This document shows positions 1-64,000 of a DNA stretch of 64,000 nt, one piece after another (position 1 is the first letter of the stretch; every line of letters starts with the position of its first letter). The notes below the pieces were generated by a model. The model made no database searches. It saw only the letters and a program-made list of their open reading frames with translations, and had not been told where the DNA came from. Source of the stretch: Rhizobium sp. CCGE 510 (GTDB taxonomy: Bacteria > Pseudomonadota > Alphaproteobacteria > Rhizobiales > Rhizobiaceae); the NCBI RefSeq assembly GCF_000292525.1, contig NZ_AEYF01000045.1, positions 186,001 through 250,000 on the forward strand, read 5' to 3'. Both the position numbers and the translations under genes were made by a program.

Positions 1-62
1 ATGAGGGCGAGCTCATCGTGCTTCACCGGAAAGGCGAAAGGTTCGGCTTTGATCTGTGCCAT
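1..62 (-). CDS. cysteine hydrolase (isochorismatase-like), N-terminus only
   Basis: Only the first 20 codons lie in the window; the gene runs off the left edge. The readable N-terminus, beginning MAQIKAEPFAFPV and ending ELAL, has the lead-in that precedes the first beta strand and catalytic Asp of isochorismatase-like cysteine hydrolases such as ureidoacrylate, biuret and triuret hydrolases. Its ATG overlaps the stop of the upstream ATPase gene by one base (TGATG), so it is the last visible gene of the cyanuric acid/biuret operon. A second amidohydrolase of this family would suit a further step on biuret, triuret or a related ureido compound, but that is inference. The family call rests on about 20 residues plus context. 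Confidence 0.5.
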   Translation of the reverse strand, partial: MAQIKAEPFAFPVKHDELAL

Positions 63-1612
63 CAATGATGTCCCGCCATGTGGGCGCCGATCACGCCGAT
101 ATCGGCCGAGCGCGCCGGCGTTTCGTAAACCAGCTTGCCTTCCGAAATGACCATGATGCGGTCGGACATCTCGAGCAGTTCGTCGAGGTCTTCGGAAAGC
201 AGCAGCACGGCGGCGCCCAGATTGCGTGCCTTCATGATGCGGGCGCGGATTTCGGCAACGGCCGAGAAATCGAGACCGAAACAGGGGTTCGAGACGATCA
301 GCAGATCGACATCGCCGGTCAGTTCGCGGGCGAGCACCGCCCGCTGCACGTTGCCGCCCGAAAGCGCTGCGATCGGCGAGGCGGAAGAGGCGGTCTTGAC
401 CTTGAAGTCGGAGATCAGCGCCGAGGCACGCTTCTTCATGCTGCCCTTGTTCAGCCAGATCGCGTCCTTGCCGTCCTGCTTCAAGTCGAAGGTGCGGAAC
501 GCAAGGTTCTCGCTCACGGTCATTTTCGGCGCACAGGCATTCTGCAACGGCTCTTCGGGGATGAAACGCACCCTGTTCTTGCGGGTCTCGTCGCGGGTGG
601 CGCCATAAGCCTCGCCATTGACCATGACCTGGCCGCTATCGGTCGGGCGCTGGCCTGCCAGAATTTCGGTCAGCTCCTTCTGGCCGTTGCCCGATATGCC
701 GGCAATGCCGACGATCTCGCCGGAGCGGACCGTAAGCGCGTCGATCTCGATGGTCTTCAGGCCGGAGCGATCCGGGGCCCTCACGTGGCTGACGGTCAGC
801 ACGGGTCTTGCCGCTTCCGCCACCGGCAGACGGCTGTCGAGCTCGGCGAGCTTGACGTCGCCGATCATCATGGCCGCCATCTCGGCGGTGGAGACCTCGC
901 CGACCTTGCCGGTGCCGACCAGCTTGCCGCGCCGCAGGATCGAGACGGCATCAGCGAACTTCGTCACCTCGTGGAACTTGTGGGAAATCATCAGCACGGT
1001 GAGCTCGCCGCGCTCGGTCATCCCGCGCACGATGCCGAGCATCTCATCGGCTTCGGCGGGCGTCAGCACCGAGGTCGGCTCGTCGAGCACGAGGAAGGAG
1101 CGGCCGAGATAGAGCTGTTTGACGATTTCGAGCTTCTGCTTCTCGCCGGCGGCAAGCTCGCTCACCGGCCTGTCGAGCGGGATCTTGAACGGCATGCGCT
1201 CCATGAAGGCTGCGAGGTCCTTGCGCTCCTTCGCCCAGTTGATGATTGAAGGCACCTCGGTGCGGCTGATGACGAGGTTCTCGGCGCCTGTCAGCGAGGG
1301 AACGAGCGTGAAATGCTGATAGACCATGCCGAGGCCATAGGTCGCGGCATCCTTGGGTGAGGCAACCGCCACCTCGCGGCCGTCGACCGACAGCGAGCCT
1401 GACGTGGCGTGATAGAAACCCATGATGCATTTGACGAGTGTCGACTTGCCGGCGCCGTTTTCGCCGAGAAGCGCGTGAAAAGAGCCGGCCGGAACGGCGA
1501 TCGAGACGTTGTCGAGCGCGGTGAAGCTGCCGAAACGCATGGTCATATCGAGAGACTCAATGCCGACGGCCTTGCCGGCTTGCGGAAGGGGCGTGTCGCG
1601 GACTGTGCTCAC
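62..1612 (-). CDS. BMP-family ABC transporter, double ATP-binding protein
   Basis: A 516-aa ATPase with two fused nucleotide-binding domains, the layout of the NupO/YufO partners of BMP-type (nucleoside/purine) importers. Domain 1 has a full Walker A (GENGAGKST), a diverged signature (LAAGEKQ) and Walker B (LVLDEPTS). Domain 2 has a degenerate P-loop (GISGNGQKE), a good LSGGN signature and an altered Walker B ending in SNPCFGLD, so most ATP turnover probably occurs at one site. I chose the GTG at 1612: AAGGAG lies at proper distance and the codon follows the cyanuric acid hydrolase stop by one base. The open frame extends much further upstream, but only as antisense shadow of the previous gene. 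It should energise the two permeases at 4411-6464. Confidence 0.9.
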   Translation of the reverse strand: MSTVRDTPLPQAGKAVGIESLDMTMRFGSFTALDNVSIAVPAGSFHALLGENGAGKSTLVKCIMGFYHATSGSLSVDGREVAVASPKDAATYGLGMVYQHFTLVPSLTGAENLVISRTEVPSIINWAKERKDLAAFMERMPFKIPLDRPVSELAAGEKQKLEIVKQLYLGRSFLVLDEPTSVLTPAEADEMLGIVRGMTERGELTVLMISHKFHEVTKFADAVSILRRGKLVGTGKVGEVSTAEMAAMMIGDVKLAELDSRLPVAEAARPVLTVSHVRAPDRSGLKTIEIDALTVRSGEIVGIAGISGNGQKELTEILAGQRPTDSGQVMVNGEAYGATRDETRKNRVRFIPEEPLQNACAPKMTVSENLAFRTFDLKQDGKDAIWLNKGSMKKRASALISDFKVKTASSASPIAALSGGNVQRAVLARELTGDVDLLIVSNPCFGLDFSAVAEIRARIMKARNLGAAVLLLSEDLDELLEMSDRIMVISEGKLVYETPARSADIGVIGAHMAGHH

Positions 1613-1613
1613 T

Positions 1614-2669
1614 TCATTGCTCCTTTTCGACGATGATGGCGACGGGACCGCCGCCGGGCGGACCCTGGTGTTCGGCGCCGCCGGACACATAGAGATCGGT
1701 AATGCCGAAGATGCCGGCGAGAACGCCGCCGACGAAGGCACGGGCATGGCGGGTGCCTGCAATATCCGAGTCATCGAGCATCGTGTGGCGCCTGCCGCCG
1801 ATCCTGCCGGACGGATCCGGCTCGGCCTTGGCGAGAACCGCCGCCAGCCGGCCGTTTTCCGGCAGGCGTTCGCGGGCTTTCCTGACGGAATGCGCGTCGA
1901 TCGCATCCCGCATGACCGCGTGGTCGATCGACAGCGGACCGGACCATTTTGCGCTCATGCCGAGGACGATGATTTCGTGATCGGTGAGTTCGACCCCGGA
2001 CGAGGTTGAGGCGCAGCGGGAAAAGAGATCGAAACGTGTGCAGATGTCGGCATCGCCGATCGATGTCGCATCTATCTCGCCGAGGGCCACGGCGACGCCG
2101 AGAGCCGAAGCGCCGCGCGAGAGGCCCATGGATTTCAGCGTGTCGTGGGTTGCGACCGTCCTGCCTGCTGCCTCGGCCTCGGCAATCCGGCGCGAGGTGA
2201 GCAACGGGCACTTGATCTGCACGAAATGGACATCGGCGGGATCACCGATGCCGGCATCCCTCATCGCGGACTTCACGCCTTCGGCAACGAGCAGGATCTG
2301 TTCCCGGCGCCCGAGATGTTCGGTGGGCAGCGCGGGGGTACGCGACACACCAATGGCCAGCGCCCGTTCGCCCGGGGTTTCTACGGTTTCACGCGCAAAA
2401 ACCGTCCAATGCGGCGAGAGCCCACCCTCGGTGCCGCCGGACATGATGATCGAGACGCCGTCGACGCCATATCTACTGAACAATGTCTCGAAGCTGCGGG
2501 TGGCATAACCGCGGGTAAAATCATTGACGCAGCCATTGCCTTCCGTCTTGCCGAGAACGGCGACAACGTTGTTCGCCTGAAGGCCGCTAGCAAAGAGCGC
2601 CTCGACGCCGGCAACGTCATCGGGGCCGTCGGCCGGCACGCGAAAGACATGGGCACGCAATGACGGCAT
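1614..2669 (-). CDS. atzD: ring-opening amidohydrolase, cyanuric acid hydrolase (AtzD/barbiturase family)
   Basis: A 351-aa member of the AtzD/TrzD/barbiturase family, the usual length. These enzymes hydrolyse the s-triazine ring of cyanuric acid to carboxybiuret, which decarboxylates to biuret. The protein shows the family's three repeated units, each with a serine-glycine active-site motif: near residue 77 (SGGTEGGLSPHW), a middle SRGASALGV stretch, and a C-terminal YVSGGAEHQGPPGGGP stretch. A lysine at about 41 precedes the first serine. The ATG overlaps the biuH stop by one base (TGATG), so the two are translationally coupled and should act in series. Barbiturase is the alternative reaction in this family, but the adjacent biuH makes cyanuric acid much more likely. 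Confidence 0.88.
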   Translation of the reverse strand: MPSLRAHVFRVPADGPDDVAGVEALFASGLQANNVVAVLGKTEGNGCVNDFTRGYATRSFETLFSRYGVDGVSIIMSGGTEGGLSPHWTVFARETVETPGERALAIGVSRTPALPTEHLGRREQILLVAEGVKSAMRDAGIGDPADVHFVQIKCPLLTSRRIAEAEAAGRTVATHDTLKSMGLSRGASALGVAVALGEIDATSIGDADICTRFDLFSRCASTSSGVELTDHEIIVLGMSAKWSGPLSIDHAVMRDAIDAHSVRKARERLPENGRLAAVLAKAEPDPSGRIGGRRHTMLDDSDIAGTRHARAFVGGVLAGIFGITDLYVSGGAEHQGPPGGGPVAIIVEKEQ

Positions 2670-3370
2670 CAGGGCAGCGCCTCGACTAGAGCCGCGGAAC
2701 TGGAGACCGAGCCGAAGACGCCGCCCTGCATCTTCACCATCTTGATGGCGGCGAGGTGGTTTCCGTAGTCGGTCGCACCGCAGCAGTCCTCCAGAAGCAG
2801 GCATTCATAGCCGCGGTCGTTTGCCTCGCGCATCGTCGTCGAAACGCAGACATCGGTGGTGATCCCCGTGAGGATAATGTTCTCGATGCGCTTCTGGTTG
2901 AGGATGAGTTCGAGGTCGGTGGCGCAGAACGAACCCTTGCCGGGCTTGTCGATGATCGTCTCGCCTTCGATCGGGTAGAGTTCGGGGATGATGTCCCAGC
3001 CGGGTTCGCCACGCGTCAGGATGCGGCCGCAGGGGCCGGGATCACCGATGCCGGCGCCGATCCGCTGCGAGCGCCAGCGTTTGTTTGCCGGCAGATCGGC
3101 GAGGTCGGGGCGGTGGCCCTCGCGGGTGTGGATGATGTGGTAGTCCTTGGCCCGCATGGCCGCAAGCACGCGTTTGATGGGTTCGATCGGCGCCTGCACC
3201 AGCGACAGGTCGTAGCCCATATGGTCGACATAGCCGCCCTTGCCGCAGAAATCCGTCTGCATGTCGATGATGATGAGGGCGGTATTGTCAGGCCTCAGAG
3301 CGCCGTTATAGGGCCACGGATACGGATCGGCGTCGATAAAATGCCCTTTGGTTTCGACCATCGCGTCCAT
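2669..3370 (-). CDS. biuH: biuret hydrolase (biuret amidohydrolase)
   Basis: A 233-aa cysteine hydrolase of the isochorismatase fold that cleaves biuret to allophanate and ammonia. With the start placed at the second of two close Met codons (MDAM), the catalytic triad falls at Asp36 (IIIDMQTDF), Lys142 ([10 protein letters not shown]) and Cys175 ([10 protein letters not shown]). These are the numbers reported for BiuH of R. leguminosarum bv. viciae 3841, and the protein closely resembles that sequence as I remember it. An upstream ATG at 3373 would add one residue. The gene lies 11 bp after the amidase gene and overlaps the cyanuric acid hydrolase start by one base. Its product feeds allophanate into nitrogen assimilation; no allophanate hydrolase is visible in the window. 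Confidence 0.93.
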
Positions 3371-3381
3371 CATTCTCTCTC

Positions 3382-4398
3382 CTATTCCGCGGCAGGTTTG
3401 AGGGGTTCGCCGTAACGGCGCATCGGCTTGTCAAATCCGCAGGACGTGCCGTCCTTGACCTTTATCTCGTCTTCCCATGGCAGGCGGTATTTGCCGGCGA
3501 CAAGGTCGTGCATGTAGGTGTAGGGCGCATCCTGGGCGCCGCCGGCGACGGCGACATAGCCGCGATGGCCGAACTGGTAGATGTTGTTCTCCACCCCCCA
3601 GCCGAGCCGGGCCTCCCGCACCAAGTCAGGACGCACCTCGGCGGTGATGATCTCGTTAGGCCGGCCGGAGGTGCCGTGGGCGATGATCGCGCCGTCGAAA
3701 TTGCAGATCATGCCTTCACCCATGGAATCGAACGTGCCGTCCGAGCCGCACATGCAGACATTGGCGGTGATCATCAGGTTGCAGAAGGCGTTGGCCTGGT
3801 TGGTGAAGCGCCAGGCATCGCGGATCGGCGCCGTGTAGCCGGCGGTGCGGATCATGATTTCGGCGCCCTTATAGGCGCATTCGCGCGCCATCTCCGGGAA
3901 CATGCCGTCATGGCAGATGATCAGCGCAAGCTTGGCGCCCCGCGGGCCCTCGATGACAGGGATGCCAAGATCGCCGGGCTCCCAGGGCTCGACGGGGATC
4001 CAGGGATGCATCTTGCGATAATAGAGCTTCAGCTCGCCCTGGTCGTCGATGACGATGCCGGAATTATAGGGCATGCCGCCGGGATTGAGCTCCATGATCG
4101 AGAAGCAGCCCCAGATCCGGTTGTCGCTGCAGGCCTGCTTGAAGGCCGCGACCTCCGGCCCGTCGAGCGTGCACATGATCTCCGGATTGATGTCCATGGA
4201 GAGGCCGTGCAGCGCGTATTCGGGAAAGATGACGAGGTCCATGCCCGGCTGGTTGCGCCGCGCCTTGGCCACCAGATCGACGATCACCTGCGTCTGCTTT
4301 GCCAAGTCCGCTTTGGTGACGGTCACCGGCAGCTGGAGCTGAACGAGGCCGATGCCGACGCCGTGTTCGGATTTGTTGAGACCACCAAGTCCGTTCAT
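3382..4398 (-). CDS. formamidase-like aliphatic amidase (nitrilase superfamily)
   Basis: A 338-aa carbon-nitrogen hydrolase with the Glu-Lys-Cys triad of the nitrilase superfamily: E in [11 protein letters not shown] in [13 protein letters not shown] and C in [11 protein letters not shown]. Length and the motif around the catalytic Cys fit the AmiE/AmiF aliphatic amidase branch; formamidase (AmiF, formamide to formate and ammonia) is the closest named type I recognise. The cytoplasmic product sits between the permease genes and biuH, 12 bp after one and 11 bp before the other, so it is part of the operon. Its substrate here may be a formyl- or carbamoyl-amide released with or alongside triazine breakdown; that is inference. 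Generic aliphatic amidase is the alternative. Confidence 0.8.
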
Positions 4399-4410
4399 CG
4401 GAAAGCTCCG

Positions 4411-5337
4411 TTATTTCGTGAGCGACAGCGCACCCGGCGCACCGGCGAGCGAGCGGGTGGGCGAAGAAGTGGCGATCAGGATGACGAGGGTGAGCACGTA
4501 AGGCGCGGCGTAAAAAAGGTAGTAGCCTTGTGTGACGCCGACCGATTGCAGCGCCGGACCGAGCGCGCCGGCGCCGCCGAAAAGCAGGGCGGCGAGGAAG
4601 CAGCCGATCGGGTTCCAGCGGGCGAAGATGACGAGGGCCACGGCCATCAGGCCCTGGCCCGACGAAATGCCTTCGTTCCACGAGCCCGGATAATAGAGCG
4701 AGAGGTAAGCGCCGCCGATTGCCGCCAGCGAGCCGCCGGCGGCCGTCGCCAGCAGGCGAACCCGGTCCGGGTGGATGCCCATGGCCCGGGCCGCGTCGGT
4801 GCTATCGCCGACAACGCGCAGGATCAGGCCGATCCTGGTATTCTTGAAGGCCCAGAACAGGAAGAGGGCAAGTGCCGCGCCGATGAAGAACAGCACGTTG
4901 ATATTGAGCGCCGCCTGGATCTGCGGAGTACTCGACCAGCCGCCGAGCGCGATCGAGGGCAGTTTCGGCGCCACCGGCTGAATGAAGGATTTGCCGAGGA
5001 AGAACGCCATGCCGAGACCGAACTGCATCATGGCGATGCCGATGGCGATGTCGTTGACCTTCGGGAACTTGCAGATCCAGCCGTGGATGAGGCCGAAGAT
5101 CGCGCCCGCCACCATTGCGGCCAGCACGCCGAGGGTGGGCGAGCCAGTGATGACGGCCACCGCATAGGCCGTCATGGCGCCGAAGACGAGCGTGCCTTCC
5201 AGGCCGAGATTGATGCGGCCGGAGCGTTCGGTGATCGCCTCGCCAAGGCTGACGAAGATGAAGGGGGTGGAAACGCGGATGGCGCCTGCGAAGATCGCCA
5301 GCGGCACGCCCCAGACGCCGATGCCTGTCCCTTCCAT
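4411..5337 (-). CDS. BMP-family ABC transporter, inner-membrane permease 2
   Basis: A 308-aa polytopic membrane protein with about eight to ten hydrophobic segments and the BPD_transp_2 signature region (INLGLEGTLVFGAM near the N-terminus). It belongs to the shorter, second permease class (NupQ/YufQ-like) of BMP importers. The start at 5337 overlaps the stop of permease 1 by one base (TGATG). A much longer open frame upstream is only the reverse shadow of permease 1. With the 375-aa permease and the double ATPase it forms the import channel for the substrate of the cyanuric acid/biuret enzymes, presumably cyanuric acid or a related cyclic ureide; the substrate is inferred from context only. 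Confidence 0.88.
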   Translation of the reverse strand: MEGTGIGVWGVPLAIFAGAIRVSTPFIFVSLGEAITERSGRINLGLEGTLVFGAMTAYAVAVITGSPTLGVLAAMVAGAIFGLIHGWICKFPKVNDIAIGIAMMQFGLGMAFFLGKSFIQPVAPKLPSIALGGWSSTPQIQAALNINVLFFIGAALALFLFWAFKNTRIGLILRVVGDSTDAARAMGIHPDRVRLLATAAGGSLAAIGGAYLSLYYPGSWNEGISSGQGLMAVALVIFARWNPIGCFLAALLFGGAGALGPALQSVGVTQGYYLFYAAPYVLTLVILIATSSPTRSLAGAPGALSLTK

Positions 5338-6464
5338 CAGAGGCTCCTTTTCCAGAGGTCGGGATTGAAGATCTTGAAGCGGCCGTAGAAGGTCTCGCAG
5401 AACAGAATGACGATGAAGAGCGTGCCCTGCAGCACCAGAACCGTCGCATCCGGCAGGCCCATGCGCCGCTGGATGAGGCCGCCCGAGGCGTCGATGCCGC
5501 CGAGCAGGATCGCCACTGGAATGATCGCCAGCGGATTGTGCCTGGCGAGGAAGGCGACGAGGATGCCGGTATAACCATAGCCGGCGGCAAGCGAGGCATT
5601 GGCGCTTCCCTGCACCGCCGCCACTTCGATCATGCCCGCCAGGCCGGCAAAACTGCCGGCAAGCGCGGTAAATCCGGCGATCAGCTTGCCCACAGGCAGC
5701 CCCTGGATCTGGGCAGCGCGCACGTTGCCGCCGGCGATGCGGGCGGCAAAACCGTAGCTCGTCGCCTCGATCACGATCCACGAAACGATGCAGGCGAGGA
5801 TGCCGATGACGAGACCCCAATGCACGTCCATGCCGGGAATATTGCCGAGCATGTATTCCGCCGGCAGCGGCCTGGTCGACGGCTTGTTGAGGCTCGCCGG
5901 ATCGCGCAGCACCCCTTCGACGAACTGGTTCATCAGGGCAATGGCGATATAGGAGAGCAGCAGCGAGGAGATGGTCTCATTGACCCCGCGGTAATGGCGC
6001 AGGAAACCGGCAAGGCCGATCCAGATACCGCCGACCACCATGGCAGCGATTGCCATCAGAATGAGGGTGAGGAAAACAGGCGCGGTGCCGGCGAGCGGCA
6101 GAGCCATGGCTGCGGCGCCAACGCCGCCCAGCACGACCGCTCCTTCCCCACCGATGATGACGAGGCCGAGACGGGCGGGCAGGGCGACGCAGAGTGCCGT
6201 CAGGAGAAGGGGTGCGGCACGACTTAAGCTGTTCTGCACCGAAAACCAGCTGCCGAAGCCGCCGGTATACATCAGTTGGAAGAGGGTGGCCGGAGACTTG
6301 CCGACCGCCAGGATGAAGAGGGAGAAGAGCGCAAGACCGATCAGGATGGCCGAAAGCCCGATGACAACAGGCTCGGCTCGCCGCGCGATCCATTCGAGGA
6401 CGGGGCGCAGGGAAGCCGGTTTTTCCACGATGGCTATTGCGGGATCATTGGCCTCTATGGTCAT
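5337..6464 (-). CDS. BMP-family ABC transporter, inner-membrane permease 1
   Basis: A 375-aa polytopic membrane protein, the longer first permease (NupP/YufP-like) of BMP-type ABC importers. It has a hydrophilic N-terminus of about 30 residues, a first membrane helix at about 35-55, and the conserved region IIGGEGAVVLGGVGAAAM followed by several further helices. It starts 20 bp after the binding-protein gene and overlaps permease 2 by one base. Context makes it the channel half-pair for uptake of a triazine or ureide nitrogen source. Confidence 0.88.
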   Translation of the reverse strand: MTIEANDPAIAIVEKPASLRPVLEWIARRAEPVVIGLSAILIGLALFSLFILAVGKSPATLFQLMYTGGFGSWFSVQNSLSRAAPLLLTALCVALPARLGLVIIGGEGAVVLGGVGAAAMALPLAGTAPVFLTLILMAIAAMVVGGIWIGLAGFLRHYRGVNETISSLLLSYIAIALMNQFVEGVLRDPASLNKPSTRPLPAEYMLGNIPGMDVHWGLVIGILACIVSWIVIEATSYGFAARIAGGNVRAAQIQGLPVGKLIAGFTALAGSFAGLAGMIEVAAVQGSANASLAAGYGYTGILVAFLARHNPLAIIPVAILLGGIDASGGLIQRRMGLPDATVLVLQGTLFIVILFCETFYGRFKIFNPDLWKRSL

Positions 6465-6484
6465 GGCGCTTCTCCCTTCGCGGT

Positions 6485-7612
6485 TTACGCCGTGGACCCG
6501 ACGACGCCCTCGACCAGATAATTCATGCTCTCGAGCTCAATTGCGTCTTCGGCGTAGCTCTTGTCGGCAGCCACGACAGTGTCGCCTTTGTTGTCCTTCA
6601 ACGGACCCTTGAAGACCGAGAAGCCGCCCTTCATCATCTCCGCCTGCGTGGCCTCAAAAGCCTTGCGGCCCTCCGCGGACACGGCGGGGCCGAGCGCGCT
6701 CATCTTCACGAAGCCGTCCTTCAGGCCGCCACGCACGAAATTGCCGAGCTTTTCGCCGGCCTGCGCCTTCTTGACGAAGTCGCTGTAGACGTTGCCCCAG
6801 GCCCATTCGGCGCCGGTGAGGTACTTTTCGGGAGCAAGCGGGCTCTGGTTGGCGTGATAGCCGCAGACGAAGGCGCCGCGGCCGGCAGCCGTCTCGACGA
6901 CCACTTTGGGGCTGTCGACGTGGCAGGTGATGACGTCGGCGCCCTGGTCAACCAGCGCATTGGTAGCCTCGGCTTCCTTGACGGCGAGCGACCATTCACC
7001 GGTGAAGATCACCTGGCAGGTGATACCAGGATCGACTGCGCGCGCGCCAAGCAGGAAGGCGTTGATATTCTGCAGAACCTGCGGGATCGGCTTGGCGGCG
7101 ACGAAGCCGATCTTCTTGCTCTTTGTCGCATGGCCGGCGGCGATGCCGTTCAGATACTGGCCCTGGAAGATATAGCCGAAATAGGAGCCCGTATTGGCCG
7201 GGTGCTTGCCTTCCTGCCAGAGGCCGCCACAATGGCGGAACTGAACGTCGGGATGTTTAGCGGCCATGGCCAGCATGTGTGGGTCGAAATAGCCGAACGA
7301 GGTCGGAAAGAGCAGGGTCGCACCATCGAGATTGATCATCGACTCCATGGTCTTCTGGACATCGACGGTCTCCGGCACATTCTCTTCTTCGACCAGCGTC
7401 ACGCCCGGCAGCGCCTTGATGACGGCCGCGCCTTCCGCATGCGCCTGGTTATACCCGTAGTCGTCCTTGGGGCCGACATAGATGAAGCCGACGGTCAGCG
7501 CGGTTTGGGCTGCGGCGGAGGAGGCGATCAGGCCGGGCATGGCGCTGGCGAGTGCTCCGGCAGCGGAAGCCTGCAGGAAATTGCGGCGGTTCATGGAAAG
7601 GAGTTTGGTCAT
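6485..7612 (-). CDS. BMP-family ABC transporter, periplasmic substrate-binding protein
   Basis: A 375-aa BMP/Med-family binding protein. The N-terminus carries a twin-arginine signal (MNRRNFLQ, then an Ala-rich hydrophobic stretch ending near SSAAAQ), so it is probably exported folded by Tat. The mature part starts LTVGFIYVGPKDDYGYNQAH, typical of BMP-fold proteins that bind nucleosides, purines or similar heterocycles. I chose the ATG at 7612 because AAGGAG lies seven bases upstream; an earlier Met at 7675 falls on the sigma-54 promoter. First gene of the operon, 20 bp before the permease. Likely ligand: cyanuric acid or a related cyclic ureide, from gene context. Confidence 0.88.
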   Translation of the reverse strand: MTKLLSMNRRNFLQASAAGALASAMPGLIASSAAAQTALTVGFIYVGPKDDYGYNQAHAEGAAVIKALPGVTLVEEENVPETVDVQKTMESMINLDGATLLFPTSFGYFDPHMLAMAAKHPDVQFRHCGGLWQEGKHPANTGSYFGYIFQGQYLNGIAAGHATKSKKIGFVAAKPIPQVLQNINAFLLGARAVDPGITCQVIFTGEWSLAVKEAEATNALVDQGADVITCHVDSPKVVVETAAGRGAFVCGYHANQSPLAPEKYLTGAEWAWGNVYSDFVKKAQAGEKLGNFVRGGLKDGFVKMSALGPAVSAEGRKAFEATQAEMMKGGFSVFKGPLKDNKGDTVVAADKSYAEDAIELESMNYLVEGVVGSTA

Positions 7613-7666
7613 TGGAATGCTCCTTGCGGCGCTGGGCCGGTTGCGAAACAGGACAGCAAAGTGCAT

Positions 7667-7681
7667 GCAATGCATGTGCCA
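7667..7681 (-). promoter_or_regulatory. sigma-54 (RpoN) promoter of the cyanurate/biuret operon
   Basis: On the minus strand the sequence reads TGGCAC, five bases, TTGC, preceded by T and followed by A. This matches the -24/-12 consensus (YTGGCAC-N5-TTGCA) at every key base. The expected transcript start near 7655 leaves about 43 nt to the ATG at 7612. Sigma-54 implies NtrC-type nitrogen control, in line with the established nitrogen control of cyanuric acid genes in Pseudomonas ADP. The element is also nearly palindromic, which could mislead a reader into calling it an operator. Confidence 0.8.
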
Positions 7682-7740
7682 AAAACCAACTTATTGTTTT
7701 ATATATATTATTCCTGTAGAAGCAACCTGCGACGTTTAAA

Positions 7741-7750
7741 GTGCATGCAG
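7741..7750. promoter_or_regulatory. candidate GntR operator, site 1
   Basis: GTGCATGCAG, a near-palindrome about 60 bp upstream of the sigma-54 element. It resembles the site at 7916-7925 in 8 of 10 positions. Assigned to the divergent GntR protein by position and mutual similarity only. Confidence 0.35.
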
Positions 7751-7915
7751 ATTGACCGCAGAAGCGCATAAAAAATAACCACGCTATCTTTTTTGCTCAT
7801 TTTAGCTGCGGAGTCAGCGTGTCGGCAGCAGTTTCGGACTGCGCCTTGCATCGAAAAGTGAAAATCTAACAATATCTTCGCCACCTAGTTTGACTTATCG
7901 AGTGGTGAACGGCAT

Positions 7916-7925
7916 CTGTATGCAG
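7916..7925. promoter_or_regulatory. candidate GntR operator, site 2
   Basis: CTGTATGCAG, a near-palindrome 27 bp before the gntR start codon. This suits autoregulation by a FadR/FCD-type GntR protein. It matches site 1 in 8 of 10 positions. No experimental support is visible in the sequence. Confidence 0.35.
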
Positions 7926-7951
7926 AGTGTTGATGTGAGCAGATTCGTATC

Positions 7952-8626
7952 GTGAAGCAGGCCAAACGCAGAGAAGTCATCCGCACCGGAACCACCGTTG
8001 AACAGATGGTGAGGGCGATTTCCGACATGATCGTCACAGGCGAAATCCTGCCGGGTGGAAAGCTGGACGAGGTGTCGCTTGCGGCTCGTTTCGACGTTTC
8101 GCGCACGCCGGTCAGAGAAGCCTTGCGTGAACTCAGCGCGATGGGATTGGTTGCGCGCGAACCAAACCGCAGTGCCGTCGTTACCAATGTCACCGAGGCC
8201 TACCTGCATTCGATGTTCGAGGCGATGGCGGAACTCGAAGCGATCTGCGCCAGGCTCTCGGCCGAGCGTATGACGGTCGATGAACGGCGGGCGCTGGAAC
8301 TGGATCATCGGGGATCGGTGAAGCTGGTGCATGCCGGTGCGGAAGAGGAATATTCGGCTCACAACACCGAATTTCACACCCGGCTTTATCGCGGCGCGCA
8401 TAACGATCATGTCTTCGAGATGGTGACTCAGACGCGGGCGCGGCTCGCGGCTTTTCGGCGGGCGCAGTTCCGTCTGCCCGGGCGTCTGGCGAAATCCTAT
8501 GAAGAGCACGGCCGGATCGTGACCGCGATCATGCGCGCGGACGCCGCCGCCGCGGGGCAGGCGGCATATTCCCACGTGGAAATTGTCAGCGATGCCAGCG
8601 CGGTATTTGCAACGCCTGGGGAATAG
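7952..8626 (+). CDS. GntR-family transcriptional regulator (FCD subfamily)
   Basis: A 224-aa regulator. The N-terminal winged helix-turn-helix (residues about 15-80) includes the GntR signature LAARFDVSRTPVREALREL. The C-terminal all-helical FCD domain (about 85-215) carries acidic and His residues that usually bind a metal and an organic acid. The start is GTG at 7952. It is divergent from the cyanurate operon, with paired near-palindromes in the shared region, so it probably controls that operon and itself. Its ligand is likely a pathway intermediate (inference). Confidence 0.88.
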   Translation: MKQAKRREVIRTGTTVEQMVRAISDMIVTGEILPGGKLDEVSLAARFDVSRTPVREALRELSAMGLVAREPNRSAVVTNVTEAYLHSMFEAMAELEAICARLSAERMTVDERRALELDHRGSVKLVHAGAEEEYSAHNTEFHTRLYRGAHNDHVFEMVTQTRARLAAFRRAQFRLPGRLAKSYEEHGRIVTAIMRADAAAAGQAAYSHVEIVSDASAVFATPGE

Positions 8627-8712
8627 AGAGGGCGCGACGCCTAAAATCACGCGTCCCGCACCCGCTACCAAGACAAAAATCACCACCGGCAAAAAGCCCG
8701 GTTGTTTCCCGG

Positions 8713-9510
8713 TTACTCCGCAGCTTCGATGAACCGGTGGCGTTCGTAAAGGAACTTCAGCACGGCTTCCCGGCATTTCAGATAAGTGCGGTCGGAGGCG
8801 AGTTCGATGCGGTTGCGGGGGCGGTGCATGGTCACATCGAGCACTTCGCCGATGCGGGCCGCCGGGCCGTTGGTCATCATCACGATGCGGTCGGAGAGCA
8901 GCACCGCCTCATCGACGTCATGAGTGATCATCACCATCGTGTTGCCGAGCCGGGCGTGGATTTCCATCACTGCATCCTGAAGATGCGCGCGGGTCAGCGC
9001 ATCCAGCGCACCGAAAGGCTCGTCGAGCAGCAGGATCTTCGGCTCCATCGAAAGCGCGCGGGCAATGCCGACACGCTGTTTCATGCCGCCCGAAATTTCC
9101 GAAGGCCGCTTATCCTTCGCATGCGCCATTTGCACAAGATCGAGGTTGGCCATGACCCAGTCATGCCGCTCGGCTTTGGTCTTTGTTCGGTTGAAGAGTT
9201 TGGAGACGGCCAGATTGACGTTCTCGTAGACCGTCAGCCAGGGCAGCAGGGAGTGGTTCTGGAAAACGACGGCGCGTTCGGGACCGGGTCCGTTGACCTC
9301 ACGATTTTCGAGGAGCACGGCGCCTGCGGAAACCGGGGTCAGGCCGGCAATCAGGTTGAGCAGGGTGGATTTGCCACAGCCCGAATGGCCAATGATCGAG
9401 ACGAATTCGCCCGCGGAAATCGTCAGGTTGATATCCTTCAGGACTTCGGCGCGCACGCCGCCGCGATCGAAATGTTTGTCGATATGATCGAGCTTCAGAT
9501 AGGCATTCAT
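8713..9510 (-). CDS. nrtD: nitrate-type ABC transporter, ATP-binding protein
   Basis: A 265-aa single ATPase with Walker A (IIGHSGCGKSTLLNL), Q-loop (VFQNHSLLPWLTV), signature (ISGGMKQRVGIARAL), Walker B (ILLLDEPFGALD) and H-loop (MITHDVDEA). The LPWLTVYENV and EPFGALDALTR stretches are typical of the nitrate/sulfonate/taurine ATPases (NrtD, SsuB, TauB). It lacks the C-terminal binding-protein-like domain of NrtC, so it corresponds to the NrtD form. It starts 11 bp after the permease stop. Nitrate is preferred as substrate because the binding protein downstream of the promoter is NrtA-like and the operon has a nitrogen-type promoter. Confidence 0.85.
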   Translation of the reverse strand: MNAYLKLDHIDKHFDRGGVRAEVLKDINLTISAGEFVSIIGHSGCGKSTLLNLIAGLTPVSAGAVLLENREVNGPGPERAVVFQNHSLLPWLTVYENVNLAVSKLFNRTKTKAERHDWVMANLDLVQMAHAKDKRPSEISGGMKQRVGIARALSMEPKILLLDEPFGALDALTRAHLQDAVMEIHARLGNTMVMITHDVDEAVLLSDRIVMMTNGPAARIGEVLDVTMHRPRNRIELASDRTYLKCREAVLKFLYERHRFIEAAE

Positions 9511-9521
9511 CGGGACGTTCC

Positions 9522-10415
9522 TTAGTTGGCGGTGGCGCCGCGAGTGATGAGTTTGCCGAGCCCAGCCACCAGCTTGTCGAGTGCGAAACCGACGACGCCG
9601 ATATAGGCAAGCGCGACGATAATGTCCGGCAGGCGCGACGAATTCCACGCGTCCCAGATGAAGAAGCCGATGCCGACGCCGCCGGTCAGCATTTCGGCTG
9701 CGACGATGGCGAGCCAGGAGAGGCCGACGCCGATCCTCAGGCCGGTGAAGATGTAGGGGGCCGCCGAAGGCAGCATGATCTTCCAGAAAAACTCGAACTG
9801 ATTGAGCCGCAACACCTCGGCAACGTTGCGGTAGTCCTGCGGGATATTGCGTACGCCGACGGCGGTGTTGATGATCACCGGCCAGATCGAGGTGATAAAG
9901 ATGACGAAGATCGCCGAGGGATTGGAATCCTGGAAGGCTGCGAGCGATAGCGGCAGCCAGGCGAGCGGCGGAACCGTTCGCAGCACCTGGAAGATCGGAT
10001 CGAGACCGCGCATTGCCCAAACCGATTGGCCGATGATCGCCCCGACGATAACCCCGGTGACGCCGGCAAGGCCAAAGCCATAGAGCACGCGTTGCAGCGA
10101 AACGAGCACGCGCCAGCCAAGCCCGATATCCTGGGAGCCGTTGTTGAAGAACGGATGGGCGATCAGGTCGTAGCTCTCCTGCCAGACCCGATGCGGCGAA
10201 GGCAAAGACGCATCCGGCGATGAACAGAGCGCCTGCCAGACGAGCAGGATGAGTGCCAGCACGACGGCTGGCGGAACGACGTTGCGAAACGCGGCGATTG
10301 CCGCATGACGAAAATCGATCCGTGATCTTTGCTTGCCGGACAATGGCAGAATTTTTGCCGCCGGCTTGGCAGAGACGGCAGTGGAGGGACTTACTTTATT
10401 TGCCAGGGCGGACAT
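9522..10415 (-). CDS. nrtB: nitrate-type ABC transporter, permease
   Basis: A 297-aa inner-membrane protein with about six membrane segments and the BPD_transp_1 EAA-loop region (RNVAEVLRLNQFEFFWKIML). The N-terminal 40 residues are hydrophilic. I chose ATG 10415 because GAGGAG lies directly upstream; an in-frame GTG at 10430 would bury that ribosome-binding site inside the gene. It lies between the binding protein and the ATPase and belongs to the NrtB/SsuC/TauC family. Confidence 0.85.
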   Translation of the reverse strand: MSALANKVSPSTAVSAKPAAKILPLSGKQRSRIDFRHAAIAAFRNVVPPAVVLALILLVWQALCSSPDASLPSPHRVWQESYDLIAHPFFNNGSQDIGLGWRVLVSLQRVLYGFGLAGVTGVIVGAIIGQSVWAMRGLDPIFQVLRTVPPLAWLPLSLAAFQDSNPSAIFVIFITSIWPVIINTAVGVRNIPQDYRNVAEVLRLNQFEFFWKIMLPSAAPYIFTGLRIGVGLSWLAIVAAEMLTGGVGIGFFIWDAWNSSRLPDIIVALAYIGVVGFALDKLVAGLGKLITRGATAN

Positions 10416-10474
10416 CGACGCGCTCCTCACATGAATGAAAGGCCGGCGCGCCGGTGGCGCGCCGGTGGCGGGGG

Positions 10475-11788
10475 TCAGGAGACAACCTTGATCGAAAGGC
10501 TGTCGAGATAGGCGGACGGATTCTCAGGGTCGAAGACCTTGCCGTCGAAGAAGGTCTCCTTGCCCCGGGAAGACGAGGCGGGAATATCGGCCGCCGCGAC
10601 ACCGAGATCCTTGGCGGCCTCGCGCCAGATATCTTCGCGGTTCACCTGGTTGACCAGCGCCTTGATGTCGGTACTCGCCGGCAGATTTCCCCAGCGGATG
10701 TTTTCCGTCATGAACCAGGTATCGTGGCTCTTGAACGGATAGGAGGCGCCATCTTTCCAGAACTTCATGTAGAGGTCGGTGGCCTTGACCTCGCGGCCGT
10801 TGCCATAATTGATGTCACCCTTGAGGCGGCCGAGCACGTCCTTGGTCGGGACGTTGAACCATTGGCGCTTGCCGAGGATATCTGCCATCTCCGCCTTGTT
10901 ATCCATGCTGTCGCACCACTGCTGGGCCTCCATGACAGCCATCAGCAGGGCCTTGGCAGCATTGGGGTTCTTTTCGATCCATTCGGCGCGGAGCCCCAGC
11001 GCCTTTTCGGGATGACCCTTCCAGAGCTCGCCGGTGGTAGCCGCGGTGAAGCCGATGCCCTGGTTGACGAGCTGCTCGTTCCACGGTTCGCCCACACAGA
11101 AGACGTCCATGTTGCCGACCTTCATATTGGCAACCATCTGCGGCGGCGGCACGACGATGGTCGAAACGTCCTTGTTTGGATCGATGCCGCCGGCGGCGAG
11201 CCAATAGCGGATCCAGAGGTCGTGGGTGCCACCCGGGAAGGTCATGGCGGCCTTGATCTCTTTGCCTTCCGCCTTCTTTTTCTCGAACGCGGCCTTCAGC
11301 TTGGAGGCATCGAGCTGCACGCCGGTATCGGCATATTCCTTGGCGACGGAAATGCCCTGGCTGTCGAGGTTGAGCCGGGCGAGGATCGCCATCGGCACCG
11401 GCTTGTTGTTCTGCGTCACCTTGCCGGTATGCATCAGATAGGGCAGCGGCGAGAGGATATGGGCACCATCGATGCCGTTTGCTGCGCCGCCCAGCACGAG
11501 ATTGTCGCGGGTTGCGCCCCAGGATGCCTGTTTGGCCACATCCGTTTCCGGAAGACCATGTTTGTCGAAAAAGCCCTTTTCTCTGGCGATGATCAGCGGC
11601 GCGGAATCCGTGAGAGCGATAAAGCCGAGCTTGACGCCTTTCACTTCAGGGCCCGCCCCGGCGGCAAAAGCGCCAGAGGGAAAGGCAGTCTTGACAGCGC
11701 CGATGAGGGCAGCCGCTGCGGTCGTCTTGAGCATGCTGCGGCGGGTGATGCCGGTTGTTGAAATCCCAGTGGTCGAAGTCTTCGTCAT
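10475..11788 (-). CDS. nrtA: nitrate-type ABC transporter, substrate-binding protein
   Basis: A 437-aa binding protein of the NrtA/CmpA family. It has a twin-arginine signal (TRRSMLKTTAAAALIG) and an Ala-rich segment ending near GAFAAG. Family hallmarks are FIALTDSAPLIIAREKGFF, DGAHILSPLPYLMHTG and the loop VGEPWNEQLVNQGIGF, typical of nitrate binders rather than sulfonate binders. The ATG at 11788 follows AGAGGGAAC; an upstream in-frame Met at 11875 lies in the leader. First gene of the operon, about 160 nt downstream of a sigma-54 promoter. Cyanate or bicarbonate are alternatives within the family. Confidence 0.85.
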   Translation of the reverse strand: MTKTSTTGISTTGITRRSMLKTTAAAALIGAVKTAFPSGAFAAGAGPEVKGVKLGFIALTDSAPLIIAREKGFFDKHGLPETDVAKQASWGATRDNLVLGGAANGIDGAHILSPLPYLMHTGKVTQNNKPVPMAILARLNLDSQGISVAKEYADTGVQLDASKLKAAFEKKKAEGKEIKAAMTFPGGTHDLWIRYWLAAGGIDPNKDVSTIVVPPPQMVANMKVGNMDVFCVGEPWNEQLVNQGIGFTAATTGELWKGHPEKALGLRAEWIEKNPNAAKALLMAVMEAQQWCDSMDNKAEMADILGKRQWFNVPTKDVLGRLKGDINYGNGREVKATDLYMKFWKDGASYPFKSHDTWFMTENIRWGNLPASTDIKALVNQVNREDIWREAAKDLGVAAADIPASSSRGKETFFDGKVFDPENPSAYLDSLSIKVVS

Positions 11789-11924
11789 GCGCAGGTTCCC
11801 TCTGCTGGCCGAATTCGGACACAAAAAAACGCCGCCGGAATTTACGTCCAGGGATGGGAGAATCCTGGAGTGCAAAGACCTTGCGACGTCGGTGTCTAAT
11901 GCAGGCGCTTATGCCGCGCCTATC

Positions 11925-11950
11925 CGCACCGGTCGCCGTTGACCGGTGCG
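11925..11950 (-). promoter_or_regulatory. leader-RNA hairpin with ANTAR-type hexaloop
   Basis: On the minus strand a perfect 10-bp stem (CGCACCGGTC / GACCGGTGCG) closes a six-base loop, AACGGC. A in loop position 1 and G in position 4 are the conserved bases of ANTAR (NasR/NasT) RNA targets. The hairpin begins at the transcript start expected from the sigma-54 element. A run of seven U about 100 nt later could be the terminator it controls. The usual second hexaloop is not clear. Confidence 0.55.
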
Positions 11951-11960
11951 TCTTAGAACT

Positions 11961-11976
11961 TGCAAGCAGCGTGCCA
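11961..11976 (-). promoter_or_regulatory. sigma-54 (RpoN) promoter of the nrt operon
   Basis: On the minus strand: TGGCAC, GCTGC, TTGCA, a full match to the -24/-12 consensus with the right spacing. The predicted start is near 11951. This points to NtrC-dependent expression under nitrogen limitation and supports a nitrogen compound as transport substrate. Confidence 0.8.
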
Positions 11977-12034
11977 ATTTCGAGAAGAGTTGGTAACGGT
12001 ATGAAGCAAAAGGAGAAATGCGAAGAATTAATAA

Positions 12035-12235
12035 ATGCCTATTTCTTGGGCGTTATTATTTTTGCTTTCGTTTTGTGCGATTACTGCCGTGACCACAGTC
12101 ATGGGAGCGCTCTATTTGTGCAGTGCACGCAATATGGAAGTCGCGATGAGGCAGACGGGAGAATGGATTCTGCCCGCCCTATTCGTCGGTATTGCCACTG
12201 GGAGGGCGCAAGAGGGGAAGGCCAATGCGAGGTGA
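12035..12235 (+). CDS. possible small membrane protein
   Basis: A 66-aa frame with two hydrophobic stretches (about residues 4-30 and 42-56) and a polar tail, divergent from nrtA and convergent with pit. There is no strong ribosome-binding site before the ATG, and I recognise no family. Membrane-like composition is the only reason to list it; it may be chance. Confidence 0.25.
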   Translation: MPISWALLFLLSFCAITAVTTVMGALYLCSARNMEVAMRQTGEWILPALFVGIATGRAQEGKANAR

Positions 12236-12256
12236 TTGCCTCGCGATCACCTCATT

Positions 12257-13261
12257 TCATTGCAGCAAAGCTACGAGGCCGTAGAACGCTGCGGATATTG
12301 CCGCAGCCGCCGGCATCGTTACGATCCAGGCTATCACGATGTTGCCGGCCAATCCCCAGCGCACGGCTGAAACACGACGAGCCGCGCCCACTCCAACGAT
12401 TGCCCCGGTGATGGTATGCGTCGTCGAAACGGGAATACCGAGCCACGTCGCCCCGAAGAGTGTCAACGCTCCGCCCGTCTCTGCGCAGAAACCTTGCATG
12501 GGGTTGAGCCGAGTGATCTTCGACCCCATGGTATGAACGATCCGCCATCCGCCAAAAAGCGTCCCGAGAGCCATTGCCGACTGGCAGGAAATGACCACCC
12601 AGAACGGCACGTAGAATGTCGGGCCAAGATATCCTTGGCTGAACAACAGTACCGCAATGATGCCCATCGTCTTCTGCGCATCGTTCCCGCCGTGGCCAAG
12701 CGAGTAGAGCGACGCGGACACAAACTGCATGACGCGAAATGTCCGATCCACCGCAAACGGCGTTTGCCGGACGAATAACCAGGAGACGGCGAGCACCAGC
12801 ACGAGGGCGAGCAGGAAGCCGAGGGCTGGCGACAGGAAAATGGCACCGACGGTCTTTAGGAGGCCGTTCCAGACGATTGAGCTGAAACCTACCTTTGCCA
12901 GGCCGGCCCCCACCAGCCCACCGACAAGCGCATGCGACGAACTGGACGGAATCCCGAAAATCCAGGTGAGAATATTCCAAATGATAGCGCCCATCAGTGC
13001 GGCGAAGATCACTTGAGGCGAAACGATCACAGGATCGATGATGCCGGTTCCCAGTGTTTCGGCCACATGCAGACCGAAGAACAGGAATGCGATGAAATTG
13101 AAGAACGCCGCCCAGGCGACCGCATATTGTGGCCGCAGGACGCGGGTCGAGACGATCGTGGCGATCGAATTGGCCGCATCGTGCAGACCGTTGAGAAAGT
13201 CGAAGAACAGGGCGACAACGACCAGGCCGACGAGCAGCGGCAAAGCGAGGGTGGCATCCAT
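12257..13261 (-). CDS. pit: low-affinity inorganic phosphate transporter Pit
   Basis: A 334-aa PiT-family (PHO4) permease with ten or so membrane helices. It shows the two inverted PiT signature regions, FDFLNGLHDAANSIATIV near residue 20 and GIPVSTTHTITGAIVG near residue 280, plus GIPSSSSHALVGG and SLGHGGNDAQKTMG between them. It imports metal-phosphate by proton coupling. The start overlaps the stop of the DUF47 gene by one base (TGATG). The pair matches the orfA-pit operon of Sinorhizobium meliloti, where PhoB represses it under phosphate limitation. Confidence 0.93.
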   Translation of the reverse strand: MDATLALPLLVGLVVVALFFDFLNGLHDAANSIATIVSTRVLRPQYAVAWAAFFNFIAFLFFGLHVAETLGTGIIDPVIVSPQVIFAALMGAIIWNILTWIFGIPSSSSHALVGGLVGAGLAKVGFSSIVWNGLLKTVGAIFLSPALGFLLALVLVLAVSWLFVRQTPFAVDRTFRVMQFVSASLYSLGHGGNDAQKTMGIIAVLLFSQGYLGPTFYVPFWVVISCQSAMALGTLFGGWRIVHTMGSKITRLNPMQGFCAETGGALTLFGATWLGIPVSTTHTITGAIVGVGAARRVSAVRWGLAGNIVIAWIVTMPAAAAISAAFYGLVALLQ

Positions 13262-13905
13262 CAGACGTTCTCGATGAGAATGCCGCTGATCTCGTTGGCG
13301 ACATCCTCGAAGCGGTCGACCACTTTCTCCAGCTCTCCGTAGATTTCGCTTCCGATCAGGTAGGCCATCGCATTGCCGCTGGCGCCATGACGCACAAACA
13401 GATCCTTCAAGCCTTGGTCGTGGAGCTCATCGGAACGTCCCTCCACTCGGGTGACCTCCTCCGCGATGGCTGCGAGACGCTGCGCATTGGCTCCCAATTT
13501 GTCGAGAAGGGGTATCGCCTCGGCGACAAGATTTGCCGCCTTGACGATTTCACTGCCCATCTGCTGCATGAGCGGATCGAAGCAGGATTGCTCGAACAAA
13601 CGGATCGTCTTGACGGTTTTGTGCATCATGTCGATTGCATCATCCATCGACTGAATAAGGTCTTTGATGTCCCCCCGGTCGAAGGGCGTGATGAAGCTTC
13701 GCCGAACGGCAAGAAGAACCTCACGCGTGACGTCGTCGGCCTCGTTTTCCAAGGTGACGATACGTTCACAGTTTTTCTGAACGTCATTGCCCTTCAGGAG
13801 TTGATCGAGGGCGTGCGCCGCGGCAACGACGGTCTTCGAATGCTTGGAAAACATTTCAAAGAATCTGTCTTCCCGTGGCATCAGCTTGCGAAAAATGCTC
13901 ATCAT
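13261..13905 (-). CDS. Pit accessory protein, DUF47 family (OrfA)
   Basis: A 214-aa, almost wholly alpha-helical protein of the DUF47 (PhoU-like) family, encoded directly upstream of pit in many bacteria. It contains the helix bundle repeats with acidic and Asn clusters (TLENEADDVTREVL, GRSDELHDQGLKDL) thought to bind metal. It acts in the cytoplasm, probably adjusting Pit activity. Two adjacent ATG codons (13905, 13902) are both possible. A Pho box lies 28-45 bp upstream of the start. Confidence 0.9.
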   Translation of the reverse strand: MMSIFRKLMPREDRFFEMFSKHSKTVVAAAHALDQLLKGNDVQKNCERIVTLENEADDVTREVLLAVRRSFITPFDRGDIKDLIQSMDDAIDMMHKTVKTIRLFEQSCFDPLMQQMGSEIVKAANLVAEAIPLLDKLGANAQRLAAIAEEVTRVEGRSDELHDQGLKDLFVRHGASGNAMAYLIGSEIYGELEKVVDRFEDVANEISGILIENV

Positions 13906-13932
13906 GCCTGCGAACCTTTCTCGTGCGGCCGA

Positions 13933-13950
13933 CTGTCATAAATGTGTCAT
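13933..13950 (+). promoter_or_regulatory. Pho box (PhoB binding site)
   Basis: CTGTCATAAATGTGTCAT: two heptamers (CTGTCAT and GTGTCAT) separated by AAAT, 13 of 14 heptamer bases matching the PhoB consensus. It points toward the NUDIX gene, 50 bp before that start codon, and lies just upstream of orfA-pit on the other strand. Activation of the NUDIX gene and repression of orfA-pit are both possible from one site. Confidence 0.75.
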
Positions 13951-14000
13951 AAACACGCCCACGCAATTGAAGCAACAAGCAAATCGGCTACTCCATCGCT

Positions 14001-14534
14001 ATGACGCCTCGCAAAAAAGGCAGGAAGCCTCGACTGGACAAATCCCAGCCACTGCTGCGGCAGCTCGCTGCTGTTCCTGACACGTTGTTCGCCGGCGCAT
14101 TCCGCCAACAATATGGCGCACTTTGCTTCCGCCATGGCAATGCCGGATCCGAGGTCGAAATCCTGGTGATCACATCGCGCGAGAGCGCACGCTGGGTCAT
14201 CCCGAAAGGGTGGCCGATGAAAGGGAAAAAGCCTTTCGAAGCAGCAGCAATCGAAGCATGGGAGGAGGCAGGCGTGCGCGGGCTGGTGAAGAAGAAGCCG
14301 GTCGGACGCTATACCTATCTCAAAGAATTCGACAATGGCGACGTAGCCCCCTGTATCGTCGACATGTTTCAGCTTGAAGTCACGGAAATCAGCGGCGATT
14401 TCAAGGAGCGGGGTCAGCGTATTCTCGAATGGGTCAGCCCGGATGAAGCGGCACGACGCGTTCGCGAGATCGAACTCAAGTCGCTACTCGTCCAATTTGA
14501 AGTGCGCGGTCGCAAGAAACGCGATCGCGGCTGA
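14001..14534 (+). CDS. NUDIX hydrolase (diphosphoinositol-polyphosphate hydrolase-like)
   Basis: A 177-aa NUDIX-fold protein. The NUDIX box lies at about residues 69-92 and ends AAIEAWEEAGV. The metal-binding EE pair is intact, but the usual first Glu of the box is Lys and the usual Arg is Ile. The first change is common in DIPP-type enzymes (substrates: diphosphoinositol phosphates, diadenosine polyphosphates, polyphosphate); the second is unusual. A basic N-terminus (PRKKGRKPRLDK) precedes the fold. The gene is divergent from orfA-pit behind a Pho box, which suggests a role in phosphate starvation (inference). Confidence 0.85.
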   Translation: MTPRKKGRKPRLDKSQPLLRQLAAVPDTLFAGAFRQQYGALCFRHGNAGSEVEILVITSRESARWVIPKGWPMKGKKPFEAAAIEAWEEAGVRGLVKKKPVGRYTYLKEFDNGDVAPCIVDMFQLEVTEISGDFKERGQRILEWVSPDEAARRVREIELKSLLVQFEVRGRKKRDRG

Positions 14535-14560
14535 CCGCTGACACCTTTCCGCACGATGCT

Positions 14561-14665
14561 CTAAAGCGCGTCGCATATAACTTGATTCCTTCGACGCGCT
14601 TTAGCTCTTTGTTTTTATGCATGTCGTTATCCGGGAACCGCTGCACACTTCCCGGCGACATGCAT
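14561..14665. repeat. RIME1-like intergenic double palindrome
   Basis: Two hairpins in 105 bp. The first is a perfect 13-bp inverted repeat (CTAAAGCGCGTCG at 14561-14573 with its complement at 14592-14604). The second has a 10-bp outer arm (ATGCATGTCG at 14617-14626; complement 14656-14665) and a 7-bp inner arm (CCGGGAA; complement 14649-14655). Size and structure fit RIME1, the intergenic element scattered through Rhizobium genomes. Its last base is the last base of the adjoining permease stop codon, so it also forms the 3' end of that operon. Confidence 0.75.
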
Positions 14666-15576
14666 TATCGCTCGAATGGTTCGCCGAGCGAAGCGACGCC
14701 GTTCAATTTCAGTAGGCGCCGATCGGCGGAGATGACGCCGAGCACGATGATCGTGACGAGATAGGGCAGGCTCGACAGTAGCTGCGAGGGAACGTCCAGT
14801 CCGGTTGCCTGGGCCGCAAGCCCCATCAGCGAGACAGCGCCGAAGAGGCAGGCGCCGAGGAAGATGCGACCGGTGAGCCAAGTCCCGAAGACGACGAGGG
14901 CGATGGCGATCCAGCCGCGTCCGGCGATCATCCCGTCAGCCCAGAGTGGTGTGTAGACGACCGCCGCATAGGCACCGGCGAAGCCGGCCATCGCGCCGCC
15001 GAAGGCGATGGCGAGGATACGGACCGATATCACCGAATAGCCGATGGCGTGGGCGGCCTTCGGGTTCTCGCCAACGGCGCGGACGATGAGACCAAGCTTG
15101 GTGTGGGCAAGTATGGCCCAAAGAGCGAGGGTCGCGGCGAGCGAAATCCACACCACGATGTCCTGGACGAAAAGGCCGCCAATCGCCGGCAGTTCCGAAA
15201 GCCCCGGAATAGCGAGCTTTGGAAGACCCTTGACCGTCAGGCTCTCATAGGTCTTGCCGAAGAGGGCCGAGAGGCCTTGGCCAAAAATGCCGATGGCAAG
15301 GCCGGCGGCCACCTGGTTTGCCCGGAACCCGAGCGTAACGAAGGCAAAAAGCAGGGAAAGCGCGGCGCCGCCAAGCCCTGCGACGATGAAGCCGAGAAGA
15401 TGTCCGCCGCCATGATAAACGACGATGAAGGCGAGCACGGCGCCAAGGGCCATCAATCCCTCGACCCCGAGGTTGAGGACACCGGCGCGCTCGGCCACCA
15501 GTTCGCCGAGGGCTGCCAGAAGAAACGGTGTCGCAGCCGCAAGCATGCCGGCAAGGATGAACTCGATGGCGTTCAT
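14665..15576 (-). CDS. BMP-family ABC transporter, permease 2 (purine-demethylase operon)
   Basis: A 303-aa membrane protein of the short BMP permease class, with about eight to ten helices and the INLGLEG-like region here as LNLGVEGLMALGAV. The ATG at 15576 overlaps the previous stop by four bases (ATGA); ten extra upstream codons in frame are shadow. Last gene of the eight-gene operon, ending at the RIME1-like element. It resembles the permease at 4411-5337 in type, so the window holds two complete BMP importers. Confidence 0.88.
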   Translation of the reverse strand: MNAIEFILAGMLAAATPFLLAALGELVAERAGVLNLGVEGLMALGAVLAFIVVYHGGGHLLGFIVAGLGGAALSLLFAFVTLGFRANQVAAGLAIGIFGQGLSALFGKTYESLTVKGLPKLAIPGLSELPAIGGLFVQDIVVWISLAATLALWAILAHTKLGLIVRAVGENPKAAHAIGYSVISVRILAIAFGGAMAGFAGAYAAVVYTPLWADGMIAGRGWIAIALVVFGTWLTGRIFLGACLFGAVSLMGLAAQATGLDVPSQLLSSLPYLVTIIVLGVISADRRLLKLNGVASLGEPFER

Positions 15577-16673
15577 GGCAGGCTCCGCTGGGCGGTGCGG
15601 CGCCATTCAAGACGATAACGCACGAAGGCGACGGCGATCAGGTAGGCGAGAAGCAGACTACCCTGGAAGACACGGACGGCGGCAATCGGCAGGCCGGCCG
15701 AGACCATGGCATTGTCGCCGCCGATATAGATAACCGCCATGACCAGCGCCGAGACCACGATGCCGATCGGATGCAGGCCGCCGAGATAGGCGACGATGAT
15801 GGCGGCATAGCCATAACCGCTCGCGACCGAACGCTGCAGCTGGCCGAGCGGACCGGCAACTTCGGCGGCGCCGGCAAGGCCGGCGGCAAAACCGCCGATC
15901 AGCAGCGAAAGCCAGATCGCCCACCCCTCCCTGAAGCCGGCGTAGCCGGCAGCCCGCGGCGCCAGGCCGCCGACCTGGAGCTTGTAGCCGATGAAGCTCT
16001 TCTGCATGAAGACCCAGGCCGCAACCGACAAAACGAGGGTGATGAGGAAGGAGACGTTGACGCGCGTACCGGCAATCAGGGTCGGCACCATCGCATCGTA
16101 CTGGAACATCACCGACTGCGGGAAATTGAAGCCGTTCGGATCCTTCCAGGGGCCGAGCAGCAGATAGTTCAACAATTGCGCGGCAACGAGGCTCAGCATC
16201 AGCGAAACGAGGATCTCATTGGCATTAAGGCGCACGCGCCAGAAGGCGGTGAGAGAAGCCCAAATCGCCCCGCCGATGGCGCCGAGCAGCAGCATCACCG
16301 GCCAGATCCACTGGCCCGTCGCCTGGGGAAACCAGACCGGAATGGCTGAGGCGAAGATCGCGCCAAGGATAAACTGGCCTTCGGCGCCGATATTGAAAAC
16401 CTTGGCGCGAAAGCCGATTGCCAGCCCCTGGGCGATGAGGAGGAGGGGCCCCGCCTTTAACAGCACTTCTGAAAACGACGCCCAGGAAAGGAAGGGCTCG
16501 AAAAGCATCGCGTAGACGACCGCGACGGGGTCGCGACCCATCAAAACGTAGAGCCCGAGATTAAGTGCGATCGCACCCCCGAGCGCGATGACGGGTGCGC
16601 CCAAGGCCGCAGCCAGCGAGGCGCGCTCCCGGCGGACAAGGGTGGGAACGGAAGCAGGGAACCAGACACTCAT
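15573..16673 (-). CDS. BMP-family ABC transporter, permease 1 (purine-demethylase operon)
   Basis: A 366-aa polytopic permease of the longer BMP class. It has the characteristic FRAKVFNIGAEGQFILGAIF stretch at about residues 88-107 and several following helices. It overlaps the ATPase stop by one base (TAATG) and the next permease by four, so all three are translated together. Confidence 0.9.
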   Translation of the reverse strand: MSVWFPASVPTLVRRERASLAAALGAPVIALGGAIALNLGLYVLMGRDPVAVVYAMLFEPFLSWASFSEVLLKAGPLLLIAQGLAIGFRAKVFNIGAEGQFILGAIFASAIPVWFPQATGQWIWPVMLLLGAIGGAIWASLTAFWRVRLNANEILVSLMLSLVAAQLLNYLLLGPWKDPNGFNFPQSVMFQYDAMVPTLIAGTRVNVSFLITLVLSVAAWVFMQKSFIGYKLQVGGLAPRAAGYAGFREGWAIWLSLLIGGFAAGLAGAAEVAGPLGQLQRSVASGYGYAAIIVAYLGGLHPIGIVVSALVMAVIYIGGDNAMVSAGLPIAAVRVFQGSLLLAYLIAVAFVRYRLEWRRTAQRSLP

Positions 16674-18193
16674 TATTGAACTTTCTCGGGCGAGGTATGT
16701 GCCCCGATCATATATCGGCCGACTTCCTCGGGCTTGATGTCCCGCGTTGCGAGCGGCGGGCTGAGCCGGCCGTGATGCAGCACCTGGATGGAATCGCAGA
16801 GCTCGAACAGTTCTTCCAGCTCCTCGGAAATGACGAGGATCGCCATGCCCTGATTGCGCAACGCGACCAGGCGGCTGCGGATGGCGGATGCAGCGCCGAC
16901 GTCGACGCCCCAGGTCGGCTGCGCCACGAAAAGCAATTTCGGAGACAGCATGATTTCCCGGCCGACGATGAACTTCTGCAGGTTGCCGCCGGACAGGGTG
17001 CCGGCTTCCGCATCCGGGCCGGATGTGCGGACATCATACTGACGGATACAATCCTTGGTGAACGTCATCGCCCGTGCCCTTTCGATGAGACCACGCCGTA
17101 AAAGCTTGAGCGGGTGGGCCGTCAGCAGGCTGTTGAGGACAAGTGACATTTCGGGCACGGCGCCGCGTCCGAGCCGGTCTTCCGGAACGAAGGCAAATCC
17201 GAGCTGCCGCCGCGCTGCGGCATCGAGCCTGCCGACATCCATTCCCATCATGTAGATCCGGTCGCGTTGTTCGCGCCCCAGCATGGTCTCGCCTGAAATC
17301 AGCGCGGCAAGCTCGCTTTGGCCGTTGCCCGAAATACCGGCGATCCCGAGGATTTCGCCGGCACGGACCTCGAGGCTAAGGCCGGAGAGCGGCACCGCAA
17401 AAGGATCGTCGGGCTGGTGGTCCAGACCGATGATCTCCAGCCGCTTTTCCCCGCCAGACAGCGGCAGCGCCGAGGTGGGTGCGGGCATATCGCGGCCGAT
17501 CATCATCCGGGCAAGGTCATGGGCATCATGCTCGCGCGGGTCGACATCGCCGGTCACGCGTCCGCCGCGCAGGATCGTCGCGCGATCACAGATCGCCCGA
17601 ATTTCTTCGAGCTTGTGGGAAATCAGCAGGATCGAAACGCCACCGTCGCGCAACCGGCGCAGGGTGTCGAAGAGCTTCTCCACCAATTGCGGCGGCAGGA
17701 CAGAGGTGGGCTCGTCAAGGATCAGCAGCTTCGGATTGGTCATCAGGCTTCGGATGATCTCCACCCGTTGCCGCTCGCCGACGGACAGCGCATGCACATG
17801 GGCAAGCGGATCGACTTCGAGGCCGAACTCCCGTCCAAGCGTCCGGATACGTTCCCTGAGATCAGATTTTCGGCCCGGCACCACCAACTGAATGTTCTCG
17901 ATGACCGTCAAGGTCTCGAACAGCGAAAAGTGCTGGAAGACCATGCCGATGCCCTTGCGCCTCGCCTCCGCGGGGGAGGCGAGGCGCAAGGGTGTTCCTT
18001 CCCAGACGACATCTCCGTCATCCGGCTGCTCGACACCGTAGATCAGCTTCATCAGCGTCGATTTTCCCGCCCCGTTTTCCCCGAGGATCGCATGGATCGA
18101 TTGCGGAGCTACGTCCAGATCGATTGCCTGATTGGCGTGGATCTGGCCGTAGCTTTTCGAAATGCTGCGCAGCGACAGGAGCGGGGTGGTCAT
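16673..18193 (-). CDS. BMP-family ABC transporter, double ATP-binding protein
   Basis: A 506-aa ATPase with two nucleotide-binding domains. Domain 1: Walker A GENGAGKST, signature LSVGERQRVEI, Walker [10 protein letters not shown]. Domain 2: relaxed P-loop GISGNGQSE, signature LSGGNLQKFIVGRE, Walker B LLFVAQPTWGVD, the pattern usual in nucleoside/sugar double ATPases. It starts three bases after the binding-protein stop. Confidence 0.92.
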   Translation of the reverse strand: MTTPLLSLRSISKSYGQIHANQAIDLDVAPQSIHAILGENGAGKSTLMKLIYGVEQPDDGDVVWEGTPLRLASPAEARRKGIGMVFQHFSLFETLTVIENIQLVVPGRKSDLRERIRTLGREFGLEVDPLAHVHALSVGERQRVEIIRSLMTNPKLLILDEPTSVLPPQLVEKLFDTLRRLRDGGVSILLISHKLEEIRAICDRATILRGGRVTGDVDPREHDAHDLARMMIGRDMPAPTSALPLSGGEKRLEIIGLDHQPDDPFAVPLSGLSLEVRAGEILGIAGISGNGQSELAALISGETMLGREQRDRIYMMGMDVGRLDAAARRQLGFAFVPEDRLGRGAVPEMSLVLNSLLTAHPLKLLRRGLIERARAMTFTKDCIRQYDVRTSGPDAEAGTLSGGNLQKFIVGREIMLSPKLLFVAQPTWGVDVGAASAIRSRLVALRNQGMAILVISEELEELFELCDSIQVLHHGRLSPPLATRDIKPEEVGRYMIGAHTSPEKVQ

Positions 18194-18196
18194 GAT

Positions 18197-19294
18197 TTAT
18201 TTCGGCAGCGGCGTCGAGACGCCCTTGACGTGCCAGTTCATGGCGATGATCTCGGGGTCGGCCATGGTTGCGCCGGATGCGACACCTGCGCTGCCGTCAG
18301 CCTTGGTGAGCGGCCCGGTAAAGGGCGAGAAGCTGCCGTCGGCGATCTTTGCCTCGACCTCTTTGATCTTGGTCATCACGTCGGCCGGAATACCGGGGTT
18401 CCAGTCGACCACTTCGACGACCTTGTCGGCGACGCCGAGGAACGCATTGGCTCCCTTGAACGTACCGGCGAGATGGGCATCGACCGAAGCCTTGAAGAAG
18501 GGCGACCAGTCCGTCGAGACGCAGCCGAGATAGGTTTTCGGCGCATACTTCTTCATCGACGAGTTGAGGTTGAAGGCGTAGACGCCGGCGTCTTCACAGG
18601 CCGAGATGACGGATGGCGTGTCCTGGGCATTGGAGAAAATCACGTCGCACTTCTGTGCGATCAGCGCCTTGGCGGCCTCCTGCTCCTTGGCCGGGTCGAA
18701 CCAGGAATTGACCCAGACGACGGAGACTTCGATATCCGGCTTCACCGCCTGGGCGCCGAGTGTAAAGGCGTTGATCGAGGTAATAAGCTCGGGAATGGCA
18801 AAGGCCGAGACGGAGCCGAGCTTGCCGGTCTTGGAAAGTGCTGCCGCGGCCATGCCGAGCAGATAGGTGCCCTGGAAATACTTGGCGGCGAACGGCGAGA
18901 AATTCGGAGCAACCTGGAAGCCGGAGGCATGCAGGACCGTCACGCTCGGATCACGGCGGGCGATCTGCAGGGCGCCGTTCTGATAGCCGAACGAGCCGGC
19001 AATCAGGAACTTGTTTCCGTCGGCGACAGTCTTGGTCATGATGCGGTCGGCGTCCGGGCCTTCGGCGATATTCTCAAGCACGGTGACCTTCACCTTGTCG
19101 CCGTAAGCGGCCTTGATCGGCTCGAGACCGGCGGCGAGAGCGTGACCCCAGCCGACATCGCCGATCGGCGACGGAACGACGAGGGTGATGCCGAGCGGCT
19201 GGTCGGCGGCGAAAGCAAGGCGGCTGCCGAGCGCGCCGGCAAGGCCGGTGGCGGCAGCGGCCGTCATCAGGTTTCTACGGGTCAGTTTGGTCAT
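18197..19294 (-). CDS. BMP-family substrate-binding protein, purine/nucleoside type
   Basis: A 365-aa periplasmic binding protein with a twin-arginine signal (LTRRNLMTAAAATGLAG, ending near RLAFAAD). The mature chain starts LGITLVVPSPIGDVGWGHAL, typical of the BMP fold; conserved ligand-loop features follow (SFGYQNGALQIA, NAQDTPSVI). The start is uncertain between ATG 19294 and GTG 19300; AAGGGA lies ten or four bases upstream respectively. BMP proteins commonly bind purine nucleosides or bases, which fits a purine-modifying operon. Confidence 0.88.
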   Translation of the reverse strand: MTKLTRRNLMTAAAATGLAGALGSRLAFAADQPLGITLVVPSPIGDVGWGHALAAGLEPIKAAYGDKVKVTVLENIAEGPDADRIMTKTVADGNKFLIAGSFGYQNGALQIARRDPSVTVLHASGFQVAPNFSPFAAKYFQGTYLLGMAAAALSKTGKLGSVSAFAIPELITSINAFTLGAQAVKPDIEVSVVWVNSWFDPAKEQEAAKALIAQKCDVIFSNAQDTPSVISACEDAGVYAFNLNSSMKKYAPKTYLGCVSTDWSPFFKASVDAHLAGTFKGANAFLGVADKVVEVVDWNPGIPADVMTKIKEVEAKIADGSFSPFTGPLTKADGSAGVASGATMADPEIIAMNWHVKGVSTPLPK

Positions 19295-19318
19295 GTTCAC
19301 GGGTTCCCTTTTTGGTTT

Positions 19319-20698
19319 TTAGAATTTCACGGCTGCGAGTGCAGCCTCGGCGTCGGCAGAGAGCTTGGCCTCGTCGAGACCGGGGAATTCCCCCTCCTGC
19401 CAGACGATACGGCCATTGATCATCGTCATATCGGTCGCCATGCCGATGCCAACGCGGGCAATCAGGCTCAACGGATCGTGCCGCGTACCGACATAATCCA
19501 TGCGACGCGTGTCGATCGCAAACAGGTCGGCTGCCATGCCGGGCGCCAGCCGGCCGATGTCGCGTCGGCCGAGCAGGCTGGCACCCCCCGTCGTGCCGTA
19601 GCCGAGGAAATCGACGGGCGGTGGCACGGGATGGGCGCGGCTGGAGGATACCAGGCACTGCAGCATGTAGGCGGAGTGCAGGCAGTGCATCAGGTTGGAA
19701 TTGTCGTTGGAGGCGGCCCCGTCGCAGCCAAGGCCGATGCGCAGGCCGAAGCCAGCCATGGCGGGAATGTCGGTGACCTCGGCGCCGACCAGATAGACCG
19801 GTTCGGGGCAGTGCGCCACGCCGGTGCCGCTGGCCGCCATCCGCCTCAGCTCGTCGTGGGTCAGCTCCCAGCAATGGGCATAGAAGGCGTCGGTCCCGGC
19901 AAAGCCGAGTTCTTCCAGATAATCGACCGTGCGCATGCCATGACGAACCTGCATGACCGGGCTTTCGCCCTCGCCGACATGGGTGTGCATCATGACGCCG
20001 CGATCACGCGCCAATGCCACCGATTCCACGAAGGTCTCGCGATAGCAATTCACCGGCTGGCAGGGCGCCACTACCACCTGGCGCATGCTGAACGGGTTGG
20101 CATCGTGGTAAGTGTCGATCAGCCGGGCGCAGTCGGCGATGAATTCGTCGGTCGTTTCCAGCATCTCGTCGGGAATGGTCGAGCCCTCCGACTTCGGCAG
20201 GGTATTGCCGCCGCGGCCGGCGTGGAAGCGCATGCCGAGCAGCTCGGCTGCCTCGAATTGGCGGTCGATCAACCGCTTCCCGGCGTGGCGGGGGAAATTG
20301 TATTGGTGATCCAAGGCCGTGGTGCAGCCATGTTTGATCATCTCGGCCATCGCTGTGACGGAGGAGTGGTAAAAACACTCCTCGTTGAGCTGCGAAAAGA
20401 TCGGGTAGATCCGATCCAGCCACTCGATCACCGAGAGCTTCGTCCAGTCGAGATCGGCGCGATTGCGCACGAAGCACTGGAAAAAATGATGATGGGTGTT
20501 GACGAGTCCTGGATAGACGAACCAGCCGGCAGCATCCTGAACGGTCGTGCCGGCGGGAAGCGCGTCCGCCGCCAGATTTTCGCCGATCGCCACAATCGCC
20601 GGACCATCGGTCAGCAGATCGACATTGCGACGGACGACCGGCCCCTTGCCCTCGTCGACGATCACGGCCGCGCAGTTCTTCAGGAGATATCCAGCCAT
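19319..20698 (-). CDS. amidohydrolase, 8-oxoguanine deaminase-like
   Basis: A 459-aa metal-dependent deaminase of the amidohydrolase superfamily, in the branch that includes 8-oxoguanine deaminase, isoxanthopterin deaminase and the s-triazine hydrolases AtzB/TrzN. Metal ligands are visible: H69 and H71 (VNTHHHFF), H240 (MHTHVGEGE), H275 (FYAHCWEL) and D326 (GLGCDGAASNDNSNL). The GCDG.ASND.SNL stretch is typical of 8-oxoguanine deaminase. No signal peptide, so cytoplasmic. It starts one base after the GST-like gene. Expected reaction: hydrolytic removal of an exocyclic amino group from a purine- or pterin-like ring taken up by the adjacent importer. The exact substrate cannot be read from sequence. 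Confidence 0.82.
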   Translation of the reverse strand: MAGYLLKNCAAVIVDEGKGPVVRRNVDLLTDGPAIVAIGENLAADALPAGTTVQDAAGWFVYPGLVNTHHHFFQCFVRNRADLDWTKLSVIEWLDRIYPIFSQLNEECFYHSSVTAMAEMIKHGCTTALDHQYNFPRHAGKRLIDRQFEAAELLGMRFHAGRGGNTLPKSEGSTIPDEMLETTDEFIADCARLIDTYHDANPFSMRQVVVAPCQPVNCYRETFVESVALARDRGVMMHTHVGEGESPVMQVRHGMRTVDYLEELGFAGTDAFYAHCWELTHDELRRMAASGTGVAHCPEPVYLVGAEVTDIPAMAGFGLRIGLGCDGAASNDNSNLMHCLHSAYMLQCLVSSSRAHPVPPPVDFLGYGTTGGASLLGRRDIGRLAPGMAADLFAIDTRRMDYVGTRHDPLSLIARVGIGMATDMTMINGRIVWQEGEFPGLDEAKLSADAEAALAAVKF

Positions 20699-20699
20699 G

Positions 20700-21362
20700 T
20701 CACGCCTCGCCCGGTTCTTCGATATGAGGTTCGGGCTTCAATTCGTGCAGCCGGTGAATGCCCGGCATTTCGATAAACCGGTCGAGCGCGCGCAGCGCCC
20801 GCGACCAGAGCCGGATGGCGGGATAGGAATCCAGCGTCACGCCCCCGTCGGGCGCCAGCGCCACGTAGGGAAAGCAGGCGATGTCGGCAATTGTCGGCCG
20901 GTCGGCGGCGAGGAAGCGCATGCCGCGAAGACCCTGCTCGACAAGCCCCGCCTCGAGCTCGCGAAGTGCTGCGATGCCCTGGGCCTGCAGCACGCCGATA
21001 TCGCCCGGCCGCAGCAGCATCTCATGAAGCCGCGCGCCGCCAAGGCTTGCCGTCAGCCGGCCGGAGAACGACAGCCATTGCTGAACCTTTGCCGCTTCTT
21101 CGGCCTTGCCGCTGCCAAGCCATTCGGGCGCTGCCTTGGCGGCGAGATAGACGAGGATTGCCGACGATTCGGTCAGGATCAGATCGCCATCCTCCAGGAT
21201 TGGAATGGAGCCTGCCGGATTGAGGGCGAGAAGCGCGGAACCGCGATGCTCGGCGCCGGGATGGAAATCCACCGGCCGGAGTTCCAGCTTCACGCCGGTC
21301 AGCGCCGCCATCAGCCGCACCTTGTAGCAACTGGGGGAGAGAATGTAGTCGTAGAGCTTCAT
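20700..21362 (-). CDS. glutathione S-transferase-like protein (NdmE-like position)
   Basis: A 220-aa GST with a thioredoxin-fold N-terminal half (starting MKLYDYILSPSCYKVRLMAA, with the cis-Pro motif GSIPILED and TESSAILVYL for the glutathione gamma-glutamyl group) and a helical C-terminal half (SLADIA-like helix here RPTIADIACFPYV). It overlaps the oxygenase stop by four bases (ATGA) and lies one base from the amidohydrolase. In P. putida the GST homolog NdmE is a structural member of the N7-demethylase complex NdmCDE. The same gene company here suggests the same scaffold role, although a true glutathione-dependent step is possible. Confidence 0.82.
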   Translation of the reverse strand: MKLYDYILSPSCYKVRLMAALTGVKLELRPVDFHPGAEHRGSALLALNPAGSIPILEDGDLILTESSAILVYLAAKAAPEWLGSGKAEEAAKVQQWLSFSGRLTASLGGARLHEMLLRPGDIGVLQAQGIAALRELEAGLVEQGLRGMRFLAADRPTIADIACFPYVALAPDGGVTLDSYPAIRLWSRALRALDRFIEMPGIHRLHELKPEPHIEEPGEA

Positions 21363-22204
21363 TGCGCCACCAGCTGTGCGCCATAGGTATAATTGTGACG
21401 CTTCAGCCAGCGCCGGTAAGCGATCGATGTGAGATCGGCCCGCGTCGGGATTTCCATGCCGGGATCGAGTGGCAGAAGCGGCGGTATCTGGTTTTCCAGG
21501 ATCGAACGGTCCTGCAGGAAGATCGTCTGCTGGAAGTGGATGAGGTCGGTCATCGCGGTCTCGTCATCGAAAAGCGCCATCCACGGCCAGACGTCGCACA
21601 GGTCCTCGGCCAGCGGCTGCACGAAGAGCGTGATGACATCCCATTCGCTCGGGCGCGGCGGGCAGGTTTTGTAAAGCACGGAACAGGTCGGTGCCGGCAC
21701 GCGGTACATATACTCCGTGGTGATCCCGCCGCTTGCCGATTTGGCGGCCTGCGGCTGGTAAAACTTCACCTGCGTTGCCCAGACTTCGTCTTCCTCCTCG
21801 CGGATCTCGACCTTGTAGTTCTGAACTTCGGTGTGCGGCTCCGCGCCGAGAATGTCGGTGTGGACGAAGGGGAAATGGGCGACGTCGAGGAAGTTCTCGA
21901 CGGCGCGCAGCGGCGAGCAGCGTACCCGCACCACGCCGACGTCGACGAAACGGCGGCCGGGCTGGTCGGCCTCGGGGATCGGGAAAATTTCCTTCTTCGG
22001 CTCGCCGAGCGAAGACCAGACATGGCCGTAACGTACGCGCACCGGCAGAACACGGCCGTTGCCGCCCGTCACCCGCGCATTGCCATCGGCGTCGCGCGCC
22101 ACGTCGATCGGCTCGCCCATCAGCGCCGTCTTGCGACCGGCGCTGTCGAGCTGACTGAAAAGCCCGACCGGATACCATTCGTCGATCATCGCCTGCATGC
22201 TCAC
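21359..22204 (-). CDS. Rieske-type oxygenase catalytic subunit without Rieske cluster (NdmC-like)
   Basis: A 281-aa protein with the non-heme iron catalytic domain of Rieske oxygenases: bridging residues N104 and D107, iron ligands H110 and H115 (ENFLDVAHFPFVH) and a late Asp in FLQDRSILENQ. The first 70 residues still read like a Rieske domain (DEWYPVGLF at the start, RVRYGHVWSSLGEP at the end), but the two Cys/His loops that hold the [2Fe-2S] cluster are missing. It must therefore take electrons from another protein, most simply the Rieske protein encoded just upstream, whose stop it overlaps by four bases (GTGA). GTG 22204 has AAGGAG seven bases ahead. The same arrangement is known for NdmC of the caffeine pathway. 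Confidence 0.85.
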   Translation of the reverse strand: MSMQAMIDEWYPVGLFSQLDSAGRKTALMGEPIDVARDADGNARVTGGNGRVLPVRVRYGHVWSSLGEPKKEIFPIPEADQPGRRFVDVGVVRVRCSPLRAVENFLDVAHFPFVHTDILGAEPHTEVQNYKVEIREEEDEVWATQVKFYQPQAAKSASGGITTEYMYRVPAPTCSVLYKTCPPRPSEWDVITLFVQPLAEDLCDVWPWMALFDDETAMTDLIHFQQTIFLQDRSILENQIPPLLPLDPGMEIPTRADLTSIAYRRWLKRHNYTYGAQLVAQ

Positions 22205-22854
22205 CGCGCGATCTCCTTTTTCTGAAGATCCTCAGCCCCGCGGCGCAGGCTTTCGGCGGCCCGCGAAGCGTCGATGGCTGCAGCAGGGCCGGCGTCACCC
22301 TTCAGCAGCACATGGATCAGCGTCTGCCCGTCGTGCTGAGCAGATAATAGCAGGCAGAGGCTGCCGGTGGATGCGTCGATCTTGACAAGTCCGTCAGGGT
22401 TCGCCTTCGCGCCGGCTGCCGCCTCGATCGCGGCAATGCCGGCAAACGCCGTCAGCGAGCGCTGGGGAATGAGGCCGTCGAGCCTCGGCGGCTTCGACGC
22501 GGGCGTCCCGACGGCCACCCAGATCAGGCTGCCCGCTTCCTCGACTTCATGGGTGGCGACACGGATGGTTTCCGGCGGCGCCAGCCCTGGATGGGCGGGA
22601 ATGCGCAGACAGTTTCCGGTCTGGCCATAGCTCCAGCCGTGGTAGATGCAGGAAAGCGCCTCGCCGCGCACGAAGCCATGGGATAAGCGCATGCCGCGGT
22701 GCGGACAGCGATCCGCCGATGCCGATATACGCCCCGAAGCGCTGCGCCAGAGGGCAATCGATCCGGATGCCGTCCGGGCCGGCATGACGGTTGCGGCCGG
22801 CAGATCCCGGGAAAGGGCGACTGGCGTCCAAAAGCCGGTCGTATCGGATGGCAT
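22201..22854 (-). CDS. stand-alone Rieske [2Fe-2S] protein
   Basis: A 217-aa protein. The N-terminal 115 residues form an oxygenase-type Rieske domain with all four ligands: C50, H52 (CPHRGMRLSHG), C69 and H72 (CIYHGWSYG). The C-terminal 100 residues are an Ala-rich region with no motif I know and contain no iron site, flavin or ferredoxin motif. It thus resembles the front part of NdmD without the reductase. First gene of the eight-gene operon; AGGAAG precedes the ATG. Expected role: pass electrons to the cluster-less catalytic subunit encoded next. The reductase that would feed it is not in this window. Confidence 0.85.
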   Translation of the reverse strand: MPSDTTGFWTPVALSRDLPAATVMPARTASGSIALWRSASGRISASADRCPHRGMRLSHGFVRGEALSCIYHGWSYGQTGNCLRIPAHPGLAPPETIRVATHEVEEAGSLIWVAVGTPASKPPRLDGLIPQRSLTAFAGIAAIEAAAGAKANPDGLVKIDASTGSLCLLLSAQHDGQTLIHVLLKGDAGPAAAIDASRAAESLRRGAEDLQKKEIAR

Positions 22855-23006
22855 AACTAGACTTCCTGAACCATACTATGTTTTGTCAAACGGAGCTCCA
22901 CCTTGGCCTCAAGGCAGATACGCTCCAGCCCTCACGTTTGCATAGTTATTTCGCATTGGCAACATTGATTAAATAATATGCACATCGCAAAAACTCGCAT
23001 TTGGTG

Positions 23007-23273
23007 TCAGGCCTTTTCGGCGATGATCGCCCTGCGTTCAATGCTCTCGACCCATATGTCGATCGGCCCCAGCGAGCACCCGACTTCCATCATATCGATC
23101 AAGTCCTCCGGTCCTGAAAGCTCGAGTTCGATCCGCATCGAACTCGTATGAGATATGGTGTGCGAGAGCCCGAGCTTGGCGGCGTGGCGCTGGATCCAGG
23201 GCACAAAGGAGGCCGCCTCGAGATCACCGACGATCGTCATCCGCTGCTGGAGGTGGCTTGAATCTCGTTCCAT
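23007..23273 (-). CDS. acylphosphatase-like protein lacking catalytic residues
   Basis: An 88-aa protein with the length and beta-alpha-beta pattern of acylphosphatase. In the P-loop-like region the active enzyme has GVGFRPW; here it is AASFVPW, so the phosphate-binding Arg is Val. The catalytic Asn region (usually WVRN) is TISH. It is therefore probably not an acylphosphatase, perhaps a binding or regulatory relative. ATG 23273 has AGGG five bases ahead; the longer upstream frame is unsupported. It lies 247 bp downstream of gabD on the same strand. Confidence 0.65.
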   Translation of the reverse strand: MERDSSHLQQRMTIVGDLEAASFVPWIQRHAAKLGLSHTISHTSSMRIELELSGPEDLIDMMEVGCSLGPIDIWVESIERRAIIAEKA

Positions 23274-23520
23274 GCTCGCCCTGCTTTCCTGAACCATAGC
23301 GCCTGGATGAACTTGCAAAAGGGTACCGCCGAATCGAGGATACGCCGTCGGAGTTTGTCTGCAAAAGCCCTGCGACCCGCCACGATGCCCAGCTTGCATC
23401 GTGGCGAGCCGACAGGTCGATGACGCCGCCCTCGACGGCAAGCCATAGCCATGACGGCCGTTTCTCGAAAAGAACCGGAATCGTGGATGCGTTATGCTTG
23501 TCTCGGGCCTTCTCTTGGCC

Positions 23521-24972
23521 TCAGGCGATGCCGCCGAGGCAGACATATTTGATTTCGGTGAATTCCTCGATGCCGTATCTCGAGCCTTCGCGGCCGAGGC
23601 CGGAAAGCTTGACGCCGCCGAAGGGAGCTTCAGCCGTCGAGATCAGCCCGGTATTGACGCCGACCATACCGTATTCCAACGCTTCGGCGACCCGGAAGAC
23701 CCGGGCGAGATCCTTGGCGTAGAAATAGGAGGCGAGACCGAACTCGGTGTCATTGGCCTGGGCAATCACATCGGCCTCGTCCTCGAAGCGGAAGAGCGGC
23801 GCCACCGGTCCGAAGGTCTCTTCCTTCGCAACAGCCATGCCAGGGGTGACGTCGGCGAGCACCGTCGCCTGATAGAAGCGCCCGCCGAGTTGATGGCGAT
23901 GGCCACCGGCAATGACCCGGCCGCCCTTGGACAGCGCATCGGCGACATGCTCTTCGACCTTGGCAAGTGCTGCCTCGTCGATCAGCGGGCCGAGATTGAT
24001 GCCCTCGTCGAAGCCGTTGCCGGTCTTCAGCGTTCCGACGGCCTTCGACAGCTTCTCGGCAAAGGCATCATAGACACCCTCCTGCACATAGAGGCGGTTG
24101 GCGCAGACGCAGGTCTGGCCGTTGTTGCGGAACTTGGCGATCAAAGCACCCTCCACGGCTGCATCGAGATCGGCGTCGTCAAAGACGATGAACGGCGCAT
24201 TGCCCCCAAGCTCAAGCCCGAGCTTCTTAATGGTCGGGGCGCTCTGCCGGTAAAGCTCGGTGCCGACTTCGGTCGAGCCGGTGAAGGTCAGTTTGCGTAC
24301 GATGGGGCTTGCGGTCATCTCGCCGCCGATGGCGCGCGCCGAGCCGGTCAAGACGCTGAAGAGGCCTTTGGGGAAGCCGGCGCGCTCGGCAAGGATAGCA
24401 ATGGCAATTGCCGAAAACGGCGTCTGCGAGGCCGGCTTCAACACCATGGCGCAGCCGGCGGCAAAGGCCGGGCCCGCCTTGCGGGTGATCATCGCATTCG
24501 GGAAATTCCACGGGGTGATGGCGGCAACGACACCGATCGGCTGCTTCATCACCAGAATGCGCTTGTCCTTCTGATGGCCGGGAATGATGTCGCCATAGAG
24601 ACGCCGCGCTTCCTCGGCAAACCATTCGATGAAGCTCGCGCCATAGGCGATCTCACCCTTGGCTTCAGCCAGCGGCTTGCCTTGCTCTGATGTCAGGATG
24701 CGGCCGAGATCGTCCTGATTGTCCATCATCAGCTGGAACCAGCGACGGAGGATGACCGACCGTTCCTTGGCGGTGCGGGCTGCCCATTCCTTCTGCGCAA
24801 TCTCGGCTGCGGCAATCGCCGCCTTGGTTTCGGCGGCGCCCAGATTGGGAACGCGGCCGATGATCTCGCCGGTTGCGGGGTTATCCACGGCGATCGCATT
24901 GTCCCCGGCCTCGATCCAATCGCCGCCGACCAATGCGGCCTGCCGAAACAACGTTGCGTCCTTCAATTCCAT
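23521..24972 (-). CDS. gabD: succinate-semialdehyde dehydrogenase (GabD-like)
   Basis: A 483-aa NAD(P)-dependent aldehyde dehydrogenase of the GabD group, usual length. Motifs: TPWNFPNAMITRKAGPA, the cofactor loop FTGSTEVG, the base Glu in LGLELGGNAPF and the catalytic Cys in NNGQTCVCANR; the C-terminus has EAPFGGVKLSGLGREG. The second Cys two residues after the catalytic one is typical of GabD. GAGGAG precedes the ATG. It oxidises succinate semialdehyde from GABA or related compounds to succinate. A second gabD-like gene lies at 33167. Confidence 0.88.
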   Translation of the reverse strand: MELKDATLFRQAALVGGDWIEAGDNAIAVDNPATGEIIGRVPNLGAAETKAAIAAAEIAQKEWAARTAKERSVILRRWFQLMMDNQDDLGRILTSEQGKPLAEAKGEIAYGASFIEWFAEEARRLYGDIIPGHQKDKRILVMKQPIGVVAAITPWNFPNAMITRKAGPAFAAGCAMVLKPASQTPFSAIAIAILAERAGFPKGLFSVLTGSARAIGGEMTASPIVRKLTFTGSTEVGTELYRQSAPTIKKLGLELGGNAPFIVFDDADLDAAVEGALIAKFRNNGQTCVCANRLYVQEGVYDAFAEKLSKAVGTLKTGNGFDEGINLGPLIDEAALAKVEEHVADALSKGGRVIAGGHRHQLGGRFYQATVLADVTPGMAVAKEETFGPVAPLFRFEDEADVIAQANDTEFGLASYFYAKDLARVFRVAEALEYGMVGVNTGLISTAEAPFGGVKLSGLGREGSRYGIEEFTEIKYVCLGGIA

Positions 24973-25142
24973 GACTGTCTCCTCAGATAGACCATTTCTG
25001 TTTCTTCGAGTCGCAGGGATGCTCTATCTCTTTTCGTGTTTGTGCAACCACCACACAATTTTGCGGGAACGCGCTCGACACCTCAGGCACGCGATCGCGG
25101 ACAACTGCCCATCCGGCTGCCGCGACCGACCGGGGTCGAGCC

Positions 25143-25158
25143 ACGGGTCGCGACCCGT
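25143..25158. repeat. perfect 16-bp palindrome
   Basis: ACGGGTCGCGACCCGT reads the same on both strands. It has no neighbouring U run; protein site or part of a dispersed repeat cannot be told apart here. Confidence 0.6.
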
Positions 25159-25230
25159 CCTTCGGACCCCGTAAACGGGCGAAAAGACATGCCGCAGCCT
25201 CTCCGTCACCAGCGTCTTGTAGGGCACGTT

Positions 25231-25258
25231 CCTTCTGCCCGTCAGAACGGGGAGAAGG
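25231..25258. repeat. hairpin repeat between convergent-type genes
   Basis: CCTTCTGCCCGT pairs with ACGGGGAGAAGG at 11 of 12 positions around a 4-nt loop. It looks like one of the small dispersed palindromes of Rhizobium genomes. Confidence 0.5.
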
Positions 25259-25299
25259 AGATCCATCAGCGTAAAATTAGATTTCGCCAGTCCATCATA

Positions 25300-26175
25300 T
25301 TAGCTTAGCGCATGGCCGGCCAAACCATAAACCGCCGGTTCGCCACTCTGCCTATTCAAGAAATTACGCCCCTTGGACATGGTCGTAACGGTATCGGAGA
25401 CGGCGAGCCGGCTCTGTTGAAGGAACTCGGCGAACAGGCCTTTCGCTCGGGTATCAACACGTGCGAACCCGCCTGCCAAATCCTTGAGATGTACTGCGGC
25501 AAGATTGATCGCGTCCTGATCATTGCCTGCCACGATCGGACCAATCACATGGCCGCGCCCGAACTCGCGACACATGGAATAGCCGACGATTTCATCGCCT
25601 CGCCGGAGTGTGCAAATGGACGCCCCCTCAGCAAGCAAAGCGACCAACTTGCCGCGATCGGCGCCGAAGGCTCGCGTATCGAGAGCATTGATCTCCTCGA
25701 TTTTGTCGCTGGACAGTTCGCTCAACTGCCCATTCAGCTCCGGCAGCGGAGGAAGCTTCGACCCAACATCGCCCTGGTATTGATAGACAATCGCCTCCTT
25801 GGTGAAACCGAGAGAAACATAAAGTCTGTAAGCTGCATGGGTTGAATTCAAACTCAGATTACGGTCGCCGCATTGTTCGAATACTTGGTCCATGAGCCAT
25901 CGCCCGGTCCCCTGCGCCTGCGTGCGAGGCGAGGTGATCACCAGCCCGATCGTGGCGAAATCATCGCCATGCGGAAACCACATCGCACTTCCGAAGACGC
26001 GTCCTATGCCATCGACCGCAACGATACCCAGCCCAGCGCGCCGCAGGAGATCCCAGTCTTTGGGCCGGTGCGGCCAGCCGACGCCGATCGACAGCGCGTG
26101 AAGCAGGCTGACATCGACACTGTTTATATCCTGCGCGATCAATTCGAATGATTTCAGGCGCACTGATTTTTGCAT
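25300..26175 (-). CDS. double-GNAT acetyltransferase
   Basis: A 291-aa protein with two acetyltransferase-like halves. The first (about 10-140) has a recognisable acetyl-CoA site region (TSPRTQAQGTGRWLMDQVFE); the second (about 150-270) is a more diverged half with AFGADRGKLVALL and GHVIGPIVAG. It resembles the protein at 35864-36697 over the whole length (GWPHRP.DW and GPI/VIAGN.(Q/E)DA shared). Substrate unknown. It is divergent from argE and bounds the amine-catabolism cluster. Confidence 0.8.
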   Translation of the reverse strand: MQKSVRLKSFELIAQDINSVDVSLLHALSIGVGWPHRPKDWDLLRRAGLGIVAVDGIGRVFGSAMWFPHGDDFATIGLVITSPRTQAQGTGRWLMDQVFEQCGDRNLSLNSTHAAYRLYVSLGFTKEAIVYQYQGDVGSKLPPLPELNGQLSELSSDKIEEINALDTRAFGADRGKLVALLAEGASICTLRRGDEIVGYSMCREFGRGHVIGPIVAGNDQDAINLAAVHLKDLAGGFARVDTRAKGLFAEFLQQSRLAVSDTVTTMSKGRNFLNRQSGEPAVYGLAGHALS

Positions 26176-26417
26176 TTTCGGATATCCGCTCCGTTCGCCG
26201 GATCAACAAGCTCCACTGGAGGAAGACAGTGTCTTTGATCATGCGCCGATTGCAACCAAGTCACAATATTGCACGCCAAGGCCGGCAGGATTGGCTTGTT
26301 CATCACCACAATTCAAAATCTTCAGCTGAACCGAAGCCCTACTCAGCAGGTAACACGCATCCCCGGCATTAGGTTAGGTAACATCTCGACCACTCTGAAG
26401 GCAACTTGCTCGCTCCC

Positions 26418-27545
26418 ATGGACGTCAAAGAAATTCTTGCAAGATTGATCGCATTCCCCTCCGTTGTCGGCACGCCCAACGGCGAGATTGCCGACTGGGT
26501 ACATGATTACTGTCAGAAGGCGGGAGCCGATGTGACGGTCCATCTCGGCCCGGAAGGTGACCGGTACAACCTTTTTGCGACTATCGGACCGCGCGATGGC
26601 CAAGGCTACATTCTGTCCGGGCACATGGATGTCGTGCCGGCCGGCGAACGGGAATGGAGTTCGGATCCCTTCGTCCTGCGCGCTGAGGGGGACAGACTTT
26701 TCGGACGTGGCACCAGCGATATGAAAGGCTTTCTCGCCTGCGCCTTGGCCGCATTGCCGAAGCTTGCCGCCATGAAGCTGCGGCGGCCAATTCACCTTGC
26801 CTTCTCCTATGACGAGGAGGCAGGCAGCCGTGGCGTACCGCATCTCATTGCGGAGCTGCCAAACCTGTGCAATGCCCCGCTGGGAGCGATCATCGGTGAA
26901 CCGAGCCGGATGCAGGCAGTGCGGGCGCACAAAGGCAAGGCAGCCGTCCGCCTCGAGGTGATCGGGCGCTCGGGGCATTCCTCCCGTCCGGATCTTGGAC
27001 TAAACGCCATTCATGCCATGGCCAGTTTGATCACCGAGGTTGCGGAATACGGCAAGTCCCTGACGAACGGTCCCTTCCACGATGATTTTGCGCCTCCCTA
27101 CTCGTCATTGCAAGTTGGCGTCATTACCGGCGGCCAGGCGGTCAACATCATACCGGATCGCTGCACCGCCGATATCGAGGTCCGCGCTGTGCCGGGTATC
27201 TCCCCATCATCTCTGCTGGAGCCGGTAAGGGCTAGGCTCGCTGCTTTCAGAGACCAGGGCTTCGACGTCGGCTGGCACGAGCTGAGCGCTTATCCCGGAC
27301 TTGCGCTCCCCGAAGGCAGCAACCTCGCAACGCTGCTGAAGGAATTGACGGGGCTGGAGCCGCTTGCTGCCGTAAGCTATGGCACGGAGGCCGGGCTCTA
27401 CCAGCAGGCTGGCATCGTTTCCATCATCTGCGGACCCGGGGATATTGGTCGTGCACACCGGCCTGACGAATACATCGAAGTTGGCGAGCTCGCAGCATGC
27501 CAGACGATGATCGAGGAACTCGGCGCCCATCTTGCCGAAAACTGA
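26418..27545 (+). CDS. argE: acetylornithine deacetylase-like M20 peptidase (ArgE family)
   Basis: A 375-aa M20 metallohydrolase. Metal and catalytic motifs: SGHMDVVPAGE (His-x-Asp), WSSDPF...LFGRGTSDMKG (bridging Asp), AFSYDEEAGSRG (Glu-Glu) and IIGEPS; a C-terminal His lies in RAHRPDEY. It removes the acyl group from N2-acetylornithine or a similar N-acyl amino acid. ATG 26418 is chosen; a TTG four codons earlier has a better-placed GAAGG. It opens a plus-strand unit with the next two genes. In this catabolic setting another N-acyl amino acid is as likely as acetylornithine. Confidence 0.85.
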   Translation: MDVKEILARLIAFPSVVGTPNGEIADWVHDYCQKAGADVTVHLGPEGDRYNLFATIGPRDGQGYILSGHMDVVPAGEREWSSDPFVLRAEGDRLFGRGTSDMKGFLACALAALPKLAAMKLRRPIHLAFSYDEEAGSRGVPHLIAELPNLCNAPLGAIIGEPSRMQAVRAHKGKAAVRLEVIGRSGHSSRPDLGLNAIHAMASLITEVAEYGKSLTNGPFHDDFAPPYSSLQVGVITGGQAVNIIPDRCTADIEVRAVPGISPSSLLEPVRARLAAFRDQGFDVGWHELSAYPGLALPEGSNLATLLKELTGLEPLAAVSYGTEAGLYQQAGIVSIICGPGDIGRAHRPDEYIEVGELAACQTMIEELGAHLAEN

Positions 27546-27560
27546 ACGAAGGCGATTTTT

Positions 27561-28484
27561 ATGGCTTTTCTCTTCAACTCCGATGCCACACGCGGTGCGG
27601 TTTTCCAGGAGATTTTTGCGCGCGAACTGCCGGATCTGGAGTTCGTCGCGCAGGGCCAGCCGGTGGATCCGGAAAGGGTGCGGTATCTGCTGACATGGAC
27701 GATCCCAGGCGATATGTCGCGTTACCGCAATTTGGAGGTTTTGTTTTGTATCGGCGCTGGCGTCGATCAGCTCAAACAGGAAAGCCTGCCGGACCACGTA
27801 GCGGTCGTCCGCATGGTCGAGGACGGCATTATCCGGATGATGCAGGAATACGTCACTCTCGGCGTCCTGACGCTCCACCGCGATATTCTCGCCTACCGGG
27901 AGCTGCAGAGACAGTCTGTTTGGCAGACGCTCGCCGCGCCGCAGGCCGCCGAGCGCCGCATAGGTTTTCTGGGCCTCGGCATCCTGGCGCAGGCGGCGAT
28001 CGAACGCTTGAAGCCGTTCCAATTTCCACTCGCAGGATGGAGCCGAAGCAAGAAGCAAATTGACGGCGTTACCTGCCACCATGGCACGGATGGACTGGCG
28101 GACTTTTTGGCGAAGACCGACATTCTGGTCTGTCTGCTGCCGCTGACCGACGAGACGCGCGGCATCCTCAATGCCGAACTCTTCTCACAGCTGCCGGCCG
28201 GCGCACGGCTGTTGCATGTGGGCCGCGGGCCGCACCTTGACCACGCAACTTTGATCGAGGCTCTCGATAGCGGTCATCTTGCCGCGGCAATGCTCGATGT
28301 CACCGATCCCGAGCCGCTGCCGGCAGAACATCCCCTCTGGCAACACCCGAAAGTAGCGATCACGCCGCACATCGCCTCCGTCACGCAACCGGAAACGGCA
28401 GCGCAATCGGTCACCGAAAATATTCGGCGCCACCGCGCCGGCGAAAAGCTGATCGGCCTGGTCGATCGGACACGCGGTTATTAA
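27561..28484 (+). CDS. ghrA: glyoxylate/hydroxypyruvate reductase A-like D-2-hydroxyacid dehydrogenase
   Basis: A 307-aa NAD(P)H-dependent reductase of the GhrA type. It has a Rossmann motif [14 protein letters not shown], the substrate Arg in HVGRGPHLD, and the catalytic Glu-His pair in [12 protein letters not shown]...ITPHIAS. The family's usual nucleotide loop GAGVDQL is also present. It reduces glyoxylate or hydroxypyruvate in the cytoplasm. It starts 15 bp after argE and 14 bp before the cupin gene, so all three are one transcript. Confidence 0.85.
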
Positions 28485-28498
28485 ACAAGGAAAATGAC

Positions 28499-28855
28499 AT
28501 GTCGCTTCTGTTGACCATCGATACCGATCCAAACTTCACCCCAAAACAGGCCGTGCCGGACGCAGAGCGGCTGATTTCAGGCAATCCCGTCTACAAGACC
28601 TGGGCGCAAGACGCCTCAAAAGGCGAGAAGGTGCTGACCGGCATTTGGGAAGCGACGCCCGGCGAGCACCATTCCATCAAGGGCACGGTCTACGAATTCT
28701 GCCACATTATCTCCGGTGTCGTTGAAATCGACGAAAAAGACGGCGAGACGAAGACTTATCGCACCGGCGACAGCTTCGTGATGAAGCCTGGTTTTGTCGG
28801 CGTCTGGCGTACCATCGAAACCGTGCGCAAGATCTACGTCTGCGTTTACGGCTGA
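28499..28855 (+). CDS. cupin protein, DUF861 type
   Basis: A 118-aa single-domain cupin with the two motifs GEHHSIKGTVYEFCHIISG (metal-binding His/Glu) and GDSFVMKPGFVGVWRT. It belongs to the DUF861 (cupin_3) group related to ureidoglycine aminohydrolase and often found beside amine or amino-acid oxidation genes. AAGGAAA precedes the ATG. Function unknown. A hairpin at 28870-28894 follows the stop. Confidence 0.8.
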   Translation: MSLLLTIDTDPNFTPKQAVPDAERLISGNPVYKTWAQDASKGEKVLTGIWEATPGEHHSIKGTVYEFCHIISGVVEIDEKDGETKTYRTGDSFVMKPGFVGVWRTIETVRKIYVCVYG

Positions 28856-28869
28856 GCGAGCGCCAATGG

Positions 28870-28894
28870 GGCGCGCCCGAAAGATGGGCGCGCC
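28870..28894. terminator. hairpin between convergent transcripts
   Basis: GGCGCGCCC pairs perfectly with GGGCGCGCC around a 7-nt loop. It lies between the convergent cupin genes. No U run follows on either side, so termination would be weak or Rho-assisted. Confidence 0.45.
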
Positions 28895-28942
28895 TGCCGA
28901 ATAGAAGCACCCAACTATTGGCAGACGAGGCCGTGGATCCGG

Positions 28943-29662
28943 TTAAGTCTCCAGGCCTTCGACGATGGCAAAGATCTTCTTGAGGTTGCCGTGGATCGAT
29001 AGGCGGTTGACGGTTCCGCGGCCGACGAAGATCGCGTCTCCCGCCTCGACCGCCGTTTTCGTGCCGTCTCCATCGGTCACATCAGCCTGGCCTTCCAGTA
29101 TGTACATCAATTCATGGACGGGATGAGGGCGCGACAGCCGGACGTGCGGCGTCGTCGCCCAGACACCAGCCCGAAAGCCGGCGGCTTCGTCGGAAAATGC
29201 CCTGAAGTAACTGCACTGAGGCGTGTCCCCTTCCAGGAACTGCGCCGGAGGCGGCGGGGAGGGGGCAAGTGCCACATCCCTGTCGATCGTCACGACCCCT
29301 TGCGTGCTCAATGTTGGCGCAGTCGTCGCACAGAAGATCCAGCGAGTGCCTTTTTCCGCTTCCGCCGCGACGTCCTTGCCCCGGCCGATGACCGCGCTGT
29401 CGCCGGATGTGAGATCAAACGTTGAGCCGCCCGAATGCAGGACAAGTCGCCCTGCCACGACGACCAGGGATTCCGTATGAGGAAAGCTGGCGATTGAGGC
29501 TTTTCCGTTCCAATGCACCGATCCGGCAGAAACCCCGCCGGAAGCACTCCAGACGATATCGCGGCCGGCGCCGAATATGTCGTCTGGTCCTAAAGTGCTT
29601 CGCTGGCCTTCCGGAATGGTTCGGCTTTTCGCCTCGTAGAGGAGAATGGTCTTACCGGTCAT
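28943..29662 (-). CDS. two-domain cupin (DUF861)
   Basis: A 239-aa bicupin. The N-terminal cupin (about 25-110) contains HTESLVVVAGRLVL; the C-terminal one (about 140-235) contains HPVHELMYILEGQADVTDGD and GDAIFVGRGTVNRL with metal-type His/Glu. ATG 29662 follows GGGAG by seven bases; an earlier Met at 29689 lacks such a site. It is convergent with the single cupin and divergent from the amine oxidase. Its role is unknown; DUF861 proteins accompany amine oxidation loci. Confidence 0.78.
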   Translation of the reverse strand: MTGKTILLYEAKSRTIPEGQRSTLGPDDIFGAGRDIVWSASGGVSAGSVHWNGKASIASFPHTESLVVVAGRLVLHSGGSTFDLTSGDSAVIGRGKDVAAEAEKGTRWIFCATTAPTLSTQGVVTIDRDVALAPSPPPPAQFLEGDTPQCSYFRAFSDEAAGFRAGVWATTPHVRLSRPHPVHELMYILEGQADVTDGDGTKTAVEAGDAIFVGRGTVNRLSIHGNLKKIFAIVEGLET

Positions 29663-30038
29663 CGTCTGACTCCCAATTTGGTGCGACATTCATATGTCCG
29701 GTGCTGGTGCCGATGGGCCGCAAGCCGATTTACCAGACCAGACCAGGCTCGTTCCCAGCCCTTTGGACCCGCCCCGATGCAGCAGCACTTCGGCAACAGT
29801 TGAGCATCATTGGGCATGGCCTGCTCCTGGAAGCCCGGGGGACCGAATTCTGCTTAGATCCTAATCTGTGGCTTCAAGGGGTGGGCTGCGGAGTTGGCGC
29901 ATAAACAGAATATCCTTTGGTTTACTGCCCGCAACACAGGCAATTGTTGCGAAACAAGGCTGCCAGCGCCGCACCTCTCCAGCGCAAGCAGGCCTATACT
30001 TCATGCATCGGATCAGACGAGCATAAGGGCATGCGCCA
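29663..30038. other. divergent promoter region, bicupin / amine oxidase
   Basis: About 375 bp without a recognised gene. Apart from a short inverted repeat (TTGTT...AACAA near 29944-29957) I see no clear operator. Confidence 0.5.
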
Positions 30039-31316
30039 ATGAAATTTGCTTCCTACTGGCATGACACCTCGATCCCATTCGCCGGAGCCATCGCCGACCC
30101 CGTCTCGGGAGATTTCGAGGTTGCGGTGATCGGCGCCGGCTTCACCGGGCTCAACGCCGCGCGCACGCTGGCGCAATCCGGTGTGAAGGTCGTTCTGCTG
30201 GAAGCCGAGCACGTTGGTTATGGTGCGTCCGGCCGCAATGGCGGGCACCTTAACAGCGGTCATTTCGCAAGCTTCAGCGCCGCCAGGCAGCATCTCGGGG
30301 AAGACCGGGCGCGCCGCTTGTGGCGAGCCTATGATGACTCGATCGACATGATCGAACAGATCATCGAGGAAGAAAAGATCGCTTGCGATTTTCGCAGAGG
30401 CGGCAAGCTCAAGCTTGCCTCGAAGCCCTCTCATGTCGGCAAGCTGCAGGCGATGTCAGAAGAAATCCGCCGCGAGGTCGACCCGTCAGCCGAATGGCTG
30501 ACGCGCGAGGACCTCCGCAAGGAGGTGGTATCGGATGCCTTTCATGGCGGGATTCTCTATCCGAAATCCGCCATGATGCACATGGGACACTACGCCAATG
30601 GCGTGGCGCAGGCCGCCTGCCGCCATGGCGCGGCGATCTGGGAGCGAAACCCGGTCACCGCCCGCGAGCCCGTGCCGAATGGATGGCGGCTGACCACCCC
30701 GACCGGCTCGCTCACCGCCCGCCAGGTCATCCTGGCGACCGATGCCTATACGCCAAGCGTCTTTAACTATTTCCGCCGAAGGCTGATGCCGATTGCTTCC
30801 TTTATCATCGCGACGCGCCCGCTTACCCCGCAGGAGGTCGCCGCGACGGTGCCGGGCAACCGCAACTTCACCAACTCGCTCAACATCGCCAACTATTTCC
30901 GCCTGACGCCCGACAACCGCATGCTGTTCGGGGGGAGGGCGAGATTTTCGGCTGTGTCGAACCAGAAAACCGACGTCAGCTCCGGCCAGCTTCTGCGCCA
31001 GCAGATGCTCGGCATGTTTCCGCAGCTTGCAGACGTCGAGATCGACTATTGCTGGGGCGGCCTCGTCGGTTGCACGCAAGACCGCTATCCCCGCGCGGGC
31101 AGCGCCGAGGGTGTGATTTACAGCATGGGCTATTCCGGCCACGGAGCCCAGTTGTCGACCTTCATGGGTAGTGCGCTGGCCAATATGGCGATGGGGCGCA
31201 AGGGCGCCAATCCACTCGACGGCTTCGCCTGGCCCGCCGTTCCGATGCATACCGGGAATCCGTGGTTCCTGCCGATCGTCGGCACCTATTACCGCATGAA
31301 GGACCTGCTGCCCTGA
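30039..31316 (+). CDS. FAD-dependent amine/amino-acid oxidoreductase (DAO family, PuuB-like)
   Basis: A 425-aa flavoprotein. The N-terminal dinucleotide-binding motif (VAVIGAGFTGLNAARTLAQSG, residues about 28-48) is followed by the FAD motif GYGASGRNGGHLNSG, typical of gamma-glutamylputrescine oxidase-like DAO members. The C-terminal FAD contact is YSMGYSGHGAQLS. It would oxidise an amine or D-amino acid to an aldehyde or keto acid, which the two aldehyde dehydrogenases downstream can process. The 3' end of this gene is repeated in decayed form about 125 bp downstream. Confidence 0.85.
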   Translation: MKFASYWHDTSIPFAGAIADPVSGDFEVAVIGAGFTGLNAARTLAQSGVKVVLLEAEHVGYGASGRNGGHLNSGHFASFSAARQHLGEDRARRLWRAYDDSIDMIEQIIEEEKIACDFRRGGKLKLASKPSHVGKLQAMSEEIRREVDPSAEWLTREDLRKEVVSDAFHGGILYPKSAMMHMGHYANGVAQAACRHGAAIWERNPVTAREPVPNGWRLTTPTGSLTARQVILATDAYTPSVFNYFRRRLMPIASFIIATRPLTPQEVAATVPGNRNFTNSLNIANYFRLTPDNRMLFGGRARFSAVSNQKTDVSSGQLLRQQMLGMFPQLADVEIDYCWGGLVGCTQDRYPRAGSAEGVIYSMGYSGHGAQLSTFMGSALANMAMGRKGANPLDGFAWPAVPMHTGNPWFLPIVGTYYRMKDLLP

Positions 31317-31381
31317 CCGATCCTGGCGCCGCGCCGGTCGCGGCTAGACGGCCTCACCTGGGGACGGCCGACGACGTTATG

Positions 31382-31437
31382 GACGGGCACCCATGGTCCC
31401 TGCCGATCCTCCGCGCAATTGCCGCATGAAGGACCTT
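31382..31437 (+). repeat. decayed copy of the 3' end of the upstream oxidoreductase gene
   Basis: This 56-bp stretch aligns with 31256-31312 of the flavoprotein gene, including an identical 15-bp block (CCGCATGAAGGACCT or nearly so) and CCTGCCGATC. It reads GHPWSLPIL in the frame matching GNPWFLPIV, then stops. It looks like a diverged tandem duplication now serving as the leader and ribosome-binding region of the next gene (AAGGA lies inside it). Confidence 0.55.
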
Positions 31438-31442
31438 GTAAG

Positions 31443-32897
31443 ATGATCACGCCTCTCGAACACCTGTCCCGCAACGGCCGTCTGGACAAGTTCTTCATCG
31501 ACGGCAAATGGCTTGAACCCAGGGGCAGCGCCAAGGGCGTCGTGGTCAATCCTGCCACGGAAGAGGTGGTGACCCACTTTGCGCTCGGAAACGGCTGGGA
31601 TGTCGAGGCGGCGGTTTCCGCCGCCCGACAGGCCTTCGCCACCTGGAGCCGCACCAAACCGGAATACCGTGCGGGTCTGCTTGATCGTCTGCAGGCGCTG
31701 CTCGAAGCACGTAGCGAACTGTTTGCGCAATGCCTGAGCCTCGAAATGGGCGCGGCGATCGGATATGCGCGCACCGCGCAGGTGCCGCTGGCGATCGCCC
31801 ATGTCAAGGTCGCTCGCGAGGTCCTGGAAGCCTTCCCCTTCGTCAAGCAGCGCGGCCACACCGCCATCACCCACGAACCGATCGGTGTCTGCGCACTGAT
31901 CACGCCATGGAACTGGCCGCTCTACCAGATCACCGCCAAAGTTTCGCCGGCACTCGCCGCGGGCTGCACTGTGGTGCTGAAGCCCAGCGAGCTTTCGCCG
32001 CTCAACGCGCTGCTGTTTGCCGAGACGATCGAGGAAGCCGGCTTTCCCAACGGCGTCTTCAACCTCGTCAATGGTGACGGCCCCTCCGTCGGTTCGGTCC
32101 TTGCGTCCCATCCGGATGTCGACATGATTTCCATTACCGGTTCCACCCGCGCCGGTATCGCAGTGGCTCAGGCAGCCGCGCCGACCGTCAAGCGCGTTGC
32201 GCAGGAGCTTGGCGGCAAGTCACCAAACGTGGTCCTGCCGGACGCCGATCTCGATCGAGCCGTTTCCATGGGCGTAGCGGCTGCCTTCCGCAATCTCGGC
32301 CAATCATGCAGCGCGCCGACCCGGATGATCGTGCCGCGCGCACGGCTGTCCGAGATCGAGTCAATTGCCAAGAGAGCTGCAGATGAGATCGTCGTCGGTG
32401 ATCCCCGTTCAAACGCCACCACGCACGGTGCGATCGCCAACCGCGCCCAGTACGACCGGATCCAAGCCATGATCGGCGTCGGTATTGCGGAAGGCGCGAC
32501 GCTCATCACAGGCGGAGAGGGTCGCCCAGCCGGTCTGAATGCCGGGTTCTACGTTAAACCGACGGTTTTCTCGGACGTGCGCACGGACATGTGCATCGCC
32601 CAGGAGGAAATCTTCGGCCCGGTCCTCTGTCTCATTCCCTACGAAACGGTGGAGGAAGCCATCGCCATCGCCAACCATACCGTCTACGGCCTGGGTGCGC
32701 ATGTGCAGGGCAAGAATATAGACGTCGTCAAGGAGGTCGCGTCACGGATCCGCTGCGGTCAAGTGCATCTCAACTATCCGGCCTGGGATCCACACGCGCC
32801 TTTCGGCGGTTTCAAGCAATCTGGAAACGGACGCGAATTCGGCATTGAGGGCATGCTCGAATACCTCGAGGTCAAATCCATTCTAGGCTATTTCTAG
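31443..32897 (+). CDS. aldehyde dehydrogenase (NAD+-dependent)
   Basis: A 484-aa aldehyde dehydrogenase. Motifs: TPWNWPLYQITAKVSPALAA, ITGSTRAGIAV, the base Glu in VAQELGGKSPNVV, the catalytic Cys in NLGQSCSAPTR, and a C-terminal HAPFGGFKQSGNGREFG. GQSCSAPTR is typical of broad aldehyde / DhaS-type enzymes rather than GabD. ATG 31443 is used; the AAGGA lies inside the repeated segment. It follows the amine oxidase on the same strand and likely oxidises the aldehyde that enzyme releases. Confidence 0.85.
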   Translation: MITPLEHLSRNGRLDKFFIDGKWLEPRGSAKGVVVNPATEEVVTHFALGNGWDVEAAVSAARQAFATWSRTKPEYRAGLLDRLQALLEARSELFAQCLSLEMGAAIGYARTAQVPLAIAHVKVAREVLEAFPFVKQRGHTAITHEPIGVCALITPWNWPLYQITAKVSPALAAGCTVVLKPSELSPLNALLFAETIEEAGFPNGVFNLVNGDGPSVGSVLASHPDVDMISITGSTRAGIAVAQAAAPTVKRVAQELGGKSPNVVLPDADLDRAVSMGVAAAFRNLGQSCSAPTRMIVPRARLSEIESIAKRAADEIVVGDPRSNATTHGAIANRAQYDRIQAMIGVGIAEGATLITGGEGRPAGLNAGFYVKPTVFSDVRTDMCIAQEEIFGPVLCLIPYETVEEAIAIANHTVYGLGAHVQGKNIDVVKEVASRIRCGQVHLNYPAWDPHAPFGGFKQSGNGREFGIEGMLEYLEVKSILGYF

Positions 32898-33166
32898 AGT
32901 ATCGCATCGTTCTCTGCCGTGCAGGCCGCTGATATTCCTATCCGGCACCTTCTCGCCGACGCCGGGTTTCACCGGTTTATCGGCCCCTCGGCACTTCCAA
33001 AAGAAACTCTCGACGACAACTGCGGGAGCCTCCGGGCAACAGCCGAAGATGACTGTCGCATCGCCCAAAACGTTATTTTCCACCGCGCCGGCAGCCACGG
33101 TCGATGCATGCTGCTTGTCCTGTTTCGGTAGGCTTGGCTCAAACTGACGGTCAGAGAGGAAACGAT

Positions 33167-34624
33167 ATGCTTGAGTTGAAAGACAAAGACCTTTTCCAGC
33201 AGGCCGGCCTGATCGACGGGATCTGGTCGCGTGCAGCCTCGGGCAAGACGGTGGATGTCGTCAATCCCGCCACTCAGGAGAACCTCGGCATCGTTCCAGA
33301 CATGGGAACCACCGAGACCCGCGCGGCGATCGACGCAGCCCGGGCCGCTTTCACCCTATGGAAGAAGAGGACGCATGCCGAGCGTGCGGTTCTGCTCGAG
33401 CGCTGGTATGCGCTGATGATCGAAAATCTCGAGGATCTGGCGCTTCTCATCACGCTCGAGCAGGGCAAGCCTCTCGATGAATCGCGCGCCGAGGTCCGTT
33501 ACGGGGCTTCCTTCGTCAAATGGTTTGCCGAAGAAGCCCGCCGCATCGGCGGCCACACCATTCCCTCGCCGACACCGGATCGCCGCATCCTCGTCCTCAA
33601 GGAAGCGGTCGGCGTCTGCGCCATCGTCACCCCGTGGAATTTTCCGATCGCGATGATCACCCGAAAGGTGGCGCCCGCTTTGGCGGCCGGCTGTACGGTT
33701 GTCATCAAGCCTTCCGAGTTCACCCCCTATTCGGCGCTCGCCATGGGTATTCTTGCCGAGCGCGCCGGCATTCCGGCAGGGGTGATCAACATCGTCACCG
33801 GACTGCCGACGGAGATCGGCAACGAGTTCATGGAAAACTCAACGGTGCGCAAGATCTCCTTCACGGGCTCGACCCGGATCGGCTCACTTCTGATGCGCGG
33901 CGCCGCCGACAGCGTCAAGCGGCTCTCGCTAGAACTTGGCGGCAATGCGCCTTTCATTGTTTTCGATGACGCGGATCTCGATCTCGCGGTCGAAGGCACA
34001 ATCCTGTCCAAGTTCCGCAACGGCGGCCAGACCTGCGTCTGCGCCAACCGCATCCTGGTGCAGGCCGGCGTCTATGATGCCTTTGCCGAGAAACTCGGTG
34101 CCCGCGTCAACGCCATGAAGGTCGGCCCCGGCACGGAACCTGGCAATGTCATCGGCCCGATGATCAACACGGCGGCGATCGAGAAAATCACCCGCCATGT
34201 CGATGACGCTCTGGCCAAAGGCGCCAAGATCGCCGCACGGGGCAATTCCGTGGCGGAGGGCTCGCAATACGCCGCCCCGATGGTGCTGACCGAGGCGACG
34301 ACCGATATGCTGCTTGCCAGCGAAGAAACCTTCGGCCCGGTTGCACCGCTCTTCCGCTTCGAGACGGAAGATGAGGCGATCACAATCGCCAACGGCACAC
34401 CGTTTGGTCTGGCTGCCTATTTCTACACCGAAAACCTGAAGCGCTCCTGGCGTGTCGGCGAAGCCCTCGAGTTCGGCATGATCGGGCTCAACACCGGCGC
34501 GATCTCGACCGAAGTCGCCCCGTTCGGCGGCGTCAAGCAGTCTGGCCTCGGCCGGGAGGGAGCGCAGGTTGGCATCGAGGAATATCTCGAAATGAAGAGC
34601 TTCCACATCGGTGGGCTGAGCTGA
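33167..34624 (+). CDS. succinate/glutarate-semialdehyde dehydrogenase (GabD-like)
   Basis: A 485-aa GabD-type dehydrogenase, paralogous to the one at 23521 (both begin MxELKD...LF.QA and share TPWNFPIAMITRKVAPALAA). Catalytic Glu lies in LSLELGGNAPF and Cys in GGQTCVCANR. ATG 33167 has AGAGAGGAAA upstream. A strong terminator follows at 34659. Role: oxidise a C4-C5 semialdehyde from amine or amino-acid breakdown to the diacid; choice between succinate and glutarate semialdehyde is open. Confidence 0.86.
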   Translation: MLELKDKDLFQQAGLIDGIWSRAASGKTVDVVNPATQENLGIVPDMGTTETRAAIDAARAAFTLWKKRTHAERAVLLERWYALMIENLEDLALLITLEQGKPLDESRAEVRYGASFVKWFAEEARRIGGHTIPSPTPDRRILVLKEAVGVCAIVTPWNFPIAMITRKVAPALAAGCTVVIKPSEFTPYSALAMGILAERAGIPAGVINIVTGLPTEIGNEFMENSTVRKISFTGSTRIGSLLMRGAADSVKRLSLELGGNAPFIVFDDADLDLAVEGTILSKFRNGGQTCVCANRILVQAGVYDAFAEKLGARVNAMKVGPGTEPGNVIGPMINTAAIEKITRHVDDALAKGAKIAARGNSVAEGSQYAAPMVLTEATTDMLLASEETFGPVAPLFRFETEDEAITIANGTPFGLAAYFYTENLKRSWRVGEALEFGMIGLNTGAISTEVAPFGGVKQSGLGREGAQVGIEEYLEMKSFHIGGLS

Positions 34625-34658
34625 GCCTGAAACGATTACGAGATGAGAACCAGCGATG

Positions 34659-34684
34659 TGGCGCACGCGGGTGCGCCATTTTTT
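34659..34684 (+). terminator. Rho-independent terminator
   Basis: TGGCGCAC, 4-nt loop, GTGCGCCA, then six T. A perfect 8-bp GC-rich stem, 35 bp after the semialdehyde dehydrogenase stop. The clearest intrinsic terminator in the window. Confidence 0.9.
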
Positions 34685-34800
34685 CTGCAGCCATCGCAAC
34701 ACACGGGCTTGGCAATCCTTCGGCTTCGGTCGGCCCGCGAGCACGGCCGACCACTTAAAGATAGCGCTGGCGGAAAAGCCGCCCGCGCTTTCCTTCGGCT

Positions 34801-35469
34801 TTAGAGGCCGAAAACACCGGGGAGGCCGGAGATGTCGGCGATCTCGACGTAACCATAGAACGGGTTGGCGGGCTCATGGCCGCGGTTCACCCAGACCTTG
34901 TTTTTGATGCCGATATCGTTAGCCGACATATGGTCGTAACGGAACGAGGAACTGCAATGGACGACATCTTCGGGGGCGCAGCCGAGCATGTCGAACAGGT
35001 ATTCGAAGGCCTGCAGGCGCGGCTTGTAGGCTTGCGCCTGTTCGGCCGTGTAGACCGCATGGAAGGGAGCGCCGAGCTTTTCGACGTTCGACATGATCTG
35101 CGAATTCATCGCGTTCGACAGGATCACCAGCGGGATCTTCTTGGCAACCTTCGCAAGGCCAGCCGGTACATCCGCATGCGGACCCCAGGTCGGCACCCGC
35201 TCGTAGACCGTGCGGGCGTCTTCGTCGTTGAACTTGACGCCGTTGCGCTTGCAGGTGCGCTCGATCGAATTGTGAACGACCTCGGCATAGGGTTTCCAGT
35301 CGCCCAGGACCTCGTCGAGGCGATAGGCGGCGAAATTCCGGATGAACTCGGCCATGCGGGGTTCATCGAGCTGGTCGCTGTAAAGGTCGTGCGCCGCTTC
35401 CGCCATCTGGAAGTTGGTCAGCGTGCCGTAGCAGTCGAAGGTGATGTATTTCGGACGCGCGAGGGTCAT
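34801..35469 (-). CDS. haloacid dehalogenase type II-like HAD hydrolase
   Basis: A 222-aa HAD-superfamily protein. Nucleophile D12 lies in ITFDCYGTLTNF, motif II Ser/Asn in VILSNAMNSQ, motif III Lys in AYKPRLQAFEYL and a C-terminal acidic motif in RYDHMSANDIG. Spacing and DCYGTL fit L-2-haloacid dehalogenases, though many family members act on other small acids or phosphates. ATG 35469 has AAAGGA seven bases ahead; 14 upstream codons are discounted. It is convergent with gabD-like and divergent from the second GNAT gene. Confidence 0.82.
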   Translation of the reverse strand: MTLARPKYITFDCYGTLTNFQMAEAAHDLYSDQLDEPRMAEFIRNFAAYRLDEVLGDWKPYAEVVHNSIERTCKRNGVKFNDEDARTVYERVPTWGPHADVPAGLAKVAKKIPLVILSNAMNSQIMSNVEKLGAPFHAVYTAEQAQAYKPRLQAFEYLFDMLGCAPEDVVHCSSSFRYDHMSANDIGIKNKVWVNRGHEPANPFYGYVEIADISGLPGVFGL

Positions 35470-35863
35470 GGGCATATCCTTTGGAGAGTGGACCGGGGCA
35501 TTTGAACTCATGATAAACGCGGCCCGCCCCGCGGCTCGCCTGAATGTGACGGCTATCGAAGCAGATTATTTCGTGTCGAAAGCTGGCTTTGGCAGATGGT
35601 TGCGGGTTCCTGCCGCCGGCGGATGCGGAAGGACGGGGGACCATCGGCTAGGTCACCCTATGTTATATCCCTCTGTTTTGACCGGCTCGTCGCAGTAAGT
35701 GCAGCGAATTTTGCGCGCGATCCACCCCGTGAGCCCACATGCCAGCATAAGATGCGGCGGGCGATAAAGGGAAAACGATAAGATACCGCTCAGAGCGTAG
35801 CCTTCAGACGATTAGGCAACCGGCACTCCTTCACACTTCCACCCAGGAAATGAAGGAAGTGTC
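35470..35863. other. divergent intergenic region, HAD / GNAT
   Basis: About 390 bp with no gene I can support. Its right end forms a hairpin over the ribosome-binding site of the GNAT gene. Confidence 0.55.
35833..35862 (+). promoter_or_regulatory. hairpin masking the GNAT ribosome-binding site
   Basis: ACACTTCC (35833-35840) pairs perfectly with GGAAGTGT (35855-35862). The second arm contains the Shine-Dalgarno sequence and ends one base before the ATG. Such a fold would hold translation low unless opened. Confidence 0.5.
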
Positions 35864-36697
35864 ATGCAGACAAGCCAGATCGATTTCGCCGCTTTCGGCA
35901 CCGAACACCTGGATGCCGCCCTCAACCTGTCGCGGCAGGCAGGCTGGCCCCATCGTCCGGAGGATTGGCAGATGGCGCTTGCCTTGAGCGAAGGCGTCGT
36001 GGCCATCGAGAACGACCGGGTGGTCGGCACCGTGCTCGTAACCTCCTACAAGCAAGACTGCGCCACGATCAACATGGTCATCGTCGATGAAGCCATGCGC
36101 GGCCGCGGGCTTGGCCGCAGGCTCATGGATGCTGCAATGGAGCTTGCCGGCAAACGCCCGCTCAGGCTTGTTGCGACCGCCGATGGCCTGCCGCTCTATG
36201 AGAAGCTCGGCTTCCGCCAGACCGGCCGCATTCTGCAGCACCAAGGCATCGCCGGCGAGGTCGTGGCGCCAAAGACCACCTCGGCCGCCGCTAAGGCCGA
36301 TTTCACCCCTATTGCCGAACTCGATCGACAGGCCTTCGGCGCCGATCGCGCCGATCTGATCGCATATCTCGCCAAGGTCGGCGAACTTGCCGTGGTCCGC
36401 CGCAACGGACGGGTCACCGGTTTTGCGGTCCTTCGCACCTTCGGCCGGGGCGAGGTCATCGGCCCCGTCATTGCCGGCAACCTGGAGGACGCCAAAGCGC
36501 TCGTCGCTCACTTCATCGCCCGGCGGCCCGGCGTGTTTCTCAGGGTCGATACCACCGCTGCCGCCGGCCTGTCCGACTGGCTGGTCGAACAGGGCTTCGC
36601 CCATGTCGGCGGCGGCATCGCCATGATGAAGCCATCGATTCCAGACGCCGATTCCGCCGCCACCATCTTCGCCCTCGCCAACCAGGCGCTCGGCTGA
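35864..36697 (+). CDS. double-GNAT acetyltransferase
   Basis: A 277-aa protein with two GNAT halves. The first (about 8-130) has a textbook acetyl-CoA loop, DEAMRGRGLGRRLMDAAM; the second (about 145-265) is diverged. It is a paralog of the protein at 25300-26175. It lies 13 bp before the aminotransferase gene and is probably co-transcribed with it. Acceptor substrate unknown; an amine or amino acid is reasonable from context. Confidence 0.83.
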   Translation: MQTSQIDFAAFGTEHLDAALNLSRQAGWPHRPEDWQMALALSEGVVAIENDRVVGTVLVTSYKQDCATINMVIVDEAMRGRGLGRRLMDAAMELAGKRPLRLVATADGLPLYEKLGFRQTGRILQHQGIAGEVVAPKTTSAAAKADFTPIAELDRQAFGADRADLIAYLAKVGELAVVRRNGRVTGFAVLRTFGRGEVIGPVIAGNLEDAKALVAHFIARRPGVFLRVDTTAAAGLSDWLVEQGFAHVGGGIAMMKPSIPDADSAATIFALANQALG

Positions 36698-36710
36698 TCC
36701 GGAGAGTATG

Positions 36711-38087
36711 ATGCACAGCAATTCCCTTGTCGAACTCGACCGCGCCCATCTCGTGCACCCCGTTGCCTCCTACCGCAATCATGAAAAGCTCGGCGTACGT
36801 GTGCTCGCTTCCGCCAAAGGCGCGACGGTGACCGATGCTTCCGGCAAGCAGTTGGTCGATGGCTTTGCCGGCCTGTGGTGTGTCAATGCCGGTTACGGTC
36901 ATGAATCGATCGTCGAGGCAGCGGCGCGGCAGATGCGCGACCTGCCCTATGCGACAACCTATTTCGGTCTCGGCTCGGAACCGGCGATCCGGCTTGCCGC
37001 GGCATTGGCCGAACGGGCCCCAGGCGACCTCAACCATGTCTACTTCACCCTGGGCGGATCCGATGCCGTCGACAGCACGATCCGTTTTATCCGCTACTAC
37101 TGGATCGCCCGCGGGCAGCCGCAGCGCGACCAGTTCATCTCGCTCGAGCAAGGTTATCACGGTTCTTCGACTGTCGGGGCAGGGCTGACGGCGCTTCCGT
37201 CGTTCCACGCCGGCTTCGGCATTCCCTTCGACTGGCAGCATAAAATCCCCTCCCACTACGCCTATCGCAACCCGGTCGGCCAGGATCCGCAGGCTATCAT
37301 CAACGCTTCCCTCGCAGCATTGCGGAGCAAGGTCGAAGAGATCGGCTCCGATCGTGTCGCCGCCTTTTACGCCGAACCCATCCAGGGTTCGGGCGGCGTG
37401 CTGGTGCCGCCGAAGGGCTGGATGAAGGCGATGCGCGCGCTCTGCAGCGAGCTCGGCATCCTGTTTGTCGCCGACGAAGTGATCACCGCTTTCGGCCGCA
37501 CCGGCCCGCTCTTTGCATGCGAAGAGGACGAGGTCGTTCCGGACTTCATCACCACGGCAAAGGGGCTGACCTCCGGCTATGTGCCGATGGGGGCGGTCTT
37601 CATGGCCGACCACGTCTACCAAACCATTGCGGATGGTGCCGGTGGCGCAGCCGTCGGTCACGGTTATACCTATTCGGCCCATCCCGTCAGCGCCGCCGTC
37701 GGCCTCGAAGTGCTGAACCTTTATGAAACCGGCCTGCTGGCGAACGGCCGGAAAGCCGGCGCAAGGCTGATGCAGGGGCTTGAAGGCCTCAAGGACCATC
37801 CCCTGGTCGGCGATGTGCGCGGCCGCGGCATGCTGGCCGCCGTCGAGCTCGTGGTCGACAAGGAGAAGAAGACGCCGTTGCCGGCGGCCGCCGATCCGGC
37901 TCGCCGGGTCTTCGACCGCGCTTGGGAAAACGGCCTGATCATCCGTGCCTTCGGCAACGGCGTCCTCGGCTATGCGCCGCCGCTCTGCTGCACCGACGCC
38001 GACATCGACGCGATCATCGAGCGCACGCGCAAAACCTTAGACGACACCCTGGCTGACCCCGATGTACGCGCAGCCCTGAAGGGCTGA
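36711..38087 (+). CDS. class III omega-aminotransferase
   Basis: A 458-aa PLP enzyme. The Schiff-base Lys is at 284 in ITTAKGLTSGY; the cofactor pocket shows TLGGSDAVDSTIR, GYHGSS and the Asp in FVADEVITAFGRTG. It belongs to the group of putrescine/beta-alanine/GABA:pyruvate transaminases (SpuC, BauA and relatives). Two ATG codons are adjacent (36708, 36711); the second is better spaced from GGAG. Its semialdehyde products would suit the dehydrogenases nearby. The divergent Lrp-type gene downstream may control it. Confidence 0.87.
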   Translation: MHSNSLVELDRAHLVHPVASYRNHEKLGVRVLASAKGATVTDASGKQLVDGFAGLWCVNAGYGHESIVEAAARQMRDLPYATTYFGLGSEPAIRLAAALAERAPGDLNHVYFTLGGSDAVDSTIRFIRYYWIARGQPQRDQFISLEQGYHGSSTVGAGLTALPSFHAGFGIPFDWQHKIPSHYAYRNPVGQDPQAIINASLAALRSKVEEIGSDRVAAFYAEPIQGSGGVLVPPKGWMKAMRALCSELGILFVADEVITAFGRTGPLFACEEDEVVPDFITTAKGLTSGYVPMGAVFMADHVYQTIADGAGGAAVGHGYTYSAHPVSAAVGLEVLNLYETGLLANGRKAGARLMQGLEGLKDHPLVGDVRGRGMLAAVELVVDKEKKTPLPAAADPARRVFDRAWENGLIIRAFGNGVLGYAPPLCCTDADIDAIIERTRKTLDDTLADPDVRAALKG

Positions 38088-38190
38088 GGGGGCGGGCAGC
38101 CGTTGCGATGATCCCTGCGCCGATGCCCATGTGAGCATCCTGCCCTTGTCGCCGCCGCGGTCACGCGCCCGACGGGGTCGACCACCAAAA

Positions 38191-38667
38191 CTAGAGCGGA
38201 AACAGGCTCGTCAATGGCATGTGCGCCTTGACGATCGGCGACTTCAGAACGACGAAGCTGAAATACTTGTCGATGCCGATCTCCATGTCGGAGAGCCGCT
38301 CCATGATCGTCTGGTACTCGCCGATCCCGGCTGTCACGAATTTCAACAGATAGTCGTAGCCGCCGGAGACCAGATGGCATTCGATCACCTGGTCGATCTT
38401 CTCGACCGTCGTCAAAAACCGGGCGAAATCGATTTGCCGGTGGTTCTTCAGGGTGATCTCGGTGAAAACGGTCAACGTCTGTCCGAGCTTGGCGACATTG
38501 ATCTGTGCGGAATAGCCCTCGATATATCCTTCCGACTGCAGCTTCTTCACCCGCATCAGGCAGGGGCTGGGCGACAGGTTGACGAGCTCGGCGAGCTCGA
38601 CATTGGTGACACGGCCATTCTTCTGCAATTCATGCAGAATTTTTATATCGATCCGGTCGAGTTTCAT
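38191..38667 (-). CDS. Lrp/AsnC-family transcriptional regulator
   Basis: A 158-aa regulator. The N-terminal helix-turn-helix (about 1-60) has DIKILHELQKNGRVTNVELA and LSPSPCLMRVKKL; the C-terminal RAM ligand domain (about 65-145) has HLVSGGYDYLLKF. GGAG lies before the ATG. It is convergent with the aminotransferase gene and likely senses an amino acid or amine that the cluster degrades. Confidence 0.9.
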   Translation of the reverse strand: MKLDRIDIKILHELQKNGRVTNVELAELVNLSPSPCLMRVKKLQSEGYIEGYSAQINVAKLGQTLTVFTEITLKNHRQIDFARFLTTVEKIDQVIECHLVSGGYDYLLKFVTAGIGEYQTIMERLSDMEIGIDKYFSFVVLKSPIVKAHMPLTSLFPL

Positions 38668-38866
38668 CGCTCCACTCCGCCTGTCGAACCTGCCAACGCT
38701 GCAGCATATTGTGCCGCCACTTTCCCAACACTAGCACGTTGAAGGCTCGAGTCGATCGCGTTTCGGCAGGTCGCGGAGGGACGAACAAGATGCGGCTCGG
38801 TCTACGGCAGCATTTTATGCTGTCTGGCCGGCGGCGCCATGATGTGTGACACCACGCGGCCGTGTT

Positions 38867-39940
38867 CTAGACATTGGAGGAATGGATCGCGTCGCAGACG
38901 GCGTCCGTGACGTCTTTGGTCGTGGCGGTGCCGCCGACGTCGGGCGTGAGGATGCCCGCGCCGGTGACCGCTTCGACGGCGCGCATGAGACGAGCTGCGG
39001 CCTCCTGCTCGCCGAGATGGTCGAGCATCTGCACGGCGGTCCAGAAGGTCGCGATAGGGTTGGCGATGCCCTTGCCGGTGATGTCGAAGGCCGAGCCATG
39101 GATCGGTTCGAACATCGAGGGAAACCGGCGCTGCGGATCGATATTCGCCGTGGGGGCGACACCAATGCTGCCGGCAAGCGCACCGGCAAGGTCGGAGAGG
39201 ATGTCGGCATGCAGGTTGGTCGCAACGATCGTGTCGAGGCTCTGCGGCTTCAGCGTCATCCGCACCGTCATGGCGTCGACCAGCATCTTGTCCCAGGTGA
39301 CGTCAGGGAACTCTGCAGCCACCTCAGCGGCGATCTCGTCCCACATGACCATGCCGTGGCGCTGGGCATTCGATTTGGTCACGACCGTCAGCAATTTGCG
39401 CGGCCGTGCCTGCGCCAGTTTGAAGGCGTAGCGCATGATGCGGGTGACGCCGACGCGCGTGAAGATGGCGACCTCGGTTCCGACTTCCTCGGGCAGGCCG
39501 CGATGAGCGCGGCCGCCATGGCCGGAATATTCTCCTTCGGAATTCTCGCGGACGATCACCCAGTCAAGATCGCCCACCCCGCAGTTGCGCAGCGGAGAGG
39601 TAATGCCTGGCAGGATTTTGGTCGGCCGGACATTGGCATATTGGTCGAAGCCCTGACAGATCGGCAGTCTGAGCCCCCAGAGGGTGATGTGGTCGGGAAC
39701 GTCCGGCGCGCCGACGGCACCGAAATAGATCGCGTCGAATTTCTTCAGCCGCTCAAGTCCGTCGGACGGCATCATCACGCCGTGCTTCTTGTAGTAGTCG
39801 GAACCCCAGTCGAAATTTTCGATGGCGAACCTCACGTCGCCGAGGCGTTTTTCCAGACTTGCGAGCACCGTGCACCCGGCGGCAATGACCTCTGGTCCGA
39901 TCCCGTCCGCGGGGATGGCTGCGATTGAGTATTCACGCAT
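38867..39940 (-). CDS. ttuC: tartrate dehydrogenase / D-malate dehydrogenase
   Basis: A 357-aa beta-decarboxylating dehydrogenase of the isopropylmalate/isocitrate family. N-terminus IAAIPADGIGPEVIAAG, substrate Arg/Tyr region IVRENSEGEYSGHGGRAH, and metal Asp residues in DAMTVRMTLKPQSLDTIVATNLHADILSD. HGGRAHRG after the Tyr is typical of tartrate dehydrogenase/decarboxylase (TtuC) and D-malate dehydrogenase (DmlA), which overlap in activity. GGAGAAA precedes the ATG. It stands alone, and no regulator for it is obvious. Confidence 0.87.
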   Translation of the reverse strand: MREYSIAAIPADGIGPEVIAAGCTVLASLEKRLGDVRFAIENFDWGSDYYKKHGVMMPSDGLERLKKFDAIYFGAVGAPDVPDHITLWGLRLPICQGFDQYANVRPTKILPGITSPLRNCGVGDLDWVIVRENSEGEYSGHGGRAHRGLPEEVGTEVAIFTRVGVTRIMRYAFKLAQARPRKLLTVVTKSNAQRHGMVMWDEIAAEVAAEFPDVTWDKMLVDAMTVRMTLKPQSLDTIVATNLHADILSDLAGALAGSIGVAPTANIDPQRRFPSMFEPIHGSAFDITGKGIANPIATFWTAVQMLDHLGEQEAAARLMRAVEAVTGAGILTPDVGGTATTKDVTDAVCDAIHSSNV

Positions 39941-40104
39941 TGAATTTCTCCAGTAACGTCTTCCGCCGGTCTTATCCGTTGAGGCTCACGCGCTCCTCGT
40001 GAAGCCTAATGCGGAGCGCTCGATTTACACAATGGCGGAGCATGTTCATTCCCGATGGCGCCATCGTCGAATGCCGTTGAAAATGCTGGCCGGCTTTGGG
40101 CAAT

Positions 40105-41100
40105 TCAAGCCGATGATCTCTGCACAAGACGCCCGGGCAGAATAATCGTTTCGGCTTCGCGTTTGCCCGTGATCATTGCGACCATGGTGTCAATCATCTC
40201 ATCGGCAGGCTGTTGGTAAGAAGTCAATTGATAGGCGGGAGCGGCGCCGAGCTCGATATTGTCGAAGCCGACGATCGCCAGGTCATGTGGAACGCGAAGC
40301 CCGAATTCGCTGCGGACCACATCCATTGCTCCGAGCGCCAGAATGTCATTCTCGCACATCAGCACATCGATGCGCGAGGCTGGGGAGGTGGCGGTCAGAT
40401 AGGCGCGCGCCGCTTCTGCACCGGCGTCGGCGCTGTAACGTTCTGCAGTCAGCTCAACGACGCCTTCGACGCCCTTCCGCTGCCAGAATTTCAAATAGTG
40501 ATGTCGTCGGCCGAGCGCGGTCGACAGGGTCTTCCCTCCCGTCATGAAGCCCGGACGGCGATACCCTTTCTCGAACAGGTAATTTACAATTTCGCCGAGA
40601 GCGAGTTCGGCATTGCAGGCGACGGCGGGAACGCCGGGGATTTGGCTGTCTCGTGCAAGAACGAACATCGGCGGGAAACCGGGGCCAAGCCGTTGCCCCC
40701 CCAGCGTTTCCTCACGAAAGGCGGTGCCGAACAGAATGACGGCGTCGAACTGCCGCTGATCGGCGTTGATCAGCGCATGAATGTGATCGAAATGGCGGTT
40801 GATGTTGATCAGTACGGTCAGCAGACCCTCTGCCTGCAGACGCTCGGTCAGCATCTCCAGAACGGGGAGCTTATGTGGGTTGGTGAAGTCGTCGACGAAG
40901 ACGGCGACCTGATGCGTGATGTTCGTCGCAAGGCTGCGTGCAAGCAGGTTGGGTGAGTAATTCAGAGCCTCTGCCGCCTCAAGCACCTTCTGTCGGCTGG
41001 CATCTGTAATTGACGCACCTGGAGTGAAGGCGCGGATGACCGTCCATTTCGATACGCCGGCGGCTTCCGCCACCTCTTTTGCTGTCGCCCGCTTGCGCAT
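40105..41100 (-). CDS. LacI-family transcriptional repressor
   Basis: A 331-aa LacI/GalR protein. The DNA-binding part (TAKEVAEAAGVSKWTVIRAF, residues about 5-25) and hinge (NYSPNLLARSLAT) precede a periplasmic-binding-protein-like ligand domain (about 60-325). The recognition helix VSKWTVIRAF departs from the common VSxxTVSR, so its operator may be distinct. ATG 41100 has AGGAGG seven bases ahead; 11 upstream codons are dropped. It is divergent from the sugar ABC operon, with paired operator-like sites between. Confidence 0.9.
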   Translation of the reverse strand: MRKRATAKEVAEAAGVSKWTVIRAFTPGASITDASRQKVLEAAEALNYSPNLLARSLATNITHQVAVFVDDFTNPHKLPVLEMLTERLQAEGLLTVLININRHFDHIHALINADQRQFDAVILFGTAFREETLGGQRLGPGFPPMFVLARDSQIPGVPAVACNAELALGEIVNYLFEKGYRRPGFMTGGKTLSTALGRRHHYLKFWQRKGVEGVVELTAERYSADAGAEAARAYLTATSPASRIDVLMCENDILALGAMDVVRSEFGLRVPHDLAIVGFDNIELGAAPAYQLTSYQQPADEMIDTMVAMITGKREAETIILPGRLVQRSSA

Positions 41101-41116
41101 CTGCCGCCTCCTCGAT

Positions 41117-41132
41117 TGGAATGAATATTCCA
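41117..41132. promoter_or_regulatory. palindrome upstream of the lacI-type gene
   Basis: TGGAAT, GAAT, ATTCCA: a 6-bp inverted repeat with a 4-bp spacer, 17 bp before the repressor start. One more TGGAAT follows at 41147-41152. It could be an autoregulatory site; it does not resemble the CCGG-centred sites. Confidence 0.4.
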
Positions 41133-41195
41133 CAAAAAAATAAAAATGGAATGGATGCTTGATTTTTGTCGAGGATAAAGTAATTTCACTCGGCT

Positions 41196-41209
41196 TGCTA
41201 CCGGGTGCA
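41196..41209. promoter_or_regulatory. LacI-type operator O1
   Basis: TGCTACCGGGTGCA, a near-palindrome with the central CCGG of LacI/GalR operators. Its centre lies 21 bp (two helical turns) from O2. Confidence 0.6.
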
Positions 41210-41216
41210 AATGGAG

Positions 41217-41230
41217 TGCAACCGGTAGCA
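41217..41230. promoter_or_regulatory. LacI-type operator O2
   Basis: TGCAACCGGTAGCA, near-palindromic around CCGG, 41 bp before the binding-protein start codon. It matches the reverse complement of O1 in 13 of 14 positions. Confidence 0.65.
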
Positions 41231-41271
41231 TTGGGAGGTCCACCCGGTCTGGATCATTTTGGGAGGGTAAA

Positions 41272-42219
41272 ATGAAATTTGGTCTGAAATCACTTTTCGC
41301 AGGCGCAGCCTTTGCGGCCGCGATCATCGCGTCCTCGGCGCTCGCCAATGCCGCCGACATTCGCATCATTGCCGTCACCCACGGTCAAGCCAACGATCCA
41401 TTCTGGTCCGTCGTCAAGAACGGCGTGACAGCAGCGGCCAAGGACATGGGTGCCAGTGTCGATTATCGCGCTCCGGAAACGTTCGACATGGTGTCGATGG
41501 GGCAGCTCATCGATGCTGCCATCAATCAGAAACCCGACGGGCTGATCGTCTCCATTCCGGACGCCTCGGCGCTCGGTCCTTCCATTAAGAAAGCCGTCGC
41601 TGCCGGGATCCCGGTCATCTCAATCAATTCCGGCTCCGATGTTTCGAAAGAGTTGGGAGCGCTTCTGCATGTCGGTCAGGACGAATATACCGCCGGCAAA
41701 GCCGCCGGCGCGAAGCTGCAAGAGCTCGGCGGCAAGGAAGGCCTGTGCGTGAACCAGGAAGTCGGCAATGTTTCGCTCGATCTGCGTTGCAAGGGCTTTG
41801 CCGATGGTTTCGGCGGCAAAGTCACCGTGCTTCCTGTCAGCAACGATCCGGCCGATGTTCGGGCGAAGGTCAAGGCAGCGCTGAGTTCCAACTCGGCCGT
41901 CGATACCGTTATGGCGCTCGGTGCCAGCACAGCTGGTGAGCCGGCGTTGGCAGCCGTCGAAGATGTCGGCATGACCGGCAAGATCAAGGTGGCAACCTTC
42001 GACCTCTCGGCTGATTTTCTGAAGGCGGTGGCGGACGGAAAGGCCGCTTTCGCGATCGATCAGCAGCAATTCCTTCAGGGCTACTTGCCTGTCGTGTTTC
42101 TGGCCAATTACGCCAAATACGGACTCATCCCAGGTGGCAACGTTCCCTCCGGTCCGAACCTGATCACCAAGGAAAAGGCCGCCCAGGTAGTCGATCTTTC
42201 CGCCAAGGGGATCCGCTGA
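41272..42219 (+). CDS. sugar/polyol ABC transporter, periplasmic binding protein
   Basis: A 315-aa type-1 (RbsB/FrcB-like) binding protein. A Sec signal peptide (MKFGLKSLFAGAAFAAAIIA, cleavage near LANAAD) leads into IRIIAVTHGQANDPFWSVVK; conserved ligand loops are SIPDASALGP, ISINSGSD and GLCVNQEVGN. GGGAGGG precedes the ATG. First gene of a five-gene operon with permease, ATPase, a Hyi-like isomerase and an inositol-dehydrogenase-like enzyme. Ligand is probably a sugar, inositol isomer or other polyol (inference). Confidence 0.88.
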   Translation: MKFGLKSLFAGAAFAAAIIASSALANAADIRIIAVTHGQANDPFWSVVKNGVTAAAKDMGASVDYRAPETFDMVSMGQLIDAAINQKPDGLIVSIPDASALGPSIKKAVAAGIPVISINSGSDVSKELGALLHVGQDEYTAGKAAGAKLQELGGKEGLCVNQEVGNVSLDLRCKGFADGFGGKVTVLPVSNDPADVRAKVKAALSSNSAVDTVMALGASTAGEPALAAVEDVGMTGKIKVATFDLSADFLKAVADGKAAFAIDQQQFLQGYLPVVFLANYAKYGLIPGGNVPSGPNLITKEKAAQVVDLSAKGIR

Positions 42220-42252
42220 CCGAGATTGCCGAAAGGCATCCTCCCCGGAGTT

Positions 42253-42276
42253 CCTCCCCGTTATCGGGGAGGGGCT
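42253..42276 (+). terminator. intra-operon hairpin (attenuator or mRNA stabiliser)
   Basis: CCTCCCCG, TTAT, CGGGGAGG: a perfect 8-bp stem with a tetraloop, followed by GGCTTTGG rather than a U run. It sits in the 125-bp gap after the binding-protein gene, where many ABC operons have a hairpin that keeps binding-protein mRNA in excess. Confidence 0.6.
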
Positions 42277-42344
42277 TTGGTTTGATGGAACGCGCTGCGA
42301 GGCAGCGCAGATGAAGCGCTAAATTACATTCACAGGGAGGAATC

Positions 42345-43466
42345 ATGGCTTCGCTTGAGCAGAAAGCGGCGGTCGCGCCGAAAGCCGATGAGCGTATCAA
42401 GCAGGTGGGCTTTCTGACGCAACTGATGCGTCGGCCCGAGCTTGGAGCCGTGGCCGGCCTGGTGCTCGTCATCGTATTTTTCTTTCTCACCGCAGACCCC
42501 ACGATGTTTTCGCTCTCGGGCGTGATGACGATCATGGCGCCGGCTTCCCAATTGGGCATCCTCGCTATCGCAGCCGCACTCCTGATGATCGGCGGCGAGT
42601 TCGATCTCTCGATCGGTTCTATGGTCGCCTTCGCTGGACTGGTCTTTGGTGTCATCCTGACGAACTTCGGTCAGCCATTGTCGGTCGCCATCGTGATGAC
42701 GATGCTTTTCGCCGCCGTCATGGGCGCGATCAACGGACAAATCGTGATCCATACGCGACTGCCATCCTTTATCGTAACGCTGGCGTTCCTGTTTATTCTC
42801 CGCGGCCTGACGCTTGTCGGCCTGAAATGGGCGACCGGTGGCTCGACGCAGCTCCGCGGCATCAGCGACCATGTCAAAGACAGCCCACTGCTTGGAATTT
42901 TCTCTGGCGAAGCCCTGAAGGGCGCCTTCCTATGGCTTGCGGATCATGATCTGATCGACAAGTTCCCCAATGGCGTGCCGAAGGTCACGGGCGTTCCGGT
43001 TTCCGTCTTGTGGTTTGCAGCCCTTGCTTTGCTTGCGACCTGGGTCCTGTTGCGTACGCGCACCGGCAACTGGGTCTTTGCAGCCGGCGGCGATCCCAAT
43101 GCGGCGAGGAACTCAGGTGTCCCGGTCCACAGGGTTAAAACCGGCCTCTTTGCGCTGACGGCATGTGCGGCAGCTCTCGTTGCGATCATCACCGTACTCG
43201 ATGCCGGCTCCACCGACGCCAGGCGTGGATTTCAGAAGGAATTCGAAGCCATCATCGCGGCCGTTATCGGCGGATGTCTGCTCACCGGCGGCTACGGCTC
43301 GGCGATCGGCGCATTCTTCGGTGCGATTATCTTCGGCTCGGTTTCGATCGGTCTGACCTATACCAAGTTCGACTCCGACTGGTTTCAGGTGTTCCTGGGC
43401 TCGATGCTGTTGCTGGCCGTGCTCTTCAACAATTTCATTCGCCGCAAGGTTACCGGGGAGCGCTGA
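42345..43466 (+). CDS. sugar/polyol ABC transporter, permease
   Basis: A 373-aa membrane protein of the RbsC/FrcC family. After a hydrophilic N-terminus (about 35 residues) it has eight to ten helices, the [13 protein letters not shown]-type motif here as [16 protein letters not shown], and GGSTQLRG then [19 protein letters not shown] near the end, which is standard for this family. GGGAGGA precedes the ATG. It ends two bases before the ATPase start. Confidence 0.9.
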
Positions 43467-43468
43467 TC

Positions 43469-44263
43469 ATGGCTGACGTCAACATTCGAACTCCGGTCAT
43501 CGAAGTGGCCGATATTGTCAAGCACTACGGTTCGGTGATCGCATTGAACGGCGTGTCCATGCAAGTCTCAGCCGGGGAGGTGCTTTGTCTTCTGGGAGAC
43601 AATGGCGCGGGCAAATCCACGCTGATCAAGACGCTATCGGGCGTTGTCCGCCCTAGTGGCGGCGAGTTCCGGGTAGAGGGAAAGCCGGTCGATTTCAGGA
43701 GCCCCCGGGATGCCCTCGATGCGGGGATCGCGACCGTCTACCAGGATCTTGCGATGATCCCCCTGATGTCGATCACCCGCAATTTCTTCATGGGGCGGGA
43801 ACCTCGCAGAGGCGTCTTCCCATTCCGCCACATCGACTTCGATCACTGCAATGATGTCACGCGCGAGGAAATGCGAAAGATCGGCATCGATATCCGCGAT
43901 CCCAACCAGGCCGTCGGCACTCTGTCCGGCGGTGAACGCCAGTGCGTGGCCATCGCACGAGCCGTCTATTTCGGCGCCAAGATCCTCATCCTGGACGAAC
44001 CGACCTCGGCGTTGGGTGTGGCGCAGACCTCAATGGTGTTGAAATACATCCATCAAGTCCGCCAAAGAGGATTGGGCGTCATCTTTATCACCCACAATGT
44101 CCGCCACGCCTATGCGGTGGCCGACTGTTTCACCATCCTCAACCGGGGTCAAACGCTTGGCACATACGCAAAGGCTGATATCGCCATGGACGAACTCCAG
44201 AACCTGATGGCCGGTGGCAAGGAGCTGCAGCAGTTGTCCGAAGAACTTGGCGGTACGGTTTAG
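43469..44263 (+). CDS. sugar/polyol ABC transporter, ATP-binding protein
   Basis: A 264-aa single-domain ATPase, the FrcA form rather than the usual 500-aa double ATPase of sugar importers. Walker A is [16 protein letters not shown], signature [14 protein letters not shown], Walker [14 protein letters not shown]-loop FITHNVRHA. It must work as a homodimer. The start ATG 43469 lies just after the permease stop; the longer upstream frame is antisense-type shadow of the permease. Confidence 0.9.
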
Positions 44264-44345
44264 CCGGCTGTCACACCAGAGGCGGTGTTCGACCATTGCA
44301 AAACAGCGACGCCCCTCATTCACGCAATAACGATGGAACACGATC

Positions 44346-45149
44346 ATGACCGATCGATCACGAGACGACTTGCCAACGTTTACACTCGCCGCCTGTGCGG
44401 AAATGCTCTGGCGCGACAAGGCGATCGAGTGGCGGGCCTCCCGCCTCAAGGAAATGGGTTTTGGTGTTGGTCTATGGAATTGGCCGGATCACGATCTGAG
44501 CAAGTTGGAAACAACCGGCGCGACCTTCACGATCATGAACGGCTATCTCTCCGGCCGCCTGACGGACGACGAAGGTGCCGCCGAACTTCTCAAGACGGCA
44601 CGCGAAACGGCGCAGATCGGTAAGCGGCTCGGCGTGCAAAGGCTCAATCTGCATGGCACAGGTCTGGGAGATAGAGGCCTGCCGGTCCGTCCGGTCGAAA
44701 TCGTGACCGGCGCCATGTGGTTAAAGGCGCGCGACACCCTCTGCCGTGTCGTCGACATGGCCGAAGAAGAAGGCGTCATCTTTACGCTCGAGAACCTCAA
44801 CCTGCCGGTCGATCACCCGGGCGTGCCATTCGGGCGCGCCGAAGACACGTTGGCGCTCGTCTCAAGCGTCAATCATCCGCGGCTCCGCCTCAATCTCGAT
44901 CTCTACCATGCCCAGATTGGCGAGGGAAACCTGATCGAGCTTTGCCGCAAATGCCTGCCTTGGATCGGCGAAATCCAGGTGGCCGATGTGCCCGGCCGCT
45001 GCGAACCGGGGACTGGCGAGGTCAATTATAAGATGATCGCACGCGCGCTCAAGGACATGGGCTATCGCGGCGCCATCGGCATGGAAGCCTGGGCTTCCGG
45101 CGACGATGAGGTGGCGCTCGACCGCTTCCGCGATGCCTTCACGGTTTGA
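44346..45149 (+). CDS. hydroxypyruvate isomerase-like TIM-barrel sugar isomerase
   Basis: A 267-aa AP-endonuclease-2-type TIM barrel. The C-terminal motif IQVADVPGRCEPGTGEVNY matches the Hyi signature, and metal-type acids occur in FTLENLN and LNLDLYHAQ. Such proteins isomerise or epimerise small sugar acids or keto-inositols. It stands between the transporter and the MocA-type dehydrogenase, so it likely acts on the imported compound or its oxidised form. Confidence 0.82.
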   Translation: MTDRSRDDLPTFTLAACAEMLWRDKAIEWRASRLKEMGFGVGLWNWPDHDLSKLETTGATFTIMNGYLSGRLTDDEGAAELLKTARETAQIGKRLGVQRLNLHGTGLGDRGLPVRPVEIVTGAMWLKARDTLCRVVDMAEEEGVIFTLENLNLPVDHPGVPFGRAEDTLALVSSVNHPRLRLNLDLYHAQIGEGNLIELCRKCLPWIGEIQVADVPGRCEPGTGEVNYKMIARALKDMGYRGAIGMEAWASGDDEVALDRFRDAFTV

Positions 45150-45190
45150 ACGATACGACAGTTAACGCTTACAGATACGGAGAAATATCG

Positions 45191-46183
45191 ATGATCAGGT
45201 TTGGAGTGATCGGCGCCGGCCGGATAGGCAAGGTACATGCCGCCACCATCGCGGCGAACCCGAAGGCAAAGCTCGTTTATGTGGCCGATGCCTTCAGGGC
45301 CACGGCAGAGGCGCTTGCTGCCCAGACGGGCGCCGAGGTCGCTGACGCGGAGGATATCATCAAGTCTCCGGCGGTGGATGCGATCCTCATAGCAACGCCG
45401 ACATCAAGTCATGCCGATCTCATCGAGGCGGCTTCGAAGGCCGGCAAGGCGATCCTCTGCGAAAAGCCGGTATCCTTGTCGGTCGAACGCATCAATGCCT
45501 GCCTCGACCTTGTCGAGAAGAACAATTCCACCCTGATGATCGGCTTCAATCGCCGCTTCGATCCCAATTTCGCCGGTGTAGAGGCGCGGCTGCGTCGCGG
45601 CGATGTCGGCGACATCGAGATCGTCACCATCACCAGCCGTGATCCCGCCCCGCCGCCAGCCGAATACGTCAAATCCTCCGGCGGCCTGTTCCGCGACATG
45701 ATGATCCACGACTTCGATATGGCCCGCTTTCTCATGGGCGAGGAATTCGTCGTGGTAAACGCGCTTGGATCGTCTCTCGTCGACAAGGCGATCGGGGCCG
45801 AGGGCGATGTGGACACCGCCGCGGTGCAGATGCAGACAGCGTCGGGTCGGATCGCTGTCATCACCAATTCGCGCCGGGCAACCTATGGCTACGATCAACG
45901 CATCGAAGTCCATGGTTCTGCCGGCATGCTTGCGGCGCGAAATATCCAGGCCACCAGTGTCGAGCTTTCCAACGCGAGCGGTGTCAGCGGCGATCCCGTC
46001 CAATATTTCTTCCTTGAGCGCTACGCGCAGGCCTACGCCAACGAGATCAATGCCTTCATCGACGCGATCGACAATGGCCACCGGTCGCCGCGGCCGAGCG
46101 GATTTGACGGGTTGCAAGCTCAGAAACTCGCCGAAGCCGCAACCAAGAGCTGGCAAACCGGCAAACCGGTGACGGTCGATTGA
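45191..46183 (+). CDS. iolG: Gfo/Idh/MocA dehydrogenase, inositol 2-dehydrogenase-like (IolG)
   Basis: A 330-aa oxidoreductase. Rossmann motif FGVIGAGRIGKVHAATI, the Lys in CEKPVSLS and the catalytic region GGLFRDMMIHDFDMARFL (Asp/His pair) place it with inositol dehydrogenases. NAD is the expected cofactor. ATG 45191 has GGAG eight bases ahead. It closes the LacI-controlled operon. An RpiR-type gene follows, and inositol genes of rhizobia are typically under an RpiR (IolR) regulator, which supports a polyol substrate. Other cyclitols or sugars are possible. Confidence 0.8.
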   Translation: MIRFGVIGAGRIGKVHAATIAANPKAKLVYVADAFRATAEALAAQTGAEVADAEDIIKSPAVDAILIATPTSSHADLIEAASKAGKAILCEKPVSLSVERINACLDLVEKNNSTLMIGFNRRFDPNFAGVEARLRRGDVGDIEIVTITSRDPAPPPAEYVKSSGGLFRDMMIHDFDMARFLMGEEFVVVNALGSSLVDKAIGAEGDVDTAAVQMQTASGRIAVITNSRRATYGYDQRIEVHGSAGMLAARNIQATSVELSNASGVSGDPVQYFFLERYAQAYANEINAFIDAIDNGHRSPRPSGFDGLQAQKLAEAATKSWQTGKPVTVD

Positions 46184-46203
46184 TGGAAGGGAACGGGTGC
46201 GAG

Positions 46204-46272
46204 CCGATAGCGCTTCACGCGTTATCGGGCCGCACCCGACGCACCGCCCAACCTGTGCTGATCGTCGGGTGC
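46204..46272 (+). terminator. two consecutive hairpins after the iolG-like gene
   Basis: Hairpin 1 (46204-46228) has a 10-bp arm with one G-U pair and a 5-nt loop; hairpin 2 pairs GCACCCGACG (46232-46241) with CGTCGGGTGC (46263-46272) perfectly. No U run follows. They probably end the sugar operon and protect its 3' end. Confidence 0.5.
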
Positions 46273-46321
46273 TACGCATGAGCCGCAGATCCTAAATAGC
46301 GCCCTCAAGAGGCAGAAGCCA

Positions 46322-46651
46322 ATGAAGCAGGCTCACGTTAGTCCTCCTGAGACATTGGAGGAGCTGAAATCGCTGATCGCGAGGCGCCAGATCGTCTTTC
46401 CCGATCGACTTGAGCAGGTTGCCAGACAAGTCATTGAACGCCCGGAGATGGTCGCTTTCGAAAGCGCGGCAGAGATCGCGCGCAGTTGCAAGGTATCTCA
46501 AACAACGGTTTTGCGCTTGGCGCAGCATTGTGGACTGCAGACATTCGCCGAATTGCGGTCGATGATGAGAAATCATCTTCAGAAGGTTGCCATGACCCAC
46601 AGCGAGGTGACTGGGAGATCGAAAGCTTGCGCGGCTCCCGAGCTGGGGTGA
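46322..46651 (+). pseudogene. truncated RpiR-family regulator (HTH domain only)
   Basis: A 109-aa product with the RpiR helix-turn-helix (about 20-95; includes ESAAEIARSCKVSQTTVLRL and FAELRSMMRN) but no SIS ligand domain, which normally follows for another 170 residues. After residue 97 the sequence loses any RpiR resemblance and stops. The remnant could still bind DNA without ligand control or be dead. It follows an inositol-type operon, where full-length RpiR (IolR) regulators are usual. Confidence 0.7.
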
Positions 46652-46818
46652 ACAATGGAAATCGCCAATCACTGTTCGTTGCGGCGCTGAGAGCGATCGG
46701 CATGCATTGATGCACGTGGATAATCCTCACCGGAAATGTCGATGCGGAACAGGAATGGCTTTGCTTGAAAGCTCGGCCAGAGCAATGTATATCCATGCGC
46801 ATATACAAAGGAGTTCCG

Positions 46819-47166
46819 ATGCCCCGTCTCCGGCACTACGAAACTACCCCGCCACGGGAGGCCAAGCTTTTCCGAAACAACAAAAGCCAGGCTGTGCGAA
46901 TTCCGGCTGACTTTGAATTGCCCGGCGACCGAGTGATGATCCACCGGGACGGTGATCGGCTCATCATAGAGCCGGTGCGACGCAAGAACCTCCTGGACGT
47001 TCTTGCCGGTTTGCAGCCGCTTAGTCCCGAAGATCTGTTCCCTGATGTCGACGAGACCTTGCTTCCCGCGAAGGATATCGACTTGTGGCCAGCCTTTATA
47101 TGCTGGACACCAACATCGTGTCCTTGCTCGAAACCCGAGGGGCGTTGTCGCTCGACGCATCGCTGA
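46819..47166 (+). CDS. vapB: VapB-type antitoxin (AbrB/SpoVT fold)
   Basis: A 115-aa protein whose first 80 residues form an AbrB-like swapped-hairpin DNA-binding domain (FRNNKSQAVRIPADFELPGD, then DRLIIEPVRRKNLLDVL) as in VapB antitoxins. AAGGAG lies five bases before the ATG. The reading frame runs 82 bp into vapC, longer than the usual few-base overlap, adding a Cys-rich tail with no family match. The damage in vapC lies inside the overlap. Confidence 0.8.
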   Translation: MPRLRHYETTPPREAKLFRNNKSQAVRIPADFELPGDRVMIHRDGDRLIIEPVRRKNLLDVLAGLQPLSPEDLFPDVDETLLPAKDIDLWPAFICWTPTSCPCSKPEGRCRSTHR

Positions 47167-47486
47167 GGTCGGGTCGGACGCAATCTGCGTCAGCATCATC
47201 ACGGCATCCGAGTTGCGCTACGGTTGCGCCAAGAAAGGATCCGCGAAACTTCTCGCACAGATCGAGGCCATCCTTGGGAGCATACCGGTGCTGGCACTTG
47301 GATGTGCCCGCCGACGCCCAGTACGGCGTCATCCGGGCGGAACTGGAGGCTTCTGGCAAACCTATCGGTCCGAACGACCTCTTCATTGCCGCGCATGCAT
47401 ATGCCCTTGGCGCAGTTCTGGTGACGGCGAACATGGGAGAGTTCGCGCGCGTGCGCGCTTTGCAGGTCGAGAATTGGTTGGATTGA
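47085..47486 (+). pseudogene. vapC: VapC-type PIN-domain toxin with two compensating frameshifts
   Basis: The ends are good VapC: MASLYMLDTNIVSLL with the first metal Asp, and GPNDLFIAAHAYALGAVLVT with the later acids, ending ARVRALQVENWL. Between about 47135 and 47300 the true PIN sequence lies in another frame (RRIAEVGSDAICVSIITASE and LRYGCAKKGSAKLL). A one-base loss after codon 16 and a one-base gain near 47302 explain it. The 133-aa open frame that results has a scrambled middle and lacks the catalytic Glu. Either the toxin is dead or these are sequencing errors. Confidence 0.8.
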
Positions 47487-47617
47487 ATGAGATCGAACAC
47501 CGGGACCTAAGTCCGTCGCCAGCGCCGAGTTCCATAAATGCCTTTTCCGCCACACACACTGAAAATAGCGGGTGGACGGTCTATTCCTTTCAAGAGCACC
47601 AACGGGCAGCGTAGCCT

Positions 47618-48226
47618 CTAGCAGAAGCCGTTGAGCTTGAGGATCTTATGGGCCTCAATCGTCGATCTGAGACTATCCTCTGACTTGCGATCTCCATCGT
47701 TGGCGTCGGGATGGTGCATCTTGAGCAGTTGCTTATAGCGGCTTTTGATCTCATCCGGCGTTGCATCAGGTGAAAGACCGAGCTTCTCGAAAGCTTTGGC
47801 TTCCAGCACCTTGAGTTTACGCAGGTGAACAGCTGCTCTGGCCGTTTGGCTTTGCGCAGCGTTTTTTCGTGAGTTTATCGCCTTCGCAGTCCCGGAGCGA
47901 ACCAGGGAGGGGAGCGGAGTTTCCGAAGGCTGCTCTATCCGAGTCCCCAAAGTCGGGCGGCTTCCGCTTGCCGCTTCTCTCTGATAGCGGGCCGTCAAAG
48001 GGTCAGACAGCTTCGTCACGAAGTTGTAGCCTCGGCTGTACGCACTGACGTGCGTGGAACAAAACGACAGATACAGCCCCTCAGCATCCGCTCCGACGGG
48101 AGCGCGATGAGTGCCTTCCTTATCGCAGCCGTCCCATTGACATTTTCGGCCGCTCGGTTCGCGGTGTTGATCCGGCTTTTTACGGCTCAGCCGTAGACCA
48201 ACGAAAATCTTTGAATCAGAAGTCAT
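47618..48226 (-). CDS. J-domain protein with N-terminal Cys cluster
   Basis: A 202-aa protein. The C-terminal 60 residues form a J domain (AFEKLGLSPDATPDEIKSRY, then LLKMHHPDAND with the HPD motif), which stimulates DnaK. The N-terminal half has a Cys/His group (CQWDGCDKEGTHRAP and LSFCSTHVSAY) that may bind zinc. This layout is common in rhizobial J proteins of unknown client. No neighbour suggests a partner. Confidence 0.85.
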   Translation of the reverse strand: MTSDSKIFVGLRLSRKKPDQHREPSGRKCQWDGCDKEGTHRAPVGADAEGLYLSFCSTHVSAYSRGYNFVTKLSDPLTARYQREAASGSRPTLGTRIEQPSETPLPSLVRSGTAKAINSRKNAAQSQTARAAVHLRKLKVLEAKAFEKLGLSPDATPDEIKSRYKQLLKMHHPDANDGDRKSEDSLRSTIEAHKILKLNGFC

Positions 48227-48375
48227 CGCGCCTTATAAGACTGCGCTGCCCGACCGGCAAGATATAAGGACATTGCCATCGGTAGACGCCGAACACTCGA
48301 TTGTCATCCGAGCGAACCCGACCGAGTCCGCGGACCTGACAGACCCCTGATGCGCTCACATGTGGAGAAGCGGGA

Positions 48376-49002
48376 TCAATAGTTCGCCCTGGCGCTGGTT
48401 TTCGCGAGATAGGGTGTGAAATGGGTGATGCCGGCGTCTTCGTATTTGAGCAGTGAGCGGGCGACGTCTTCGGCCGAGCGCTACGCCGCCGCCGAACCGA
48501 CCCCGGGGCGGTGTAGATTGTCGTCGTGCACAGAAGCCGTTGCTGGCCGATTACCACTCCATGTCGATGATCCTGCCAGCTGTCGGCCAAGCCTTCCGCC
48601 ATCCTGGCGACTTTTGCTTCGGCATCGGCCCCGGCCTGATCTGTCGTGTCTCTGACGAGAGTCGTGATCCTGAGGCCGAATTCCAGTGGCGCGATGTCCA
48701 GCCGCATAAACTCCTTCATCCTGATATAGCACTACTGGTCGCCCTCGTCGTCGCCATAGGCTGCAAGTTCGTCATGTCCGGAGACGACATTGATTCGCAC
48801 GCGTCCGCCGCTCAAGCGGGTGGGTTGCCAGTAGCCGGGACGGATGGCGACCAGGGGCTCGAAGGCCGTCGTTCGCGCCACCGGCCTTTGCCTGGGCGGT
48901 AAGAGTGTCGATGCTGTTGTGGCCCTCGGTGGCGACGTCTCCGCGATGGCCGGCCTTAATGTCGTTGGGGATGTACCGGAGGAATTCGGAGTGACTGCTC
49001 AT
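48376..49002 (-). pseudogene. LLM-class flavin monooxygenase (SsuD-like), frameshifted and internally deleted
   Basis: Pieces of one flavin-dependent monooxygenase appear in order but in different frames: the start MSSHSEFLRYIPNDIKAGHR at 49002, then PSRLL...LERRT in the wrong frame for LSGGR, then MKEFMRLDIAPLEFGLRITT at 48719, and the tail AEDVARSLLKYEDAGITHF ending at 48376. About 150 residues of the middle are missing. It follows the ketopantoate-reductase-like gene by 26 bp and is the decayed last gene of the sulfur-type operon. Length of intact relatives is about 360 aa. Confidence 0.8.
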
Positions 49003-49028
49003 ACGCGGTTTTTCCCGGCCGGGTCGGC

Positions 49029-49994
49029 CTATCCGACCTCGGTGATCTCACGTGATCCAGGCTGGCCTCCATCCCGGGCGAGCCTCGCCGCCGCCTGCTG
49101 AAAGGCTGAATTGAGTGGCGTCGCGACGCCGTGAAGCCGCCCTAGACGCACGATCTCGCCATTCAGGTAGTCGACTTCGCTCGAGGTGCCGCGCACGAAA
49201 CTCTGCCAAGTGGATTGGCGGCCAGGCCCATCGCCGCTGCGCTTGATCTGCCAGCCGGAAATGTCGACTTTCCGTTCCGAGGCCGCGGCCGGGTCGTAGC
49301 CTGCGGCCAGAAGGACGGTACGGGCCTCGGCCCCAAGGTCGGTCGCGGCTTGTGCTCGGGCTTCCGGCGTGCCGGCAAACAGTTCGGTGGCATTGCCGAC
49401 ATTGTGCTGCAGCTTGGCGGCCTTCCAGCGGCGAATGTCGGCGCTGGCCTCAGTGAGATATCCGGCCTTTGTCAGGTCGGCGACGATTTCCGATGCCGTA
49501 TCGTCGAGCCCCTGCGGATAGCGGCCGAGCGTAACGACGCCGATGTTAGGTTCGGCGTCGACGGTGACCTCGCCGATAACCGTGTAGCGCGCGGGAACGA
49601 GGATGCTCGCGGCATACACGCGGCTGAAGCGACGTAGTGCGATATCCTCGGCCGCCAGCCCGTTCTGAAGCGTCACCAGCGGCAGTTCCGATGCGAGGCC
49701 CCCGTCAACGACGTCGCGCCAGGCCCAGAAGTCGGTTGCTGCCTCGACATCCTGCGCCTTGACCGTGAGGATGAGAATATCGTCCGGCGTCAAGGTCGGT
49801 GGGGTTGCGGTGTCGACGGCGTTGAGCCGGAGTAGGCGGGTTTCATTCGGGCGGCGATAGGAAAGGCCGTTGAGCGCAATGTGTGCGATCTGCGCGCCAC
49901 GTCCAACCAGAACATAGGGGATGTCGTGGGTCTCGAACTGGGCGGCAAGGCTTGCTCCAACCGCGCCTGCGCCAATAATGATGTAACGGGTCAT
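49029..49994 (-). CDS. ketopantoate reductase-like (PanE/ApbA family)
   Basis: A 321-aa NADP-dependent reductase with the N-terminal motif YIIIGAGAVGASLAAQFE, the catalytic Lys region WRWKAAKLQHNVGNA-like (here RRWKAAKLQHNVGNA) and a C-terminal helical domain with SSEVDYLNGEIVRLG. It is unlikely to serve pantothenate synthesis here: it lies in the flavin-monooxygenase operon, 78 bp after the acyl-CoA dehydrogenase-like gene. The substrate is some 2-keto or aldehyde compound, unidentified. No good ribosome-binding site before ATG 49994. Confidence 0.82.
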   Translation of the reverse strand: MTRYIIIGAGAVGASLAAQFETHDIPYVLVGRGAQIAHIALNGLSYRRPNETRLLRLNAVDTATPPTLTPDDILILTVKAQDVEAATDFWAWRDVVDGGLASELPLVTLQNGLAAEDIALRRFSRVYAASILVPARYTVIGEVTVDAEPNIGVVTLGRYPQGLDDTASEIVADLTKAGYLTEASADIRRWKAAKLQHNVGNATELFAGTPEARAQAATDLGAEARTVLLAAGYDPAAASERKVDISGWQIKRSGDGPGRQSTWQSFVRGTSSEVDYLNGEIVRLGRLHGVATPLNSAFQQAAARLARDGGQPGSREITEVG

Positions 49995-50072
49995 GTGTTT
50001 CTGCCGGAATTGTGATTTGGTCGTTTGCAAATGGACGACGGGGAGAGCGATGCGCTTTCGCGAACTCATGCT

Positions 50073-51254
50073 TCAGCCCGTCTTGAGGATCGAGAGTTTT
50101 GCCGGATGCCGCGTGGCGGCAGCCTCCTCTTGGTTCCAGCGGTCATAGGCCGCGCGGCCGAGGATCGATATGCATGTGTCCTCCTGCGGCGCATGGACAA
50201 GCACGGCCTGAATGTCGCGAAAATGCCGCTCGAGCCCGAGGTCGGCTCCAAGGCCGGGATTGCCGAGGCCGCGAACCGCGATCTGGACGGCATCGCGCAA
50301 TTGTCGCCCGGCGATCAGGCGCGCACGGATCAGCCTTTCGGGGTTGGTCAGGCCTGTCCTGAGCGCATCGAAAATGATCTCGCGGGCGCCGGAGATGAGA
50401 AGGTCGATCTCGCCTGAGAGTGTCACGATCCGTTCGGTACGGGCGATCGGATGGCCGAGATTGGCCGGGACACGCTCATGGGCAAAGCGGATGAAAGCCG
50501 CCTGCGCGGCTTCCGCCACACCGAGATAGATTGATGTCAGGGCCAGCGTAATCGCAGCATGGCCGCGATTGTCCTGCTGGGCCACGGAGGGATCGACGAG
50601 ATCGAGCACATTTTCCAGGGGAATTTCGACATCTGTGTATTCGACGTCATGCGATCCCGTGGCGCGCATGCCGAGACTGTTCCAGCTCTCGATCACATGG
50701 ATACCGGGCAGTCCGTTCGGCACGACGAAGGTGCCGACCCGAGGCGATGTTTCGTCAGTATGGGCCCAGACGAGGAAATGGGTCAGGCCATGGGCGCCGG
50801 TCACGAACATCTTACGGCCGGTGATCGACCAGCCGTTTGCGGTACGGCGGGCAAGGGTTGCCGGCAGGCCACCGCGCGCGGGCGATCCGAGTTCCGGCTC
50901 GACCCGCGCGGCGTTGAGCAACAGCGGGCGCTTTTTACCTTCCGCCAGCAAGCGATGATAGAGTTCTTCCGGCCAAAAGGCCCGTTGCGCCTGGGCGAGG
51001 TGGCTGAAGATCGTCATGGCGCTGATCAGCGCGACGGACGGGTCGCCCCGGCCCAGCGACGCCAGGATTTCCGCAGCTTCATAGAGCGTGGACCCATCCC
51101 CGCCGTGGCGGGCGGCGACAGTGCTCGAAAGCAAGCCGCTTTCATGAACGGCATTGATCCCGGCCCAGGGAAACCGCCCGGTGCGATCCGCTTCGGGGGC
51201 GTTCTCCGCAAGTATCTGCTCAGCGACTTTCAGCGCGTGCGTATCGTAAGGCAT
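50073..51254 (-). CDS. acyl-CoA dehydrogenase-like flavoprotein (SfnB type)
   Basis: A 393-aa flavoprotein of the acyl-CoA dehydrogenase fold: N-terminal helices (to about 120), a beta domain with ARRTANGWSITGRKMFVTGA and SWNSLGMRATGSHDVEYTDV, and C-terminal helices with RQLRDAVQIAVRG. It belongs to the SfnB/DszC-like branch whose members oxygenate or oxidise sulfur compounds with reduced flavin. In frame a TTG at 51263 precedes ATG 51254. It sits between two monooxygenase genes and the PanE-like gene. Confidence 0.82.
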   Translation of the reverse strand: MPYDTHALKVAEQILAENAPEADRTGRFPWAGINAVHESGLLSSTVAARHGGDGSTLYEAAEILASLGRGDPSVALISAMTIFSHLAQAQRAFWPEELYHRLLAEGKKRPLLLNAARVEPELGSPARGGLPATLARRTANGWSITGRKMFVTGAHGLTHFLVWAHTDETSPRVGTFVVPNGLPGIHVIESWNSLGMRATGSHDVEYTDVEIPLENVLDLVDPSVAQQDNRGHAAITLALTSIYLGVAEAAQAAFIRFAHERVPANLGHPIARTERIVTLSGEIDLLISGAREIIFDALRTGLTNPERLIRARLIAGRQLRDAVQIAVRGLGNPGLGADLGLERHFRDIQAVLVHAPQEDTCISILGRAAYDRWNQEEAAATRHPAKLSILKTG

Positions 51255-51341
51255 GGCGTTCAAGCTTTCTGATTGATCCGGCAGTGTGACGGCGCGACAG
51301 GAAGACGCGCCGCCACATATTGGCAGTCGACGTGCGGAGGA

Positions 51342-52445
51342 TCAGGCGGCTGCCGACTTCTTGGTACCTTCACGCTCGCGAAGGCCCTCCCTCACCAGCG
51401 GCAGGATGTAACGGCCGTAATCGACGGCATCGTTGAAATTGTCATAGCCACGGATCGAGATGAGATCGCAGCCGAGATCGATGTAGTCGAGGATGGAATC
51501 GGCAATGGTGCGCGGCGATCCCACCAATGCGGTGGTGGCGCCGGCAGCGTTGGTCGCGGTCACAGTCGGGTACCACAAGGCGCGGTCATGCACATCGCCG
51601 CGAGACGCGATTTCGAGTAGCCGCTGCGAGCCGATATTGGCAGGGCGCGGGGCGGAAAGCGGCGAGCGCGACAGGCCCTTCTCGCGATTGTCGTTCAGCC
51701 GGTCCACGACCCTATGCGCCTTTTGCCACGCCAGTTCGTCGGTTTCGGCAACGATCGGGCGGAATGTTACCCAGATGCGCGGGCGATCCGTCCGGCCGGC
51801 CTTGGCGGCCTCGGCATAGACCCGGTCGATCTGTTCCTTGGTCTCCTTGAGCGGCTCGCCCCAGAGGCCGAAAATATCGGCGAGCGAACCGCCGATCCGG
51901 TAGGCGGCGTCGGACGAGCCGCCGACCGAAATCGGAATGGTGCCGTTCGTCGGGCGCACCGCGCTGCGAAACCCCTTGAACTGATAGTGTGTGCCTTCGA
52001 AATCGAAGGGTTCCTTCGACGTCCAGGCCAGGCGCAGGATGCGGATATATTCCTCCTGGCGCTCATAGCGCGCCTCCTTGTCGAGGAAGTCGCCTTCACG
52101 CGCCTGCTCTTCGTCGCTGCCCCCGGCAATGAAGTGGACCACGACACGACCGCCGCTCAGCTGGTCGAGCGTCGCGAGCGACTTGGCTGCGACCGTTGGG
52201 TAGACGGTGTTGGGGCGGAGCGCGACGATGATCTTGAGGTTCTTTGTGTGGGCGAGCACTGTGGCGCCCAGCGTGAACGGGTCGAAGGAGGACGAGGAAT
52301 AGGGCAGCAGGGTGTAGTTGAAGCCATAGTCGTCGAGCGCGCGCGAATAGCGCTCGAGATAGCTGGGATCCACGGGAGCGTCCGGAATAGGATGCAGGTC
52401 GTTCGAGGCGTTCGGGAAGCTTACGCTAATGAATTCGGCGGACAT
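51342..52445 (-). CDS. SsuD-like FMNH2-dependent monooxygenase (LLM class)
   Basis: A 367-aa luciferase-like TIM barrel. Typical SsuD-group features: LKIIVALRPNTVYPTVAAK, LDQLSGGRVVVHFIAGGSDEE and the flavin/substrate loop PISVGGSSDAAYRIGG. It would use FMNH2 and O2 to cleave C-S bonds in sulfonates, sulfones or related compounds. No NADPH:FMN reductase gene is visible in the window. It follows another LLM gene by 54 bp in an ABC transporter operon. Confidence 0.87.
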   Translation of the reverse strand: MSAEFISVSFPNASNDLHPIPDAPVDPSYLERYSRALDDYGFNYTLLPYSSSSFDPFTLGATVLAHTKNLKIIVALRPNTVYPTVAAKSLATLDQLSGGRVVVHFIAGGSDEEQAREGDFLDKEARYERQEEYIRILRLAWTSKEPFDFEGTHYQFKGFRSAVRPTNGTIPISVGGSSDAAYRIGGSLADIFGLWGEPLKETKEQIDRVYAEAAKAGRTDRPRIWVTFRPIVAETDELAWQKAHRVVDRLNDNREKGLSRSPLSAPRPANIGSQRLLEIASRGDVHDRALWYPTVTATNAAGATTALVGSPRTIADSILDYIDLGCDLISIRGYDNFNDAVDYGRYILPLVREGLREREGTKKSAAA

Positions 52446-52499
52446 GGGTGGCTCCTATGGGTTGCAATAGGGTTCGGTTGGGTTAAATCGCTGTCGTGA

Positions 52500-53582
52500 T
52501 CACCAGGAGGCTGACCAGCCGAATGCCGGTGCGACAGTCTTTGCAAGGTCGGACAGCAATCGCACGTTCTCTTCCAGGCCAAAGGACGGAGGCAGGAAGA
52601 GAATGACCTCATCAGCCGCGGCGATGCCGGGATCGTTGAACACGGCTTCGATCACCTGGTCGGGCGTGCCTTGGAATACTGGTGAGATCTGTGCACCGGC
52701 CGGCGGCGGAGGCGGCGCAAGCGCGCCCTTCGGACGGGAGGCGGCAATGCCGACGGTGCGGCGCTCAAGGTCATAGGCGGCATATTTTTCGCGAAGTTCT
52801 GCGGTCGTGCCGACCAGGATCGAGGCGGCGACGGCAACCGGTTGCGGCTCTGTGCCCCACTTTTCGCGCCAGGTCGTGCGATAGGTCTCGATGATGCGCG
52901 CCTGGTATGCGCCGAACGCCTCACCTTCGGCATGGCCGTGCTGCACGGTCCCGGAAATCAACCCGATCCCGAGTTCGGCGGCCTGCACGGCGGAACCAAG
53001 GCTCGCGGCTCCCTGCCGGATACGCGAGCGCAGGGTGGGGCTGTGCGGGGTCACACGCAGTTCGGCGCCCTTGGGCGCGCCCTGGACCGGCGCGGTCACC
53101 GTGTGCAAGACCTCGCCTGAGATGGCGGCGAGGAAACGTGCCTGGCGGCGCCTAGCTTCCGTGCGGGCATCGGCGTCCACCGCGCCGAAGACGGCGTCGA
53201 ACGCCGCATTGGCGCCGGTCGAGATGGCCAGTTCCAGTCGACCATCGATCAACAGGTCCGTCGTTCCCGCCGCTTCGGCGAGCAGGATCGGATCCTGATA
53301 GCGCATCGGAATGACCGCGGAACCCAGTGTGATATGCCTGGTATGCTGGCCGGCTGCGGCAAAAAACGGAAGCGGTGACGACAGATAGTGATCGAAATGC
53401 CGCTGATAGGCCCAGCCCGACTGGTAACCCAGCCGTTCGGCGGCCTTGTAGAGCTCGATCCCGTCGCGCAGCCCCTGGGCAGGGCCGGCATCGTCGTTGA
53501 AGGACACCCGCGTGTTGAAGCCTAGCCGGCTTTTCGGACGGAATGGCTGAGGTTGGGTATCGGCGACCAGGCTGGCGTTCAT
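52500..53582 (-). CDS. luciferase-like flavin-dependent monooxygenase
   Basis: A 360-aa LLM-class protein from a different branch to its neighbour: GLRDGIELYKAAERLGYQSG, then GSAVIPMRYQDPILLAEAAG and a Pro-rich loop (APPPPPAGAQ). It overlaps the ATPase stop by four bases (ATGA), so it is translated with the transporter. Probably oxidises an imported organosulfur compound together with the SsuD-like enzyme. Confidence 0.85.
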   Translation of the reverse strand: MNASLVADTQPQPFRPKSRLGFNTRVSFNDDAGPAQGLRDGIELYKAAERLGYQSGWAYQRHFDHYLSSPLPFFAAAGQHTRHITLGSAVIPMRYQDPILLAEAAGTTDLLIDGRLELAISTGANAAFDAVFGAVDADARTEARRRQARFLAAISGEVLHTVTAPVQGAPKGAELRVTPHSPTLRSRIRQGAASLGSAVQAAELGIGLISGTVQHGHAEGEAFGAYQARIIETYRTTWREKWGTEPQPVAVAASILVGTTAELREKYAAYDLERRTVGIAASRPKGALAPPPPPAGAQISPVFQGTPDQVIEAVFNDPGIAAADEVILFLPPSFGLEENVRLLSDLAKTVAPAFGWSASW

Positions 53583-55309
53583 GCGATCTGTACCTGATTG
53601 ACGATGCGCCTGGGTTGTGGCTGTGACGCACCGGAGATTGGCGCGGCGCCCGACGGGATCGATTTCAGCAGGGACACCGTGTAGGGCTGCTGCGGGTTGT
53701 CGAAGATGTCGCTGACAAGCCCCTGTTCGACCACGCGCCCACGATGCATCACCGATACGGAGTGGGCGAGCTGGCGCACCAGCGCCAGGTCATGGGAGAC
53801 GAAGATGTAGGTCAGGCCGAGATTGGCCTGCAGCGACAGCAGCACCTCGACGATATCGGCCTGGACGCTGACATCGAGCGCCGACGTGGGCTCGTCGAGC
53901 ACGATCACGTCAGGCTTCAGGACCAGCGCCCGTGCAATCGCCACACGCTGGCGCTGACCGCCTGACAGGGCTTCCGGCCTGCGGGAGAGCAGATGTTCGG
54001 CAAGCCCAACATTGGCGAGCGCCTCGCGGACGCGTTCGGTGCGTTGCTCGCGGGTTCCGATCTTGAACCGGTCGAGAGGCTCCCGGACCAATTTTTCCAC
54101 GGTCCATGTCGGGTCGAGCGAGGTGAACGGGTTCTGGTAGACGAACTGAAGCTGGCGCCACACCGCACGCAGCGACTCCTGCGAGCGGCCGGCAAGCAGT
54201 TCGCCGGCGACCGAGATTTTTCCACTGTCGGGTTGGTCGAGCCCGAGCAGCAGCCGGATCGTCGTCGTCTTGCCCGAACCGGATTCGCCGACGAGCGCAT
54301 GCGTTGTGCCGGCGGGAACGCTGAACGACACGCCGTCAACGGCGGTTATCGCCCTTCCGTCGACGGAAAAAGTCTTGGTGACGGCGCTGATCTCGATCTT
54401 CGGTACCTTGCCGGCGCCGGTCTTCAGCAGGCGGAAACCTGGATCGCGCAGCCGGGCATAGCGGTTCGGGTTGAGGGCAGGGACATCGGCGTGCAGTTTT
54501 CGGGCATAGGCCGAGGTCGGCGACGAGAAGACGGCCGCTGTGCTGCCGGCTTCCTGGATGACGCCATCCTTGAGGACGACGAGCGAATCCGCCCTTTCGG
54601 CCGCGATCGCCAGGTCGTGGGTGATGAGCAGCAGGCTGATATCCAGCTCATGCTGCAGCTTCGTCAGCAGGTCAAGAATGCGCTTCTGGATTGTGACGTC
54701 GAGGGCGGAGGTGGGCTCGTCCGCCACCAGCAGCGAGGGGCGCGGCAGGACCGCCAGCCCGATCAGCACACGCTGCAGCATGCCGCCGGAGAGTTGGTGA
54801 GGATAGGAATCACAGGCCCGCTGGGGATGGTCGAGCCCGACCTGGGCGAAGACCTCCAGAATGCGTTCCTTGCGGATCGCCTTGTTGGGCTCGTCGAGCA
54901 GGACTGCGGCCTCCAGCGCCTGCGCGCCGATGGTTCGCACCGGATTGAGCGAATTGCCGGGATCCTGCGGAACGAAGCCGATGGCGCGACCTCTGAGCGG
55001 ACGGAACTGACGCTCCGGGAGAGACAGTATCTCCTGACCGCCGAATTCGACCTGGCCGGTCGCTAGCCCCCGGCTGGGGAGAAGCCTGAGCACCGCGCGG
55101 GCGATAGTCGACTTGCCCGATCCGGACTCGCCGATCAGCGCGAGACTCTTGCCACGACCGAGTTCGAAGCCGACGTTGCGGACAACCTCATTCGCGCCGT
55201 AGGAGACGGACAGGCCGTCGACCCGAAGCAGGCTTGTTGGTTGCGGCGTCAATATGGAAGCCTCGGGGCGGCGAAGAAGTGCCGCGGTCAATCTGTCTTG
55301 CGTAACCAT
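53579..55309 (-). CDS. peptide-type ABC transporter, fused double ATPase (DppD-DppF)
   Basis: A 576-aa fusion of the two ATPases of oligopeptide/nickel-type importers. Half 1: Walker A GESGSGKSTIARAV, signature HQLSGGMLQRV, Walker B LLVADEPTSALD. Half 2: [41 protein letters not shown]. Both sites are intact. ATG 55309 has AGGA eight bases ahead; it overlaps the permease gene by 22 bp. With binding protein 57169 and permeases 55288 and 56139 it makes a complete importer, here perhaps for sulfur-containing compounds. Confidence 0.9.
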   Translation of the reverse strand: MVTQDRLTAALLRRPEASILTPQPTSLLRVDGLSVSYGANEVVRNVGFELGRGKSLALIGESGSGKSTIARAVLRLLPSRGLATGQVEFGGQEILSLPERQFRPLRGRAIGFVPQDPGNSLNPVRTIGAQALEAAVLLDEPNKAIRKERILEVFAQVGLDHPQRACDSYPHQLSGGMLQRVLIGLAVLPRPSLLVADEPTSALDVTIQKRILDLLTKLQHELDISLLLITHDLAIAAERADSLVVLKDGVIQEAGSTAAVFSSPTSAYARKLHADVPALNPNRYARLRDPGFRLLKTGAGKVPKIEISAVTKTFSVDGRAITAVDGVSFSVPAGTTHALVGESGSGKTTTIRLLLGLDQPDSGKISVAGELLAGRSQESLRAVWRQLQFVYQNPFTSLDPTWTVEKLVREPLDRFKIGTREQRTERVREALANVGLAEHLLSRRPEALSGGQRQRVAIARALVLKPDVIVLDEPTSALDVSVQADIVEVLLSLQANLGLTYIFVSHDLALVRQLAHSVSVMHRGRVVEQGLVSDIFDNPQQPYTVSLLKSIPSGAAPISGASQPQPRRIVNQVQIA

Positions 55310-56142
55310 CGGCTGATCCTGTTGACTGAGAGGACGGTGGCGATCGTGACGAAGGCGGGCGCGTAAACCAGCCATGGCCATTTTGGGTAATCCTTGCCGA
55401 TCGAGATCAGCAGGCCCCAGTCGGAAGCGGGTGGCGGGTCGCCGTAGCCGAGGAAGGCGAGGCTGGCGATCACCAGGATCGAGTCGCCGAAATGCAGCAC
55501 GGCGAGCGGCAGCACCGAGCGCGACGCGTTCGGCAACACGTGGCGCAAAAGGATGTGCCAGCGCGAGCCGCCGAGCAGATAGGACGCCTCGACGAAGGTC
55601 GCAGCCCGCGTCTTGATCACCTCCGAGCGCATGACGCGGGCAAAGACGGCGACCGCCGAGACACCGGTGGCAATGGCGGCATTGGTGGTGTCGAAGCCAA
55701 TCGCGGTGACGACAATGACGGCCAGCAGGAATTTCGGGATTGCAAGCAGCACATCGACGAGCCGGGCGAGCGCCGTATCCACCCAGCCGCCGAGAAAGCC
55801 GGCCAGCAGGCCGACGATGCCACCGAAGATGACACCGATGACCACGGCGATCAGCGCGCTCGAAACTGACGAGGAGGTGCCATAGACGACGCGGGTATAG
55901 AGATCGCGGCCGAGGTGATCGGTGCCGAACCAGTATTCCAGGCTCGGCGCTCTGAGCTTGTGCGCAGGGACGCCGCTGGTCGGGTCGAGGCTGGTGAATA
56001 GGGTTGGTGCCAGTGACCAGGCGATCACGAGCACGACGATCGCCAAGGAGAGTATGACGGTCGGCGGCACCTTCAGGGCGGTCAGCCTGCTGGCAATGGC
56101 GGCGCGCGTGTTTTTGTTGGCGTAGTCGGAGGTGATGGTCAT
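55288..56142 (-). CDS. peptide-type ABC transporter, permease (DppC-like)
   Basis: A 284-aa permease with about six helices, the DppC-type N-terminal motif HKLRAPSLEYWFGTDHLGRD and the EAA loop FVEASYLLGGSRWHILLRHV. The ATG overlaps the DppB-like stop by four bases. Confidence 0.9.
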   Translation of the reverse strand: MTITSDYANKNTRAAIASRLTALKVPPTVILSLAIVVLVIAWSLAPTLFTSLDPTSGVPAHKLRAPSLEYWFGTDHLGRDLYTRVVYGTSSSVSSALIAVVIGVIFGGIVGLLAGFLGGWVDTALARLVDVLLAIPKFLLAVIVVTAIGFDTTNAAIATGVSAVAVFARVMRSEVIKTRAATFVEASYLLGGSRWHILLRHVLPNASRSVLPLAVLHFGDSILVIASLAFLGYGDPPPASDWGLLISIGKDYPKWPWLVYAPAFVTIATVLSVNRISRWLRKTD

Positions 56143-57149
56143 GGCGTCACCGCTCCGGAAATGCTCGCTGCGTTCTCGTCCGCCGTGGTCGGCCGCCGCT
56201 CGGCGCCGCCAACGAGTTTCACGCGCGGGTCGAGCAGCGGGTAGGTCAGGTCGGCGATCAGGTTGACGACCACGAAGACCACGGCCGCCAGCGACACGAC
56301 CGCCTGCAGGACGGGCAGGTCCTGGGTGCTGACCGACCGCTGCACGAGGCTGCCGATGCCGGTGCGTCCGAACACCGTCTCGGTGATCAGCGAGCCGCCG
56401 AGCAATTCGCCGATGGTGAGCGCGAGGACGGTGACGACGGGAAGCGAGGACGGCTTGAGCAGGTGTTTGGCGAAGAGCTGCATCTTGCCGAGGCCGCGGC
56501 TGCGGGCGACGGTGGCATATTCCTGGCCCGCCTCGTGGTCGAGATTGGCGATCAGCACTTCAGCGATCTGGGCGGAAATCGGAATGCCGAGCGTGATCGC
56601 CGCGAAGACGGTTGCCCAAAAACTGTCCGGCTCGATCACCCGGAAGAAGCCGAGTTGGAAGCCGAAGATGTGGATAAGAACGAGGCCCAGCACGAAATTG
56701 GGCACCGACAGGAACAGCGACGGAAAGCCTCGCAATAGGCCTTGGCCGAACCGTTTGGGAACGAAGCGCGTGCCGTAGGCGATCGTCACCGCCAGGATCA
56801 GGGCAACGACGAGGCCGGAGAACGCCAGGATCAGTGTCGAGGGAAGCACTTCGCCGATCATAGTTGTAACCGGCCTGTGGGACCGCATGGAGATACCGAG
56901 ATCGCCCATCAGGAAATTGGAGAGGGAAGACCAGAGCTGCACCAGAACCGGCCTGTCCAACCCTTGGGCGGCGATGATCTCGCTGATCTCGTCCTCCGTG
57001 AACCCGTTCTGCGGGTTGCGGAGGACGTTGGTGATCGGGTCGCCCGGCAGGACGCTGACGACCACGAAGGTGAAGACATAGGCCAGCAGAATGACAATGA
57101 CTGCCTGGACGAAGCGCTTCAGCGCGTAGTTTCGGTAGGCACGGTTCAT
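56139..57149 (-). CDS. peptide-type ABC transporter, permease (DppB-like)
   Basis: A 336-aa DppB-type permease with about six helices. It starts MNRAYRNYALKRFVQAVIVI, has the VLPGDPITNVL motif in the first periplasmic region and the EAA loop EYATVARSRGLGKMQLFAKH. ATG 57149 has GAGGAGG upstream. It follows the binding-protein gene by 19 bp. Confidence 0.9.
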   Translation of the reverse strand: MNRAYRNYALKRFVQAVIVILLAYVFTFVVVSVLPGDPITNVLRNPQNGFTEDEISEIIAAQGLDRPVLVQLWSSLSNFLMGDLGISMRSHRPVTTMIGEVLPSTLILAFSGLVVALILAVTIAYGTRFVPKRFGQGLLRGFPSLFLSVPNFVLGLVLIHIFGFQLGFFRVIEPDSFWATVFAAITLGIPISAQIAEVLIANLDHEAGQEYATVARSRGLGKMQLFAKHLLKPSSLPVVTVLALTIGELLGGSLITETVFGRTGIGSLVQRSVSTQDLPVLQAVVSLAAVVFVVVNLIADLTYPLLDPRVKLVGGAERRPTTADENAASISGAVTP

Positions 57150-57168
57150 GCCGATCGCCTCCTCGCGA

Positions 57169-58824
57169 TTACACGCTGGTTTTCGTCGCCGTGTAGTAGC
57201 TGGCATAGGCGACGCCGTTATAGGTCACCCCCTTGAGGTTTGGAGACTGGACATAGATGCGCTGGACGATCTGCGTGCGCGGAATGAAGTAGCCCTGCCC
57301 GAGGATGTATTTTTGCAGCTCGTCGAGCAGCGGCTTGCGGCTTTCGACCGAACCGGCTCCCGCGATCTTGTCGCGCAGGTCGTTGAGCACCTTGTCGTTT
57401 TCGTCGAGCGCGAACCAGTTCTCGCCATTGTTGGCGTTGGTCAGGATGCCGGCGACCGTGCCGGCGTCGATGAAGCTGCGGGTTACCTCGTAGGCGGGCA
57501 CGGCGGCGCCGCCATATTTGACCTTTTCCCCGTAAGTCACGACATCATAGGCCTGGATGCGGACTTTCCAGCCGATTTTGCCGAGCTGCTGGGCGATGAG
57601 CTCATCGACCGACTTCGATGTTGCGAGGTAGGGGTTGGAGTGGAGCGTGATTTCCAGCGCCTTGCCGTCCTTGGCGCGGATACCGTCGGCGCCCTTGACC
57701 CAGCCTGCCTCGTCGAGGAGCTTCTCGGCCTTGCCGGGGTTGTAGGCCAGAAGGTCGCTGTGATCGGTCGCGCCGGGCACGTTGCTCTGGATGAAGGACG
57801 TCGGCAGCTTCCAGTCCGGCGTATAGACGGTGTCGATGATTTCCTGGCGATTGATCGCGGCCTGCAGCGCCTGGCGTACCTTCAGGTCATTGTAGGGCGC
57901 GAGCTTGGTGTTAACAGCCCAGCCATTGACGAAGCCGAGATAGCGCGGCGTTGCCACGGTGAAGCCCTCTTCCTTGAGCGACTGCAGCTCCTGTGGCGAA
58001 GCGTTGTAGGCAATGTCCGCCTGGCCGGACTGGACGGCGGCAACGCGGAGCGAAGGCTCGCTGACAAGCTTGTAGGTGATCGTGTCGAGATGGGCAGGGC
58101 CGGTATGGCCAACCGCCTCGGGACCCCAGTTATAGTCCTTGCGCTTGACCAGCTTGACGAAGTCGCCGTCCTTCCAGGACTCGACCACATAGGGGCCGCT
58201 GCCGGAGGCCTTGCTGAGATCTGCCTGCTCGGTCGCCGGGGTCGCGAGAGTCTTCGGCGAAATCAGGATCGAGCCGTGATAGCCGAGTGTCGGGATGAAG
58301 CCGAGTGTCGGCTTCTTGAAGAACACTTTCACAGTGGCCGCATCGACGGCTTCGGCATGGTCATAGGTCTTGGGAAACAGGCCGATCGGGTTGATGCCTT
58401 CCGCCTTGCGGCCGGCATACCAGATGTCGAGATTGGCAACGACGGCGGTTGCATCGAGCGCGGTGCCATCGGAGAAAGTCACGCCGGACTTGAGATGCAG
58501 GGTGAATTCGGTCGCCTTGTCGTTCTGCTCCCACTTCTCGGCAAGCCACGGACTGACTTTGCCCTCGGCATCGACGTAAAGCAGCTTGTCGGCCACATGG
58601 CCCCAGATATGGCCCTGGAAACTGGAGATCGCGCTGTTGTTCGGCACCCAGGTGTCGCCGAGCGAATCGATGAGAAAGGTGATGTCGCCGCCCTCTTGCG
58701 GGCTGTTGGCAGCAAAGGCCGGACCGAAACCCGCCGAGGCGACCACAGACGCAGCCGCCAATGCGGAGGTGGCGGTCAGCAGCCGGCGGCGGGAAAGGGA
58801 GAGCGGAAAGGGATGGTTGGTCAT
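57169..58824 (-). CDS. peptide-type ABC transporter, substrate-binding protein (family 5)
   Basis: A 551-aa SBP_bac_5 protein. The signal is twin-arginine (LSLSRRRLLTATSALAAASV, cleavage near AFAAN). Typical stretches are GTALDATAVVANLDIW, GSGPYVVESWKDGDFVKLV and LKVRQALQAAINRQEIIDTV. It heads the transporter/monooxygenase operon. A 17-bp palindrome lies about 105 bp upstream. Peptides, nickel, glutathione or organosulfur compounds are all known ligands in this family; sulfur compounds fit the context best. Confidence 0.88.
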   Translation of the reverse strand: MTNHPFPLSLSRRRLLTATSALAAASVVASAGFGPAFAANSPQEGGDITFLIDSLGDTWVPNNSAISSFQGHIWGHVADKLLYVDAEGKVSPWLAEKWEQNDKATEFTLHLKSGVTFSDGTALDATAVVANLDIWYAGRKAEGINPIGLFPKTYDHAEAVDAATVKVFFKKPTLGFIPTLGYHGSILISPKTLATPATEQADLSKASGSGPYVVESWKDGDFVKLVKRKDYNWGPEAVGHTGPAHLDTITYKLVSEPSLRVAAVQSGQADIAYNASPQELQSLKEEGFTVATPRYLGFVNGWAVNTKLAPYNDLKVRQALQAAINRQEIIDTVYTPDWKLPTSFIQSNVPGATDHSDLLAYNPGKAEKLLDEAGWVKGADGIRAKDGKALEITLHSNPYLATSKSVDELIAQQLGKIGWKVRIQAYDVVTYGEKVKYGGAAVPAYEVTRSFIDAGTVAGILTNANNGENWFALDENDKVLNDLRDKIAGAGSVESRKPLLDELQKYILGQGYFIPRTQIVQRIYVQSPNLKGVTYNGVAYASYYTATKTSV

Positions 58825-58927
58825 GATTCACTCCTGTCTTGTTTGCCGAGCAGATCACGTTTGCCGAGCAGATCACGACACCTAGCCTAGCAGCGCAAGC
58901 TTGGAGAGAAAGACTGGTTATTCTTTT

Positions 58928-58944
58928 TCTACTAAATATATAGA
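58928..58944 (-). promoter_or_regulatory. 17-bp palindrome, copy 1 (upstream of the sulfur transporter)
   Basis: TCTAC, TAAATAT, ATAGA: the same arms and 7-bp spacer as at 63230-63246 and 63556-63572. The flanks also match copy 2 (both have AAAGAC.GGT.ATTC to the left). A likely operator or activator site for the operon that starts at 58824. Confidence 0.5.
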
Positions 58945-59008
58945 GATTATTTTCTGTGAACCCAAGTGGGTGGAGATCGGCTTTTCGGGTAGTGTCAGAC
59001 TTGTGGGC

Positions 59009-61453
59009 TCAATCGGCCGCGGGCGTGACGCAAGGAAGGGCGCTGGGCGCTAGGATTGTTTCCGCCGCTCCTGCCCCTCTCCCGGTATCGAGGGTTGGCA
59101 AATGCCGAGCGATTGGGAGCGATCTAGCGATTTGCACGGCTCCGGTCGGCCCGCGATTGCTCGCTAACCGCACGTCATCAAGTATCCGCACTGGCGGCGG
59201 TTCGCCTTTGAATCGCTCGACCTCCACGCGGGTCAACTGTCCGGTGCAGGCCTGGGCCAATTGTGAGGTTCCGATATCGCGGGTGAGGATATTCGGGTTG
59301 CCATGGATACACATGGCCTTGTCGGCCTGCGGATCGTCCGGCTCGAACCACGCGCCTGTCGCGAGCTGCATAACGCCTGGTCTTACGTTTTCGCACAACA
59401 CCGCTGCCGCCAGGCAGGCGCCACGCGCATTGTGGAGCCGCACGATGTCGCCGTCCGAGATGCCGTGCCTGGCGGCATCGATCGGATTGATCCGCACCGG
59501 CTCCCGTCCCTTGATCTTGGTCGAACGGCTGAAATCGCCATAGTCCAGCTGGCTGTGCAGTCTCTGGCGCGGCTGATTGCAGACAAGATGGAGAGGGTAG
59601 CGGCCGTCATTTGCGTCTGCTTCCTGTGTCGGCGGATACCATCGCGGATGACCGCGGCAATCGTCGTAGCCGAAGCTTTCGACCGTCTCTGAAAAGATCT
59701 CGATCTTGCCGGATGGCGTGGGCAGCGAGGCGGCCGCCGGGTCCTTTCGGAAGGCGCCTGCGGGCCCGCCGTCGTCTGGTTGAAGCGGCAGCAGCAACTC
59801 TCCGCGTTCCCAGAATGTCTCGAAGTCGAGCGCCTCATGTCCACCGGCTGCGAGCGCCTGGCGCGTCGGCTCGTAGAGCAAGGCAAGCCATTCCCTGGCC
59901 GTGCGATTTTCGGTGAAGGCTTCGGACGCGCCGAGCCGGCGCGCGAGCTCGGCGAAGATCTCGTAATCGTCACGCGCCTCGCCGACCGGCTCGATCAGCT
60001 TCTTCATCGCGACCATCAGCGGATCGCCCTGGGCTGCGCCGATATCGTCGCGCTCGAGCGTTGTCGTCGCGGGCAGGACGATATCGGCGTGGCGTGCGGT
60101 GGACGTCCAGGCCGACTCGTGGACGATGATCGTATCGGGCCGCTTGAACGCCGCCCGCAGCCTGTTGAGATCCTGATGGTGGTGAAACGGATTGCCGCCT
60201 GCCCAATAGACCAGCCGGATATCGGGATAGGCCAGCTCCTGGCCATTGTAGTTGAAAGCCTCTCCCGGATTGAGCAGCATGTCGGCAATCCGCGAGACGG
60301 GAATGTAATCCGAAACCGGGTTGCTGAACTGTCCGAAGGTGGGCAGCGGAACCGTGAGCTGCCGCTTGCCGGTATTGCCCAAGGCTCCGAGCGAATAGGA
60401 GTAACCGCCGCCGTCCAGACCGATCTGCCCGAGCATGGCGGCAAGCACAATGCCCATCCAGACCGGCTGCTCGCCATGGTCGGCGCGTTGCAGGGAGTGA
60501 CTGACGGTCACCAGCGTCCGGGACCGCGCCATCGATCGCGCCAGATCCTTGATGACATCGGCGTCGATGCCGCAGATGCCGGATGCCCATTCCGGGCTCT
60601 TGTCGACGCCGTCGGCCCGGCCGAGGAGATAGTCTTCGAAAGGCGCGTAGCCGACGGTATAGCGGTCGAGAAAGCTGCGATCGTGCAGTTCTTCGCTGGC
60701 AAGCGCATGCGCCAGACCGAGCATCAGCGCGACATCGGTGCCGGGCGTAATCGGCAGCCATTCGGCATTGACCTCGGGCAGGAAATCATCGCGCAACGGG
60801 CTGACGAGGACAAAGCGAGCCCCGCGCGCACTGGCGCCCTTGAGCCTGTCCGGCACGATATGCCGGCTGTTGCCGCCGCCATGCACATCAGCATTCTTGA
60901 TCGCCATGCCGCCGAAAGCGACGACCAGTTCCGTGCTCCGTTCGATCGCGTCCCAGGTAACGCTCTTGCGCTCGAAATGGTCGTAGGGTCCGAGCACATG
61001 CGGAATGATGACCATTGCCGCGCCGGAACTGTAGGTATTGACGGATCGCACATATCCGCCGAGCAGGTTCAGGAAGCGGTGAACCTGGCTTTGCGCGTGA
61101 TGAAACCGCCCGGCACTGGCCCAGCCATAGGAGCCGCCGAACACCGCCCGGGGTCCATGATTGTCGTAGACGCGCTTGAGTTCATTGGCGACAAGATCGA
61201 GCGCTTGCGGCCAACTGACTTCCAGATAATCATCGACCCCGCGATTTTGCGCGTTGTCGGGGATGCCTTCCAGCCAGCCGCGTCTGACCGCCGGACGCCG
61301 GATGCGCACGGGGCTGTCGGCGACCGCGGGCAGGTTGCCCAGCAGCGGCGACGGGTTCGGATCGTCGGGATGGGCGCGGATCTCCAGCTTGCCATCCTGA
61401 TAGCGTCCGGAAAACGCGCCCCAATGGGAGCTATGGGTCTTGAACATGGTCAT
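59009..61453 (-). CDS. molybdopterin oxidoreductase, BisC/biotin sulfoxide reductase-like
   Basis: An 814-aa DMSO-reductase-family molybdoenzyme. It starts THSSHWGAFSGR, has no N-terminal [4Fe-4S] Cys motif and no Tat signal, and carries the Ser molybdenum ligand in NTYSSGAAMVI. These are traits of cytoplasmic BisC-type sulfoxide reductases (biotin or methionine sulfoxide). Molybdopterin-contact motifs include SHSLQRADHGEQPVWMG, WAGGNPFHHHQDLNRL and CNQPRQRLHSQLDYGD. ATG 61453 follows GGGAG. Odd: about 50 extra C-terminal residues with no family resemblance. The neighbours (sulfur-type transporter, monooxygenases) support reduction of a sulfoxide. Confidence 0.87.
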   Translation of the reverse strand: MTMFKTHSSHWGAFSGRYQDGKLEIRAHPDDPNPSPLLGNLPAVADSPVRIRRPAVRRGWLEGIPDNAQNRGVDDYLEVSWPQALDLVANELKRVYDNHGPRAVFGGSYGWASAGRFHHAQSQVHRFLNLLGGYVRSVNTYSSGAAMVIIPHVLGPYDHFERKSVTWDAIERSTELVVAFGGMAIKNADVHGGGNSRHIVPDRLKGASARGARFVLVSPLRDDFLPEVNAEWLPITPGTDVALMLGLAHALASEELHDRSFLDRYTVGYAPFEDYLLGRADGVDKSPEWASGICGIDADVIKDLARSMARSRTLVTVSHSLQRADHGEQPVWMGIVLAAMLGQIGLDGGGYSYSLGALGNTGKRQLTVPLPTFGQFSNPVSDYIPVSRIADMLLNPGEAFNYNGQELAYPDIRLVYWAGGNPFHHHQDLNRLRAAFKRPDTIIVHESAWTSTARHADIVLPATTTLERDDIGAAQGDPLMVAMKKLIEPVGEARDDYEIFAELARRLGASEAFTENRTAREWLALLYEPTRQALAAGGHEALDFETFWERGELLLPLQPDDGGPAGAFRKDPAAASLPTPSGKIEIFSETVESFGYDDCRGHPRWYPPTQEADANDGRYPLHLVCNQPRQRLHSQLDYGDFSRSTKIKGREPVRINPIDAARHGISDGDIVRLHNARGACLAAAVLCENVRPGVMQLATGAWFEPDDPQADKAMCIHGNPNILTRDIGTSQLAQACTGQLTRVEVERFKGEPPPVRILDDVRLASNRGPTGAVQIARSLPIARHLPTLDTGRGAGAAETILAPSALPCVTPAAD

Positions 61454-61478
61454 CGCGGGGCTCCCAGAGAGACGGATC

Positions 61479-61700
61479 CTAGCCGGGCAGGATCTTGCCC
61501 GGATTCATGATCCCTTTGGGATCGACGGCATTCTTGATGACAGCCATGAGGCATCGCCGTGTTCCTGGCGCAGATAGGCGATCTTGCCGGTGCCGATGCC
61601 GTGTTCGCCTGTCGAAGTGCCGCCGACCGAGATCGCGAATTGCACCATCTTCTTGTTGATGGCTGCGACCTACTCCGAAGCAACGGTCAAGGTGCAGCAC
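61479..61700 (-). pseudogene. FAD-linked oxidase (GlcD/D-lactate dehydrogenase type), C-terminal remnant
   Basis: Only the last 75 or so codons remain. The frame INKKMVQFAISVGGTSTGEH, then GIGTGKIAYLRQEHGDA shifts and continues as CLMAVIKNAVDPKGIMNPGK, which is the characteristic tail of glycolate/D-lactate oxidases. The shift and the lack of the first 380 residues make it dead. It lies 25 bp upstream of the BisC-like gene. Confidence 0.78.
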
Positions 61701-61743
61701 TCGGCGTCGGCGGGCGACGTACGCAGACCGGTTTGTCGTGGGA

Positions 61744-62346
61744 TCAGGCGACGAGTTTTTCACCTTTGAGATGACGTTCGAGGAAGGGCAGACTGTCCTG
61801 CCCCCAGTAGAGTTCGCCGTCGTAGCGGAAGGTCGGAAGCCCAAACACGCCGGCGCTCTTGGCGATCTCGTAGTTGGCTTTCCAAACGGCCTGGACGGCG
61901 TCGCTCTGCGCCTTCCGTTCCAGCGCTATTCCATGGAAGCCGGCGGCATCAGCGACCGCTCGGCGAACGACAGGGTCGCCGATGTCCTCGCCACGCACCC
62001 AAAAGGCCTCCTGCAGTGCGCCGGCCAACCTAAGCCAATCTTCGCCGGCATCGATGGCGGCTAAGACCATGAACCCCGCCGGCGTCGGATCCGAGAGCGC
62101 AGCCCGGTTCTCAAACGCCAGAGTCTTACCCCGCAAGGCCGCCCAACGCGTCAGGTCCTTCAGCCAGTAAGCACGGCGTGCCTCCGGCCGGTTGCGAGAA
62201 TAGATGCCGCCATTGTCTTCGATCAACGGGATGACATAGGGACGGATGGATACGTCATGCTGTTTGGCGAGAGCCACGAAGGGCTCGAGGCCGATGAAAG
62301 CCCAGGGCTAGCCAATGCCAAAAAAGTAATCGATGGTCTTTGTCAT
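61744..62346 (-). pseudogene. 2-hydroxychromene-2-carboxylate isomerase-like (DsbA fold), amber stop at the catalytic Ser
   Basis: From ATG 62346 the frame reads MTKTIDYFFGIG, TAG, PWAFIGLEPFVALAK and then continues to 61744, 200 codons, the length of HCCA isomerases. In the family the residue at the stop is the glutathione-activating Ser of the GSPW motif; TCG to TAG is a one-base change. The rest is intact, with GLPTFRYDGELYWGQDSLPF near the end. The start overlaps the TetR stop by four bases (ATGA). Without readthrough only 12 residues, or an internal start product from about 62277, would form. Confidence 0.82.
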
Positions 62347-62927
62347 GGCGCAGCATTCTCGAGAGATTTGGTTGAACGGATTGCGGTGTCGAACATAGTC
62401 AGCGCACAGTCACGCGCCACGAGCACAGCTTGCGGATCGCGTCCGACGGCCACCGTGGCCAGCGCGCCTTCGTAAAGAAGGGCGAGATGGGCCGCCGTCT
62501 GGTCGGCGTTGATATCGGCCTTCGAGACGATGTCGCGGAAAATACCGGCAACCATTCTCTTATGCGCTCTCGCGACGGAAACGACCCGCTCGGAATCGCC
62601 ATGCTCGGCGACCGCAAGCGCAAATGCGCAACCGCGAAATTCGGGGCTATCGGCCTTTTCGTACAGCCGCTCGAAAATCAGCTTGAGCTGGTTTCGCGGG
62701 GCTGCTTCGGTTTTCAAAGCCTCGTGAAGCGAGCCTATGACTCGATCGTGGCGCTGCTGGAGGTAGGCTGCGACGAGATGGTCCTTGGAGGGAAAATGGC
62801 GATAGAGTGTCGCCTTGGCCACCTTCGCTTCGTCGATAATTCTATCAATGCCGACGGCCCGGATGCCTTCGCTATAAAAAAGCGCACCGGCGACTGTAAG
62901 GATTTGATGTGAGATGGACTCTTTCAT
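62343..62927 (-). CDS. TetR-family transcriptional regulator
   Basis: A 194-aa TetR protein. The N-terminal HTH (about 8-52) includes GIDRIIDEAKVAKATLYRHF and SKDHLVAAYL; the rest is a helical ligand domain with GCAFALAVAEHGD. It overlaps the broken isomerase gene by four bases and so probably controls it and itself. Ligand unknown, perhaps an aromatic or electrophile. Confidence 0.9.
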   Translation of the reverse strand: MKESISHQILTVAGALFYSEGIRAVGIDRIIDEAKVAKATLYRHFPSKDHLVAAYLQQRHDRVIGSLHEALKTEAAPRNQLKLIFERLYEKADSPEFRGCAFALAVAEHGDSERVVSVARAHKRMVAGIFRDIVSKADINADQTAAHLALLYEGALATVAVGRDPQAVLVARDCALTMFDTAIRSTKSLENAAP

Positions 62928-63226
62928 GGTCTACTTCGGGTTATTCATGCTTTCGGGATCGGCAGGAGTTATTGAGGCTTGCCACGAGCTTCGTCCTGAC
63001 GGGTGCGATACATGTTGAACGACTTGCGGCGTCGAATCGACGAGAAATCGTGCCGGTCTGCTCGCGGTGAAGGCTGCCTCAGGGGATTTTCCTCCTTGTC
63101 ATCGAGCCATTTGATTGTTGCTCCTTCCAATTGTCATGCCCATCGCCCAGCTACCGGCGGATCCCGCCTGACCTGTGAGACCTCAGGCTAGCGACGTAAA
63201 TCGTTAGAAGAAAGACAGGTCATTCC

Positions 63227-63249
63227 TTTTCTACTATATTTGTAGAAAA
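63227..63249. promoter_or_regulatory. 17-bp palindrome, copy 2 (perfect, extended to 23 bp)
   Basis: TTTTCTAC, TATATTT, GTAGAAAA: a perfect 8-bp inverted repeat around seven AT-only bases. The core 63230-63246 defines the family of three sites. No gene starts close by; the nearest are tetR 300 bp left and a small gene 380 bp right. Confidence 0.55.
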
Positions 63250-63555
63250 TGTTTTGCTGACCAAAAGGCGATTCTGGGCAAAACCGAATAAAGCTTGCGC
63301 GGAACGTGGACGCCGACGCTACCAGCGGCGGGCGTAGCTCTGCGTAGTGGGGTTGGGAGAGCGTCAGGTCAACGCGACCGCCAAAAATTATTATCTTACG
63401 TCCGCCCAATTCCTTTCAAAAGGCCAATTCCTGTCGTCAGCGCTGACGCCGGTCGTGCGAGCAGGGTCTGAGGTTCCATATTGGAAGTTTTTTCTGTGAT
63501 CGAGGGGATATTTGGCATCAACGGGAATAGTCATCCAAATTTCCGTCCCTTATAG

Positions 63556-63572
63556 TCTATTAAATTAGTAGA
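63556..63572 (+). promoter_or_regulatory. 17-bp palindrome, copy 3 (upstream of small gene pair)
   Basis: TCTAT, TAAATTA, GTAGA: arms differ from copy 2 by one base, spacer length identical. It ends 53 bp before the ATG at 63626, a usual operator position. Confidence 0.5.
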
Positions 63573-63625
63573 TTATAGCGCCGAATGCCAAGCGCTCGGT
63601 AGCTTGGCGAGGAAGGGTGACCGCA

Positions 63626-63823
63626 ATGACCAGACAGGTGATCGAACATGCCGGCATTCCCGTCGGCATCATCATTCCAGACAACGGCTTGCTGAAGTTC
63701 ATCGCCGTCAAATTTCATGTGCATGATCTTGACGGTCAGCGCTTTGCCTCTGCGTCGGACGTTTTGCGGGCCATTCATAAATTGATGTCGGCCCGCGGCG
63801 GCAGCATCCCGCGCGCTGCATAA
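63626..63823 (+). CDS. small conserved-looking protein of unknown function
   Basis: A 65-aa protein with a compact alpha/beta look (IPVGIIIPDNGLLKFIAVKF, then a polar segment and a short helix SDVLRAIHKLM). I recognise no family. GAAGG lies about nine bases before ATG 63626; GTG 63617 is an alternative. It is followed 14 bp later by another gene, so the pair may be co-transcribed behind palindrome copy 3. Confidence 0.55.
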   Translation: MTRQVIEHAGIPVGIIIPDNGLLKFIAVKFHVHDLDGQRFASASDVLRAIHKLMSARGGSIPRAA

Positions 63824-63837
63824 TCGAAGGGCAGGAT

Positions 63838-64000
63838 ATGGGCAGGCTGCGCCACTTCTTCCGCCTCTCTGCGCTGCGCGACGATCTCGAAACGAGGCTG
63901 CTTGTTCGCGAATACCGTCTCCTGCTCCTAGATGATCAGTTCGACGACGGCACCGACAGCGAACTTCGCGCGAGATGCGCGGAACTCTCCAACGAAATCT
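63838..64000 (+). CDS. unknown protein, N-terminus only
   Basis: An open frame from ATG 63838 to the window edge, 54 codons with no stop. It begins MGRLRHFFRLSALRDDLE and is rich in Arg, Leu and Asp, suggesting amphipathic helices. AGGG/AGGAT precedes the ATG. No family recognised; the call rests on codon use, spacing to the previous gene and an open frame to the edge. Confidence 0.45.
   Translation, partial: MGRLRHFFRLSALRDDLETRLLVREYRLLLLDDQFDDGTDSELRARCAELSNEI

Follow-up and report, generated by a model that had tools for sequence, protein, structure and literature searches.

The closest described counterpart of the operon analysed here is NdmCDE, the 7-methylxanthine N7-demethylase of Pseudomonas putida CBB5 (Summers et al. 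2013, as cited in PMC4408171), which has been called very unique among Rieske oxygenases (PMC4408171). Like the proteins described below, it combines a catalytic subunit free of a Rieske domain (NdmC), a Rieske module on another chain (NdmD) and a GST-like third protein (NdmE). Homologues of ndmCDE in Sinorhizobium and Mesorhizobium were already reported by Summers et al. (PMC4408171), and the corresponding loci in our set (L043, L066 and L072) encode the same three protein families with a BMP-type importer alongside. However, both they and NdmCDE have the Rieske module fused to a reductase, whereas the Rieske protein studied here is only 217 aa long and no reductase is found among the operon proteins. 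In addition, the operon has an extra pseudo-acylphosphatase, which was not found in these three loci, and, unlike NdmCDE, a deaminase and a BMP-type importer downstream in the operon; the catalytic subunits of the three loci also fall outside the clade formed by the split type. Thus, the preliminary description's remark that it knew of no described rhizobial system of this kind needs narrowing: it does not hold for the fused form, but for the split form we found no description in the open-licence literature.

A nine-gene locus and its conservation

The window, a stretch of 64,000 nt from Rhizobium sp. CCGE 510 (GCF_000292525.1, NZ_AEYF01000045.1, positions 186,001-250,000, forward strand), contains the genes listed in Table 1. 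The preliminary description had read an operon of eight close-packed minus-strand genes encoding a Rieske protein, a catalytic subunit, a GST-like protein, an amidohydrolase and a BMP-type importer, and ORF calls and Pfam matches confirmed all eight. Every ORF in this run (14665-22854) is intact and neighbours are spaced by -34 to +18 bases, the lower value being the overlap of the two permease genes as called. Overlooked, however, was a ninth gene on the same strand, 152 bases upstream of the RSK gene and conserved together with it.

Table 1. Genes of the locus, in window coordinates.
Feature	Position	Strand	Remarks
Pseudo-acylphosphatase (ACYP-like, 88 aa)	23007..23273	-	start codon inferred from homologues
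RSK, stand-alone Rieske protein, 217 aa	22201..22854	-	PF00355, 69.9 bits
CAT, NdmC-like catalytic subunit, 281 aa, GTG start	21359..22204	-	PF19112 (VanA_C), 70.8 bits
GST-like protein, 220 aa, NdmE homologue	20700..21362	-	PF02798 and PF13410 (GST N, C domains)
AMD, amidohydrolase, 459 aa	19319..20698	-	Amidohydro_1 and Amidohydro_3
BMP-type substrate-binding protein, AtzT/3S99-like	18197..19300	-	PF02608 (Bmp)
ABC importer ATPase, two ABC stretches	16673..18193	-	PF00005 (ABC_tran), twice
ABC importer permease 1	15573..16673	-	PF02653 (BPD_transp_2)
ABC importer permease 2, start codon uncertain	14665..15606	-	PF02653 (BPD_transp_2)

Conservation across relatives, when checked, extended to the ninth gene: the order ACYP-RSK-CAT-GST is kept in 21 of 29 relatives (loci L008-L028), indicating that the gene set is not a chance assembly, and the remaining eight (L029-L036) are rearranged or show the set only partly in the short stretch examined. 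The split system was seen in many Alphaproteobacteria and in a few assemblies outside this class. Orthologues in Rhizobium johnstonii 3841 run from RL_RS29065 to RL_RS29105. To compare it with the fused form we classed 108 loci, which are related and include near-copies, so that Fisher values on locus and genome counts are descriptive only; 55 were split, 48 had a fused NdmD, and five (L064, L107, L112, L167 and L178) were neither and were left out. Among these five, L167 has Rieske and pseudo-acylphosphatase matches yet failed the class rules, as did L178, where a long Rieske gene occurs with FrmA/FrmB.

The ninth protein of the window scores 20.2 bits against PF00708, below the cut-off of 22.5, but a 41-member profile of its family matches solved acylphosphatases (best E 3.1e-6) and 22 of the 41 members match PF00708 at E 0.01. 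In the profile alignment, the columns that we take to be the catalytic residues of acylphosphatases contain Arg in none and Asn in only two of the 41 members. By sequence, therefore, the protein resembles an acylphosphatase without its catalytic residues, and it represents a previously unrecognised fourth conserved protein of the split system. Close relatives occur in 40 of 397 genomes of the order, all 40 of which have a CAT match, and the protein was found in none of the 48 fused-NdmD loci. Six of the 55 split loci lack it nearby. In L172 it lies on another contig (G010), and a search in L071, L118 and L119 gave no match; the other two are L044, which resembles a broken fusion, and L050, which resembles a cut-off fusion. 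Among the open-licence literature matches listed, which comprised caffeine work and unrelated papers, none mentioned acylphosphatase.

Predicted cluster and iron sites on different chains

The earlier assignment of a stand-alone Rieske protein and a catalytic subunit lacking cluster ligands agrees with both motif and Pfam results. The [2Fe-2S] ligands of RSK (C50, H52, C69 and H72) are conserved in all 49 RSK rows, and its only Pfam match is to the Rieske domain. In the AlphaFold2 single-chain model (pLDDT 94, pTM 0.89), however, the alignment of residues 1-216 covers GxtA at full length (Z 20.0, 2.9 A) and residues ~125-217 form a shrunken catalytic-type domain; on this model RSK has the appearance of an entire oxygenase protomer whose catalytic domain has decayed. 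CAT is the converse: its predicted iron ligands H110, H115 and D232 and the bridging D107 are kept in 55 of 55 CAT rows, none of which has a Rieske motif, and Pfam gives no Rieske match for the CAT of the window. Its single-chain model (pLDDT 89) superimposes on SxtT (Z 32.3, 1.9 A, 271 residues aligned) and has a Rieske-type domain from which the cluster-binding stretch is missing. Together, the single-chain models and ligand conservation show a complementary decay of two oxygenase-like chains at the level of predicted structure. Although both chains are like SxtT/GxtA and NdmA/NdmB in predicted fold, those enzymes carry cluster and iron on the same chain, whereas here the CxH...CxxH motif and the two-His-one-carboxylate site are divided between RSK and CAT. 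In ordinary Rieske oxygenases electrons pass from the cluster of one subunit to the iron of an adjacent one, over a distance of about 12-15 A, so that an RSK/CAT pairing would constitute a working electron path.

The homology to NdmC, NdmE and the N-terminal part of NdmD that had been proposed was found for all three proteins. These comparisons were made against ndm loci L047, L051 and L054 rather than P. putida CBB5 itself, with NdmC identified by synteny as the neighbour of an NdmA orthologue; CAT is 45% identical to NdmC (238 bits), RSK is 39% identical to NdmD residues 7-130, and the GST-like protein is 39-42% identical to the NdmE-position proteins of the three loci. Nevertheless, in the tree 41 of 42 catalytic subunits of the split type form one clade apart from NdmC. 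Under the thresholds chosen, nine positions separate the two types, candidate specificity residues from which we draw no conclusion; one of them lies two positions ahead of the final iron ligand, where split subunits have Leu and NdmC-type subunits Gly. Since nearly all split CATs form a clade of their own, RSK appears to be a decayed protomer, and NdmD resembles an RSK to which a VanB-type reductase has been added, RSK was probably not derived by break-up of NdmD. The earlier suggestion that the Rieske part had become its own protein is therefore correct as to the separate chain but improbable as to that origin. The NdmCDE idea of a GST-like helper and of a cluster and an iron carried by separate chains recurs here in a purine-linked setting without the reductase fusion, and this set of small proteins allows electron transfer to be separated experimentally from oxygen activation.

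Probable purine import and deamination

Among solved structures, AtzT (272 bits) and 3s99 (269 bits) match the binding protein best, the latter having been deposited with adenine. The AtzT crystal contained guanine, for which the KD is about 110 nM; further ligands are ammeline (360 nM), adenine and 2-hydroxyatrazine (about 2 uM) (PMC6834077). Most of the AtzT guanine contacts are retained, S97, F98, E165, W194 and N218 being identical in the alignment (with an inferred numbering offset), but Y45 is replaced by Trp, N220 by Asp and N169 by Ser, and because of the last two changes ligand preference may differ. Against the NCBIfam B6 ABC transporter, all four subunits score under the curated cut-offs (86.5/400, 420/670, 159/400 and 171/465 bits).

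The best solved relative of AMD is the 8-oxoguanine deaminase 7ww2 (E 1.1e-87). Against the 8-oxoguanine deaminase family PRK08203/NF006055, however, AMD scores 368 bits where the curated cut-off is 532, and it is under the cut-off of each of the best 25 families listed; thus, the 8-oxoguanine-deaminase likeness noted earlier is right, but we regard AMD as a relative rather than a member. Deaminase-type genes, assigned not by curated calls but by BLAST matches of >250 bits to a small set of reference proteins, lie near 35 of 55 split loci compared with 3 of 48 fused loci, and 20 of the 55 split loci have none in the stretch examined. A scan of deaminase-type proteins, eight in all and drawn from seven split loci, placed four above curated cut-offs and four below. 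An 8-oxoguanine deaminase above cut-off occurs in L042 and L177 and a guanine deaminase in L040 and L162, while the L121 deaminase reaches 403 of the 532 bits required for 8-oxoguanine deaminase and, at a further split locus, an adenine-deaminase-like neighbour likewise falls short of its cut-off. In addition, the operons of L162, L164 and L165 end with a guanine-deaminase gene. This exchange of 8-oxoguanine and guanine deaminases between loci fits C8-hydroxylation combined with deamination in either order. The tie to purine uptake and deamination made in the preliminary description is thus backed by the AtzT-like binding protein and the deaminase neighbours, and of its two candidate substrates, a modified purine or a pterin, a guanine-type purine is favoured, nothing found here pointing to a pterin.

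Candidate reactions and electron supply

Our preferred reading, which we hold tentatively, is that of a split purine oxygenase operon with guanine-type import, most likely carrying out C8-hydroxylation of guanine or xanthine. A guanine-type base would be imported by the BMP-type ABC system and oxidised by a heteromeric RSK/CAT Rieske oxygenase, with two presumed non-catalytic subunits in the complex, the pseudo-acylphosphatase and, as NdmE suggests by analogy, the GST-like protein, and with electrons supplied by a reductase encoded elsewhere. C8-hydroxylation would convert guanine to 8-oxoguanine or xanthine to urate, and the deaminase would remove the 2-amino group before or after this step, guanine ending as urate; the complex, the identity of the purine and the reaction are what we infer here. 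The bolder version, in which two decayed chains, a GST-like protein and a dead acylphosphatase form a new class of heteromeric Rieske oxygenase hydroxylating guanine at C8, is doubtful. If it were true, 8-oxoguanine would be a normal catabolic intermediate and 8-oxoguanine deaminases would have an enzymatic source of substrate. The operon makes the origin of that substrate in bacteria a directly testable question. In the open-licence literature, no paper linked Rieske proteins with 8-oxoguanine deaminase or 7-methylguanine, none joined Rieske, guanine deaminase, ABC transporter and Rhizobium, and the papers listed for oxygenases with purines were unrelated.

Several observations sit less easily with C8-hydroxylation. 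NdmC, the closest characterised relative, demethylates; AMD and the L121 deaminase miss the 8-oxoguanine cut-off, half of the scanned deaminase-type proteins pass none, and 20 of the 55 split loci show no deaminase in the stretch examined; the binding protein has the N220 and N169 changes, and the operon has no reductase. Moreover, xdhB is present in 40 of 40 split genomes (193 of 357 others of the order), which fits an N7-demethylation delivering guanine or xanthine at least equally well. Such a route, in which imported 7-methylguanine would be N7-demethylated by RSK/CAT and deaminated before or after, yielding xanthine for xanthine dehydrogenase, with formaldehyde genes elsewhere, is also in keeping with the identity of CAT to NdmC and with the terminal guanine-deaminase genes (that of L162 above its curated cut-off). 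Nevertheless, it leaves the curated 8-oxoguanine deaminases of two split loci unexplained and must accommodate the separate clade of nearly all split catalytic subunits. In addition, FrmA/FrmB-type formaldehyde-detoxification genes, assigned by the same uncurated BLAST threshold, lie near only 2 of 55 split loci compared with 13 of 48 fused loci, a gene context that speaks weakly against a formaldehyde-releasing reaction, and we consider N7-demethylation less likely than C8-hydroxylation, though a serious alternative.

The failure of AMD to reach any listed family cut-off, the further ligands of AtzT and the sub-threshold adenine-deaminase-like neighbour could instead suggest that the split enzyme oxidises some other ring taken up by the cell, be it a pterin, a triazine-like compound or a different modified purine, with a deaminase matched to it; this is quite unlikely given the guanine and 8-oxoguanine deaminases above cut-off in four related split loci and the mostly retained guanine contacts. 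Finally, RSK could be an ordinary Rieske ferredoxin for other enzymes and CAT a non-functional remnant, the operon being mainly a purine importer with a deaminase. Although the missing reductase would suit this explanation, the invariant iron-site residues of CAT, the oxygenase-type second domain in the RSK model and the RSK and CAT genes, which overlap by 4 bases and are adjacent in L008-L028, make it very improbable.

With respect to electron supply, no dedicated reductase partner was found in this genome. The best VanB-type match (34%) lies in an apparent other oxidation cluster and was set aside because the adjoining ORF is presumably of the haem-dependent dimethylamine-oxidising kind; a second VanB-type match is longer and carries additional sequence at the N-terminus. 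A VanB-type reductase is, however, present in the operon of Paracoccus alcaliphilus (L042). In other bacteria, the xanthine/urate NMT1 motif is found close to deaminase and Rieske-type genes (PMC7373994), but riboswitch control was rejected here, since a scan of six loci gave no Rfam match at gathering score and a permissive scan of window positions 8000-30000 gave three sub-threshold matches, none of them NMT1. In line with a purine substrate, split genomes carry purine-ring catabolism, and xanthine dehydrogenase is present in this genome too. Since all 40 split genomes have this enzyme, a second route to urate would be unneeded, and a simple molybdenum-free replacement of xanthine dehydrogenase was rejected. 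HpxDE, described as a molybdenum-independent (hypo)xanthine hydroxylase (PMC7373994), is likewise a Rieske oxygenase acting on purines, and HpxD is a distant homologue of CAT; in HpxD, however, a single chain makes up the full oxygenase, and in L045 a PDR/VanB reductase gene adjoins that of HpxD.

Composition and conservation of the operon

Inspection of the minus-strand operon proposed in the preliminary description confirmed that all eight genes are present, intact and closely packed, and that they encode the claimed domains. A ninth gene, encoding a pseudo-acylphosphatase (ACYP), is part of the same set. The operon encodes no reductase, and a search of the genome (6.9 Mb in 142 contigs) returned no convincing candidate. 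The best matches to the catalytic subunit (CAT) among plasmid records were Rhizobium plasmids, with identities of at most 98% (records of the window's own genome possibly having been excluded), and pRL10 of Rhizobium johnstonii 3841 carries the identical nine-gene set and order, with a CAT identity of 96%.

Coordinates of the features discussed (in the window unless another locus is named)
Feature	Coordinates	Strand
Eight-gene operon	14665-22854	-
ACYP, pseudo-acylphosphatase (ninth gene)	23007-23273	-
RSK, Rieske protein	22201-22854	-
CAT, catalytic subunit	21359-22204	-
GST-like NdmE homologue	20700-21362	-
Amidohydrolase	19319-20698	-
BASRCI27 match, operon end	14511-14673	-
Second BMP-type binding protein with BPD_transp_2 permease; adjoining, divergent GntR/FCD regulator	5340-7675; 7952-8623	-; +
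NdmD-like gene, Pseudomonas putida 1290 plasmid pPp1290	L044:12850-14605	
Adenine-deaminase-like protein	L171:11345-13144	

The expectation that gene order would be conserved in relatives was borne out in many of them: the order ACYP-RSK-CAT-GST recurred in 21 of 29 other loci (L008-L028), the remainder (L029-L036) being rearranged or showing a partial set. The amidohydrolase gene came next in 11 of the 13 closest loci (L008-L020); a longer stretch of one of the two exceptions (L160) contained no amidohydrolase, and the binding-protein gene directly followed the GST gene. The nine-gene order was conserved in Agrobacterium, in the rhodobacterial Qingshengfaniella and in two assemblies (L110, L121) of the gammaproteobacterial family Granulosicoccaceae, and further loci with the Rieske domain on its own protein (hereafter split) had the same parts rearranged. 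Three loci (L170, L171, L177) each paired one RSK gene with two CAT genes; the Rieske, GST and pseudo-acylphosphatase genes formed a single set, and the second CAT lay beside a GMC oxidoreductase and pieces of thiamine-diphosphate enzymes, so that a single electron module possibly serves several oxygenase modules.

Elsewhere in the window, the second BMP-type/BPD_transp_2 set may form a further importer, for a purine or a nucleoside, within the same replicon. The match to BASRCI27, a Brucella sRNA family, was sub-threshold (46.7 bits against a gathering threshold of 59.8, E 2e-7).

A probable oxygenase divided between two chains

RSK carries the Rieske motif C50-H52-C69-H72, with cluster ligands conserved in 49/49 aligned rows, and CAT lacks the motif and keeps D107, H110, H115 and D232, with iron-site residues conserved in 55/55 rows. 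In the AlphaFold2 models (RSK, pLDDT 94 and pTM 0.89; CAT, 89 and 0.89), RSK residues 1-216 aligned to GxtA, a full-length oxygenase (Z 20.0, 2.9 A); what follows the Rieske domain is therefore a catalytic-type domain that has been shortened, rather than a novel module. CAT aligned to SxtT over 271 residues (Z 32.3, 1.9 A), its N-terminus corresponding to a Rieske-type domain minus the cluster-binding stretch. From these models and alignments, RSK and CAT are read here as two oxygenase chains decayed in complementary fashion, which may pair with each other.

Homology to NdmC and NdmE of the caffeine N7-demethylase, as previously proposed, was detected. Reference ndm loci were chosen by a neighbouring orthologue of a solved methylxanthine demethylase: NdmA in L054 of Paraburkholderia caffeinitolerans (649 bits) and NdmB in L047 of Stutzerimonas (636 bits). 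CAT shared 45% identity with L054 NdmC over 279 columns, and RSK shared 39% with NdmD of that locus (residues 7-130); for the operon's GST-like protein, identity to the proteins in the NdmE position of L047, L051 and L054 was 39-42%. A tree was built from 82 catalytic subunits, picked from 135 listed, and three outgroup proteins; in it, 41 of the 42 split rows fell in one clade (support 100/99) shared with four rows of undetermined class and apart from rows in which Rieske and reductase are fused, NdmC among the latter. The sole split row outside was planctomycete L118; because of it and the rows of undetermined class, a strict count requires six changes of the label "split". The NdmD-like gene of pPp1290, annotated as three pieces, looks broken or mis-sequenced.

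Distribution of the pseudo-acylphosphatase

A 41-member ACYP profile matched solved acylphosphatases (best E 3.1e-6) and kept the LGP motif in 41/41 rows; the catalytic arginine column held arginine in none of the 41 and the asparagine column asparagine in two. A search of 397 genomes belonging to the order with this profile gave 40 matches of at least 67 bits, one in each of 40 genomes, the next match scoring 51 bits, a level taken to be that of ordinary acylphosphatases. All 40 genomes fell within the 76 having a CAT match at E 1e-5, some of these CAT matches being weak and perhaps due to ordinary one-chain oxygenases; no match of at least 67 bits occurred in the remaining 36 or in the 321 genomes that lacked a CAT match. 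ACYP accompanied 63 of 68 split loci in the first locus set (61/66 after dropping two duplicate entries for the locus in the window), 0/45 fused loci and 0/7 without a recognised Rieske gene, and in a larger, overlapping set 49/55 split versus 0/48 fused loci. We infer that ACYP may be a structural or assembly component of the split oxygenase.

Substrate and reaction

Among solved structures, the operon's binding protein was closest to AtzT (272 bits) and 3s99 (269 bits). AtzT is described as retaining guanine through purification and binding it at about 110 nM (PMC6834077). By alignment, with an inferred numbering offset, its contacts S97, F98, E165, W194 and N218 are conserved, and Y45 and N220 are replaced by Trp and Asp. 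Deaminase-type genes lay near 35/55 split versus 3/48 fused loci, association counts being drawn from related, non-independent loci. When eight deaminase-type proteins from seven split loci were scanned with curated models, four exceeded their cut-offs, two as 8-oxoguanine deaminases (L042, 669 bits; L177, 581; cut-off 532) and two as guanine deaminases (L040, 420; L162, 429; cut-off 375), and four fell below: the amidohydrolases of L121 (403 versus 532), of L169 and of the second L040 gene, and the adenine-deaminase-like protein of L171. The window amidohydrolase also scored under the 8-oxoguanine deaminase cut-off.

Guanine would be converted to urate by C8-hydroxylation and removal of the 2-amino group in either order, which would explain why guanine and 8-oxoguanine deaminases interchange beside the same kind of oxygenase. 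On this basis, and given the Rieske purine hydroxylase precedent described for HpxDE (PMC7373994), we tentatively suggest that the split oxygenase performs the C8-hydroxylation. Weighed against these points is xanthine dehydrogenase, present in 40/40 split genomes versus 193/357 others (28 of the other 36 genomes with a CAT match), a contrast for part of which shared ancestry will account. Its presence in every split genome fits at least as well an N7-demethylase feeding xanthine to this enzyme, a reading that on balance seems rather unlikely; action on another ring is more doubtful still. The caffeine cluster is reported to include formaldehyde-detoxification genes (PMC4408171); such genes lay near 13/48 fused versus 2/55 split loci, and one FrmA and one FrmB, each from fused loci, exceeded curated cut-offs.

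The xanthine dehydrogenase of the window's genome lies on contig C28 (xdhB, 1368 bits), about 4 kb from a further amidohydrolase that weakly matches the 8-oxoguanine deaminase model (140 bits). Finally, the adenine-deaminase-like protein of L171 scored 347 bits against a curated adenine deaminase cut-off of 472; it is maybe a deaminase acting on a modified adenine, and its BLAST relatives lie near 17/55 split loci.
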